Shown: positions 1 to 42,848 of the stretch, one piece after another
Layout: the number at the start of each line of letters is the position of its first letter
Numbering within the stretch: position 1 is the stretch's first letter
Assembly (NCBI GenBank): GCA_022712895.1
Contig: JAFLJS010000024.1
Coordinates: forward strand, 1-42,848
Direction: 5' to 3'
DNA length: 42,848 nt
From: Desulfocapsa sp.
GTDB lineage: Bacteria > Desulfobacterota > Desulfobulbia > Desulfobulbales > Desulfocapsaceae
Notes under the pieces: model-generated
The model's database searches: none
The model's input: only the letters and a program-made list of their open reading frames with translations
Told to the model about the DNA's origin: nothing
Position numbers and translations under genes: made by a program

Positions 1-2
1 GT

Positions 3-74
3 TCGCTAATTTTAGCGATTATTTTCTTGACATGTCTGTCTGGTTGGTTATATTGTTCGCTAGATTGAGCGAAC
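3..74 (+). promoter_or_regulatory. Promoter with twin palindromic operators
   Basis: TTGACA (27-32) and TATATT (49-54) are separated by 16 bp, a near-consensus sigma-70 promoter reading into the XRE gene at 109. Two related palindromes bracket it: 3-18 (arms TCGCTAA/TTAGCGA) and 55-74 (arms GTTCGCT/AGCGAAC). Both share the half-site TCGCTA-like core and lie 52 bp apart. The second covers the expected transcription start. This is the layout of an autorepressed phage- or ICE-type XRE regulator; that the adjacent XRE protein binds here is inference. Confidence 0.75.
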
Positions 75-108
75 TTCCTATACGCTTAAAAACAAAGGAG
101 GAAATGCG

Positions 109-486
109 ATGAAAAGTTTCAGGAAAATCGTATCAGAAAAAAGAAGAGAAAAAAAACTAACTCTCAGAAAATTAGGGGAGTTAACTGGAATCTCTGCGAG
201 CTACTTATCTGAAATCGAAAATGGAGTAAAATTACCCCCTAAAGATAAGGATAAAATTAAAAAATTGGCGAATACTTTGGGGTATGAATTTAAACGTCTA
301 CTTACTTTGGCTCAAAAAGAGCGTACAAAGGGTAAGATACCAAATGTTCTGGAAAGGTTATTTGGACAAGATGATGAACTTGCTTTGGGGCTATGCCGTG
401 AAGCTGAAAAGGATGATACTAATTTTGAAGAATTAAGAGAAGTTTTCAAGGATGCCCTAAAATCATGGGAGGCGAAGAAAAAGTAA
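109..486 (+). CDS. XRE-family HTH transcriptional regulator
   Basis: 125-residue DNA-binding protein. An N-terminal helix-turn-helix of the Cro/CI (XRE) type spans about residues 5-60, with the typical core LRKLGELTGISASYLSEIENG. The C-terminal half is charged and has no recognised domain. The start ATG is preceded by a strong ribosome-binding site (AAAGGAGG, 7 bases upstream). The stop overlaps the start of the next gene (TAATG), so the two are translationally coupled. XRE plus ImmA/IrrE pairs are known from ICEs, prophages and defence islands, where the protease inactivates the repressor. The twin palindromes at 3-74 are the probable operators. Confidence 0.9.
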   Translation: MKSFRKIVSEKRREKKLTLRKLGELTGISASYLSEIENGVKLPPKDKDKIKKLANTLGYEFKRLLTLAQKERTKGKIPNVLERLFGQDDELALGLCREAEKDDTNFEELREVFKDALKSWEAKKK

Positions 487-1109
487 TGGGAAATTTAAAT
501 TTAAATCAAAAAGTACCCGTTGTTAGGCCTCTCAGCAGAGCGAGAATTGAAAACGACACATTGAAGTTCCTCAAACAGCACCAGCCAGATTCACTTAAAT
601 ACGCACAGGAAGTGGATATCGAAGCTATTTTTGAAATTGTTATTCCCCAAATTAAACCCGGACTAAAAACACGGTATGTTGATTTGTCTTCTATAGGATC
701 AGGTATCATGGGATATACAGATGCTAATAATAAGGTTTGCTGTATACATCAAGAGCTATATGAGGCTGCATTAGCTGATCCAACTTCTTCCGAAGGTAGA
801 CGTTTTAGAGCAACAGTAGCCCATGAAATTTCACATTGTCTCTATCACTATTCTTATTTGAAGACTTTTCAATCATTTTGCTCAGTAGCTGGTAAAAACA
901 CTTTAATGAGAAAACGCAGCGATATCCCTGCATACAAAGATCCTGAATGGCAGGCATGGGAACAAGCTGGAGCATTATTGATGCCTAAGCCATGCATTGA
1001 GAAGCTAATAGAGGAAGGAAAGAGTGCTTGGGAAATTGCAGATATTTTTAATGTTAATCCAGTTTTCGTGCAAGGTAGGATCGAAAGGTTGAATAAATTA
1101 AAAAAATAA
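486..1109 (+). CDS. ImmA/IrrE-family metallopeptidase
   Basis: 207 residues from the ATG that overlaps the XRE stop codon as TAATG. An upstream in-frame ATG at 465 exists, but GGGAGG at 467-472 is well placed for the 486 start. The zinc-protease motif HEISH (residues 113-117 from this start) sits in the context VAHEISHCLYH, as in ImmA/IrrE peptidases, and the C-terminal part has the usual amphipathic helices. In ICEBs1 and Deinococcus, members of this family cleave their partner XRE repressor; here the partner is the gene immediately upstream. The likely job is derepression of the promoter at 27-54 after a stress or infection cue, which is inference. Confidence 0.85.
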   Translation: MGNLNLNQKVPVVRPLSRARIENDTLKFLKQHQPDSLKYAQEVDIEAIFEIVIPQIKPGLKTRYVDLSSIGSGIMGYTDANNKVCCIHQELYEAALADPTSSEGRRFRATVAHEISHCLYHYSYLKTFQSFCSVAGKNTLMRKRSDIPAYKDPEWQAWEQAGALLMPKPCIEKLIEEGKSAWEIADIFNVNPVFVQGRIERLNKLKK

Positions 1110-1143
1110 GGCTGCCAAATCTAACGCAGACAGGCAGCCCTTT
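1110..1143 (+). terminator. Rho-independent-like terminator after ImmA gene
   Basis: Inverted repeat GGCTGCC (1110-1116) and GGCAGCC (1133-1139), followed by CTTT. It begins directly after the stop codon at 1109. The T-run is short, so termination may be partial. Confidence 0.5.
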
Positions 1144-1211
1144 GACTTTGAAAAAAGTCGGTAAAAATATTGTGGTAAATATTTTCTATCCCGGCAGAAA
1201 CTCAAAGTCAA
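1142..1211 (+). other. Nested palindromes in leader of small ORF
   Basis: An outer perfect 10-bp inverted repeat, TTGACTTTGA (1142-1151) and TCAAAGTCAA (1202-1211), encloses an inner perfect 8-bp pair, AAAATATT (1164-1171) and AATATTTT (1178-1185). The element ends 14 bases before the Shine-Dalgarno of the ORF at 1240. TTGACT at 1142 could also act as a -35 box with a poor -10 at 1165-1170. A structured leader or an operator are both possible. Confidence 0.4.
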
Positions 1212-1239
1212 GGCAATATTGCGAAAGGAGGTGATATGC

Positions 1240-1374
1240 TTGGCTTTGAAAAAGATAGTAACTAAGAGGAAAAAGGGAAACCTAATCTTTGTTAAGTCGT
1301 TTCGACATTGGCGTAGCGGCAAAATAATAAAGGCTTCCGACTACGGGAAAAAGGCGTTTGTCTTTTCTAGATAA
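1240..1374 (+). CDS. Small basic protein, 44 residues, TTG start
   Basis: A textbook Shine-Dalgarno (AAAGGAGGTGAT, 1224-1235) stands in front of TTG at 1240. From there a 44-codon frame reads LALKKIVTKRKKG..., contains FRHWRSGKIIKASDYGKKAF, and ends at TAA 1372-1374. The alternative ATG at 1236 gives only 9 codons, and GTG at 1231 is inside the ribosome-binding site. The RHWRSGK..A.DYG-KAF pattern resembles short uncharacterised proteins I have seen near mobile regions of related genomes; this is recollection, not a search. Product is very basic. Function unknown; its position between the XRE/ImmA pair and the deaminase system suggests an accessory role. Confidence 0.6.
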   Translation: MALKKIVTKRKKGNLIFVKSFRHWRSGKIIKASDYGKKAFVFSR

Positions 1375-1452
1375 ACAACAAGTTTGTGGGGAGGAGACTG
1401 TATTTCTCTCCACAAACAATTTTCAAGACATAACTCTTTGATAAAGGAAAAT

Positions 1453-1680
1453 ATGATGGATAATTATCACATAACTAAAGCTGGGAAACAATGGAAACTA
1501 AAAAAAGAAGGTAACGAAAGAGCCTCCATTGTCACGGACACAAAAAAAGAAATCATCAATCAAACTAGAACGTTTATGGACAATAAAGTAGCATCCGTTA
1601 AAATTCATAAGGGAAACGGAAGGTTTCAGGAGGAGCGAACTTATCAGAGGATAAACGACCCAAGAAAAAGTAAAGGTTAA
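1453..1680 (+). CDS. DUF2188-like small protein
   Basis: 75 residues from ATG 1453 (AAGGA 1444-1448 supplies the ribosome-binding site; an adjacent ATG at 1456 is equally possible). The sequence has the DUF2188 pattern: HITKAGKQWKLKKEGNERAS, a central helix of about 25 residues, then a C-terminal KIHKGNGRFQEERTY segment. Family members are small single-domain proteins of unknown function, frequent in mobile DNA. A longer in-frame ATG at 1384 lacks a ribosome-binding site and adds non-conserved residues. It ends 4 bp before the -10 box of the putative RNA at 1690. Confidence 0.7.
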   Translation: MMDNYHITKAGKQWKLKKEGNERASIVTDTKKEIINQTRTFMDNKVASVKIHKGNGRFQEERTYQRINDPRKSKG

Positions 1681-1683
1681 CAT

Positions 1684-1689
1684 TATAAT
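1684..1689 (+). promoter_or_regulatory. -10 box for candidate regulatory RNA
   Basis: Perfect TATAAT at 1684-1689, right after the DUF2188-like stop codon. No good -35 box is visible 17 bp upstream. Predicted start of transcription is about 1696, at the base of the hairpin described next. Confidence 0.4.
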
Positions 1690-1873
1690 GGTATTCAGCT
1701 GAAAACCACTACGTCAAGTTTCTTTTTTGCTTGGGCTAGTTTCCGGTACCTTCCACGCTTAGTGTCGTGATGTTTTCAGCTGATACCGGTCTTTTTCGCC
1801 ACCTGCTCAGCCACACGAGCATACCTTGTTTATTTTAAATTGTTCAGGATCGTTCTTTGAAAAACGAATCCTG
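1690..1873 (+). ncRNA. Candidate AvcI/DifV-like inhibitory RNA region
   Basis: Long hairpin: left arm 1690-1706 and right arm 1772-1787 pair over 16 bp with one bulge (core TTCAGCTGAA), and the right arm is followed by CGGTCTTTTT, a terminator-like tail ending near 1796. A second hairpin lies at 1845-1873 (CAGGATCGTT with AACGAATCCTG, one bulged base). The region is non-coding on both strands and sits directly upstream of the AvcD-like gene at 1947. In Vibrio cholerae and E. coli the AvcI/DifV RNA that keeps the deaminase inactive is encoded in exactly this position. Identification is by position and structure only; I see no recognisable primary-sequence match. Confidence 0.5.
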
Positions 1874-1946
1874 TCATCATCCACAGCTTGTGACTTAGGT
1901 CATTGGTCAGCTTTTGATTAAATTAACGCAAATGGGCATATGAATC

Positions 1947-3710
1947 ATGACGGACTTATCTGATGGAATTGATGCAATCTATGAGAATAGGAAGAAATTT
2001 ATAATTATAGGACTGACAGGGCGTACTGGCTCTGGATGTAGTTCTGCTGCTCGAATTCTATCTGAATCAATAGAAAACATAACACTCCCAAAAGCAAAAT
2101 TATGTGGAGATGGTGACGACAGGAAATATAAAATAATCTACGATTTTGCTCAAAACAATTGGGAAAAATTTCACTGGATACAGATTAAGGATGTCATTAC
2201 TTCATTTATTCTTGATAATTCATTTTCTGACTTTGAAGAGTTTGTGTCAGACATTCTGGCAAACGGGTCAACAACTAAAGAGCAAATAAAAGAACAACTT
2301 CGTAATGCAATAAAAGAACAATACACTCTACTGTATACTGAACGAGACAAATTAAATACAGAAAGAAAAGAACTTGAGTCGGCAAGCATAATAGAAAAAG
2401 ATAAAATTGAGTCTCGGAGAGAAAAATCTTATAAGTTTTATTTTGAAACACTTCCTCCATTCACTAAAGAACTTAGAGAAACCTTAAACATATTGTCTGG
2501 AGATAGTTACACTAAAATATATCAAGTAGTTGGTGACAATATTAGAGCATCAGGCAAGGCATTTGATAATAATTTTAATGCAAAAAATATCTATCGAATA
2601 TCTATCAGAGTAAATAAAATCATTAAAATTTTCACAAAGAGAGCCAAGAAAAATAAAGATAATGTTTACATTGTTATAGATACACTTAGAAACCCTTTTG
2701 AAGCCATTTATTTCAGAGAAAGGTATGCAGCATTTTATTTGCTTTCTATTAACACCAAAAATGTCCACAGAGAATATAGGCTAAAAAAATTATTAAACTT
2801 AAACGATGCTCAACTCGAAGATATTGATAAAAAAGAAGGCGAGCATGACTATGATGATGAAAATTTTTTCATATCTCAAAACATCCCCAAATGTATAGAA
2901 TTGTCTGATATACATATAAATAATCCGCATGTCGCAGAAGACGACTTTAGCACTCTGAAAAAACAATTAGCTTGGTATGTTTCTCTAATAATGCACCCCG
3001 GATTAGTCACACCATCAAGGGAAGAAAGATGTATGCAGATTGCTTATAATGCTAAACTAACATCAGGGTGTATCTCTAGACAAGTTGGCGCAACAATAAC
3101 AAATGAGGCAAATTCTGTTAGGGCAATTGGTTGGAATGATCCAGCTCAAGGCCAATCACCATGTTTGTTGAGGAATGTAAGTGATGTCTTAAACAGTGAG
3201 GACGGAACAGTATATAGTCAATTTGAGAAAAACAATAAAGAATTTAGAGATGAAATCAAAAGTAAATATGAGGACAAATTAACGGAAGAAGCCATTATTA
3301 AAAAACTGTGCGGCAGAAATGTTTCATATTGTTTTAAAAAGCTAAAAAACGAGGTAGACAAAAAGAAAAATAAGGGAGGAAATCAGGTACATACTAGATC
3401 ATTACACGCAGAAGAAAATGCTTTTTTACAAATTGTTAAATATGGAGGAACTGGAATTAAAGGAGGCTTTCTTTATACGACAGCAAGTCCATGTGAATTA
3501 TGTTCAAAAAAAGCGTATCAGCTAGGTATTAAGAAAATTATTTACATTGATCCTTATCCCGGCATAGCCAAAGATCATTTCTTACGTATTGGAACAGATT
3601 ATCCATCACTTGTACTATTCCACGGTGCAATTGGAAGAGCATACAATCAATTGTTTGAATCGGTTATTCCCTATAAGGATGAATTAGAGATCATTTTCAG
3701 ATCAGAATAA
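1947..3710 (+). CDS. avcD: Anti-phage deoxycytidylate deaminase, AvcD/DcdV-like
   Basis: 587 residues. The N-terminal P-loop kinase-like domain begins IIIGLTGRTGSGCSS (residues 19-33), in which the Walker A lysine position is Cys31, as I recall for the AvcD/DcdV family. A helical, charged middle region follows. The C-terminal zinc-dependent dCMP/CMP-deaminase domain carries the catalytic signature H487-A-E489 and P515-C516-x-x-C519. Family members deaminate dCTP/dCMP on phage infection, depleting nucleotides, and are held inactive by an RNA encoded just upstream; 1690-1873 is the candidate here. AT-rich codon use matches neighbouring accessory genes. No strong Shine-Dalgarno is visible before the ATG. 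The alternative, an ordinary comEB-type dCMP deaminase, is excluded by the large N-terminal NTPase domain. Confidence 0.87.
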   Translation: MTDLSDGIDAIYENRKKFIIIGLTGRTGSGCSSAARILSESIENITLPKAKLCGDGDDRKYKIIYDFAQNNWEKFHWIQIKDVITSFILDNSFSDFEEFVSDILANGSTTKEQIKEQLRNAIKEQYTLLYTERDKLNTERKELESASIIEKDKIESRREKSYKFYFETLPPFTKELRETLNILSGDSYTKIYQVVGDNIRASGKAFDNNFNAKNIYRISIRVNKIIKIFTKRAKKNKDNVYIVIDTLRNPFEAIYFRERYAAFYLLSINTKNVHREYRLKKLLNLNDAQLEDIDKKEGEHDYDDENFFISQNIPKCIELSDIHINNPHVAEDDFSTLKKQLAWYVSLIMHPGLVTPSREERCMQIAYNAKLTSGCISRQVGATITNEANSVRAIGWNDPAQGQSPCLLRNVSDVLNSEDGTVYSQFEKNNKEFRDEIKSKYEDKLTEEAIIKKLCGRNVSYCFKKLKNEVDKKKNKGGNQVHTRSLHAEENAFLQIVKYGGTGIKGGFLYTTASPCELCSKKAYQLGIKKIIYIDPYPGIAKDHFLRIGTDYPSLVLFHGAIGRAYNQLFESVIPYKDELEIIFRSE

Positions 3711-3851
3711 ATAAGCTAACCGAAGAACCGACTAGTGATTTATGTTCACCATTCTTAACAGAGATAAGCCTTTCCAAGACTTAAATGAATGGTTTCTGTT
3801 TTTCCTCTAAGGTTTGAAGTACCACATCGAATGCATTGAAACGCTATTCAC

Positions 3852-3987
3852 CCAAATAGTTGGTACAAAAACTTCCATGTCCAAAATAGTGTAATTTGAC
3901 AGACATAATCCAACCTCTCGCAAAGGCACATCAGTTTGTGTTCAAAATAGTCATTTCCTTATTTCTTGGCATAATGTCCAGAATAGT
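3852..3987 (+). repeat. Four imperfect copies of CCAAAATAGT motif
   Basis: Copies at 3852-3860 (one A shorter), 3881-3890, 3942-3951 and 3978-3987 (CCAGAATAGT). The second and fourth extend to about 20 bp of similarity (ATGTCCARAATAGT then GTAAT). Clustered short direct repeats just upstream of a first ORF are typical of IS21-family left ends, so this may be an insertion-sequence remnant. A bound regulator is the alternative. Confidence 0.4.
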
Positions 3988-4023
3988 TTGTAATGTTTTT
4001 AACTTTTAAACGGGAGGTCACAC

Positions 4024-4083
4024 ATGGCAAATGGAAATGAACTCAAGAGTCAGATACAGCAGGGTGTCATTCTAAAATTTTAG
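4024..4083 (+). pseudogene. Truncated 19-codon ORF, possible transposase start
   Basis: GGGAGG at 4012-4017 stands 6 bases before ATG 4024. The frame reads MANGNELKSQIQQGVILKF and stops at TAG 4081. A good ribosome-binding site on so short a frame, directly downstream of the repeat cluster, suggests the beginning of a deleted gene, plausibly a transposase. No homologous remainder is visible downstream. Confidence 0.3.
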
Positions 4084-4116
4084 GGTCTTCTTTCTAAGGA
4101 ATCTCCCCCGTTATAG

Positions 4117-4153
4117 GTGCGCACTTAACTGCGCACTCCTTTTCTTTTTTTTG
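4117..4153 (+). terminator. Intrinsic terminator
   Basis: GTGCGCA (4117-4123) and TGCGCAC (4130-4136) form a 7-bp GC-rich stem with a 6-base loop, followed by TCCTTTTCTTTTTTTT. Strong rightward terminator. It may end transcription from the AvcD gene or from the vanished element. Confidence 0.7.
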
Positions 4154-4459
4154 ATATATGTCATTCAAATACAATACCTTATGCCGTGCGACTCCTTTGT
4201 GCGCAGGCACCGATATAATTTCTATGTCAGGGGGCATTTTGGTGCGAACCTAACTGCTAGCCATGCAGCAAAAGACGAGGTGAATGACTACTTCTCAGTC
4301 ACACGACATGTTACCCCTTGAAAACAGATAATTATTTATTCACAGTCTGTTAGACAGGGGCATGGAGTAGAAAGGTCACTGAAATGTAGGAGGCTTCAGG
4401 TAACGTTTATTTCTATTGAAAGGTACTCATTTTGGGTTTTGGATCAAAAGGAAGTTTAA

Positions 4460-5905
4460 TCATGCTTTGGTGGCAAGTTGATCATATGCAAGTAAACTGG
4501 CAGGATCAAATGAGTCAAATTCCCATCTTGGTAAACGTCTCTTATCTTCTTTATATTCTTTCAAAAGGTGTTCTAAATCACTTGGCTTAGAAATATGCAA
4601 TAGACATTTAACATTGTCAAAATAACTTGATGATATCGATCGAGCAAAAATTTCAAATGGTCGTTGAAAATGACCAACATAAACTAAAGTATCTGGGAAC
4701 CATGATTCAGGGTATGCACTACTGGTTTCGGACTTCATGAATAGAACGAAATCGGCTTGCATTAAATATCTAAATTCGATTCCTGATGATTTGGTACGTT
4801 GCTTAAGGGTATCAGCACATAACGAAAGTCGATTGAGTTCCAATCGTTGGTTCCTATGATCAAAAGATGGCAAATATTTACGAAATACACCATATCCAAC
4901 CATCACTTCGTTGCCATAATCGGGAACATCTGACACATAAAATTGTTGTGTCAATAACAGGTTTATTTCATTAAATCTGTCCAGTTTGAGAAATATTGCA
5001 ACCATATACAAAAAGAGTTCATGAATAATAAATCTGAAATTATCAAAGTCTGATTTGTTCCATGCCCTTACATGCTCTGGTCGATGCATATAAGGTATTA
5101 AAGATTCAAAAAAACGATGTAATTTCAACATATTTTCTTCTGTAGGACAGTAATGAGCAATAGCGAAAAATAAACGGATTGCTTCATTCCGATATGGAAG
5201 AAATCTTTCTACATTTTCTATTACGGCATCATCAAAATCACCTTCAACATCTCCCAACCTGAACTTTTCAATATTTTTTGAAAAAATGGATAAGTATTCA
5301 TCAATAGCACCTGATACATAAGGTTTATCGTCTTTGATTGCAGATATTGCACGTTTGCAAGAAGATGTTGTACCTAATGCAATACCATCTGACTCATCAA
5401 GAAATGATGGTCGTTTTCCCAATGCAGGTTTTACATGAAGTGGCTTTCCGTATATCCACCTCAACAAGGTTTCAAAATTTTCGGAATAATTGTCCGGCTC
5501 ACTTAAATCAATATATATTCGTGACTTGTAGTAAGTAGGTAGGAAGGGCTTTCCTTCTTCATCCTTTTCAACAACAACAGCAACAAACTTATCCTGTTCT
5601 TGTTGGTCATAAACTTCTTTAGAAATGATCTGAGTTTCAGTACCGACTCCTCCTGCACGCCCATCAGCCTTCTTCGCATATGTTTCATCGGATACAATAA
5701 TAACTTTTTCGATAGAAGGATCAGTGACCATTTTTTCCATAAATGCCACTGAATCATGCCCTTCTTTTAAATCCCATTTATCCAATATGATCTCAACACC
5801 TGATTCTTGTAATTCTGTGGCTAATTCTAACACCCACTGCTCATGTGCTTGATCAGACCAACTATACGATATAAATAGTTTTGGATTTTCCATTGTTGTA
5901 GCCAT
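4460..5905 (-). CDS. SEFIR/TIR-domain protein downstream of hsdR
   Basis: 481 residues. Residues 8-160 form a SEFIR-type TIR-like domain: KLFISYSWSDQAHEQWVLEL at the start, then VEIILDKWDLKEGHD, VIIVSDETYAKKADGR and FVAVVVEKDEEGKPFLPTYYKSRIYIDL. The remaining 320 residues are helical, with no recognised domain. TIR and SEFIR domains in bacterial defence commonly act as NAD-cleaving or signalling effectors; activity here is inference. The gene lies 14 bp after the hsdR stop with no clear ribosome-binding site, so it is probably translated by coupling and is the last gene of the hsd operon. A second in-frame ATG (codon 5) is an equally plausible start. Confidence 0.82.
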   Translation of the reverse strand: MATTMENPKLFISYSWSDQAHEQWVLELATELQESGVEIILDKWDLKEGHDSVAFMEKMVTDPSIEKVIIVSDETYAKKADGRAGGVGTETQIISKEVYDQQEQDKFVAVVVEKDEEGKPFLPTYYKSRIYIDLSEPDNYSENFETLLRWIYGKPLHVKPALGKRPSFLDESDGIALGTTSSCKRAISAIKDDKPYVSGAIDEYLSIFSKNIEKFRLGDVEGDFDDAVIENVERFLPYRNEAIRLFFAIAHYCPTEENMLKLHRFFESLIPYMHRPEHVRAWNKSDFDNFRFIIHELFLYMVAIFLKLDRFNEINLLLTQQFYVSDVPDYGNEVMVGYGVFRKYLPSFDHRNQRLELNRLSLCADTLKQRTKSSGIEFRYLMQADFVLFMKSETSSAYPESWFPDTLVYVGHFQRPFEIFARSISSSYFDNVKCLLHISKPSDLEHLLKEYKEDKRRLPRWEFDSFDPASLLAYDQLATKA

Positions 5906-5919
5906 TTGTGAGAAAAAAA

Positions 5920-8900
5920 TTAAGTTATTGGTGCTGACATATTTGTATCATTAGCCTTCATATACACATCATCCAACAAAGCACCAAGGATCATGGTACG
6001 AACATCAGGATTAGTAAAAAACGTATCCACAATCTTTTCATTCCGGCCTTGCCGACCAACAAATGCTTTCATTGCTTCAGATTCAAAAACCTGCTTGAAC
6101 TGATCTTTTGAATTTGCACGTGCCTGTTCATTCAATCTGGCATCATTGACCATGTCACCTGAAATCTGTTCAAACAGTAATTGATCTGCTTTTGTCCATT
6201 CAGTGCCAAAACGTTCATTGATGCTATCTATGATTTTGGATAACGGTGACGTGTGTTCTTCCTTTGCACCACCTGTTCCAACTTCAGAGGCACCTGTGAC
6301 AGGTTCAAAATCATCAATTGCCAATGCGGCACTACCATCAAACGTTTTTTCATTTCTGTATGAAGAAAGGGCAACATCATCATCAAGGTTAATCATCCCA
6401 CCACTAGACCTGTATGGCAGTTTGGTTAACAGGTATCGACCGTAGGCATACATTTTTTCAAGATCAGCGTCAGTCCAGTCAATGATCTGTGAAAGGAAGG
6501 AATACAACCGGACAAATGCCTGAAGGGTACTTTTGAATTCTTCTCCTTCATCAAGATATTTCTCTTCATCGGTTGGCACAGTGGGGTCACGATACTCTTC
6601 TTTGTAACGTGCAACAGCCGGATCAATCAATTTATTAAGTTGCCCATGATCACGTTTTGTCTGTTTCGCCTGTGGCTTAAAGTAGACCTTGGCAAACTCT
6701 TCCACATCAGAAGAACGTATTACAGGTGGAATTTGTATCTTTGTGAGTAGGGTATACAGTTGATTGGGGTCTGTCGGCACATCAATTTCAGTATCTTCAA
6801 AATATGGTTTGAATGATTCTTTGATGTCATCAACAGAATTGGCAAAATCAAGCACGAATGTGTCAACTTTTCCTGCTGTTGTACGATTCAAACGTGAAAG
6901 TGTTTGTACTGCCTTCAGTCCTGACAGCGGTTTATCCACGAACATTGTATGTAATAAGGGTTGATCAAACCCGGTCTGATATTTTTCAGCCACCACCAAC
7001 ACCTGATATTCAGGAGAAGCAAATCTACTGGGAAGTTCTTTTTCACTGAACCCATTCATTCCGGCTTCAGTGGTTTTATCAATTCCACCATTCTTATCAA
7101 GCCTGTCTGGGTCTTCTACTGTGCCAGAAAATGCTACCAAAATTTTGATATCATCATACCCATGTTCTGATATGTATTTGTCAAAAGCATCTTTGTAACG
7201 AACCGCATGAAGCCTTGAACGTGTCACGACCATGGCCTTTGCCAATCCACCAATCTTCTTCATGGTGAAGTTCCTAAAATGCTCCACCATGATTTCTGTC
7301 TTCTGTGCAATGTTGTGTGGGTGTAGGGTCATGAACCTTGCAATTGCTTTTTTGGCCTTTTTCTCATCGACTTCGGGATCATCCTCAATGGCCTTGGACA
7401 GTTTGAAGTAGGTATTGTATGTGGTGTAATGTTTCAGGACATCAAGAATGAAACCTTCTTCAATAGCCTGCCTCATGGAATACAAGTGAAATGGATGTGG
7501 ATTGCCGTCACCTCCAATCACACCGAACATTTCCATGGTCTTTTTCTTTGGTGTGGCTGTGAATGCATAGAATGAGATGTTCGGTTGTTTGCCACGGCTT
7601 TCTGCTTCAGCAATGACCAACTCTTCCAGTGATGGTGGATCTACATTCTTGCTATCATCAATTTCAGCAGTAGCAAGTGTCTCTTCTTCATTCAACGATG
7701 CATCACCATAACCGCCACCAAGCACACCACGAAGGTTCCCAGCACTCTTGCCACTTTGACTTGAATGGGCTTCATCGACAATTACAGCAAAGTTTTTACC
7801 GGAAAGATCTTTCACCTTGCCCATCAGGAAAGAGAACTTCTGGAGGGTTGTTATGATGATTTTTGTGCCTTTGTTGAGTTCATCAGCAAGGTCGGATGAA
7901 TGTTTGTCTTCATCAATCTTGGCAACCACTCCATGTTTATGTTCAATCTGATAGATGGAATCCTGCAACTGTTTGTCAAGGTTCCTACGATCCGACACAA
8001 CAATGACAGATGAAAAAATTGGTTTATTGTCGCTGTTATGAAGGCTTGAGAGCTGATGTGCAGACCATGAAATAGTGTTGGTTTTACCGGAACCTGCACT
8101 GTGTTGAATCAGGAAGTTTTGACCAACACCTTTATCTTTGCTTGTTGCAATTAGATTTCGTGTAGCTGCAAGTTGATGGTAACGTGGAAATATCAATGTC
8201 TCTTTTGTCTTCTTCTTTCCGGTTTTTATATTACGGATTTCTTCTGTTTGTAAGTGGATGAATCTGTGGATGATGTCAAGCCAACTGTCACGTTGCCAGA
8301 CCTGTTCCCATAGATATCCGGTCTTGTATCCAGTTTTATAATCATGATCGACTGTATTGCCTTTGCCACCTTTATTGCCAATATTGAATGGCAGGAAATA
8401 TGTACCATTCCCTGCAAGACGTGTTGCCATGAACACATCATCCGTATCAACGGCAAAATGTACCAATGCACGTTTTTTGTACTGGATCAATGGTGTGTTG
8501 TTAGTGGGCTTCCTATCCTTGATATATTGCCTGATAGCACTGATGAACTTTTGACCTGTGAAAGCATTTTTAAGTTCAACGGTGGCAATGGGAAGTCCAT
8601 TCAGTGAAAGCAACATGTCTATGGAAGATTTTGATTCGGTATCAAAATAAACCTGTCGCATCACTGTTAATTGATTTTGTTTGTACAGTTTTTCTGTTAC
8701 AGGATTTAGGGTGGTGGGTGGTCTGAAATAAGCAAGGTTTATTGTTTGACCACGATCTTTGATGCCATTACGAACAACGTCCAACAGGCCACGTGAATCA
8801 CATTCAGAAGCAATTCTTTTGATTATGGAACCGTCAACACTACTTGCACCATAACTTGCTGTCAGTTTGTCGTATGCTTCTTTTTGGGTGTTTTTGATGA

Positions 8901-9039
8901 AGGATAGAAGTGTTGAAGGATCAAGTGCAAGTTCAGCATCGAATTGAGTTGAATCAGCCTTGGTATATCCGGCATGATCAAGCAACCATGATTCTATGGT
9001 AATTTCAAAATCGGTTTCTGTGGTGGGTTTTGTTCCCAT
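5920..9039 (-). CDS. hsdR: Type I restriction enzyme, restriction subunit
   Basis: 1039 residues, usual length for HsdR. The N-terminal PD-(D/E)xK nuclease shows D141 and E155-L-K157 (DMLLSLNGLPIATVELKN). The translocase has Walker A (SAGSGKT, residues 314-320), DEAH in VIVDEAHSSQSG, FYAFTATP (motif III), and YQTGFDQPLL...QTLSRLNRT (motifs V-VI). The C-terminal helical part binds the methyltransferase core. The enzyme translocates DNA with ATP and cuts unmethylated DNA at a distance. The gene follows hsdS by 20 bp and precedes the SEFIR gene by 14 bp. No frameshift is seen, so the system looks intact. Confidence 0.95.
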   Translation of the reverse strand: MGTKPTTETDFEITIESWLLDHAGYTKADSTQFDAELALDPSTLLSFIKNTQKEAYDKLTASYGASSVDGSIIKRIASECDSRGLLDVVRNGIKDRGQTINLAYFRPPTTLNPVTEKLYKQNQLTVMRQVYFDTESKSSIDMLLSLNGLPIATVELKNAFTGQKFISAIRQYIKDRKPTNNTPLIQYKKRALVHFAVDTDDVFMATRLAGNGTYFLPFNIGNKGGKGNTVDHDYKTGYKTGYLWEQVWQRDSWLDIIHRFIHLQTEEIRNIKTGKKKTKETLIFPRYHQLAATRNLIATSKDKGVGQNFLIQHSAGSGKTNTISWSAHQLSSLHNSDNKPIFSSVIVVSDRRNLDKQLQDSIYQIEHKHGVVAKIDEDKHSSDLADELNKGTKIIITTLQKFSFLMGKVKDLSGKNFAVIVDEAHSSQSGKSAGNLRGVLGGGYGDASLNEEETLATAEIDDSKNVDPPSLEELVIAEAESRGKQPNISFYAFTATPKKKTMEMFGVIGGDGNPHPFHLYSMRQAIEEGFILDVLKHYTTYNTYFKLSKAIEDDPEVDEKKAKKAIARFMTLHPHNIAQKTEIMVEHFRNFTMKKIGGLAKAMVVTRSRLHAVRYKDAFDKYISEHGYDDIKILVAFSGTVEDPDRLDKNGGIDKTTEAGMNGFSEKELPSRFASPEYQVLVVAEKYQTGFDQPLLHTMFVDKPLSGLKAVQTLSRLNRTTAGKVDTFVLDFANSVDDIKESFKPYFEDTEIDVPTDPNQLYTLLTKIQIPPVIRSSDVEEFAKVYFKPQAKQTKRDHGQLNKLIDPAVARYKEEYRDPTVPTDEEKYLDEGEEFKSTLQAFVRLYSFLSQIIDWTDADLEKMYAYGRYLLTKLPYRSSGGMINLDDDVALSSYRNEKTFDGSAALAIDDFEPVTGASEVGTGGAKEEHTSPLSKIIDSINERFGTEWTKADQLLFEQISGDMVNDARLNEQARANSKDQFKQVFESEAMKAFVGRQGRNEKIVDTFFTNPDVRTMILGALLDDVYMKANDTNMSAPIT

Positions 9040-9059
9040 GGTGGTGAGTCCTGTTGTGG

Positions 9060-10361
9060 TTATGCGTTCCTTACATCAATTTTTCCTGTTACTGCTGCTG
9101 ATATTAGGGCTGTTCTACGTTCCTGTAAAAGTTTGGTGGCTTTGTTTGCTTTGGTTATGAGGTTATCGATTTTGTTGGTTGTATTGTCAAGGAACCTTAT
9201 GATATCGACCTGTTCTTGTGTCGGGATTTCAAACAAAGGAATGTTGCCAATATCAGGCATATTGAAATGCACAACAGTTGCTCCTTGTGATAATTGTTCG
9301 ATAAACTCTTGAGACAATCCTGCATAGATTGAATAAACGATGTATTTTGAATCTACTTTTGGTGCTTTTTTTATTAGTACTGTTCTTTGTCCTAAGCAAA
9401 CGACTGGTGTTTTAGGAACTACACAAGCCTCTCCAGCAGGAGCTTCTCGTGTTAGTATGACATCGCCATGTTTTGGAACACCACGCTTTGTCCACCCCCT
9501 GTATCCTTCAGAATCAGTGTGTTTTGCACTTTTTGTGATCAACTTTCCATTACGAATGTTTGCAGTTCTTGCTACTAAATATTTCCCGTCATCAACAAAG
9601 TGTACTGTTTTGTGTTCAGTGTCAATTATTTGATTTACGACATATTTTAATCTTGATTTCAACCAATGTTCTGGCACTTCACCAAGCCATTCAACACCAC
9701 TATCTTTCATTTTGGTATCAGGATTAATGCCTTTGGTAACGGCATAGGAAATAACTGCCTGTCGTTTCTCCTGTAGCAGTAAAATCAATTTTTGTTGTTT
9801 GTTGATCAGGGTGTCGATCTTGGTGGTTTCACAATCAAGGAAGTTGGCAATGATGGCCTGTTCTTCTTGAGATGGAAAAGGAAAAGCAAACGATTTGAAT
9901 TTTTCAGTAGGAAATCTCCATCGACCTAATTGTGAACTACCTTGCCCATGTGAATAAAATATTTTTCCCCAATAACCCATTTGCAGTAAATATAAATAAT
10001 ATTGAGGGGTAGAACGATTATCCACTAAAGAAAAAACTCTATAGTCTGGACTTGTCACTCCATGGAATTTAGATATGTCAACAAATCCTGTCAATAAATC
10101 CATATGGTTCATCGCAAAATCATCAACTTCAACAAACTGATATTTGCTATAATCCATTGATAACTGGCCTTCACCACTTTCAATGTCTTTTATCTTTATT
10201 CCCTGTTGGGTTATGGAAAGGACATCATGACCAATTTCACCGGAAATCCTTTTTCGTATTTGAAAGAGATATTTGATTTTCTTCAGGCTCCATTGATCTG
10301 GCACAACACCTAACCACTCAATACCTGAATCCTTGTATTCTGAATAAGCAGGATACTTCAT
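9060..10361 (-). CDS. hsdS: Type I restriction enzyme, specificity subunit
   Basis: 433 residues with the classical duplicated layout. Target-recognition domain 1 begins KDSGIEWLGVVPDQWSLKKIKYL near the N-terminus and ends in the conserved helix ...EEQAIIANFLDCETTKIDTL. Domain 2 begins MKDSGVEWLGEVPEHWLKSRLKYV and ends ...QEQVDIIRFLDNTTNKIDNLI. The two coiled-coil spacers set the gap of a bipartite recognition site. The ATG overlaps the hsdM stop codon (ATGA), giving tight coupling. The recognition sequence cannot be read from the protein. Domain 1 is the more AT-rich half. Confidence 0.95.
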   Translation of the reverse strand: MKYPAYSEYKDSGIEWLGVVPDQWSLKKIKYLFQIRKRISGEIGHDVLSITQQGIKIKDIESGEGQLSMDYSKYQFVEVDDFAMNHMDLLTGFVDISKFHGVTSPDYRVFSLVDNRSTPQYYLYLLQMGYWGKIFYSHGQGSSQLGRWRFPTEKFKSFAFPFPSQEEQAIIANFLDCETTKIDTLINKQQKLILLLQEKRQAVISYAVTKGINPDTKMKDSGVEWLGEVPEHWLKSRLKYVVNQIIDTEHKTVHFVDDGKYLVARTANIRNGKLITKSAKHTDSEGYRGWTKRGVPKHGDVILTREAPAGEACVVPKTPVVCLGQRTVLIKKAPKVDSKYIVYSIYAGLSQEFIEQLSQGATVVHFNMPDIGNIPLFEIPTQEQVDIIRFLDNTTNKIDNLITKANKATKLLQERRTALISAAVTGKIDVRNA

Positions 10362-12319
10362 GACCGAACTTCTCCAAGAAGTTCCATGATTTCAGCCGAA
10401 ACCTTATCCAGATCAGCATCAATTTCTTCCAAAGGTCGTTGTGGTACATACTTATAAAAATGCCTGTTGAAGGGAATTTCATATCCAACCTTGGTCTTTG
10501 AATAGTCAATCCATGCATCCGGCACATGTGGGATAATTTCACGTTGAAAATATTCTTCAATATCTTCTTTCAGTGGAATGTTTTCATAATCACGAAGATT
10601 GGTATCGGCTTCAGGATCACCGTTCTTCTTACATATGATATCAGCCTCAGGATCATGTTGACCAAGGGCTTTCCATATGGCGTTTATCATGGCTGTTTTT
10701 ACGTCAAGACCTGCAACCTTTAATGATGTTTTCAACGCCTTCAGAAACACGTCACGGTTCATATACGTGTGTTCTTGATCCAGTACCTTGATTGCACCAA
10801 AAATTGCTTCTTGTTTCGATTCAGGCAACTTCTTGAATGAAGCAACAGCCTTTAGTGTTTCAAGACGTTCATCACTTACAATGAAGTTCAGTTGCAAGGG
10901 ACGTTCAACTGTTATCCGGTTATGTCCGAAATCAGTATTGTCGAATATCTTACAGAATTCACCTGCTTCATAGTCACCGAATATTTCAGTGATATTGCCA
11001 ATCTGATCATCGGAAATCTGTTTGCGTTTACTACCAAGACTTTTACGCATAGGGGTATGAAATCCAGTAGCATTGATCAACTGAACCTTGCCTTGCCTTT
11101 GTGGGTTCTTCTGATTGGTAACAATCCATATATAGGTGGCAATGCCTGTGTTGTAGAACATGTCATTTGGCAAGGCTACAATGGCTTCAAGCCAATCATT
11201 TTCGATGATCCATCTTCTTATTTCAGATTCACCACTTCCGGCACTTCCTGTAAACAGAGGTGATCCATTCAGGACAATGGCAAGTCGTGAAGAATCATCA
11301 CCACGATTGAATTTTGAAATCATATGCTGAAGGAACAGCAACGAACCATCTGATACACGTGGCAAACCTGCACCGAACCTGCCACCGTATCCCATGGAAC
11401 TGGATTCCTCTTTTATGAAATCCTGTACCTTTTTCCAATCAACACCGAATGGTGGATTTGACAGCAGGTAATCAAATTGTTCATCAGGAAGACCGTCTTG
11501 TGTGAAAGAGTTGCCGGGGAAGATGTTCTTTGCATTTTGGCCTTTGATCATCATATCGGATTTGCATGTACCATATGACTCATCATTCAACTCTTGACCA
11601 TATACTTCAAGATGTGCATCAGAATTCAGTTCACGAAGGTAATCTTCAGCAACACTCAACATACCCCCTGTTCCACACGCAGGATCATACAGTTTGCGGA
11701 TGACACCTTTCTTTGTCAGAACGTCACCATCTTCCTGAAACAAAAGATTAACCATCAATCGGATCACTTCACGTGGTGTGAAATGTTCACCTGCAGTTTC
11801 ATTTGATTGTTCAGAAAAACGCCTGATAAGTTCTTCAAAAATGTATCCCATCTGAATGTTACTGACTGTGTCAGGATGTAGATTAGCTTGTGCAAAGCGA
11901 CTGACCACCATGTACAGAAGGTTATCCTTATCAAGCCTTGTGATCTGGTCAGGCAACTTGAATCGGTCTATGAAAATTTCACGTGCATCAGAACTGAAAC
12001 TGTTGATGATGTTGTTCAGGTTGGCTGCAATGTTATCAGGATCATCAAGAAGCTTTTCAAACGTGAAAGGTGAGGTGTTGTGAAAGTTTCTGCCGGATGC
12101 CATGTTCAGCATCGTTTCTTTCATTGTGTCGTCAATGCCTTCTGGGAGGGTATCGTATTGTTTCTGGACAACTTCTTTTGTTGGCTCAAGTACACAGTCG
12201 AGTCTGCGTAAAACGGTGAAGGGGAGTACAACTCGCCCATATTCTGATTGCTTGAAGCTTCCACGTAATATTTCAGCAATGCTCCAAATAAAACCGACAC
12301 TTTCATTAAAATTCTTCAT
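10358..12319 (-). CDS. hsdM: Type I restriction enzyme, DNA methyltransferase subunit
   Basis: 653 residues. The N-terminal HsdM_N helical bundle (about 1-130) is followed by the N6-adenine methyltransferase domain: GEHFTPREVI (178-187), SAM-binding motif DPACGTGG (212-219) and catalytic NPPF (288-291). The C-terminal extension beyond residue 480 is longer than in E. coli HsdM and probably contacts HsdS. It methylates adenines in the site read by HsdS and forms M2S and R2M2S complexes. First recognised gene of the leftward operon hsdM-hsdS-hsdR-SEFIR; a short frame at 12316-12471 overlaps its start. Confidence 0.95.
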   Translation of the reverse strand: MKNFNESVGFIWSIAEILRGSFKQSEYGRVVLPFTVLRRLDCVLEPTKEVVQKQYDTLPEGIDDTMKETMLNMASGRNFHNTSPFTFEKLLDDPDNIAANLNNIINSFSSDAREIFIDRFKLPDQITRLDKDNLLYMVVSRFAQANLHPDTVSNIQMGYIFEELIRRFSEQSNETAGEHFTPREVIRLMVNLLFQEDGDVLTKKGVIRKLYDPACGTGGMLSVAEDYLRELNSDAHLEVYGQELNDESYGTCKSDMMIKGQNAKNIFPGNSFTQDGLPDEQFDYLLSNPPFGVDWKKVQDFIKEESSSMGYGGRFGAGLPRVSDGSLLFLQHMISKFNRGDDSSRLAIVLNGSPLFTGSAGSGESEIRRWIIENDWLEAIVALPNDMFYNTGIATYIWIVTNQKNPQRQGKVQLINATGFHTPMRKSLGSKRKQISDDQIGNITEIFGDYEAGEFCKIFDNTDFGHNRITVERPLQLNFIVSDERLETLKAVASFKKLPESKQEAIFGAIKVLDQEHTYMNRDVFLKALKTSLKVAGLDVKTAMINAIWKALGQHDPEADIICKKNGDPEADTNLRDYENIPLKEDIEEYFQREIIPHVPDAWIDYSKTKVGYEIPFNRHFYKYVPQRPLEEIDADLDKVSAEIMELLGEVRS

Positions 12320-12471
12320 ATGGGTAATCTCATAATATATGTTTGATCAAGTCCAAGTAACTGTTGGCGAACCAGAATCACATCATCGGGAACTGAGAGG
12401 CTGGGAATAAAGGTTTTACCACTGCCTGTTTGATTAACAGTGTGTGCAGAAATTGCCAAGAAAAACGACAT
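12316..12471 (-). CDS. Possible 51-residue leader ORF before hsdM
   Basis: A frame starting MSFFLAISAHTVNQ and ending TYIMRLPI terminates in a TGA that overlaps the hsdM ATG as ATGA, the same coupling seen between hsdM and hsdS. It contains TGSGKT, too short for a real P-loop protein. The ribosome-binding site is poor (CAGG touching the ATG). It could be a translated leader controlling hsdM, or the tail of a lost gene. No family recognised. Confidence 0.3.
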   Translation of the reverse strand: MSFFLAISAHTVNQTGSGKTFIPSLSVPDDVILVRQQLLGLDQTYIMRLPI

Positions 12472-12537
12472 CCTGTCAACTGTAACTTAACCGAGCATTA
12501 TGAGTAATTACAAGAAAAACAATAGGGGGATTATTGT

Positions 12538-12732
12538 ATGATGAGAAGATTCCACCCATACAGTGTTGAATCACTACTTTATGGTTGGATAATTGTTATG
12601 ACCCAGTTTACTTTTTTTGTTCTGGCGCAGGGTGTTTTGGGAGTGAGTTTGGTTGGTAATAAAGGCAAATATTTCATTAATCAACAACTGCTGTTTAATA
12701 CAGGGCAAATAGGTACTATAAAAAAACCTTGA
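12538..12732 (+). CDS. Small hydrophobic protein, unknown
   Basis: 64 residues, preceded by AGGGGGAT 8 bases before the ATG, an acceptable ribosome-binding site. Residues 13-40 (LLYGWIIVMTQFTFFVLAQG...) are hydrophobic enough for one membrane-spanning helix; the tail is polar. It is divergent from hsdM and its last codons overlap the left arm of the operator at 12711. No family recognised, and it could be a chance frame. Confidence 0.35.
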   Translation: MMRRFHPYSVESLLYGWIIVMTQFTFFVLAQGVLGVSLVGNKGKYFINQQLLFNTGQIGTIKKP

Positions 12733-12762
12733 CTACTTTTCATTATAGGTCGTATAGTACCT
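12711..12762 (+). promoter_or_regulatory. Operator-flanked promoter of zinc-ribbon gene
   Basis: Promoter TTGACT (12729-12734), 18-bp spacer, TATAGT (12753-12758). A perfect 10-bp inverted repeat surrounds it: AGGTACTATA at 12711-12720 and TATAGTACCT at 12753-12762. The arms' centres are 42 bp apart, four helical turns, and the right arm covers the -10 box. This suits a dimeric or looping repressor. The regulator is not identifiable. Confidence 0.6.
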
Positions 12763-12803
12763 GTAATGGCACGTTGCTTATGTTCAACTCAAAGGGTGTG
12801 ACA

Positions 12804-13325
12804 ATGAAATACAACTCAGGAAAATTCTCTGATCTGGCCGAACTTCAATTAGGTAAAGATTTGTGGAAATTTTTAAACGAAAAAGAAAATATCATTCGGA
12901 TGGAATTGGCTACTGAATTTAATAAAACCGCAGCGGAGTCAGTTTCAAAACCATTACTTGATAAGTTCGGAAGCGATGTTGAGGTTAACAGAGTTAAACA
13001 AATGATTGGTCATATGATCAGGCAAATCATGGAAAATAAAGGGTATGAAATGGGTTCGCAGAATATAAAAGTTACTATCAAACGTCTTTTCAGCAAAGCT
13101 TCAAAATATAAAGATGGCACCACCAAAACGACTAAGATTGGCTATATCAATAGAAACGATCAAGAAAATATGGGGAATAGAGGTGTAGAAGGTAATGACC
13201 ACTGTCAGAAAGCATACAAGCTTAAGTGTCGGAAATGCGGAACTGAGTATGGTGCAAATGGAGCTGATATTTTCCAGCGAAAATGCCCTGATTGCCAAAA
13301 TGGACAATCAGGTATTCCGTATTAA
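12804..13325 (+). CDS. Uncharacterised protein with C-terminal zinc ribbon
   Basis: 173 residues from ATG 12804 (AAAGGG upstream). The frame is open back to 12729, but those codons overlap the promoter. The N-terminal part is helical (LAELQLGKDLWKFLNEKENIIRMELATEF). A middle region includes a conserved-looking LFSKASKYK. The C-terminus is a four-cysteine zinc ribbon (LKCRKCGTEYGANGADIFQRKCPDCQNGQSG). I have the impression that similar ribbons occur in uncharacterised proteins next to restriction systems, but cannot verify it. The gene is beside the hsd operon, divergently oriented, under a dedicated operator-controlled promoter. DNA or RNA binding is plausible; function unknown. Confidence 0.7.
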   Translation: MKYNSGKFSDLAELQLGKDLWKFLNEKENIIRMELATEFNKTAAESVSKPLLDKFGSDVEVNRVKQMIGHMIRQIMENKGYEMGSQNIKVTIKRLFSKASKYKDGTTKTTKIGYINRNDQENMGNRGVEGNDHCQKAYKLKCRKCGTEYGANGADIFQRKCPDCQNGQSGIPY

Positions 13326-13490
13326 AAGTTAATACACCAGTACTTGGTTGTTTTTGCTGGTAGGGTGGGGAGTCTATTGTTTTCATCTTCAGCAAATATT
13401 CGATAAACACTACGGTTGTGTAATGTTTATGATGTTGGGCATTGAACTTAACCCTTAGCCAAGGGATTTCTTGAAATCCAATTTATACTT

Positions 13491-14960
13491 ATGAAAAATA
13501 TTATTCATGAAACAAGCATACTGTTTCTTGCCATTGTTTTTATCGTTATCTTGTTTCCAACACAAGGCATTACCGAAGAGAATGGCATAAGACGGTCGAT
13601 GGTAAAGATTTATACCACACAACTTGAGTATGATTATTCGATCCCTTGGAAAAGGGGCACACCTGTACAAGTGGGTGGGTCTGGCACAGTCATTGCTGGT
13701 AATCGAATTCTTACTAATGCACATGTTGTTAGTGATAGTACATTCATACAAGTTCGTAAATTTGGGCAAGCAGAAAAATTTAAAGCAAACGTAGTTGCGG
13801 TTTCACATGAATCGGATCTTGCTCTTCTTTCTGTTGATGATGAAACGTTTTGGGAAAATGTCATACCTGTTCAACTTGGTGGATTACCAGAGTTACAAGA
13901 TAATGTGTTTGTTTGTGGGTATCCAGAGGGGGGAGACAATCTCAGTATAACTAAAGGAGTAGTTTCACGTATCGAGCATCATTATTATGCCCACAGTTTA
14001 GAAAAATTTTTAGCAATACAAATAGATGCATCAGTAAATTCTGGGAACAGTGGTGGTGCAGTTATTAGTAATGGGGAAATTGTAGGTGTTGTGATGCAGT
14101 CACTTAGTGATGCACAGAATACAAACTACGCCATTCCTACCCCATTGATCCAGCGGTTTCTTACTGACTTAAAGGATGGTAAGCATGATGGAATCCCTAA
14201 AACATCGATTTTAATGCAATCGTTAGAAAGTAATTATTTAAAGTCATTTTACGGCTTGCCTCTAAATCAAACTGGAGTGTTGGTTGAGAAGATTATCGAT
14301 CCCTCTACAGTGGTTGGTCTATTGGAAGGCGATATTATAATGACGATTGATGGTCACTCCATTGCAGATGATGGGACTGTAGAATTTCGAAAAGATGAAA
14401 GAACCCAAGGTGATTATTATGTAGAACAAAAGCAAGTTGGAGATACGATTCGTTTAGGGGTTTTTCGGGGAAAAGCAAAAACACAGGTTGATATAAAACT
14501 GGCAACAGGTCGATATTATCGAGTTTATAGAGAACAATATGATATTGATCCACTATATTATATATTTGCTGGGATGGTCTTTGCTCCTTTAACAATAAAT
14601 CACATGAAGTTGTATGGTGATAACTGGGTTGAAGAGGCTCCGCTAAACTTATTACACACAACTTTTCATAAATATTGGGAGGAAGACAAAAGAGAAGCTG
14701 TAATGATCACAACAGTGTTACCAGATGATATAAATGTTGGTTATCACGAGATGTATGATGTGATTGTTGAAGAAGTAAATGGTACCACTGTTAGAGATCT
14801 TTCACATTTGATTTCTTTAATTAACATGTCCGGTGATAGCTCATTAGTTAGGATTAAACTGGAAAATGGAAATCTAATTGTCATCGACAGTAAAGACGCA
14901 GTAAAGACACATGACGATATACTTGAACGATACGGTGTAACTGAGGGAAGAAATAAATAA
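13491..14960 (+). CDS. Deg9-like secreted serine protease (HtrA family)
   Basis: 489 residues. An N-terminal hydrophobic stretch (residues 8-27) looks like a signal peptide or anchor, implying the periplasm. The trypsin-like domain has the triad H78 (TNAHVV), D109 (ESDLALL) and S187 (GNSGG). Two PDZ-like regions follow: GVLVEKIIDPSTVVGLLEGDIIMTIDG, then a second ending IKLENGNLIVIDS. The layout, including YIFAGMVFAPLT and ITTVLPDDINVGYHE, resembles plant/bacterial Deg9/Deg10 more than DegP or DegS. It would degrade or process misfolded envelope proteins. No Shine-Dalgarno is evident. It appears to be a single-gene unit in the accessory region, an unusual place for an HtrA. Confidence 0.88.
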   Translation: MKNIIHETSILFLAIVFIVILFPTQGITEENGIRRSMVKIYTTQLEYDYSIPWKRGTPVQVGGSGTVIAGNRILTNAHVVSDSTFIQVRKFGQAEKFKANVVAVSHESDLALLSVDDETFWENVIPVQLGGLPELQDNVFVCGYPEGGDNLSITKGVVSRIEHHYYAHSLEKFLAIQIDASVNSGNSGGAVISNGEIVGVVMQSLSDAQNTNYAIPTPLIQRFLTDLKDGKHDGIPKTSILMQSLESNYLKSFYGLPLNQTGVLVEKIIDPSTVVGLLEGDIIMTIDGHSIADDGTVEFRKDERTQGDYYVEQKQVGDTIRLGVFRGKAKTQVDIKLATGRYYRVYREQYDIDPLYYIFAGMVFAPLTINHMKLYGDNWVEEAPLNLLHTTFHKYWEEDKREAVMITTVLPDDINVGYHEMYDVIVEEVNGTTVRDLSHLISLINMSGDSSLVRIKLENGNLIVIDSKDAVKTHDDILERYGVTEGRNK

Positions 14961-15541
14961 TGACTACTCTTACATGGCAATTGTGTTGGTGTCTGTGCAC
15001 AAAGAACACACACGCTGTAATGTATTGTATTTGAAAGAAAAATATTTATGAAAACCAAAAAAGTATGCAAAGAAGTGCGCACTACTGCTATTGCTGATTG
15101 TCATCCAGTTGTTGTCTGTGTTGTCGACAGAGATAAGCGAAAAGATAAGCGCAAGTGAGAGGCAGTGCGTTTTTCAATGTTTGTCGTAGCAAAACAGCAA
15201 GGACACAGCACAGGCGGGAGGGCTGTCGGTTAAGTCGCCTTGCTGTACCGCATGGCAATTTTTTTTTCATATCGACCATGGATGGGATTGTTTGCTCTTT
15301 GCTCATGCATGCTGGCTTTTATTCCCTGTTTTTGCTGGTTTTTAGACCGCTGATTACAGTGATGTATGTGTCTTTTGAGAAGCACAGCTAGCGGTCATTA
15401 TGAGGAGACTCAGCAGGAGCGAAAGATGTTTGTACATAAAGACCAATTTAAGGATTAGTCAATTAATTATTAACAGGTGAGGTAAAAACCAACAGCTACC
15501 GTCTTGCCTTCCTTATGTATCCACTCTTTCTCCACCAATCA
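14961..15541. other. Non-coding stretch after the protease gene
   Basis: No convincing gene. A 36-codon frame at 15048-15158 (MKTKKVCKEVRTTAIAD...) lacks a ribosome-binding site. Overlapping open frames near 15090-15390 on both strands look like chance. A nested hairpin with a downstream T9 run lies at 15194-15267. A 7-bp inverted repeat (GACCGCT/AGCGGTC) is near 15345-15395. Confidence 0.5.
15194..15267 (+). ncRNA. Possible structured RNA with terminator-like tail
   Basis: Outer perfect 9-bp stem ACAGCAAGG (15194-15202) with CCTTGCTGT (15238-15246). Inside it ACAGC (15205-15209) pairs with GCTGT (15222-15226). Nine consecutive T follow at 15259-15267, separated by 12 bases. No promoter could be assigned. 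It may equally be a decayed repeat. Confidence 0.28.
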
Positions 15542-15612
15542 GGGTACACTTGACCGTTGATGATCTTGAGGCCTTAGGTAAGCCGTTTCCGTGAGATTGT
15601 TGTTGAGCCGAA
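15542..15612 (+). repeat. 71-bp direct repeat, copy 1 (flank)
   Basis: Clearly similar to 16808-16879, though with many substitutions and small indels. The best-conserved part is TGAGATTGTT..TTGAGCCGAA, with TCTTGAGG upstream. Copy 2 lies just beyond the start codon of the glutamylcyclotransferase-like gene, so copy 1 marks a second, decayed version of that locus. Confidence 0.6.
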
Positions 15613-15660
15613 ACTATATTGTTCCATCATCGCTTATCAATAGTTAATAGATGATTGTTG

Positions 15661-15779
15661 AGTTTCTCGCACCTTGTCGCAGTCGTCAACGGCAGGAATG
15701 GACTCAATGGCATGCATTATACTCTTGTGGTAAATTTGTTTTTACAGCACCGATTAAGACATGTCGCTTGTACCATGTG
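15661..15779 (-). pseudogene. Fragment of glutamylcyclotransferase-like gene
   Basis: Corresponds to 16273-16390, about codons 116-155 of the intact gene downstream, with roughly 15 mismatches and one single-base indel that breaks the frame. It stops abruptly at the sequence TACCATGTG, where hairpin repeat A begins. Remnant of a tandem duplication 612 bp from the intact copy. Confidence 0.75.
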
Positions 15780-16255
15780 TTACTCACACAGTTGCGCACT
15801 GTTTCTGCTCATGGGGTATGAGTAAAAATGGATATGAACGTCCTTGCGCAACCTCGACAAACACAGAAAAACCTCTGTATTATCTGTGTGTTATATTGTG
15901 TGTAATGGATTTATCTTGCTGTACATCTTGGGTTGTTTACATGTTGCTCATGAATATTGTTCACTGCGTTTATGAGCAACAATGGACACAAAAGCCCTTG
16001 CACAATATCGGCAAAAATACAAAAAACATCAGTAATATTAGGCGGATGTGGTATGCTCAAGAGCTTTGTCTTGCGATACACCCTGTGTTGCTCACTTTTG
16101 CTCACCCCTGTGTATGAGTAAAAAAGGATATGAAGCCACATGTACAATATCGATAGGAGACAGAAAAAAACCAATAATGCCGAAGAAGTACACCACACTC
16201 GGTGCTTTTGTCATATGTTGCTCATGATTGTTACTCACTACATTTACGAGCAACA
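15780..16255 (+). repeat. Four hairpin repeats with co-varying arms
   Basis: Units: A 15780-15825 (TTACTCA/TGAGTAA), B 15942-15981 (TGTTGCTCAT/ATGAGCAACA), C 16088-16121 (TTGCTCA/TGAGTAA, one G-T pair), D 16216-16255 (TGTTGCTCAT/ACGAGCAACA). Unit spacing is about 130-165 bp. Sequence after each hairpin in A to C is also related (GGATATGAA, TTGCACAATATCG, ACAGAAAAA elements). Arms change together between A and B, so pairing rather than sequence is kept. Unit D overlaps the last codons of the gene at 16231. Confidence 0.65.
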
Positions 16256-16737
16256 GTGAACGCCAACTCTTCAGTTTCTCGCACCTTGTCGCAGTCCTCA
16301 ACAGCAGGAATGGACTCAATGGCACCAATGTACTCTTCGGGTAAGTTTGCTTCTTCAGCACCAACTAAAACATGTCGTTTGTACCATGTGAAAGGCTTAA
16401 GTGTATTGTTCAGATTGGTAGCGTAGTCTGTGACTGCCTTAAAGGAGTGTTTTGTATTGAATACTCTGATAATTTTTTCATCGTAGCCATTTCCTAGACC
16501 TTCAGCACGATCCAAAGCAGACTTCTCAGTTTCGTCAATCTCGTACAATCTTCCAAGAACGGTGTTAGAGGGGTCGTTGGTGTGGTGAGCATCACATTTA
16601 GCGGAATCATCCCTACCATGTTTGTGAAATACTAACTGATGTTCTGGTAGTGAGAATGTCCCTATTGGCACAGCGCTTGGAACTCGATGCTGAAGACGCT
16701 TTACTGACATATTAGAGCCGTATGCGAAGTATTTCAT
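16231..16737 (-). CDS. Gamma-glutamylcyclotransferase-like protein
   Basis: 168 residues. It begins MKYFAYGSNM, the phosphate/substrate loop signature of the GGCT/AIG2 fold, and has the expected acidic residue E79 in ALDRAEGLGNGY. Family enzymes release 5-oxoproline from gamma-glutamyl compounds; the substrate here is not predictable. The last nine codons overlap hairpin repeat D. It is an isolated leftward gene among decayed duplicates. A fragment (15661-15779) and a duplicated flank (15542-15612) show that the locus was tandemly duplicated. Confidence 0.85.
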   Translation of the reverse strand: MKYFAYGSNMSVKRLQHRVPSAVPIGTFSLPEHQLVFHKHGRDDSAKCDAHHTNDPSNTVLGRLYEIDETEKSALDRAEGLGNGYDEKIIRVFNTKHSFKAVTDYATNLNNTLKPFTWYKRHVLVGAEEANLPEEYIGAIESIPAVEDCDKVRETEELAFTVARKCSE

Positions 16738-17052
16738 ATTGCCTTCTTATTGTTCATGCAGGGATTATGATTTTTGCATGTTGTCCTAAACAGTTGATCA
16801 TGTAGTTGGTACCTGTCACTGTCTATGAGGTCTTGAGGTTTGAGGTGTATCGTTTTCTGAGATTGTTAATTGAGCCGAAGGAGTATTGGTCTGTTATTGT
16901 TGTGGCTCAGTGTTTTTTGTAGGGGAGTTTTACCTGTGCCAGATCAACAAGACAATATTAGCTGGTTTGGTTTCCTTTTATAGGGAAGTCAGTATTTACA
17001 GTTACAATCTTGGACTACCCTTCTGTAAGTTTACAAATAGTTTACACATACG
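16738..17052. other. Intergenic, contains 72-bp repeat copy 2
   Basis: Holds copy 2 of the flank repeat at 16808-16879. An open frame at 16886-17080 on the plus strand runs into the tRNA terminator and has no ribosome-binding site, so I do not call it. Nothing else is visible. Confidence 0.5.
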
Positions 17053-17086
17053 AAAAAAGGCACTCAGCGAGACTCGCTAAGTGCCT
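17053..17086 (-). terminator. Terminator of tRNA-Pro
   Basis: On the minus strand AGGCACT.AGCGAG and CTCGCT.AGTGCCT pair over about 13 bp with a minimal loop and are followed by TTTTTT. It starts 7 bases after the tRNA 3' end. Confidence 0.88.
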
Positions 17087-17092
17087 AATGTT

Positions 17093-17169
17093 TGGTCGGA
17101 ACGAGAGGATTTGAACCTCCGACCACTTGTCCCCCAGACAAGTGCGCTACCAGGCTGCGCCACGTTCCG
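17093..17169 (-). tRNA. tRNA-Pro (anticodon GGG)
   Basis: 77-nt cloverleaf with CCA encoded. The acceptor stem CGGAACG pairs with CGTTCCG, the anticodon stem is CTTGT/ACAAG with loop CTGGGGG (anticodon GGG), and the T-arm GGAGGTTCAAATCCTC is standard. Its 3' end faces the accessory region. No duplicated 3' end was found within the window. Confidence 0.95.
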
Positions 17170-17318
17170 AATGTATTATTATCGTTTCATATCCCTTATT
17201 ATTGTTGGCTCTAGGAGCCGGTGTAAGGTTATGATAAGCTTGCGGTATTTGTAGTGCAATATCACTCGATTTCATACTCGGTTACCCTGTGATGATTTGG
17301 GTTTAAAAAAGAAGTATG

Positions 17319-17347
17319 ATTATAAAATGAATCGCATTTGAGGTCAA
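17319..17347 (-). promoter_or_regulatory. Promoter reading toward tRNA-Pro
   Basis: Minus strand TTGACC (17347-17342), 17-bp spacer, TATAAT (17324-17319). Predicted start is near 17312, giving a leader of about 140 nt before the tRNA. Confidence 0.6.
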
Positions 17348-18000
17348 AAAATTACCCCGCTAAAGCTGACGAAGTGGATACTATACCACCTCGTCCGTCT
17401 ACGCAAGGAATACTTGGGGTGTGTTATCGGCACGTCTGGGGTTTAAAAAAAATGATTAAACAACCCCACTTGTTTTAAAGGATTTTTTATTCTCCTAACT
17501 CTTTATATTTAACACTGTACTTAAGAGAATACTTGATATTACGAACAATATTGTTCCCCCTTGATGTCTTTAACAAGTTGCTTAAACTCTAGCCCCAAGG
17601 CCACACACTGTTTATCATCCATACAATTATCAGCGTCAAGTTCCCCAATTTATTCACTAGCAGTCTTTTACTTTATCACTTCTTCAGTGAGAGGTTCTCC
17701 AGAGTTTTTTTGTTGATTAGCTAATGTCTTTTATTCCGCCACATTGAACGTCTCGGTTCATTGCAGTCAGGTTTATTTGTTTTTTCTCCGATCATCAACG
17801 GTCACTAAAATAAAGGAATTACCCTCTATGTTAGATTGCAATACCATAAAGTGGCATTGCAAGTGGTGTGCTTTCTCAACTGAACTTTTTAAGTGTTTGA
17901 TCATTTTTCATTTTGAAATGACTAACTATCAGAAGAAAGGATCATTGCAAAATATCTTTCAGATGGTATGCTCAAGACCTATATAATTGTTCTCGTGTGG
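17348..18000. other. Non-coding stretch upstream of korA
   Basis: Contains the decayed gene at 17539-17757. TATAAT at 17982-17987 could serve korA, but no -35 box is visible. Otherwise AT-rich, without recognisable genes. Confidence 0.45.
17539..17757 (-). pseudogene. Decayed small gene with three in-frame TAA
   Basis: One frame between stops at 17760-17758 and 17541-17539 reads as plausible protein interrupted only by three TAA codons, each explicable as CAA to TAA: TETFNVAE*KTLANQQKNSGEPL..., then IGELDADNCMDDKQCVALGLEFK and so on to EQYCS. The paired Cys with DDKQCVALG-like spacing recalls small secreted Cys proteins. No initiation codon was identified. Confidence 0.3.
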
Positions 18001-18029
18001 TTTAAAAGATACCGAAGGAGATGATTTGT

Positions 18030-19769
18030 ATGGCAAGTGAATATACTATTAGAATAGGAGGTGCTGCTGGCCAGGGAATTAAATTCATTGGAAGTCTTCT
18101 GGCCAAATGCTTTAGTGATGCGGGGTTTTATACCTTCACACACCAGGATTATATGTCTCGAATTAAGGGGGGGCATAATTTCTATCAAATTCGTATCGCT
18201 AACCATCCGATTTCCTCATCAAGAGATGTCATTGATATCCTACTTGCCCTAAACCTGGAAACCGTTGATATCCATGCTCAGTATCTCAATGAGAATGGAC
18301 TAATTTTATACGATCCCAAAAGTGTTAAGCATCACTCTTCCAACCCAGAATTCATACAAATACCTTTTACAGATATCATAACAGATCTTGACCTTGATCA
18401 AGTGATGAAAACTTCTGTGGCAGTAGGTTCCATTTTGGGATCTGTGGGGCTTGAAACACTTTTGGATTTCACTAAAATTATTCATAGTTTCATTCCCATA
18501 GCAAGTTCAGGAGTGGTTGCATCACAATCGAGTGCTGCTCAAGCTGGGCTTGATTTTGTATTGCAAAACGTTGACTCTAAAAAACGTTTTGTTCCTATAG
18601 AATTGGGTGATAAAAAAAAGAAACTCATCTTAATGAACGGCAACCAGGCCATAGGTAAGGGGGCATTGGTAAGTGGATGCAAATTCTATTCTGCATATCC
18701 AATGACTCCAGCCACCTCTATTATGCTTTATTTGATTTCCAAAGCAGAGAAATATGGGGTAGTCGTGGAGCAGGCTGAAGATGAAATATCTGCCATAAAT
18801 ATGGCATTAGGAGCCTCCTATGCCGGCGTTAGGGCCATGACAGGAACCTCTGGCGGTGGCTTTGCCTTGATGACTGAAGGGCTCTCTCTTGCGGGGATAA
18901 CAGAAACCCCCATTGTCATTGCTGAGGTGCAGCGACCAGGACCTGCAACAGGTTTGCCGACTAGGACAGAACAAAGTGATCTGTTTTTTGTTATTTTCGG
19001 TGGGCACGGTGAGTTTCCGCGAGTTGTTTTTACGCCCGGAACTCCAGAACAAGCACTTTTTCTTACCAATAAAGCCTTTCATCTTGCCGAGAAATACCAA
19101 ATCCCAGTCATTATTCAATCAGATCAGTATCTGGCTGACACTCAGTGGACCTTTGAAGACATAAATGTTGACTCACTCCAATATGAGGACTTTCGTCTCC
19201 GTGACTCAGAGTTATCAAATATTGATTCTTACCAACGTTATGCGTATTCCGAGAATGGTATTTCTCCTCTGGCAATTCCTGGTGCATCTAAACATTTGGT
19301 TGTGTTTGACAGTGACGAGCATGATCAGGATGGACATATCATAGAAGACGCAGAGACTCGTAATCTAATGGTGGAGAAAAGATATCTAAAGAAAATGCCT
19401 CTTCTCAAACAGGAAATTGCACCTCCTTCTTTCTATGGTACCGAGAATCCAGATGTTGTTCTGATAGGGTATGGGTCAACCTTCGGGGTTCTCAAAGAAG
19501 CGGTAGAGCATTTAGCTGATGAACATAAAATAGCAATACTTCATTTCAGCGAGGTTTATCCCTTCCCGATGAGGGATGATTTTGACTATGTGGAAATGCT
19601 CAGTAAGGCAAAGCGAACTATTTGTGTCGAAAACAATGTTACTGGTCAGTTTGCTAAACTAGTAAGAATGGAGACCGGGGTTGAGTTTAGTGCCAGTATT
19701 AATAAGTTTGATGGCAGGCCTTTTGGACTCGATAATTTGCTGGGAGAAATAAATGCTTACCTACGATGA
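18030..19769 (+). CDS. korA: 2-oxoacid:ferredoxin oxidoreductase, fused gamma-alpha subunit
   Basis: 579 residues from ATG 18030 (AAGGAG at 18014-18019; an ATG at 18021 would be too close to it). Residues 1-185 are the gamma domain (IRIGGAAGQGIKFIGSLLAKC... SRIKGGHNFYQIRI), and about 195-579 the alpha pyrimidine-binding part (GNQAIGKGALVSGCKFYSAYPMTPATSIM). With the beta subunit it oxidatively decarboxylates a 2-oxoacid with CoA, reducing ferredoxin, in the cytoplasm. A gamma-alpha fusion with a separate beta is the KorAB/OorAB layout; the substrate (2-oxoglutarate or another) cannot be fixed from sequence. It overlaps korB by 17 bp. Confidence 0.9.
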   Translation: MASEYTIRIGGAAGQGIKFIGSLLAKCFSDAGFYTFTHQDYMSRIKGGHNFYQIRIANHPISSSRDVIDILLALNLETVDIHAQYLNENGLILYDPKSVKHHSSNPEFIQIPFTDIITDLDLDQVMKTSVAVGSILGSVGLETLLDFTKIIHSFIPIASSGVVASQSSAAQAGLDFVLQNVDSKKRFVPIELGDKKKKLILMNGNQAIGKGALVSGCKFYSAYPMTPATSIMLYLISKAEKYGVVVEQAEDEISAINMALGASYAGVRAMTGTSGGGFALMTEGLSLAGITETPIVIAEVQRPGPATGLPTRTEQSDLFFVIFGGHGEFPRVVFTPGTPEQALFLTNKAFHLAEKYQIPVIIQSDQYLADTQWTFEDINVDSLQYEDFRLRDSELSNIDSYQRYAYSENGISPLAIPGASKHLVVFDSDEHDQDGHIIEDAETRNLMVEKRYLKKMPLLKQEIAPPSFYGTENPDVVLIGYGSTFGVLKEAVEHLADEHKIAILHFSEVYPFPMRDDFDYVEMLSKAKRTICVENNVTGQFAKLVRMETGVEFSASINKFDGRPFGLDNLLGEINAYLR

Positions 19770-20616
19770 TTATAAAGGCCCGAAACCGACCTGGTGTCCA
19801 GGGTGTGGAAATTTTGCAATTTTAAATACCATAAAAAAGGCCCTGGTTGAACTTAATATTGCCCCCCATCAACTGACATTGGTCTCTGGTATCGGACAAG
19901 GGGCAAAAATGCCTCATTATATGAAGTGTAATACTTTTAATGGTCTTCATGGCAGAACCCTTCCTGTGGCCACAGGTATTAAACTCGCTAATCATGAGAT
20001 GAAAGTAATAGCAATTGCAGGTGATGGCGATTGTTATGGCGAAGGTGGTAATCATTTACTCCATGCCATCAGAAGAAATGTGAACGTGAAGCTATTTGTC
20101 CATAATAATCAAATTTACGGTTTGACAAAGGGGCAGGCCTCGCCAACAACAACTGAAGGCACCATTACAAAAACCCAACCTTATGGTAGCTTTGCATCAC
20201 AACTAAATCCACTGGCAATGGCAATTTCTCTTGATTGTAGCTTTGTCGCACGGGGATTTGCAGGAGCTTCTGGTCTGCCTTTTCTTAAAGAAATCATGAA
20301 AGAAGCGATCAATCATAAAGGGTTCGCCATGGTGGATATCCTACAGAACTGCATCGCTTTCAATAGAGTAAACACTTTTCACTGGTATAAGGAAAGAACG
20401 TATAAACTGGAAAGTGACTACGACCCTTATAATCGTGTTGAGGCATTTGAGAGGGCACTGGAGTGGGGGGATAAAATTCCAACTGGAATATTTTATAAGA
20501 ACGATAAACAAACCCTTGAAGAGCATGTTCCATGTATAAAAGAGAACTCACTAATCCAGCAGCCTTTTTCATTTGTGGAAGCGAAGAAGGAAATTATTGA
20601 AGATTTGTTAATGTAG
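19753..20616 (+). CDS. korB: 2-oxoacid:ferredoxin oxidoreductase, beta subunit
   Basis: 287 residues. KPTWCPGCGNFAIL near the N-terminus provides Cys ligands for an iron-sulfur cluster. GDGDCYGEGGNHLLHAIRRNVNVKLFVHNNQIYG is the thiamine-diphosphate/Mg motif, and GQASPTT is typical of the family. It carries the TPP active site and passes electrons to ferredoxin. The ATG lies inside the end of korA, with GGGAG 6 bases upstream, so the two subunits are co-translated. Confidence 0.92.
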   Translation: MLTYDDYKGPKPTWCPGCGNFAILNTIKKALVELNIAPHQLTLVSGIGQGAKMPHYMKCNTFNGLHGRTLPVATGIKLANHEMKVIAIAGDGDCYGEGGNHLLHAIRRNVNVKLFVHNNQIYGLTKGQASPTTTEGTITKTQPYGSFASQLNPLAMAISLDCSFVARGFAGASGLPFLKEIMKEAINHKGFAMVDILQNCIAFNRVNTFHWYKERTYKLESDYDPYNRVEAFERALEWGDKIPTGIFYKNDKQTLEEHVPCIKENSLIQQPFSFVEAKKEIIEDLLM

Positions 20617-20622
20617 GATTTG

Positions 20623-20670
20623 AAAAAACAATTCACGTCGTACCGGAAACAAGCCCAGCTGACGTGAATT
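20623..20670 (-). terminator. Terminator of the thrS-to-merR operon
   Basis: Perfect 10-bp stem AATTCACGTC (20630-20639)/GACGTGAATT (20661-20670). On the minus strand it is followed by GTTTTTT, placing it as a leftward terminator about 190 nt after the MerR gene. It also lies 13 bp after korB, where it could block converging transcription. Confidence 0.65.
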
Positions 20671-20863
20671 TATGGTGTGGTGCGATGTTTACTTTGAAAA
20701 AAAGCGGCTGACTTTGTGCAACCTGCCGAGATAAAAAGAGAAAACCACCAAGACTACTTTTCTGTTGAACCGCACAACTTCCAGAATCTGAGTTCTTCCT
20801 CATTAGCAATGAATTCGACATTGTTAGTAAGAGATGGCAGAAGATGTGATTGTGATCTACTGG

Positions 20864-21208
20864 TTATTTTTTTAGAAGATCTTGTACTGCTAGCAGTTCC
20901 TTTTTAATCTTTTTAAGACAGCTGGAAGATACAGGTGTTGAGTCTGCAATCTCATCAACTTTGCTACCTTCGCTTAGAAACTTTTTTGCACCGGATATGG
21001 TGAATTCCTGTTCGTGCAGTAACGACTTGATCTGGAGAACCGTTTCAACATCCTCACGCCGATAAAGCCGTTGATTGGAATTTGCCCGTTTGGGTTGGAT
21101 TTCACTAAATTCAGTTTCCCAATATCTGAGAACATGGGGTTCCACGCAGGCAAGCTTACTTACCTCGCCGATTTTAAAATAGAGCTTATCAGGTATATCG
21201 GCTCTCAT
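20864..21208 (-). CDS. MerR-family transcriptional regulator
   Basis: 114 residues. The N-terminal winged HTH reads [48 protein letters not shown] (about residues 8-56), with the MerR signature RYWE and R.YRR.DV. A short dimerisation helix follows ([16 protein letters not shown]). No Cys metal-binding site is present, so it is not a metal sensor of the classical sort. It sits 23 bp after ihfA at the end of the pheST operon, a placement I recall from several delta-proteobacteria. Target unknown. Confidence 0.88.
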
Positions 21209-21231
21209 TCAGTGCCTTTTTCTCCTTCGTT

Positions 21232-21522
21232 CTACTCGTTAACCTGCTCACGCATTTTTTTACTAGGACGAAAGCTTATCATCTGGCGTTGTTTAATGGT
21301 GATAGTCTCACCAGTGCGAGGATTGCGGCCACGGCGCGGTTTCTTGTCACGCACATTAAACGTACCAAAATGGACAAATTTGATGGATTCTCCTTCCAGC
21401 AGTCTGCCTTTCATGCGATCAAGAAAAGTGTCGATTAGTTCAGAGCAGGTGCTCTGGGAGTAGCCAAGCTGACTGGTAAGTGCTTCTGCCAGTTCTTTTC
21501 GTGTGAGATTACCTTTGTTCAT
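21232..21522 (-). CDS. ihfA: Integration host factor alpha subunit (HU/IHF family)
   Basis: 96 residues. NLTRKELAEALTSQLGYSQSTCSELIDTFLDRMKGRL forms the dimer helices, and VHFGTFNVRDKKPRRGRNPRTGETITIKQRQMISFRPSKKMRE includes the beta-arm with the R-N-P tip that inserts into the minor groove. Alpha rather than beta or HU is inferred from position directly after pheT, as in E. coli. The start lies 6 bp after the pheT stop. It bends DNA at sites for recombination, replication and sigma-54 promoters. Confidence 0.9.
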   Translation of the reverse strand: MNKGNLTRKELAEALTSQLGYSQSTCSELIDTFLDRMKGRLLEGESIKFVHFGTFNVRDKKPRRGRNPRTGETITIKQRQMISFRPSKKMREQVNE

Positions 21523-21528
21523 TGTATA

Positions 21529-23973
21529 TCAACCTTCTCGTAGGCTTCCGTTGAATTTGGAAGTCAGTAAATTAATCAGTTTAGTATGGGACTTGTTAAC
21601 GTTCTTCTCTGTCAAAGTTTTCGTTGGTGAACGATACGTAACAGAGACGGCGATACTTTTCATGCCTTTTTCCAGTGTTTTCCCCTGGAAGACATCAAAT
21701 ATATCGCAGGATTCGATGAATTTTTCTTTGCTTTTCTTTATGGTTTCCAGCATATCGCCTGCTTTTGTGCCTACAGGTACAAGGAGTGCAATATCTCGTT
21801 TAATTGCAGGGAAAACAGGAAGAGACGTGAAGTTTTTAGCTGTTGTTTTCAAGTCGCAGAGTAGATCAAAATCAAGATCTATAAAATACAAATCCTGTTT
21901 GATGCCAAATTCTTTGGCGACAGATCCTACAAGCTTTGCAACCTGACCAACGATTCCTTTGGGAGAATCAAGGATCAGGCATTGATTGCTTTCACTATAA
22001 TTTTCACATTCATCGTCTTCAGGGAGTCGGATTGTAACAACGTCTTCCTTCCCACATCCACGAAGGCGTAATGTCTCAAGCAATAACTCAACTGTCCCTT
22101 TGGCATCGAAAATATCTACACCGGCGTTATCATTGTAGAGGTAAGATGATTCTCCACTTCTTCTGCCGCTGAGGATACAAGTAAGCCTATCTCTTTCAAC
22201 TGGTTGCTCATTTTCTCCTTGAGGAGTAAAAACTTTACCCACTTCAAAAAGTTTTACAGCTGATTTCTGGAAGTTGTTATTTCGTTTTAAGTTTTCGAGG
22301 AGACTGGGTAACAGCATACTGCGCATAACAGATTGCTCCTCACTGAGAGGATTGAGAAGTTGCACCAGATTCCGTCTTGGATCATCATCTGCCAGAAGCA
22401 TCATTTCCAGATGCTTTTCTGTGACAAAACTATAGTTTATAGCTTCTGTAAAACCGGTATCTGCAAGAAGGATCGAAATACCTGCTCGAAGTTCTCTTTT
22501 AGAATCCTTATCGGGGTAGCTGAGATGGACTGTTGGCAGAGTGGTTGGAATATTATTGTAGCCAACGAGGCGTGCAACTTCTTCAACCAGATCAACCTCT
22601 CGCTCAATATCTACGCGAAATGTAGGAGGGTTAACCCAAAGGGTGTCATCGTCTTTGGGCTTACAACGGATACCAATAGAAGTCAGGTGGTCAGCAATTT
22701 TGTCATAATCAAGATCAATACCCAACAATGAGGCCGTTCTTGAGATGCGGAGCGTTTGTGAGTTTAAAGGTCTTACGCCACCGTAATAATCGGCACCACC
22801 TTCAGTTTTCTCGCCTCCTGCAATTTCACATAAAAGATTTGCTGCTCGTTCCAATACAACCAGACATCCTCCTGGATCTACACCACGCTCAAAACGATAG
22901 GAGGCTTCACTTCCAAGATTCAATTTACGGGCTGTTTTACGTATGGAAATGGGATTAAAACAGGCACTTTCGAGGAGGATATTTGTGGTCTTGTCGGTAA
23001 CTTCTGAATAGAGACCACCCATAACACCGGCGACAGCTACTGGTTTTTCCGCGTCGCAGATAAGGAGCATATCAGGGTCAATATCCCTTTTTTCACCATC
23101 AAGGGTGGTGAATGATTTTTCGTCGCTGCGTGGGTTACGAACGATGATCTGTTTGCCAGCCAATTGGTCGTAATCAAAAGCATGTAGGGGCTGACCATAT
23201 TCCATCATCACAAAGTTGGTGATATCAACGACATTATTGATGGGACGAAGGCCAACGGAAAGAAGACGTTTACGCAGCCACCAGGGAGATTGTCCAATGG
23301 TTACATTTTTGATCAGTTTTGCAGTGTAACGCGGACAGAGCTCGTTGTTTTCGACATCAACACTGAAAAAACTTCTATTAATGTCAAGGCTTGCCTTTTC
23401 AACAGGCCGGGTAAGTGGGGTTCTGGTGATTCCTGAAACCTCCCTTGCAATGCCAATAACGGAAGCACAGTCAGGACGATTAGGGGTCAGATCAACTTCA
23501 ACGACTAAATCATCCATTCCCAAGGCTGTCAGCAATGGTTGGCCGTGTTCAGTGTCAGCAGGCAATTCCATAATCCCTTCGTGGGATTCACTGAGTCCGA
23601 GTTCTCTTTCAGAACAAAGCATACCAAAGGATTTTATTCCGCGAACCTTTGAGGCTTTAATCTTGGTACCATCGGGCATAATTGTTCCAACGGGAGCGAA
23701 GGCGGTAATAAGGCCTTCACGTACGTTGGGTGCACCACAGACAATATTGAGTACTTCTTCGCCCGTATCAACTTGGCACAGGCTGAGTTTATCTGCATTG
23801 GGGTGTGATTCTACTTCTAAAACTTTTACGGTGAGTAGGTTTTTCAACTCAGGGAAAAGTGGATCTACACTGTCAACTTCAAGGCCTAACATGGTGAGAT
23901 GATCGGAAAGTGCCTCGGGAGTGAGATCTCCGGTATCTACGTATTCCTGTAACCAGTCGATGCTAAACTTCAT
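21529..23973 (-). CDS. pheT: Phenylalanine-tRNA ligase beta subunit
   Basis: 814 residues, normal for bacterial PheT. Order: N-terminal B1, tRNA-binding EMAP/OB domain (VKVLEVESHPNADKLSLCQVDTG), B3/B4 editing region (WWLRKRLLSVGLRPINNVVDITNFVMMEYGQPLHAFD), B5 domain, catalytic-like core (EASYRFERGVDPGG lies in between), and C-terminal ferredoxin-fold anticodon-binding domain (FPAIKRDIALLVPVGTKAGD...VTYRSPTKTLTEKNVN). It forms the alpha2-beta2 synthetase and edits Tyr-tRNA-Phe. It follows pheS by 21 bp. Confidence 0.97.
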   Translation of the reverse strand: MKFSIDWLQEYVDTGDLTPEALSDHLTMLGLEVDSVDPLFPELKNLLTVKVLEVESHPNADKLSLCQVDTGEEVLNIVCGAPNVREGLITAFAPVGTIMPDGTKIKASKVRGIKSFGMLCSERELGLSESHEGIMELPADTEHGQPLLTALGMDDLVVEVDLTPNRPDCASVIGIAREVSGITRTPLTRPVEKASLDINRSFFSVDVENNELCPRYTAKLIKNVTIGQSPWWLRKRLLSVGLRPINNVVDITNFVMMEYGQPLHAFDYDQLAGKQIIVRNPRSDEKSFTTLDGEKRDIDPDMLLICDAEKPVAVAGVMGGLYSEVTDKTTNILLESACFNPISIRKTARKLNLGSEASYRFERGVDPGGCLVVLERAANLLCEIAGGEKTEGGADYYGGVRPLNSQTLRISRTASLLGIDLDYDKIADHLTSIGIRCKPKDDDTLWVNPPTFRVDIEREVDLVEEVARLVGYNNIPTTLPTVHLSYPDKDSKRELRAGISILLADTGFTEAINYSFVTEKHLEMMLLADDDPRRNLVQLLNPLSEEQSVMRSMLLPSLLENLKRNNNFQKSAVKLFEVGKVFTPQGENEQPVERDRLTCILSGRRSGESSYLYNDNAGVDIFDAKGTVELLLETLRLRGCGKEDVVTIRLPEDDECENYSESNQCLILDSPKGIVGQVAKLVGSVAKEFGIKQDLYFIDLDFDLLCDLKTTAKNFTSLPVFPAIKRDIALLVPVGTKAGDMLETIKKSKEKFIESCDIFDVFQGKTLEKGMKSIAVSVTYRSPTKTLTEKNVNKSHTKLINLLTSKFNGSLREG

Positions 23974-23994
23974 AATGTGTCTCTATCTCTGTAA

Positions 23995-25008
23995 CTAGAA
24001 TTGAGAAAGAAAACGAAGGTCGTTTTCATAGTAAAGTCGGATATCGTCAATGCCATATTTGAGCATGGCAATACGTTCAATTCCTAGGCCAAAGGCAAAA
24101 CCACTATACACCTCGGGATCGTAACCAACTTTTTTAAACACTTCGGGATCAATCATTCCAGATCCGAGAATTTCAAGCCAACCTGTATGTTTACAGACAC
24201 GGCAACCTTTGCCGTTGCATATAACACAGGCAATATCAACTTCTGCGCTCGGTTCGGTAAAAGGGAAGAAACTGGGACGGAAACGAAGCTCGAGTTTTTT
24301 ATCAAACATCTTCTGGGTGAAGATGGTGAGTACTCCTTTTAGATCAGCGAAAGAGACGTTCTTATCAACTAGGAAGCCTTCAACCTGATGAAACATGGGA
24401 GTATGGGTGATGTCCGAGTCACAGCGATACACCTTGCCAGGGGCAATTACCCTTAGGGGGGGCTGCTGTGTTTCCATGATTCTCGCTTGCATGGGAGAAG
24501 TGTGAGTACGTAAAAGGATGGAATCGCTGATGTAGAATGTGTCATGCATATCCCTTGCCGGATGATGGGCAGGAATATTCAGCGCTTCAAAGTTGTAATG
24601 ATCATGCTCAACATCAGGTCCTTCGGCCACTGAGAAGCCAAGGCTCTCAAAAATGGCACATACCTCGTTCATGATCTGTGTTACCGGATGTAACTTGCCG
24701 GTTTCAGGCTTTCTGCCAGGGAGGCTAAGGTCAATTACTGAACTATCGTCACTGGCGGCTGAGCTTGTATTAAGACTTTGCTTCTTTGTGTGAAAAAGGG
24801 ATTCAAGCTCTTTTTTCACACTGTTAGCCAGTTGGCCTAGACGTGGTTTATCTTCCTTGGGGACCTTGCCCAAATTCTTCATAATAGAAGAGAACTCGCC
24901 TTTTCTACCAAGAAATTTGATTCTGAACTCTTCGAGTTGCGCACTGCTTGAAACTGTATTCAACTCTGCTTTAGCAAGGGTTTGTAGCGTGTTTAGTTCC
25001 TGCTCCAT
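23995..25008 (-). CDS. pheS: Phenylalanine-tRNA ligase alpha subunit
   Basis: 337 residues. An N-terminal coiled coil (1-100) contacts tRNA. The class II catalytic core follows, with motif 2 [17 protein letters not shown] and motif 3 [14 protein letters not shown] near the C-terminus. A Cys cluster ([12 protein letters not shown]) inside the core resembles the zinc-like loop of some bacterial PheS. It charges tRNA-Phe together with PheT. A perfect 12-bp hairpin lies in the 101-bp gap after rplT. Confidence 0.97.
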
Positions 25009-25032
25009 GATATCTTGGTACTCTACTCTTTA

Positions 25033-25069
25033 AAACAAGATGCCGGTTTCATTCTATGAAACCGGCATC
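25033..25069 (-). promoter_or_regulatory. Hairpin between rplT and pheS (attenuator candidate)
   Basis: GATGCCGGTTTC (25039-25050) and GAAACCGGCATC (25058-25069) form a perfect 12-bp stem with a 7-base loop. On the minus strand it is followed by TTGTTTTA. It sits where E. coli has the pheM attenuator, but I find no Phe-rich leader peptide (only a short frame MQLILMPVS). A partial terminator setting the ratio of ribosomal protein to synthetase is likely. Confidence 0.55.
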
Positions 25070-25109
25070 AAAATAAGCTGCATGCAATAGACTGGATTAA
25101 AACCCGTTA

Positions 25110-25466
25110 TTATGCATTGGCCTCTTTAGCAAGATTCACCACTTGGGTAAATGCTTGGGCGTCAAGAATAGCCATGTTGGCAAGAATCTTACGGTCAAGC
25201 TCAATGCCGGCTTTTTTCAGGCCACCTATGAATCTTGAGTAGTTGATTCCATTCATCTTGGTACCAGCACTAATACGGGTAATCCAAATTCGACGAAAAT
25301 CGCGTTTTTTATTGCGGCGATCACGGTAAGCATACTGCAGTGCCTTATCGACGGCTTCAGTAGCTGTACGGTATAATCTGGACTTTCCACCTCTGTAACC
25401 TTTAGCAAGCTTCAGGACTCTATTTCTTCTTCTGCGGGCTTTAAAGCCCCTAGTAACGCGTGGCAT
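25110..25466 (-). CDS. rplT: 50S ribosomal protein L20
   Basis: 118 residues, standard length. The basic N-terminus [35 protein letters not shown] is diagnostic. AAGGAG lies 6 bases upstream of the start. An early 50S assembly protein; in other bacteria it represses the infC-rpmI-rplT transcript. A CCGGAAA/TTTCCGG palindrome in the 71-bp gap after rpmI may be a processing or control element. Confidence 0.98.
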
Positions 25467-25537
25467 ATCGTTGCTCCTTATCTATTCCGGAAATTTTCCG
25501 GGAAATGACTCTAGTAAATTCTAAAAAAAAGAACTCC

Positions 25538-25735
25538 CTACAGGTAGGGAAGAATTTTTCTGATTGTGGGTGCATTCGCAGGATCAACGATTCCGGACTT
25601 ACGAAGCTTACGCTTACGTTTGGTAGACTTCTTAGTCAGGATATGACTGGTAAAGGCCTTGGAACGTTTGATTTTTCCAGATCCAGTTTTCTTGAAACGC
25701 TTTGCAGCGCCTCGTTTTGTTTTCATTTTAGGCAT
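25538..25735 (-). CDS. rpmI: 50S ribosomal protein L35
   Basis: 65 residues. [33 protein letters not shown]... is the L35 signature, with the usual length and strongly basic composition. It lies 78 bp after infC and before rplT, the conserved bacterial order. Confidence 0.98.
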
Positions 25736-25813
25736 CTTATACTCCTTATGGATAGCTTTGTAACTGAACTGTGTTACGCAGCCAGTATATTTTCTATTCT
25801 AAATATTATATGT

Positions 25814-26362
25814 CTATTCGCTTTTTGGTCCAACAAACATAACAAGTTGGCGACCTTCCATCTTTGGTGTTTGCAATATGATAGCATCATCCTCAAGGGT
25901 GGCTGCAATCTTTTGCATGGCTTCCATACCAACAGTCTGGCAATAGACGATTTCTCGTCCACGAAAACGCATGGTAAGCTTAACCTTGTTATTCTTGCTT
26001 AGGAATTTCTTCACATTTTTGATCTTGAACTCCAGGTCATGCTTTTCAGTCTTAGGCCGAAATTTTATTTCTTTTGTCTCAACAGTGGTTTGCTTTTTCT
26101 TTGCTTCCTGCTGTTTCTTGGCCTGTTCATACCGAAATTTGTCGTAGTTCATAATACGACAAACTGGAGGTTTTGCATTTGCTGAAATTTCTACGAGATC
26201 AAGATCTTCATCGTAGGCGCGTTCAAGGGCATCCGCTGCGCTGAATATTCCTAGTTGTTCACTATCGCTGCCAATAAGTCGAACTTGTGCATGACGGATA
26301 TCTTCATTTGTTTTTGCTCGTACTTCTCGCTGAACCGGTGCCCTTTTTCCTCGACGTTTAAT
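25814..26362 (-). CDS. infC: Translation initiation factor IF-3, AUU start
   Basis: Reading back from the in-frame ATG at 26152, the frame stays open and clearly codes the IF-3 N-domain: RRGKRAPVQREVRAKTNEDIRHAQVRLIGSDSEQLGIF...LDLVEISANAKPPVCRIMNYDKFRYEQAKK. The only start codon with a ribosome-binding site is ATT at 26362-26360, 7 bases after GGAGG. No ATG, GTG or TTG lies between the upstream TAG and that point. This gives 182 residues, the normal IF-3 length, whereas the ATG would give only 112. AUU starts on infC are classical and allow IF-3 to repress its own translation. Confidence 0.93.
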   Translation of the reverse strand: MKRRGKRAPVQREVRAKTNEDIRHAQVRLIGSDSEQLGIFSAADALERAYDEDLDLVEISANAKPPVCRIMNYDKFRYEQAKKQQEAKKKQTTVETKEIKFRPKTEKHDLEFKIKNVKKFLSKNNKVKLTMRFRGREIVYCQTVGMEAMQKIAATLEDDAIILQTPKMEGRQLVMFVGPKSE

Positions 26363-26436
26363 GTCACTTCCTCCAGAAAAGATGAATAAAATAATTGAAG
26401 TCTAGAAATCGACAGGGGGTAAACGTATACCCTGAT

Positions 26437-28365
26437 TTATATTCCTCGTCCTTCAATACACTCTTTGTTAATTTTGTCTGTAAAATCATCTATCTGCATA
26501 TCGGCAATATTTTTTCCATTACGTAATCTTACGGTAACTGTGTTATTCTCTTTTTCTTTGTCACCAATGATAAGCATGTATGGAATCTTTGCCATTTGTG
26601 CTTCTCTGATCTTATAGTTCAATTTTTCATTTCGCAAATCTTTTTCAATACGCAGTCCGGCTTTACGAAATTTTTTGTATACTTCCTCACAATATTCGGC
26701 CTGATCATCAGTAATGTTCATGATGCGTGCCTGAACAGGGGCAAACCAGAGTGGAAAAACACCAGCATAATGCTCAATTAATATGCCGATAAAACGTTCA
26801 AGAGATCCCATGAGTGCGCGATGGATCATGATGGGCTGATGTTCACTATTGTCAGCACCAGTATATTTCATCTTGAATCGTTCTGGCAGATTAAAATCAA
26901 CCTGAATGGTTGAACATTGCCAGGATCGTCCCAGTTGATCTTTGATCTTGATATCAATTTTGGGGCCGTAAAAGACACCTTCGCCGGGATCAAGCTTGTA
27001 TTCAAGGCCTTTTTTCTCAAGGGCGAGTTTCAAGGCTTCTGTGGACTCTTCCCAGTTCTCATCAGTTCCGACATATTTGTCAGGTCTTGTTGAGAGATAT
27101 ATTTCGTACTCATCAAAACCAAATGTTTTCAGAATCTCAAGGTTTAGATCAAGAATGTTAAAAATTTCATCTTCAAGTTGCTCTGGCATACAGAAGATAT
27201 GAGCGTCATCCTGAGTAAAGCCACGTACCCTGAGCAGTCCATGTAACGCTCCGGCACGTTCATAACGGTAGACGGTTCCAAGCTCACACCAACGTAGAGG
27301 AAACTCACGATAACTTCTTTTACGACTATTGTAGACACCGATATGGAAAGGGCAGTTCATGGGCTTAAGCTGGTAAGCCACACCATCTATATCCATGGGC
27401 GAGTACATATTCTCGCCGTAGAAGTCAAGGTGTCCGGAAGTTTTCCACAGATCCTGGCGTGCAATGTGCGGAGTGTAAAGAAGCTCGTAATCGTTACGAT
27501 AATGTGCGTCTTTCCAGTAATCCTCAATGAGTTTACGAAGCAGTGCGCCTTTGGGCTGCCATAAAACCAGGCCAGGGCCAATGTCATCCTGCATGGAAAA
27601 GAGTTCAAGCTCTTTGCCAAGTTTTCGATGGTCGCGTTTTTTTGCCTCTTCGAGGGCGTTCAAGTGCTTTTTAAGTGCTTTTTTGTCAAAGAATGCTGTG
27701 CCATAAATGCGTTGCAGCATTTCTCGTTTTTCGTCACCACGCCAGTATGCACCGGCAACACGCTGTAGCTTAAATGCTGTTATCCAGGAAGTGTTTGGTA
27801 GATGAGGGCCACGGCATAAATCAGTGAATGTACCTTGCTCGTAGAGGGAGACAGTTTCTTCGCCAAGATCCTCAATGAGTTCGACCTTGTATTTCTCACC
27901 TTCTGCTGCAAAACGTTTGATTGCTTCTGCTGCTGGTATTTCGGTTCTTATGAAAGGTTGCGCCGAACGAGCAATCTCAGTCATTTTAGCTTCGATCTTT
28001 TCAAAATCGTCAGGAGTAAAAGGCTGCTCTCTATCAAAATCATAGTAGAAACCATTTTCAATGGACGGACCGATGGCAACTTTTACGGCGTCTCCATAGA
28101 TAACTCTGACAGCTTCTGCCATAACGTGGGCAGTGGAGTGTCGTAAAATGGATAAAGCCTCGTCTGACCCAATCTGGATGGGTGTGAGAATGGCATCTTC
28201 ACGAAGTTGCACACTCATGTCAAGAATCTCGCCATTCAGAAAAACGGCCACAGTTCTCTTGCGCTGCTTGTTGGACATCAGCTCAGAGACGACATCCTGA
28301 ACGGTACAGCCCGCAACCATGGTCGCTTCGTTTCCGTCTTGTATGGAGATTGTAATATCGGTCAT
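26437..28365 (-). CDS. thrS: Threonine-tRNA ligase
   Basis: 642 residues from the ATG at 28365. A longer frame from 28416 starts inside a leader hairpin and adds 17 non-conserved residues. Order: TGS domain (1-65), editing domain with HSTAH and LCRGPH, class II core with KPMNCPFH and VRGFTQDDAHIFC (zinc ligands C/H) and HRALMGSLERFIG (motif 3), then the anticodon-binding domain from about 540 (PVQARIMNITDDQAEYCEEV). It charges tRNA-Thr and edits Ser. First protein gene of the operon, 78 bp downstream of tRNA-Val. Confidence 0.95.
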   Translation of the reverse strand: MTDITISIQDGNEATMVAGCTVQDVVSELMSNKQRKRTVAVFLNGEILDMSVQLREDAILTPIQIGSDEALSILRHSTAHVMAEAVRVIYGDAVKVAIGPSIENGFYYDFDREQPFTPDDFEKIEAKMTEIARSAQPFIRTEIPAAEAIKRFAAEGEKYKVELIEDLGEETVSLYEQGTFTDLCRGPHLPNTSWITAFKLQRVAGAYWRGDEKREMLQRIYGTAFFDKKALKKHLNALEEAKKRDHRKLGKELELFSMQDDIGPGLVLWQPKGALLRKLIEDYWKDAHYRNDYELLYTPHIARQDLWKTSGHLDFYGENMYSPMDIDGVAYQLKPMNCPFHIGVYNSRKRSYREFPLRWCELGTVYRYERAGALHGLLRVRGFTQDDAHIFCMPEQLEDEIFNILDLNLEILKTFGFDEYEIYLSTRPDKYVGTDENWEESTEALKLALEKKGLEYKLDPGEGVFYGPKIDIKIKDQLGRSWQCSTIQVDFNLPERFKMKYTGADNSEHQPIMIHRALMGSLERFIGILIEHYAGVFPLWFAPVQARIMNITDDQAEYCEEVYKKFRKAGLRIEKDLRNEKLNYKIREAQMAKIPYMLIIGDKEKENNTVTVRLRNGKNIADMQIDDFTDKINKECIEGRGI

Positions 28366-28391
28366 CAGTTCAAATATGGTTATAAAAGCAA

Positions 28392-28435
28392 GGGCTAAAG
28401 ACTCTGTGGTAAACATTACACACGAGTTTTAGCCC
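28392..28435 (-). promoter_or_regulatory. Leader hairpin between tRNA-Val and thrS
   Basis: On the minus strand GGGCTAAAACTC pairs with GAGT(C)TTTAGCCC, extended by TGTG/CACA, about 16 bp with two bulges. TTGCTTTTAT follows. It can act as a weak terminator or translational control site of thrS, 27 bases before the start codon. The loop side contains CGT and TGT, which resemble Thr anticodons; mimicry as in E. coli thrS is speculative. Confidence 0.5.
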
Positions 28436-28443
28436 ATTCAATC

Positions 28444-28518
28444 TGGTAGGCGCGGGCGGTTTCGAACCGCCGACTTCCACCATGTCAAGGTGACACTCTC
28501 CCGCTGAGTTACGCGCCT
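28444..28518 (-). tRNA. tRNA-Val (anticodon GAC)
   Basis: 75-nt cloverleaf with encoded CCA. The acceptor stem AGGCGCG pairs with CGCGCCT, D-stem ACTC/GAGT, anticodon loop TTGACAT (GAC), T-arm GGCGGTTCGAAACCGCC. It lies immediately upstream of thrS on the same strand, so it may be processed from the same transcript. Confidence 0.95.
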
Positions 28519-28568
28519 GTTCAGTTCTCCAAAAGCCAATGAGGCAAAGGAGATAACCTAAACAGGTT

Positions 28569-28597
28569 CAATTACCAATATCTTGCAGTTCTGTCAA
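28569..28597 (-). promoter_or_regulatory. Promoter of tRNA-Val/thrS operon
   Basis: Minus strand TTGACA (28597-28592), 17-bp spacer, TAATTG (28574-28569). Predicted start is near 28562, about 44 nt before the tRNA. Confidence 0.5.
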
Positions 28598-28636
28598 GGG
28601 AAAACAAGTGGGAATAAAACCTGACATGCGGGGTTT

Positions 28637-29245
28637 TTATCTGGTTTCAGAACGGCCCTCAATGGCTCTGGCGAGGGTGTGTTTGTCCGCATATTTTATA
28701 TCCATGCCCATGGGGATTCCGCAGGCGAGGCGGGTGAGTCGAATTGGCTTTTTTTTGAGGAAATCAATGAGGAAGCTGGCAGTGGCTTCACCTGGGACTG
28801 TTGAGCTGGTGGCGATAAAAACTTCTTCTATGGTTCCAGAGTTAATACGTGCCTCAAGTTCTTTCACTTTGATTTCAGCAGGGCCAATACCATCCATGGG
28901 CGAGAGTACCCCGTGCAGAATATGATAATGGCCTGCATAGTTACCTGCTTTTTCTATGGCTAGCAGATCGCCTGGTTGTTCAACGACACAGATCAGTGAT
29001 GCCTCGCGTTTTGGGTTACCGCAAATAGCGCATGGATCATTTTCTGAAAATGTAAAACAACAGGAACAGAGCTGGATAGAATTATGCAGTTGAGCCAAGG
29101 CTGCTGCCAGCTCTTTGGCTTCTGCCTGTGGACGTCTTAGAATATTCAAGGCCAGACGTGATGCTGTCTTTTCGCCAATTCCAGGAAGTTTACAAAAGTC
29201 CTGAATAAGACGTCCTAACGGTTTTGGGATGATTTGTTGTGACAT
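28637..29245 (-). CDS. recR: Recombination mediator RecR
   Basis: 202 residues. The N-terminal HhH region LIQDFCKLPGIGEKTASRLALNIL is followed by a four-Cys zinc finger CSCCFTFSENDPCAIC and a Toprim domain starting CVVEQPGDLLAIEKAG, with HGVLSPMDGIGP typical of RecR. With RecF/RecO it loads RecA on gapped DNA. Last gene of dnaX-ybaB-recR, 17 bp after ybaB. Confidence 0.97.
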   Translation of the reverse strand: MSQQIIPKPLGRLIQDFCKLPGIGEKTASRLALNILRRPQAEAKELAAALAQLHNSIQLCSCCFTFSENDPCAICGNPKREASLICVVEQPGDLLAIEKAGNYAGHYHILHGVLSPMDGIGPAEIKVKELEARINSGTIEEVFIATSSTVPGEATASFLIDFLKKKPIRLTRLACGIPMGMDIKYADKHTLARAIEGRSETR

Positions 29246-29262
29246 AATACGACTACTGCCGA

Positions 29263-29583
29263 TTAAGAAAACATGTTTGAGATACCGGGAATGTTCATGC
29301 CTCCGGTGAGTTTTGACATCTCTTCTTTACCAATGGCTTTTACTTTACGTAAGGCGTCGTTAGTGGCAGCGGTTATCAGGTCCTGCAGCATTTCCTGTTC
29401 ATCAACGGAAATAATGTTCTGCTCAATGTTTACCGAAAGTATCTCGTTGTTTCCGTTGGCTGTTACGGTCACCATACCACCACCGGCACTACCTGTAGCA
29501 GTTTTTTTCTTCAATTCTTCCTGTATCCCTGCCATTTTCTGCTGCATTTGTTGAGCCTGCTGCATGATGGAATTCATGTCCAT
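29263..29583 (-). CDS. ybaB: YbaB/EbfC nucleoid-associated protein
   Basis: 106 residues. The N-terminal coiled coil is Met/Gln-rich (MDMNSIMQQAQQMQQKMAGIQEELKKK), followed by GMVTVTANGNNEILSVNIE and a C-terminal helix. Typical length. A dimeric DNA-binding protein whose gene lies between dnaX and recR in most bacteria, as here. Confidence 0.95.
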   Translation of the reverse strand: MDMNSIMQQAQQMQQKMAGIQEELKKKTATGSAGGGMVTVTANGNNEILSVNIEQNIISVDEQEMLQDLITAATNDALRKVKAIGKEEMSKLTGGMNIPGISNMFS

Positions 29584-29625
29584 GATAGTATCCTAAGTGT
29601 TTGTTGTAAAAGCGTCTGATTACTT

Positions 29626-31398
29626 TTATCTACTACGTGGGCCAACGCGAATATCACCAATCTGCCCACTGAAAATTTCCGTTGTCATCAGTACTAAAGG
29701 ATCGTTGGCCAGCTTTTGTCGTAAGCGATGAGGTGAATCTGCTTTGTCGACCTCTTTCTTGTCACCTTTTACTGGTGTGATAAAATGAAGTGTAAGATCT
29801 TTCTGAAAGAAGTCTAGAATAAATTCTGTGAGGAGTTTTACGTTTTCCTTTTGCCTCAGTACAGAACAGTTGTTGTGGTCTGAGTAATGTAACTGCAACT
29901 CTCCGTCTATTTCTTGTGCTTTATCGGCTCGTTGAAGATCTTGAGCCATCCATATTTTTCTGTCTTTCACATGGGCTATAAATTCAAGCCAGTCTTTCCG
30001 CACATCGTGCTGATGAGGGTGGGGGATTGGTTTTTTTTGCGGCTTTGGTCGTGCTGCTGTTACTTGAGCTTTGCTTTCTTCTGGTGGGGCCTCTGGAGTT
30101 GGAGGCTGGACGCTGATAATATCGGGTTCTTTCGGTAGCGGTGGTTCTTCTCTTGCTATTCTGGGTGTCGGTGATGAACTAGAGATCGTTTCAGCTTTTA
30201 TTTCAGGAGTTTTTTTTTTGTTGAATGTTTCTTCAGAAGCAGGTCTTTGAGGTACCTCACTCTTTTGGAGAAGAGTATCCAGTTTTGCAAGTAAAGAAGT
30301 TACGGATACCACATCATCTGCTTGAATAATTTTGAGAAAGGTACTCTCAAGAGACAGCCGTGGCTGCGCTGCATAACGCATTTCTTCCACACCACTCATG
30401 AGAAGGTTGAGTTTCATATGTAAGGTGTTGTGGGAGTATTGTTTGGCGATACCTTGGAAAAAATCCAGTTCCTGTCGAGGGATATCAATGAGTTTCTGAC
30501 AGCCGTCAATTCTACAGAGAATAAGCGTGCGAAAGGCGTTGAGGAGGTCAGTTGTGAATCGTTTGAGGTCCACACCAAAATCAAAGGTTTCGTCCAGCGC
30601 CTGAAGAGCATTTTTCGCTTCACCTGCAAGCAGGGCCGTAACAATGGTGTGGATGATGTCACGAGAAACAAGGCCTAATACTTCTATGACTTCATTAACC
30701 GTAATATTCTTTTCACCATACGAAAAGACCTGATCCAGAAGACTGAGTCCATCGCGAACAGACCCTTCTGATTCCCTTACAATGAGATCAAGGGCAGCCG
30801 TTTCCATCACGATGCCTTCTTCTTCACAAAGTCTTGCAAAATGAGTACTCAGTTCAGGAGCTGCTACTCTTTTCAGTTCATAACGCTGGCATCGGGAAAG
30901 GATAGTAATAGGGATTTTATGCAATTCGGTGGTTGCAAACATAAAATGCACATGGGCAGGAGGCTCTTCAAGGGTTTTTAATAGAGCGTTAAAGGCCTCA
31001 GTAGTGAGCATGTGTACTTCATCTATAATAATAACTTTGAACTTGGCACTCGTGGGCAGGAATTTGATTTTTTCTTTGAGTTCCCGGATCTCCTGTATAC
31101 CACGATTGGAAGCACCATCAATTTCGTATACATCAAGGGCTGCACCATTTTTTATTTCAGTACATGAGGTGCATTTACAACAGGGATTACCATCCACAAG
31201 ATCTTCGCAGTTAATGGCCTTTGCCATAATGCGGGCAAGGGTTGTTTTACCAACGCCCCGAACACCGGAAAAAAGAATAGCGTGCGCAACCCTTTCGCGG
31301 ACAAGACTATTGCGCAAGGTTTTAACAATAGGAATTTGACCAACAACTTGAGTAAAGTCCTGGGGGCGTGATTTTCTGGCAAGAACCAAATAGGACAT
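29626..31398 (-). CDS. dnaX: DNA polymerase III subunits tau/gamma
   Basis: 590 residues. AAA+ clamp-loader core: Walker A GVRGVGKTT, zinc module C..CTSC (NPCCKCTSC), Walker B IIIDEVHML, sensor 1 ATTELHKIPITILSRCQR. The domain III collar extends to about 370, then a Pro/Glu-rich linker and the tau-specific C-terminus. Codons 393-397 read AAC AAA AAA AAA ACT, a run of ten A (plus-strand 30210-30219). Gain of one A gives AAC TCC TGA, and loss of one gives CTC CTG AAA TAA, so both shifted frames stop at once. This would make an about 398-400-residue gamma. The gene starts downstream of ffs. Confidence 0.96.
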   Translation of the reverse strand: MSYLVLARKSRPQDFTQVVGQIPIVKTLRNSLVRERVAHAILFSGVRGVGKTTLARIMAKAINCEDLVDGNPCCKCTSCTEIKNGAALDVYEIDGASNRGIQEIRELKEKIKFLPTSAKFKVIIIDEVHMLTTEAFNALLKTLEEPPAHVHFMFATTELHKIPITILSRCQRYELKRVAAPELSTHFARLCEEEGIVMETAALDLIVRESEGSVRDGLSLLDQVFSYGEKNITVNEVIEVLGLVSRDIIHTIVTALLAGEAKNALQALDETFDFGVDLKRFTTDLLNAFRTLILCRIDGCQKLIDIPRQELDFFQGIAKQYSHNTLHMKLNLLMSGVEEMRYAAQPRLSLESTFLKIIQADDVVSVTSLLAKLDTLLQKSEVPQRPASEETFNKKKTPEIKAETISSSSPTPRIAREEPPLPKEPDIISVQPPTPEAPPEESKAQVTAARPKPQKKPIPHPHQHDVRKDWLEFIAHVKDRKIWMAQDLQRADKAQEIDGELQLHYSDHNNCSVLRQKENVKLLTEFILDFFQKDLTLHFITPVKGDKKEVDKADSPHRLRQKLANDPLVLMTTEIFSGQIGDIRVGPRSR

Positions 31399-31482
31399 AA
31401 GATGACGTCAACCTGAAGTAAAACTTGATGAGAAATGCAGGCCAAACAAAACAATAAGGTAACAGTTTAATAGTGTTGCAGG

Positions 31483-31537
31483 TTCGTTTGTTTGTGTCTT
31501 GGCGCAATAGTCCACTATGCGACAAGGCACAAACGAA
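31483..31537 (-). promoter_or_regulatory. Long imperfect hairpin in dnaX leader
   Basis: TTCGTTTG pairs with CAAACGAA at the ends, then CTTG/CAAG and CGCA/TGCG further in, with small internal loops. It lies between ffs and dnaX, about 85 bp upstream of the dnaX start. No T-run follows. Role unknown. Confidence 0.4.
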
Positions 31538-31572
31538 TGAAGATGCGGCGCTGTTGAACTGTTAAAAAAAAT

Positions 31573-31673
31573 GATAGCCGGGCGGTCTGTAACACATCAG
31601 AGGGTTCATTACCGTTGCTCCCTTCCAGGCCTGGCGGAGTTCATGATCTCTAATTGTACAGGACCCGACTATC
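31573..31673 (-). ncRNA. ffs: Signal recognition particle RNA (4.5S type)
   Basis: About 101 nt folding into one long hairpin. The terminal arms (GATAGTCGGG/CCCGGCTATC) pair, and the conserved apical domain reads CAGGCCTGGAAGGGAGCAACGG with the GGAA tetraloop that binds Ffh. The 3' end is followed by a T8 tract on the minus strand. Its position just upstream of dnaX is common. Confidence 0.95.
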
Positions 31674-31679
31674 AAAAGC

Positions 31680-31708
31680 AAAATACACAACCCTCTGAAA
31701 GCCGTCAA
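31680..31708 (-). promoter_or_regulatory. ffs: Promoter of ffs
   Basis: Minus strand TTGACG (31708-31703), 17-bp spacer, TATTTT (31685-31680). The predicted start, 7 bases on, falls at 31673, exactly the folded 5' end of the RNA. Confidence 0.75.
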
Positions 31709-31770
31709 GAGGATTTCCTGTTAAAGAAGATTGAGCAGTGTTTTATTTGATATCATCCGCATGGCATCGA

Positions 31771-31810
31771 AAAAAAACGGCTATAACAACAGACAGTTGC
31801 AATAGCCGTT
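31771..31810 (-). terminator. Terminator of tRNA-Ser
   Basis: AACGGCTAT (31776-31784) and ATAGCCGTT (31802-31810) form a 9-bp stem, followed on the minus strand by a T7 run. It lies 9 bases after the tRNA 3' end. Confidence 0.85.
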
Positions 31811-31819
31811 TTGCGCTTC

Positions 31820-31905
31820 TGGCGGAGAAGGAGAGATTCGAACTCTCGGTACTTGCGTACACACGCTTTCCAAGCGTGCGCCTTAAGCCTCTCGGCCACC
31901 TCTCC
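31820..31905 (-). tRNA. tRNA-Ser (anticodon GGA)
   Basis: 86 nt with a long class II variable arm (GTGTACGCAAGTACC region) and encoded CCA. The acceptor stem GGAGAGG pairs with CTTCTCC (one G-U pair), the anticodon stem is CACGC/GCGTG with loop TTGGAAA (GGA). Confidence 0.95.
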
Positions 31906-31937
31906 AGATCGAAGTTGTTACACAGCGAATGAGAGCC

Positions 31938-31966
31938 TTTGTAGCCTGTGTTAAGAAATTTCGCAA
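31938..31966 (-). promoter_or_regulatory. Promoter of tRNA-Ser
   Basis: Minus strand TTGCGA (31966-31961), 17-bp spacer, TACAAA (31943-31938). Predicted start is near 31931, about 26 nt before the tRNA. Confidence 0.4.
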
Positions 31967-32186
31967 TCAAAAAAGAATGGCGGAACCGTATTTACACCTT
32001 TTTTTTCAGGTGAAAAACCTTTATCTGTTTCCTTGCTGTAACGTTAATGTAATCGCTATATACTCTAGTATACAAAAATTATCTGTGATTTACGCGTTTC
32101 ACACATAGAGTATTTTACGATCCCTTCTTATGAATTAGGCTTTTATCGTGTCTCCAACTATAAAGAGGCAAAAAAACTGAAAAAGA

Positions 32187-32654
32187 CTATGATTTTTGTC
32201 GTTTCTTTCTAAAGAAATCTTTCAACAGGGATGAACACTCCTGTTCACATATTCCTCCTGTGATTTCCAGATGATGATTAAGGATATTATCAGATCCGAT
32301 ATTGTAGCAGGAGAGGGCCGCACCGGTTTTAGGGTCATAGGCTCCAAAAACAAGCCTTTGAATACGGGCATGAATTATAGCCCCCATGCACATAACACAA
32401 GGTTCTAGGGTTACGTAGAGAGTAGTCCCTGGCAATCGGTAGTTCTCTAGCTTTGACCCGGCACTTCGTAAGGCATTGATTTCTGCGTGGGCAGTGGGGT
32501 CATGTCTTTCGATGGGACTGTTTGCGCCTTTTGCAACAATTACACCATCATGTACCAGCAATGCACCAACAGGAACTTCTCCATTGTTCGCAGCTGTACC
32601 TGCCAGTAACATGGCTTCTATCATAAATTGCTTATCTGTTTGTTGCTGATCCAT
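32187..32654 (-). CDS. tadA: tRNA(adenosine-34) deaminase TadA
   Basis: 155 residues. Zinc deaminase motifs are HAEINAL (H and catalytic E) and PCVMC, with GAIIHARIQRLVFGAYDPKTGA typical of TadA. It converts A34 to inosine in tRNA-Arg(ACG). It lies between tRNA-Ser and a divergent regulator; the 280 bp downstream (to 31906) contain only an A/T-rich weak hairpin around 31990-32020 besides the tRNA promoter. Confidence 0.93.
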   Translation of the reverse strand: MDQQQTDKQFMIEAMLLAGTAANNGEVPVGALLVHDGVIVAKGANSPIERHDPTAHAEINALRSAGSKLENYRLPGTTLYVTLEPCVMCMGAIIHARIQRLVFGAYDPKTGAALSCYNIGSDNILNHHLEITGGICEQECSSLLKDFFRKKRQKS

Positions 32655-32735
32655 AATCTACTAAAATTGTAAAACGGATTACGTTAAGAGTATCTGTAAA
32701 ATGATTTTTCGTTAAACTTTGTCACCACAATGGGA

Positions 32736-32763
32736 TTGTCGTCACCTGAATTTGTGCTATATA
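32736..32763 (+). promoter_or_regulatory. Possible promoter of sigma-54 activator gene
   Basis: TTGTCG (32736-32741), 16-bp spacer, TATATA (32758-32763). Moderate match. The leader to the ATG would be about 165 nt. No GG/GC -24/-12 element was seen. Confidence 0.3.
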
Positions 32764-32933
32764 CCTTGTTTAAAAGGTTTAATAAATACCTAACTGTTGA
32801 TAAAAAATTAACCTTTGCGAGAGACTCCACAAATGATTTAATGAATTAAGTTTGCAATAAGAATTCTTTTCACATATTATTTTAAGTGAGTTACGAATGT
32901 GAAATTAAGATCCATACGGAACATAGGTGTATT

Positions 32934-34298
32934 ATGTATACAATTTTGGCGTATGCTATTCCAGAAGAAAGTAAGGATATGTTACAGAAAGCACTTTCAG
33001 AAAGATCCATAATTTCTTTCTGCTCAGTCAAAGACGAATTGTTTGGTGAACTGAAAGATAGTGAATATGATCTGCTGTTTCTTTTTTTAGACGATGCCAA
33101 GGCACAAATGGAATTGCTGGAGAACGTGTACAGGCGAACCCCCCACACACCAATTATTCTTATAAGTCCCGAGGAAAACGCAGAAACAGTGGTGACTGCA
33201 ATTCGAAATGGTGCCTTTGATTATCTAGCACATCCCGTTTCTGTGGCCAGGTATGAAGTCGCGACACGGAAGGCTTTTGAAGATAAAGCCCTGCGTAATG
33301 AAATTGCCTACCTGCGTCACAAGCAGGATATAGTGTATCATTTTGATGATGTGATCGCTTTCAGTCCTGCCATGCAAACTGTCTTAAAGAGTCTGGAAAA
33401 GTTTGCCCGTACGGATTCAACTATTTTGATTACAGGTGCCACTGGTACTGGCAAAAGCTTTCTCTCCGGGACGGTTCACTATAACAGCCCTAGAAAACAT
33501 AAACCATTTATCAAGATTAACTGTGCGAATATTCCTGAAGATTTACTTGAGTCTGAACTTTTTGGTCACGAAAAGGGGGCTTTTACAGGAGCTGCCAAAT
33601 TACGGGTAGGGCGCTTTGAACAGGCAAGTGGTGGTACGCTTTTTCTCGATGAGATAGGTGAAATAAGTCTTGGATTGCAGACCAAGCTCTTGCGTGTACT
33701 TGAAGAGAAATGTTTTGAGCGAGTTGGTGGCAATAAAACAATTTATGCTGATGTGCGTGTTATTGCTGCGACCAATAAAGACCTTCCAGAGCAGATCAGT
33801 AAGGGGAGGTTCAGGGAAGATCTTTACTATCGGATTAACGTGCTTCCTATTCGGCTCCCTAGTTTGACTGAACGACCGCAGTGCTTGCTACCACTCGCGC
33901 AGTATTTTTTGCTGAAATATGCAACATCCCTTGGCAGCTCAGTACGTGGATTTACAGATGCGGCCCTTAAGCAGATTCAGGAATATAGTTGGCCTGGCAA
34001 TATTCGGCAGCTTGCAAACACCATCGAGCGAGCTGTAATTCTGGAAGATGATGATATGGTTGGTACTCATACCCTTTCTTTGCCCTCAGAGAAGAGAAGT
34101 AGTGTGACTGGTGACTTCAACCGGGAAGTAAACGGATCATTGGCGGGGCAAGAGAAGGAGCTTATTCTGGACGCACTCGAGGCCTGTCTCTGGGTGCAGA
34201 AAAATGCTGCCCAAAAATTGGGGATCAGTCCAAGAGCTCTTAATTACAAGGTTAAAAAATTTGGCATTACCCACCCGAATTGGCGTAAGCACCGTTAA
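32934..34298 (+). CDS. Sigma-54 activator with degenerate receiver domain
   Basis: 454 residues from ATG 32934 (AGGTG 6 bases upstream). A GTG at 32886 without a ribosome-binding site would add 16. Residues 1-120 fold-match a response-regulator receiver but lack the usual acidic pair (AYAIPEES), and the conserved Lys is replaced (DYLAHPVS). The AAA+ domain has Walker A GATGTGKS (168-175), GAFTGA (215-220) that touches sigma-54, and Walker B GGTLFLDEIGEI. The C-terminal Fis-type HTH is ACLWVQKNAAQKLGISPRALNYKVKKFGI. It activates sigma-54 promoters. No histidine kinase is nearby, and input may be phosphorylation-independent. Confidence 0.9.
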   Translation: MYTILAYAIPEESKDMLQKALSERSIISFCSVKDELFGELKDSEYDLLFLFLDDAKAQMELLENVYRRTPHTPIILISPEENAETVVTAIRNGAFDYLAHPVSVARYEVATRKAFEDKALRNEIAYLRHKQDIVYHFDDVIAFSPAMQTVLKSLEKFARTDSTILITGATGTGKSFLSGTVHYNSPRKHKPFIKINCANIPEDLLESELFGHEKGAFTGAAKLRVGRFEQASGGTLFLDEIGEISLGLQTKLLRVLEEKCFERVGGNKTIYADVRVIAATNKDLPEQISKGRFREDLYYRINVLPIRLPSLTERPQCLLPLAQYFLLKYATSLGSSVRGFTDAALKQIQEYSWPGNIRQLANTIERAVILEDDDMVGTHTLSLPSEKRSSVTGDFNREVNGSLAGQEKELILDALEACLWVQKNAAQKLGISPRALNYKVKKFGITHPNWRKHR

Positions 34299-34340
34299 CG
34301 GGCCAGTTTGATATTCGACGGAAGGGGTATGTCTTATCTT

Positions 34341-34760
34341 CTACTCAGCAGAAAGAATGTCCTGAACCATTGCTGCAACCTGAGGATCAGGGTCATTTGC
34401 CATTGTCTGTACAATGGCTATGGCAGAAACTGTCCCTATAATGGATAAAACGCTGATTGCTTCACCACGTACCCAGGGTGTTTCGTGTTTTAATACATCG
34501 CTGAGGGATGGGATGGCAAGCGGTACATCGTTTGGTCGCTCCTCAATTAAATATTCAAAGAGAACGGAAACACCAAGACGAACAGCAAAACGTTGGTCGG
34601 TGAGTAGCTGACCAACCCAGTCATAATAGCGGCAATCCTGCTTAAACATCTCAACGATATTTTCAACATGGCCCATCTCCAGAAAATCGGCGATGACCTT
34701 CAGCAGTTCCTCATCATCGACCTCTGTTGCTTTTTTCTGCTGGTGGATACTGATTTCCAT
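34341..34760 (-). CDS. HEAT-repeat protein
   Basis: 139 all-helical residues. Two to three HEAT-like repeats are visible: VRLGVSVLFEYLIEERPNDVPLAIPSLSDVLKHETPWVRGEAISVLSIIG, then IAIVQTMANDPDPQVAAMVQDIL. Such repeats mediate protein contacts. It lies 48 bp after trpA and may be co-transcribed with trpBA, though a link to tryptophan synthesis is not evident. Function unknown. Confidence 0.75.
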   Translation of the reverse strand: MEISIHQQKKATEVDDEELLKVIADFLEMGHVENIVEMFKQDCRYYDWVGQLLTDQRFAVRLGVSVLFEYLIEERPNDVPLAIPSLSDVLKHETPWVRGEAISVLSIIGTVSAIAIVQTMANDPDPQVAAMVQDILSAE

Positions 34761-34808
34761 ATGGACTATCTCTGAAAAATATCAGATACGTAACGTCTTT
34801 GAGCGCTG

Positions 34809-35567
34809 TTATCGTAATCTGGCAATAAAAGGGCCCACAGCTTCGGCTCCTTCAGATTCCACAAGTTGTATGGTACGAGATCCGATAACGGCCATATCAG
34901 CCTTTCCTTTAAGGACATCAATATCCTCTTTGCTGCGGATACCAAAGCCAACGGCTAATGGAAGATTGGTGGCAGCTCTACAGCGTCCTAAATACTCTTT
35001 AAAATCATCTCCAAACTCCGATTTACTTCCTGTAACTCCACGTCGTGCAGCACAGTAAATAAAACCACGTCCATGACTGGCCAGTTCTTCCATGCGAGTG
35101 TCTGTTGACGTTGGCGTAAAAATCAGGACGGGTGCGATCTTGTATTTGTCCGCGAGAGCAAGAAATGATTCTCCCATTTCCGGCGGAAGATCTGGGATTA
35201 TAAAACCTTTCATACCAATATCAGCTGCTCGTTTAAAAAAAGCTTCTTCCCCGTATTTAAATATGATGTTGTAGTAAGTCATAAAGAGGAAGGGAATATC
35301 GTGTTGTTGAATAATTTCAGCTGCAAACGTGAAGCAGTCATCGACTTTTGTGCCACCAGCCAATGCCTCCTGGTTGGCTTTTAAAATGACCGGTCCATCA
35401 GCCATGGGTTCTGAGAATGGGATCTGCATTTCAATACAATCCACTCCGTTGCTCACCATCTGTTCTATCACCTCGCGGTTGACATCAAGGGAAGGGTAAC
35501 CGAGGACAATATGGGTCATAAGAAGAATTTCTTTATTCTCTAATTTTTTGCGTAGTTGTTTTTCCAT
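34809..35567 (-). CDS. trpA: Tryptophan synthase alpha chain
   Basis: 252 residues, a TIM barrel. Catalytic acid and signature VDCIEMQIPFSEPMADGPVILKAN, phosphate-binding LAVGFGIRSKEDI near the C-terminus. It cleaves indole-3-glycerol phosphate to indole, channelled to TrpB. It starts 4 bp after the trpB stop. Slightly shorter than the E. coli enzyme (268). Confidence 0.96.
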   Translation of the reverse strand: MEKQLRKKLENKEILLMTHIVLGYPSLDVNREVIEQMVSNGVDCIEMQIPFSEPMADGPVILKANQEALAGGTKVDDCFTFAAEIIQQHDIPFLFMTYYNIIFKYGEEAFFKRAADIGMKGFIIPDLPPEMGESFLALADKYKIAPVLIFTPTSTDTRMEELASHGRGFIYCAARRGVTGSKSEFGDDFKEYLGRCRAATNLPLAVGFGIRSKEDIDVLKGKADMAVIGSRTIQLVESEGAEAVGPFIARLR

Positions 35568-35571
35568 GATT

Positions 35572-36810
35572 CTATCCTGAATGTTTTTTGCTGTATTCTT
35601 TGCCCCTGTCGATAATAAACTTTTCCCAGGAAGGATCTTCGAAGGCGTGGGCTATGGTGAAAATATCTTTGTCGCCTCGGCCGGATTGATTGATAATAAT
35701 CGCATCATCTACTGAAAGTTTGCCGACTTCTCTAAAGGCTCCGGCAAAAGCGTGCGCAGACTCGAGGGCTGGGATGATTCCCTCCTTCTTCATGGTGAGG
35801 TCAAGGGCCTGCATTACTTCCTCATCTGTGGCTGATTCAAACCGTACCAGTTTTTTCTCCCAGAGATCTGTGAGAATTGGTGAAACACCAACATAATCAA
35901 GTCCAGCAGCAACGGAGTGGGTGTGTTTCATCTGTCCGTCTTCATCTTGTAGAAACATCGTTTTGTAGCCCTGGGCAACTCCGGGAGTGGCATCGGAGCT
36001 GGCAAGTCGTATGGCATGGGCTCCGCTGTTTGCACCATGGCCACCAGCTTCAACACCTACCAATTCAACGTCTTCTTCCAGGAACCGTTTGAAAATCCCC
36101 ATGGCATTTGAGCCACCTCCAACACAGGCATATATCTTTTTGGGCATTTTGCCGTGGGCCTGTATGATCTGATCCACTGCTTCAATACCTATGATGGATT
36201 GAAACCAGGAGACCATCTCCGGGAATGGTGCTGGGCCACAGGCAGTACCAAAAACATAATGGGTGTCATCCACGTTGGTGACCCAATCACGAAACGCCTG
36301 GTTAATGGCATCTTTCAGGGTTCTAGAGCCATCTTTTACAGGAATTACGGTTGCTCCCATTTTCTCCATCCAGAAAACATTGGGACGTTGTCGCAATACG
36401 TCTTCTTCACCCATATAAATAGTACAATCAAGACCAAATTTTGCAGCCATGGTGGCTGTGGCCATCCCATGCTGTCCAGCACCTGTCTCCGCAATTACAC
36501 GTTTTTTACCCATGCGTTTCACCAGGAGTCCTTGCCCCATGACGTTGTTGGCTTTATGGGCACCAGTGTGGTTTAGATCTTCACGTTTGATATAGATCTG
36601 AGCGCCACCAAAATGGTTACTTAGATTTTCTGCATGGGTGAGGGGGGTGGGACGACAGGAATAGGTAGACATAAGATGAATGTACTCTTCCCAGAAGGCT
36701 GGGTCTTTCCGGCATCTTGCGTACTCAAGTTTTAGATCCTGAAAGGTTTGATATAAGACCTCAGGGATATATGCTCCACCCCAGCTGCCGAAGAATCCAT
36801 TTGCATCCAT
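35572..36810 (-). CDS. trpB: Tryptophan synthase beta chain
   Basis: 412 residues. The PLP lysine lies in LNHTGAHKANNVMGQ. EAGAGQHG-like AETGAGQHGMATATMAAKFGL and the glycine-rich CVGGGSNAMGIF phosphate loop are present. It condenses indole with serine. No other trp genes are in the window, so trpBA is detached from the rest of the pathway here. It is divergent from fliW. Confidence 0.97.
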   Translation of the reverse strand: MDANGFFGSWGGAYIPEVLYQTFQDLKLEYARCRKDPAFWEEYIHLMSTYSCRPTPLTHAENLSNHFGGAQIYIKREDLNHTGAHKANNVMGQGLLVKRMGKKRVIAETGAGQHGMATATMAAKFGLDCTIYMGEEDVLRQRPNVFWMEKMGATVIPVKDGSRTLKDAINQAFRDWVTNVDDTHYVFGTACGPAPFPEMVSWFQSIIGIEAVDQIIQAHGKMPKKIYACVGGGSNAMGIFKRFLEEDVELVGVEAGGHGANSGAHAIRLASSDATPGVAQGYKTMFLQDEDGQMKHTHSVAAGLDYVGVSPILTDLWEKKLVRFESATDEEVMQALDLTMKKEGIIPALESAHAFAGAFREVGKLSVDDAIIINQSGRGDKDIFTIAHAFEDPSWEKFIIDRGKEYSKKHSG

Positions 36811-36834
36811 GTAATGACTCCAGTGAAAAAAAAC

Positions 36835-36862
36835 TAAAAAATAGTTTCAATATTACCGATAA
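36835..36862 (+). promoter_or_regulatory. Possible sigma-28 promoter of fliW
   Basis: ACCGATAA at 36855-36862 matches the sigma-28 (FliA) -10 GCCGATAA at 7 of 8 positions, with TAAA at 36835-36838 (16-bp gap, usual 15). The predicted start is about 40 bp before the fliW ATG. A 7-bp inverted repeat ATTACCG/CGGTAAT (36852-36877) overlaps it. Confidence 0.45.
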
Positions 36863-36910
36863 AAAGAAAACGGTAATTTTATATTGGTTTAAATTTAAAG
36901 GGAGCGCATT

Positions 36911-37333
36911 ATGAGCATGCAAAGCAGTGTCACAGAACAACCTTCAATTCCGTTAGAAACAGTAATTACATTTCCTAAAGGCATTCCCGGATTTGAAGAA
37001 TACACTACTTTTAAGATTTTTCACAAGGATGATGGCAAAGTTTCCGCATATTGGTTGGAATCCTGTGATGATCCAGAAGTAACTTTTACCCTTGTAGATC
37101 CAACAGCCTATGATTTGAATTATGATATTTATCTTGATGATGGAGAAGTTGAAATTATTGAGGCCGACAATCCTCTTGATATTGGGGTGTTTTTGATACT
37201 GAAAAAAGACGAAGAGAACTATAAGAAAGCAGGTCTTGGAGCCAATACTGGTGGACCACTGATTATAAACGTTCAGAAACAACTCGGCTTACAAAAAGTG
37301 ATTAAGCATCACAAGAACATGACTGTGCATTGA
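36911..37333 (+). CDS. fliW: Flagellar assembly factor FliW
   Basis: 140 residues. Family signature ITFPKGIPGFEEYTTFKI near the N-terminus, then FTLVDPTAYDLNYDIYL and a C-terminal NTGGPLIINVQKQLGLQKVI. FliW binds flagellin and antagonises CsrA, linking filament assembly to flagellin translation. GGGAG precedes the ATG. Unusually, neither csrA nor other flagellar genes are next to it. Its 3' end overlaps the converging gene at 37302 by 32 bp. Confidence 0.93.
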   Translation: MSMQSSVTEQPSIPLETVITFPKGIPGFEEYTTFKIFHKDDGKVSAYWLESCDDPEVTFTLVDPTAYDLNYDIYLDDGEVEIIEADNPLDIGVFLILKKDEENYKKAGLGANTGGPLIINVQKQLGLQKVIKHHKNMTVH

Positions 37334-38960
37334 TGGCAGTCTGTCGCAGTTGTTGTCTGCATGCTGCTGCAAAATCTTCAGGATAGTGGCCGTTTATAAA
37401 GCGTAACTGCGCTTCGCTGAAAGCCCCCGGTGACTCTGGAAGCCGGGGAAGAAAGCTGTAAAGCAGGTGTTGTTTATACGATTGCTGGTCAGTGATTCGT
37501 TTCGGATATTCGATGGATGTTACCATCCTTGCCCCAAGACCTGCCAGGGTTTTTTGCGCTAGAAGAATCCCTTGGTTTAATGAGTTACGGGCACAACTAT
37601 CTGCTTCTACTATATTTCCAATAACGTCTCCATCTGAATTCTCAAGTGCCATTAGTTGGAGTTCCCATTGGGATGTCTGCGCTTTGGGGACAAAGAGTAT
37701 GGCGTGCTTATCTTCCCACAAAATCAGGTTTGCCTCATGGTCGTTTCCGATTCTTCCATCCATACGGACATTGTTTCGAATACAGCTGAGATAATCATTG
37801 AAAAACTCACTGCCTGTCTCTTTATTGTAGCATTCAATAACTTCTGCAATCATATCACCGCAACCAAAAGAGTGCATAGGTTCATGACACCTATGATCGT
37901 CATCGGTAAATTTTTCAACAAACTCTGGCAGCATGGCATACTGTTGATGTATTTGCTGGTGTGATGCGTGCAATCGATATCCGGTTGGGGCGTAATCAAA
38001 ACCAAAATTCCATCCCCAGAGAGTTGCTGAAAACTCAGGGGTTAGTCCACCATTTATTTTAACAAGAATTTCTCTGCGCAATGTTTCAAGATCATCGGTG
38101 GATAACTGGGGTTGATCTGTTTGAAATTCTATGCCGAGTAAATCGGCTAGTCTTAGAAAAGTACGTTGGTAATAGAGGTGTCGTAAACCGGTAATATCCG
38201 AGAATGTGAGATTTTCAATAGAATAGCGGATGGCATCGTCTGCCATGTTTGCAGCATAGTGTCCGTTTGCGATATAGGAATTACGCCTCAGATATTCGAA
38301 AACGTGGCTGTCCTCTTTTTCAAACTCTCCTATAATCTCACTGTTTCCCTGAGCACCAGGACGGAGAACCATGGCCTTTTGGTAATCAGTCGGTAACATT
38401 GGGTTATTGGCCACTGCCTCAAAAAGAGGATGGTTGTGAATAATAGCACGAATCAGGGCGTTGTCGGCTTTTCTGTAAGACAGTCCTGTGGGAATGTCCT
38501 GTGAGTCCTTTTCAAAACCACAGGACATTTCGGCAAGACGTATGAGGTCTACAGGATCGGTTGAAGTCGTAGCTAAGGCCAGCAAAAGGGGGTTGGGCAG
38601 TTTTTCAAGAAGCGATGGTTTGAGTCCTTCGTCATTCAGTAAATTAGTGAAGGAGATATCTTCTTTATGCGGTAGGCAGATTCGTTTTGGTTTGTGAACA
38701 TTTGCCTCTGCCCATTCTTTATCAATATATGTTGAACCACGGAAAGAGAATGGGTTGGGAATCTCGTAAATCCAATCGGCTCCTTCAACTATTACTGACC
38801 CGGATGGGTAATTGGCTTCGTTAGAATGGCTGTCTCCTGAATCAAAGTGACCAAGATTTTGAATAACTTTTTTGTTACGGTGATTTTCTACTGTGTATTC
38901 GGGTTTATGGATACCAAAAATAAATTGACCGTTGGGGGCTACACAGCTACGTAATTTCAT
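37302..38960 (-). CDS. Unknown protein, possibly HIT/GalT-like
   Basis: 552 residues, no confident family. The C-terminal half contains GYRLHASHQQIHQQYA (H331, H334, H338) and later ANLILWEDKHAILFVPKAQTSQWELQLMA, which resemble the histidine triad-like active site and flanks of galactose-1-phosphate uridylyltransferase/HIT nucleotidyl hydrolases. The N-terminal half has no recognisable motif, and the C-terminus ends Cys-rich (SCSCDA). The start overlaps the rsmI stop (TAATG), so it is coupled to rsmI as last gene of upp-uraA-rsmI. Nucleotide-sugar or phosphorolysis-type chemistry is a guess. Confidence 0.6.
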   Translation of the reverse strand: MKLRSCVAPNGQFIFGIHKPEYTVENHRNKKVIQNLGHFDSGDSHSNEANYPSGSVIVEGADWIYEIPNPFSFRGSTYIDKEWAEANVHKPKRICLPHKEDISFTNLLNDEGLKPSLLEKLPNPLLLALATTSTDPVDLIRLAEMSCGFEKDSQDIPTGLSYRKADNALIRAIIHNHPLFEAVANNPMLPTDYQKAMVLRPGAQGNSEIIGEFEKEDSHVFEYLRRNSYIANGHYAANMADDAIRYSIENLTFSDITGLRHLYYQRTFLRLADLLGIEFQTDQPQLSTDDLETLRREILVKINGGLTPEFSATLWGWNFGFDYAPTGYRLHASHQQIHQQYAMLPEFVEKFTDDDHRCHEPMHSFGCGDMIAEVIECYNKETGSEFFNDYLSCIRNNVRMDGRIGNDHEANLILWEDKHAILFVPKAQTSQWELQLMALENSDGDVIGNIVEADSCARNSLNQGILLAQKTLAGLGARMVTSIEYPKRITDQQSYKQHLLYSFLPRLPESPGAFSEAQLRFINGHYPEDFAAACRQQLRQTAINAQSCSCDA

Positions 38961-39814
38961 TATTTTTTCTTATAAATTATTAATGCTTCCTGATACACTG
39001 CTGAGCGGGAAAGGCCAAGATCACTTGCGATCTTTCTGCTCACATCTTTAAGGGTTAACGATGTGTTGTCACGGTACCAGATGAGGAGTTCTTCGACGTT
39101 ATCCCCTTCTGCTCGGACTAATTTACCAGGTTGAACTATAAGGACAAACTCACCACGATTATTCTTGCTACTGGCAAGTGCAAGTAACTCAGCTATTGTT
39201 CCATACTGTAAATCTTCGTGTATTTTTGTTAGCTCTCTTGCCCAGGATGCTTTTCGATCTCCCATGACCTGAAGAATATCGTTAAGTAAGCCTTGTATGC
39301 GACGAGGTGATTCGTAAAATATAATTGGGTGAGGCTGGTCAGTCAGTGAGGTGAGCAGTGTTTTGCGTTGTGATTTTTTGGAAGGAGCAAATCCCACGAA
39401 TAAAAAGGATGAATCAGTGATTCCAGAAACAGAAAGAGCAGTGGCAAGAGCTGAAGGGCCGGGAATCGGTACAATAGTGACCCCTTCTTTTTGTGCAAGG
39501 CTGACAAGTACAGCGCCAGGGTCCGAAATTCCAGGAGTCCCGGCGTCAGAGACAAGAGCAATAGATTCCCCAGCAAGTAGTCTCTCTACCAGCTGAACAG
39601 ACCGCTGCTGCTCTTTTTCCCGATAATAGCTGATGAGAGGAGTGGTGATCTCAAAGTGGCTGAGAAGCTTACGGGTATGCCGGGTATCTTCTGCAGCAAT
39701 GACATCAACTTCCTTGAGGATACGCAAAGCGCGTAGGGTTATATCCTCAAGGTTGCCAATGGGGGTTGCAGTGATATAAAGAGTACCCGATTTTTCTTTG
39801 ATTTTACTATCCAT
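38960..39814 (-). CDS. rsmI: 16S rRNA (cytidine1402-2'-O)-methyltransferase
   Basis: 284 residues of the tetrapyrrole-methylase fold. N-terminal GTLYITATPIGNLEDITLRALRIL...IAAEDTRHTRKLL and ALVSDAGTPGISDPG are the RsmI signatures, and PGPSALATALSVSG lines the SAM pocket. The C-terminal HTH-like tail (LKDVSRKIASDLGLSRSAVYQEAL) is usual. It methylates C1402 in the decoding centre. It begins 19 bp after uraA. Confidence 0.95.
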   Translation of the reverse strand: MDSKIKEKSGTLYITATPIGNLEDITLRALRILKEVDVIAAEDTRHTRKLLSHFEITTPLISYYREKEQQRSVQLVERLLAGESIALVSDAGTPGISDPGAVLVSLAQKEGVTIVPIPGPSALATALSVSGITDSSFLFVGFAPSKKSQRKTLLTSLTDQPHPIIFYESPRRIQGLLNDILQVMGDRKASWARELTKIHEDLQYGTIAELLALASSKNNRGEFVLIVQPGKLVRAEGDNVEELLIWYRDNTSLTLKDVSRKIASDLGLSRSAVYQEALIIYKKK

Positions 39815-39833
39815 TTATAGGAATAAGAGGAAG

Positions 39834-41090
39834 TTATTCTTTGTCTTTTTTCTTTTTACCGGGCAAGACAAGGTTGAGTATGACTCCAAGTATACCTGCA
39901 AGTCCAATACCTTTGACAGTAAAAGCTCCGGCGGAAAAACTCATACCACCTATACCCATAACCATAATAAGTGAAACAATGGCAAGATTTCGTGGTTCAG
40001 TGAGATCTTCCTGCGCTCTTACCAATGTATTTAAACCAACCACGGTAATAGCACCAAAAAGAAGAAGCATAATGCCCCCCATAACAGGAGAGGGGATGGT
40101 CTGTAGAAGTGCTCCAACTTTGCCAATAAATGCAAGGGCTATGGCAATAATAGCTGCCCATGTCATAACGGCAGGATTGAAAATTTTGGTAAGAGTTACA
40201 GCACCAGTAACTTCAGAGTAGGTGGTGTTTGGTGGGCCACCAAAGAAGGAGGCAAAGGTTGTGGCTATTCCGTCACCAAGCATGGTGCGATGAATACCTG
40301 GGTCTTTGATATAATCTTTTTTGGTCACTGATCCAATGGCCAAAATATCACCAAAGTGCTCAATTGCTGGAGCAATGGCTACTGGTACAATAAAAATAAT
40401 GGCTTCCAGATTCCATTCAGGATAGGTGAAGGATGGCATGGCGAACCAGGCTGCCTCATGAACTGGTGCAAAATCTACTAATCCGAGCGGAATAGAAATA
40501 AGATATCCGGAAATAACTCCACATAAAATAGGAATAAGTTTTAAAAAGCCACCGCCAAGTAAAGATACAGCAAGGGTCACGGCAAGTGAAGTTGCGGAGA
40601 CTATAAGTGCAGTGTTGCGAGGAACAAGCTCAGCTGATCCATCACCAGTCATTCCAGTGGCCATGAAGACAGCAACGGGAGCCAGGATAAGGCCAATAAC
40701 CATAATGACCGGTCCGGTAACAATTGGAGGCAGAATCTTGTGAAGGATTTCACCACCTTGATAGTAAATTATAATGGAAAGGAGGACATAAAATAATCCG
40801 GCAGCCATTAAGCCACACATGGTTCCTGCGATACCCCAGGTCTGAACACCGTAAATGATAGGAGCAATAAAGGCAAAAGAGGATGCTAGAAAAATGGGTA
40901 CCTTACCTTTAGTGACAATCTGAAAAAGTAATGTACCTACACCTGCAGTGAAAAGGGCTACATTTGGGTTTAAACCGGTGAGAAGGGGAACAAGAACCAG
41001 GGCACCAAGTGCAACAAAAAGCATCTGTGCACCTAGGATAATATCTTTAGCCTGAAACTTATAATCTGTGTCGTACTGTGGTGTTTCCAT
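39834..41090 (-). CDS. uraA: Uracil permease (NCS2 family)
   Basis: 418 residues, mostly hydrophobic, with around 12-14 membrane segments. IAPAIEHFGDILAIGSVTKKD contains the conserved substrate-binding Glu/His region of nucleobase:cation symporters, and GGPPNTTYSEVTGAVTLT is the QNxG/NTTY family loop. It imports uracil for salvage by Upp, its upstream neighbour (17-bp gap). Confidence 0.93.
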   Translation of the reverse strand: METPQYDTDYKFQAKDIILGAQMLFVALGALVLVPLLTGLNPNVALFTAGVGTLLFQIVTKGKVPIFLASSFAFIAPIIYGVQTWGIAGTMCGLMAAGLFYVLLSIIIYYQGGEILHKILPPIVTGPVIMVIGLILAPVAVFMATGMTGDGSAELVPRNTALIVSATSLAVTLAVSLLGGGFLKLIPILCGVISGYLISIPLGLVDFAPVHEAAWFAMPSFTYPEWNLEAIIFIVPVAIAPAIEHFGDILAIGSVTKKDYIKDPGIHRTMLGDGIATTFASFFGGPPNTTYSEVTGAVTLTKIFNPAVMTWAAIIAIALAFIGKVGALLQTIPSPVMGGIMLLLFGAITVVGLNTLVRAQEDLTEPRNLAIVSLIMVMGIGGMSFSAGAFTVKGIGLAGILGVILNLVLPGKKKKDKE

Positions 41091-41107
41091 CGTGATTTCC
41101 TTTTTTG

Positions 41108-41734
41108 TTATTTGGTTCCAAAGAGTTTGTCACCAGCATCTCCAAGCCCAGGAAGGATGTAGCCATTTTCATTTAAATGATCATCAAGTGCAGCAGTGAA
41201 GATATCCACATCTGGATGGGCGTCCTGTATCCTTTTTACACCTTCTGGCGCAGAGACAAGAAACAGACCTTTAATAGAAGTACAACCTGCTTCTTTTAAT
41301 AATCTGATGGTTGCATCCAGTGTTCCACCAGTTGCCAGCATAGGATCTAGAATAAGAGCAGTTCGTTGATCTATATTTTTAGCGAGTTTCACATAGTATT
41401 GAACAGGTTGCAGGGTGGTTTCGTCTCGGTAAAAACCAACGATGGATTCTTTTGCAGACGGAATAAGGTCAAAACAACCATCCATCATGCCCAGTCCAGC
41501 TCTCAGAATAGGTACAAAAGTGATTTTCTTCCCCTTAATTTTTTCAACTTCTGTTTCACCAGCCCATGTTTCAATGGTACGAGTTTCGGTGGGGAGATCC
41601 TTCGTTGCTTCATAAGTGAGTAATCTGGCAATTTCAGAGGCTAGGGCGCGAAAATCTTTGGTAGAAATATCTTTTTGCCGTAACAAACCGACTTTGTGAC
41701 GTACCAGTGGATGGTCTACAACATGAACAGGCAT
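41108..41734 (-). CDS. upp: Uracil phosphoribosyltransferase
   Basis: 208 residues from ATG 41734, the same length as E. coli Upp, with AAGGAG 8 bases upstream. The frame is open to 41881, but the extra 49 residues are hydrophobic and non-conserved. [17 protein letters not shown] opens the protein, and the PRPP-binding loop is [17 protein letters not shown]. It makes UMP from uracil and PRPP. First gene of upp-uraA-rsmI-unknown. Confidence 0.96.
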
Positions 41735-41998
41735 GATACTCTCCTTGCTTAGAATCAAAAAAGAAATTGTGATGGAAATGTTCACTGATACATACAAAAG
41801 ATAGTTGTTAAACTCAATGAAAGTTATAGAAGGGATGAAAAAAATAATGCTAATTTGGGAAATGATTAAAAACAATGACAATCAGGTTTGAAAAGTACTG
41901 ATAAAAAAATCTTTTTCTGTTACCCTGTGACACTAATTATACTAGTCAATACTGAAAAGATACGAAAATACAACACTATAAATATATCAGGTATAACT

Positions 41999-42373
41999 GT
42001 GGAAAAAGAATCGTTTGTACTAATAAGAAAAAAAATGAATAGAACCCAGAAACAACTAGCCGAATTGCTGGGTGTTTCTTTAAAGGCAATTCATAGTTAT
42101 GAGCAGGGCTGGCGGAAAATTCCACTGCATATTGAAAGACAACTCTGGTTTCTTATTTATCAAAAGAAAAAACAGGACGGAGTGGTATCAGAACCATGCT
42201 GGGAAAGAAAATCCTGCGAAATGAAAGATGAGTGTTCAGCGTTTGAATTTCAATGTGGTGACATGTGCTGGTTTGTTTGTGGAACAAAATGTGAGTGTAC
42301 CCGTGACATCGATGTCAGAGAAAAGATGGATGTTTGCAGAAAGTGCAAGATATTGAAAACTTTGTTGAAATAG
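41999..42373 (+). CDS. XRE-type regulator with C-terminal Cys-rich domain
   Basis: 124 residues from GTG 41999; the frame is open from 41888, and an internal ATG at 42035 would cut into the HTH. Residues 5-55 are an HTH: VLIRKKMNRTQKQLAELLGVSLKAIHSYEQGWRKIP. The C-terminus is a cysteine/tryptophan array, CWERKSC...C...C..MCWFVCGTKCECTRD...CRKC, of the kind called two-CW. It is probably metal-binding, perhaps redox- or metal-sensing. Divergent from upp. Target unknown. Confidence 0.75.
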   Translation: MEKESFVLIRKKMNRTQKQLAELLGVSLKAIHSYEQGWRKIPLHIERQLWFLIYQKKKQDGVVSEPCWERKSCEMKDECSAFEFQCGDMCWFVCGTKCECTRDIDVREKMDVCRKCKILKTLLK

Positions 42374-42664
42374 TCTAAAATCCTCCATCATGTGTCACCC
42401 GGCAATTCATTATATTTTCATGGTATTATCGGGTGACAGAAGTAATCTCCCAAAGTAGTTTTCTATCTTTTTCAAAATAATACTTCCCCACAATCAACTC
42501 CAATAAGTTCCAAGCAAGATTCAAGCCCCCAGGCAACAAATCAGTCCACCACCTCAAATCCAGAAAGAAAGATAAAACGAAAAGCAGGGGAGGGGAGTCG
42601 ATGCTGGTTTGATGGTTCTTTACCAGGTGATGAAGTTTAGTTGTTTAAAGAAAAAGCAAAAAGA
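42374..42664. other. Intergenic between regulator and 5S terminator
   Basis: A 9-bp inverted repeat TGTCACCCG (42393-42401)/CGGGTGACA (42430-42438) with a 28-base loop lies 20 bp after the regulator and may end its transcript, although no T-run follows. From 42440 to 42664 I see nothing. Confidence 0.45.
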
Positions 42665-42700
42665 AAAGGCTCCAATCAGAAAGAACTGATTGGAGCCTTT
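42665..42700 (-). terminator. rRNA operon terminator
   Basis: Perfect 15-bp stem AAAGGCTCCAATCAG (42665-42679)/CTGATTGGAGCCTTT (42686-42700), 6-base loop. On the minus strand it is followed by TCTTTTTGCTTTTTC. It lies 9 bases after the 5S gene. Confidence 0.92.
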
Positions 42701-42709
42701 AAAAGACAT

Positions 42710-42821
<112 letters not shown>

Positions 42822-42848
42822 ATAAATCGGTTAAGATATATGTAGAAG

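Follow-up and report, generated by a model that had tools for sequence, protein, structure and literature searches.

Does the large deaminase encoded near the start of this contig depend on an inhibitor RNA made from the DNA just ahead of its gene, or does it keep itself in check? In the AvcID system the non-coding RNA AvcI binds and inhibits the deaminase AvcD; it is slightly under 300 nt long, with a minimum of about 171, and is lost after rifampicin, not after spectinomycin (PMC10511110, accessible portion). This drug contrast favours an RNA inhibitor. The accessible parts of two further articles likewise place a small inhibitory RNA adjoining or upstream of avcD (PMC12409362, PMC9455884). 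We use "window" for the whole stretch of DNA analysed, that is, all 42,848 nt of contig C61 from a 3.68-Mb genome in 75 contigs. A sequence-only reading of the window had proposed that 1690-1940 is such an inhibitor RNA for the deaminase family. The features discussed below are collected in Table 1.

Table 1. Coordinates of features in the window and, where a locus is named, at related loci
Feature	Position	Strand	Basis or remark
HTH regulator	109-486	+	capH-like match in PADLOC
Zn-peptidase, M78/ImmA-like	465-1109	+	slightly below Pfam cut-off; weak capP match
DUF2188 ORF	1384-1680	+	PDC-S16 in PADLOC; probable start ATG 1453 or 1456
TATAAT without -35	1684-1689	+	hexamer check, promoter scan
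Long hairpin, left arm	1690-1706	+	fold
Long hairpin, right arm	1772-1787	+	fold; followed by GGTC and T5, 1788-1796
Second hairpin	1845-1873	+	in centroid fold
Long-form anti-phage dCTP/dCMP deaminase gene, 587 aa (P0001)	1947-3710	+	ORF, PADLOC, NCBIfam, Pfam, tree, AlphaFold2, Foldseek
P-loop GLTGRTGSGCSS, Cys replaces Walker A Lys	2010-2045	+	sequence, alignment
HAE zinc/catalytic motif	3405-3413	+	sequence, alignment
PCELC zinc motif	3489-3503	+	sequence, alignment
SLNW-ending ORF, 65 aa	L293:5889-6086		C67, window's genome
SLNW-ending ORF, 63 aa	L206:1176-1364		
SLNW-ending ORF, 62 aa	L207:2975-3160		

The deaminase gene product, P0001, has the architecture of the anti-phage dCTP deaminase superfamily, with an N-terminal P-loop domain lacking the Walker lysine and a deaminase domain carrying HAE and PCxxC. 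It scores 456 bits against the PADLOC dCTPase model, matches NCBIfam NF041025 (anti-phage dCTP deaminase) over its full length (E 4e-116; 388.4 bits, below the curated cut-off of 400) and contains a Pfam dCMP_cyt_deam_1 match (E 3.7e-16). Other long-form proteins reach up to 448.8 bits with NF041025, and the cut-off is passed by 16 of the 47 searched genomes with a long-form gene (G418 only via a second, short-form gene); it therefore does not split the clades. The P-loop reads G25-R-T-G-S-G30-C31-S32, with cysteine at the Walker lysine position, and both H487-A-E and P515-C-E-L-C519 are found. The AvcD-like fusion of P-loop and deaminase described by the sequence-only reading is borne out. 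Across 53 aligned long-form proteins, the window's included, HAE, P515 and C519 are invariant and C31 (90% or more) and C516 nearly so. The published inactive AvcD double mutant, S49K+E376A, agrees with a P-loop domain that lacks the Walker lysine (PMC10511110, accessible portion).

The AlphaFold2 model of P0001 (47 alignment rows) has two domains, a pLDDT of 89.3 and a pTM of 0.90, with a long helical insert at residues 93-202. Foldseek against the PDB ranks dCMP deaminases first, led by T4 dCMP deaminase (1vq2, E 7.1e-7), and nucleotide-type kinases lower (3lw7, 1.6e-3; 4i1u, 7.8e-3; 1dek, 1.5e-2). The kinase-type matches presumably correspond to the N-terminal half of the protein, the match table giving no ranges. 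Very probably, then, the gene product defends against phages by destroying the building blocks of DNA.

We take the genes around the deaminase gene to be a defence island. Beyond it, on the minus strand, bSEFIR (4460-5905) and type I restriction genes (5920-12319) complete the defence neighbourhood and agree with the earlier assignment of the locus to defence. Ahead of the HTH gene, GTTCGCT-N6-AGCGAAC-like palindromes at 1-20 and 55-74 stand on either side of a TTGACA...TATATT promoter-like site, read by eye; these palindromes are likely autoregulatory operators of that gene. As a conserved partner of the deaminase we rejected DUF2188, the peptidase and the HTH regulator, none of which has a counterpart among the neighbours of 97 other loci (E 1e-6).

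Relatives were gathered by genome and viral scans. A search with P0001 matched 53 of 144 genomes (own included), mostly through short, weak deaminase-motif matches; apart from the window itself, 1e-60 or better was reached in G050, G084 and G051 (split over two contig pieces) alone. NF041025 at 1e-20 found 20 of 389 genomes (own included), 8 of them above the cut-off, and the window's own genome carries a second, short-form AvcD on contig C67 (481.7 bits). We took the best 80 of 525 relatives from the genome scan and the 23 strongest of the 80 retained from the viral scan, the other 57 being weak, partial-protein matches. These 103 loci and ten others make 113; 108 have a start, chosen by rule, and at least 120 bp upstream, and 99 remain after removal of near-duplicates, including the window and the ETEC locus L037. 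Left out for want of a start or upstream DNA were L120, L121, L132, L137 and L038, the last being the closest by identity (55%) among the relatives taken and missing its upstream DNA.

A quick tree built from 120 proteins separates 95 long-form rows (SH-aLRT 100; 94 rows, SH-aLRT 99, minus the long-branched L005) from 25 short-form ones, among them AvcD of ETEC plasmid p58 (L037), assumed to be the tested copy. The window gene falls outside the clade of the tested ETEC AvcD, and the row closest to it, L003, comes from a different genus in the same family (SH-aLRT 98). AvcD of AvcID and P0001 both join a P-loop to a zinc dCMP/dCTP deaminase with HAE and PCxxC, and both score on PADLOC dCTPase or NF041025; however, P0001 is only 27% identical to ETEC AvcD and belongs to a separate deep clade. 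Other AvcD copies in print are VC0175 and one from V. parahaemolyticus. The literature covered, in its accessible portions, yielded no experiment on a long-form member.

The structures that the sequence-only reading saw upstream are there, including the second hairpin and the TATAAT at the start of the first. The long hairpin begins 9 bases after the DUF2188 ORF; its stem has 12 perfect pairs, a one-base bulge and 4 more pairs around a 65-nt interior, and the T-run (T5 at 1792-1796) begins 4 nt past the stem, a placement unlike that of a textbook terminator. The fold of 1684-1800 has a z of -3.2, equalled in stability by 1 of 200 shuffles, and that of 1684-1946 a z of -1.9 (7 of 200). No other perfect 12-mer inverted repeat with a loop of 20-120 nt occurs in the window. 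By itself the 12-mer core is no rarity, since at least one such repeat turns up in 25 of 100 shuffled windows. The 4-pair extension, chosen post hoc, makes a chance origin of the stem unlikely. For the TATAAT, spacings of 15-19 give AGAAAA, AAGAAA, CAAGAA, CCAAGA and CCCAAG, none of them a -35, and the promoter scan does not list it.

Comparison found nothing akin to this segment. Rfam gave no match to 1690-1946 at gathering scores and only chance-level matches at a permissive threshold (best E 1). No DNA match to 1384-1946 turned up in 289 other genomes, plasmids or phages, nor any match to the left-arm 17-mer in IMG/VR viral contigs, and blastn of 1683-1946 against 108 upstream regions (own included) gave, beyond its own, only chance-level hits (best E 0.13). 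An attC site at the hairpin was rejected (no R-box pair in 1301-1946), as was a repeat or mobile element, the hairpin segment being single-copy in the genome. The AvcI covariance-model search proposed by the sequence-only reading came back empty: a narrow model built from the ETEC-type AvcI region (R1) reached E <0.05 across 27 sources only at its 3 training loci and found nothing in 1684-1946. It also misses the AvcI places of the short-form loci L199-L203, L237, L238 and L252, which makes its silence weak evidence. AvcI and the window segment both lie immediately upstream of the deaminase gene; they show no likeness by model or ORF, and the segment is about 107 nt long, against under 300 nt and a minimum of about 171 for AvcI in the accessible text of PMC10511110.

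We then asked whether the long-form clade shares any upstream RNA or partner. No 9-mer occurs in more than 7 of the 99 upstream regions, with base-shuffled controls peaking at 5-7, and the frequent ones are AT-rich or resemble a tRNA end. Folding is not strand-specific across 98 loci (mean z -1.01 sense vs -0.84 antisense); the 250-nt windows used clip the first bases of the window's hairpin, so that its value of 0.35 is no measure of that hairpin. An upstream ORF, called by length alone, is present in 93 of the 99 loci; 17 of the 93 leave less than 100 bp before the start codon, and the median gap of 295 bp would allow room for an RNA at many loci. No small partner gene recurs among the neighbours at E 1e-6 with ORFs of at least 40 aa, a search that a fast-evolving small gene could escape. 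The biggest recurrent families, named by eye, are integrase-like (12 loci), Pseudomonas flank genes (7) and HsdM-like (5). No neighbour element common to the clade could be detected. Small RNAs and small proteins evolve quickly, and at any single locus lack of likeness is weak evidence.

Direct repeats flank the deaminase gene in 6 of 95 loci (L003, L052, L068, L074, L094 and L101), and exact integron R-box pairs lie upstream in 4 of 99 (shuffles: mean 0.3, maximum 3). In L003 (G050:C110), 60-bp attC-like repeats, 75% identical, lie 16 bp ahead of the ATG and 1 bp past the stop; in L101, 93-bp attC-like repeats, 89% identical, leave 44 bp ahead of the start codon and 23 bp beyond the stop. L003 and L101 are the clearest of the six. 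Going by their form, these repeats look like attC sites, and the two loci like single-gene integron cassettes of the long-form deaminase. A mobile unit that carries little but the deaminase ORF argues against an obligatory adjoining antitoxin in the long-form clade; it leaves room for one at the window locus by itself. By eye, four further long-form genes (L119, L129, L131 and L134) sit beside a tmRNA-like 3' end and an integrase-like gene, an integrated-element edge.

The readings of the hairpin can now be weighed. That 1690-1796 is a locus-specific, type III-like RNA antitoxin, which would hold the deaminase off until a phage halts host transcription, has in its favour the position, the 16-pair closing stem, the T-run, the fold (z -3.2) and the AvcI precedent (PMC10511110, accessible portion). 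We nevertheless consider it unlikely: the segment and its left arm have no homologue in the genomes, plasmids, phages and viral contigs searched, the 107 other upstream regions match it only by chance, the nearest tree row, L003, has no room upstream for such an RNA, the TATAAT lacks a -35, and the AvcI-type model, narrow as it is, stays silent. With no homologue, no shared upstream element and cassette relatives that consist of almost the ORF alone, the proposal that 1690-1940 is an inhibitor RNA of the family is not supported; an RNA inhibitor at the window itself is unproven and not favoured. An inhibitory RNA might still be encoded within the ORF or work in trans.

A better case, a little short of an even chance, can be made for the hairpin as a 3' end structure, terminator or stabiliser, of the HTH-peptidase-DUF2188 transcript, unrelated to the deaminase. 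It starts just past the DUF2188 stop and has a T-run after it; however, the long interior and the 4-nt gap to the T-run are unusual for an intrinsic terminator, and it is absent from the terminator scan, whose loop limit of 8 leaves out such hairpins by design. The arms may instead act as DNA, as two palindromes TTCAGCTGA(A/T), 71 bp apart, serving as operator sites. Both arms share a self-palindromic 8-mer, and TTCAGCTGAA with at most one mismatch occurs five times in the window, twice here, a count of 5 or more that 10 of 100 shuffles reach; the palindromes at the HTH promoter are different and absent here, and we give the operator reading little credence.

The reading we favour, as probable, is that the window gene encodes a long-form enzyme of the anti-phage dCTP deaminase superfamily that stands alone and restrains itself, the hairpin being a transcript end or leader; the 3' end reading above is compatible with this. 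A phage trigger would turn the enzyme on, and the active enzyme would deaminate dCTP or dCMP and starve phage DNA synthesis. As no clade-conserved adjoining antitoxin was detected, restraint most likely resides in the protein itself, where the lysine-less P-loop domain and the helical insert are the candidates, and in low expression, the ATG at 1947 having no clear Shine-Dalgarno. Most likely the hairpin would shape either the deaminase mRNA leader or the 3' end of the transcript that covers HTH, peptidase and DUF2188.

The short-form cousins present a different picture. At the AvcI place, ETEC, Klebsiella, two E. coli types, Photobacterium, V. coralliilyticus and several viral contigs have a 56-74-codon ORF, which 5 of 6 named records list as a hypothetical protein. 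Many of these ORFs end in L/I-x-W, and 14 loci were defined as W-tailed by [AS]xx[LI]xW. In the 16-row subclade of ETEC AvcD (SH-aLRT 91), 12 rows have a W-tailed ORF; the remaining four are ETEC-like, with a D-ended 61-codon ORF in L037, L231 and L233 and a profile match in L235. The ETEC-like L230 has the ORF shortened to 44 codons, and it is intact in L231 and L232. The claim that known systems need an upstream RNA calls for caution, since in the ETEC clade that place is mostly taken up by a small ORF. W-tailed ORFs also lie 171 bp behind avcD in L211, 156 bp behind in L240 and 428 bp ahead in L243 (L240 and L243 are absent from the counted tree rows). In the window's genome and two relatives (L206-L208), a small ORF ending SLNW lies behind the short-form avcD and overlaps its stop; like the ORFs upstream of avcD in Enterobacteria and Vibrionaceae, it is a candidate conserved small partner protein.

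The window's long-form gene, unlike most loci of that subclade, has no ORF of such ending or profile upstream or downstream. ORFs that end in [LIVMF]xW lie near 18 of 41 short-form loci; three of the 18 are one chance-like ORF seen repeatedly, and the 41 include duplicates and loci that lack flanking DNA. Among 98 long-form loci there are 2, neither resembling the W-tailed family; no profile hit in long-form loci falls below E 0.6.

The small ORF appears to be protein-coding. Changes at the three codon positions, summed over four independent pairs (three W-tailed, one D-ended), number 74, 70 and 122 (p 1.5e-5), in a test that treats sites as independent; the pair L202-L252 alone gives p 0.12. 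Profiles built without one group were run against six-frame ORFs of 293 loci, and the best non-training ORFs were those of L199 (3.8e-4), L252 (1.4e-4) and L202 (5.1e-3), L206 (3.2e-4) and L208 (1e-3), L211 (5.3e-3), L237 (0.013), L238 (2.4e-4) and L203 (0.11); L200 came at 0.34, and the ORFs of L201, L240 and L243 are missing among the five hits listed. This test does not support kinship between the W-tailed peptides and the D-ended ETEC-type group (E 3.7). Of two held-out loci, L294 has a 56-codon ORF 11 bp ahead of avcD that ends AQKTDW, one residue off the pattern with T replacing L/I, and L295 has no W-tailed ORF beside the deaminase gene. Pfam and NCBIfam gave no convincing family for 17 small ORFs (best E 0.13 and 0.035); PHROGs gave the unnamed family phrog_9966 for two (1.9e-43) and a weaker family for one (0.0016).

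Small downstream ORFs of five other short-form loci (L204, L249, L250, L261 and L295) share an S/E/Q-W-P-x-W motif and are perhaps another partner type of short-form AvcD. Under one downstream-ORF rule, 6 of 17 other short-form loci have any such ORF and 3 the WPxW motif. By eye only, a GGTAGCAAC motif was an early candidate for an element shared by ETEC, the Aeromonas locus L034 and L115.

We tentatively suggest, at somewhat less than even confidence, that the superfamily splits by partner. The ETEC AvcD clade would have a conserved small protein gene, L/I-x-W-ended, or D-ended in ETEC-like loci with kinship only presumed, at the AvcI place or behind avcD; some other short forms would have downstream S/E/Q-W-P-x-W ORFs; and the long-form clade would be partnerless, the window enzyme being autonomous and self-restrained. 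AvcI would then be the short mRNA, or a dual-function RNA, for a partner protein of AvcD. Several results count against a partner ORF: the leave-out outcomes for the D-ended group, L200, L201, L240 and L243, the off-pattern ending in L294 and the missing ORF in L295, the 428-bp distance in L243, the truncation in L230 and the scarcity of downstream ORFs among the 17 other short forms. The printed minimum of about 171 nt would correspond to 57 codons. In the first AvcI paper a start-codon change was reportedly tested and inhibition persisted; a dual-function RNA at the AvcI place would reconcile that result and the drug contrast with the ORF. The open text covered holds no discussion of a small ORF at this place, and the ORF may already be known.

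Should the AvcI place encode a conserved protein, the standing of AvcID as a type III system would need to be retested. If the long-form clade truly acts alone, it offers a compact nucleotide-depleting defence that fits one integron cassette and must be switched by something other than an inhibitor RNA that vanishes once transcription stops. We read the window gene as a stand-alone representative, ordinary to interesting, of an already known defence family, and the partner-gene pattern of its short-form cousins as the more surprising lead. Among the loci surveyed, a Geminocystis plasmid (L033, 1362-4884) has genes for a dGTP triphosphohydrolase and the dCTP deaminase in divergent orientation, so that two nucleotide-depleting genes are neighbours.
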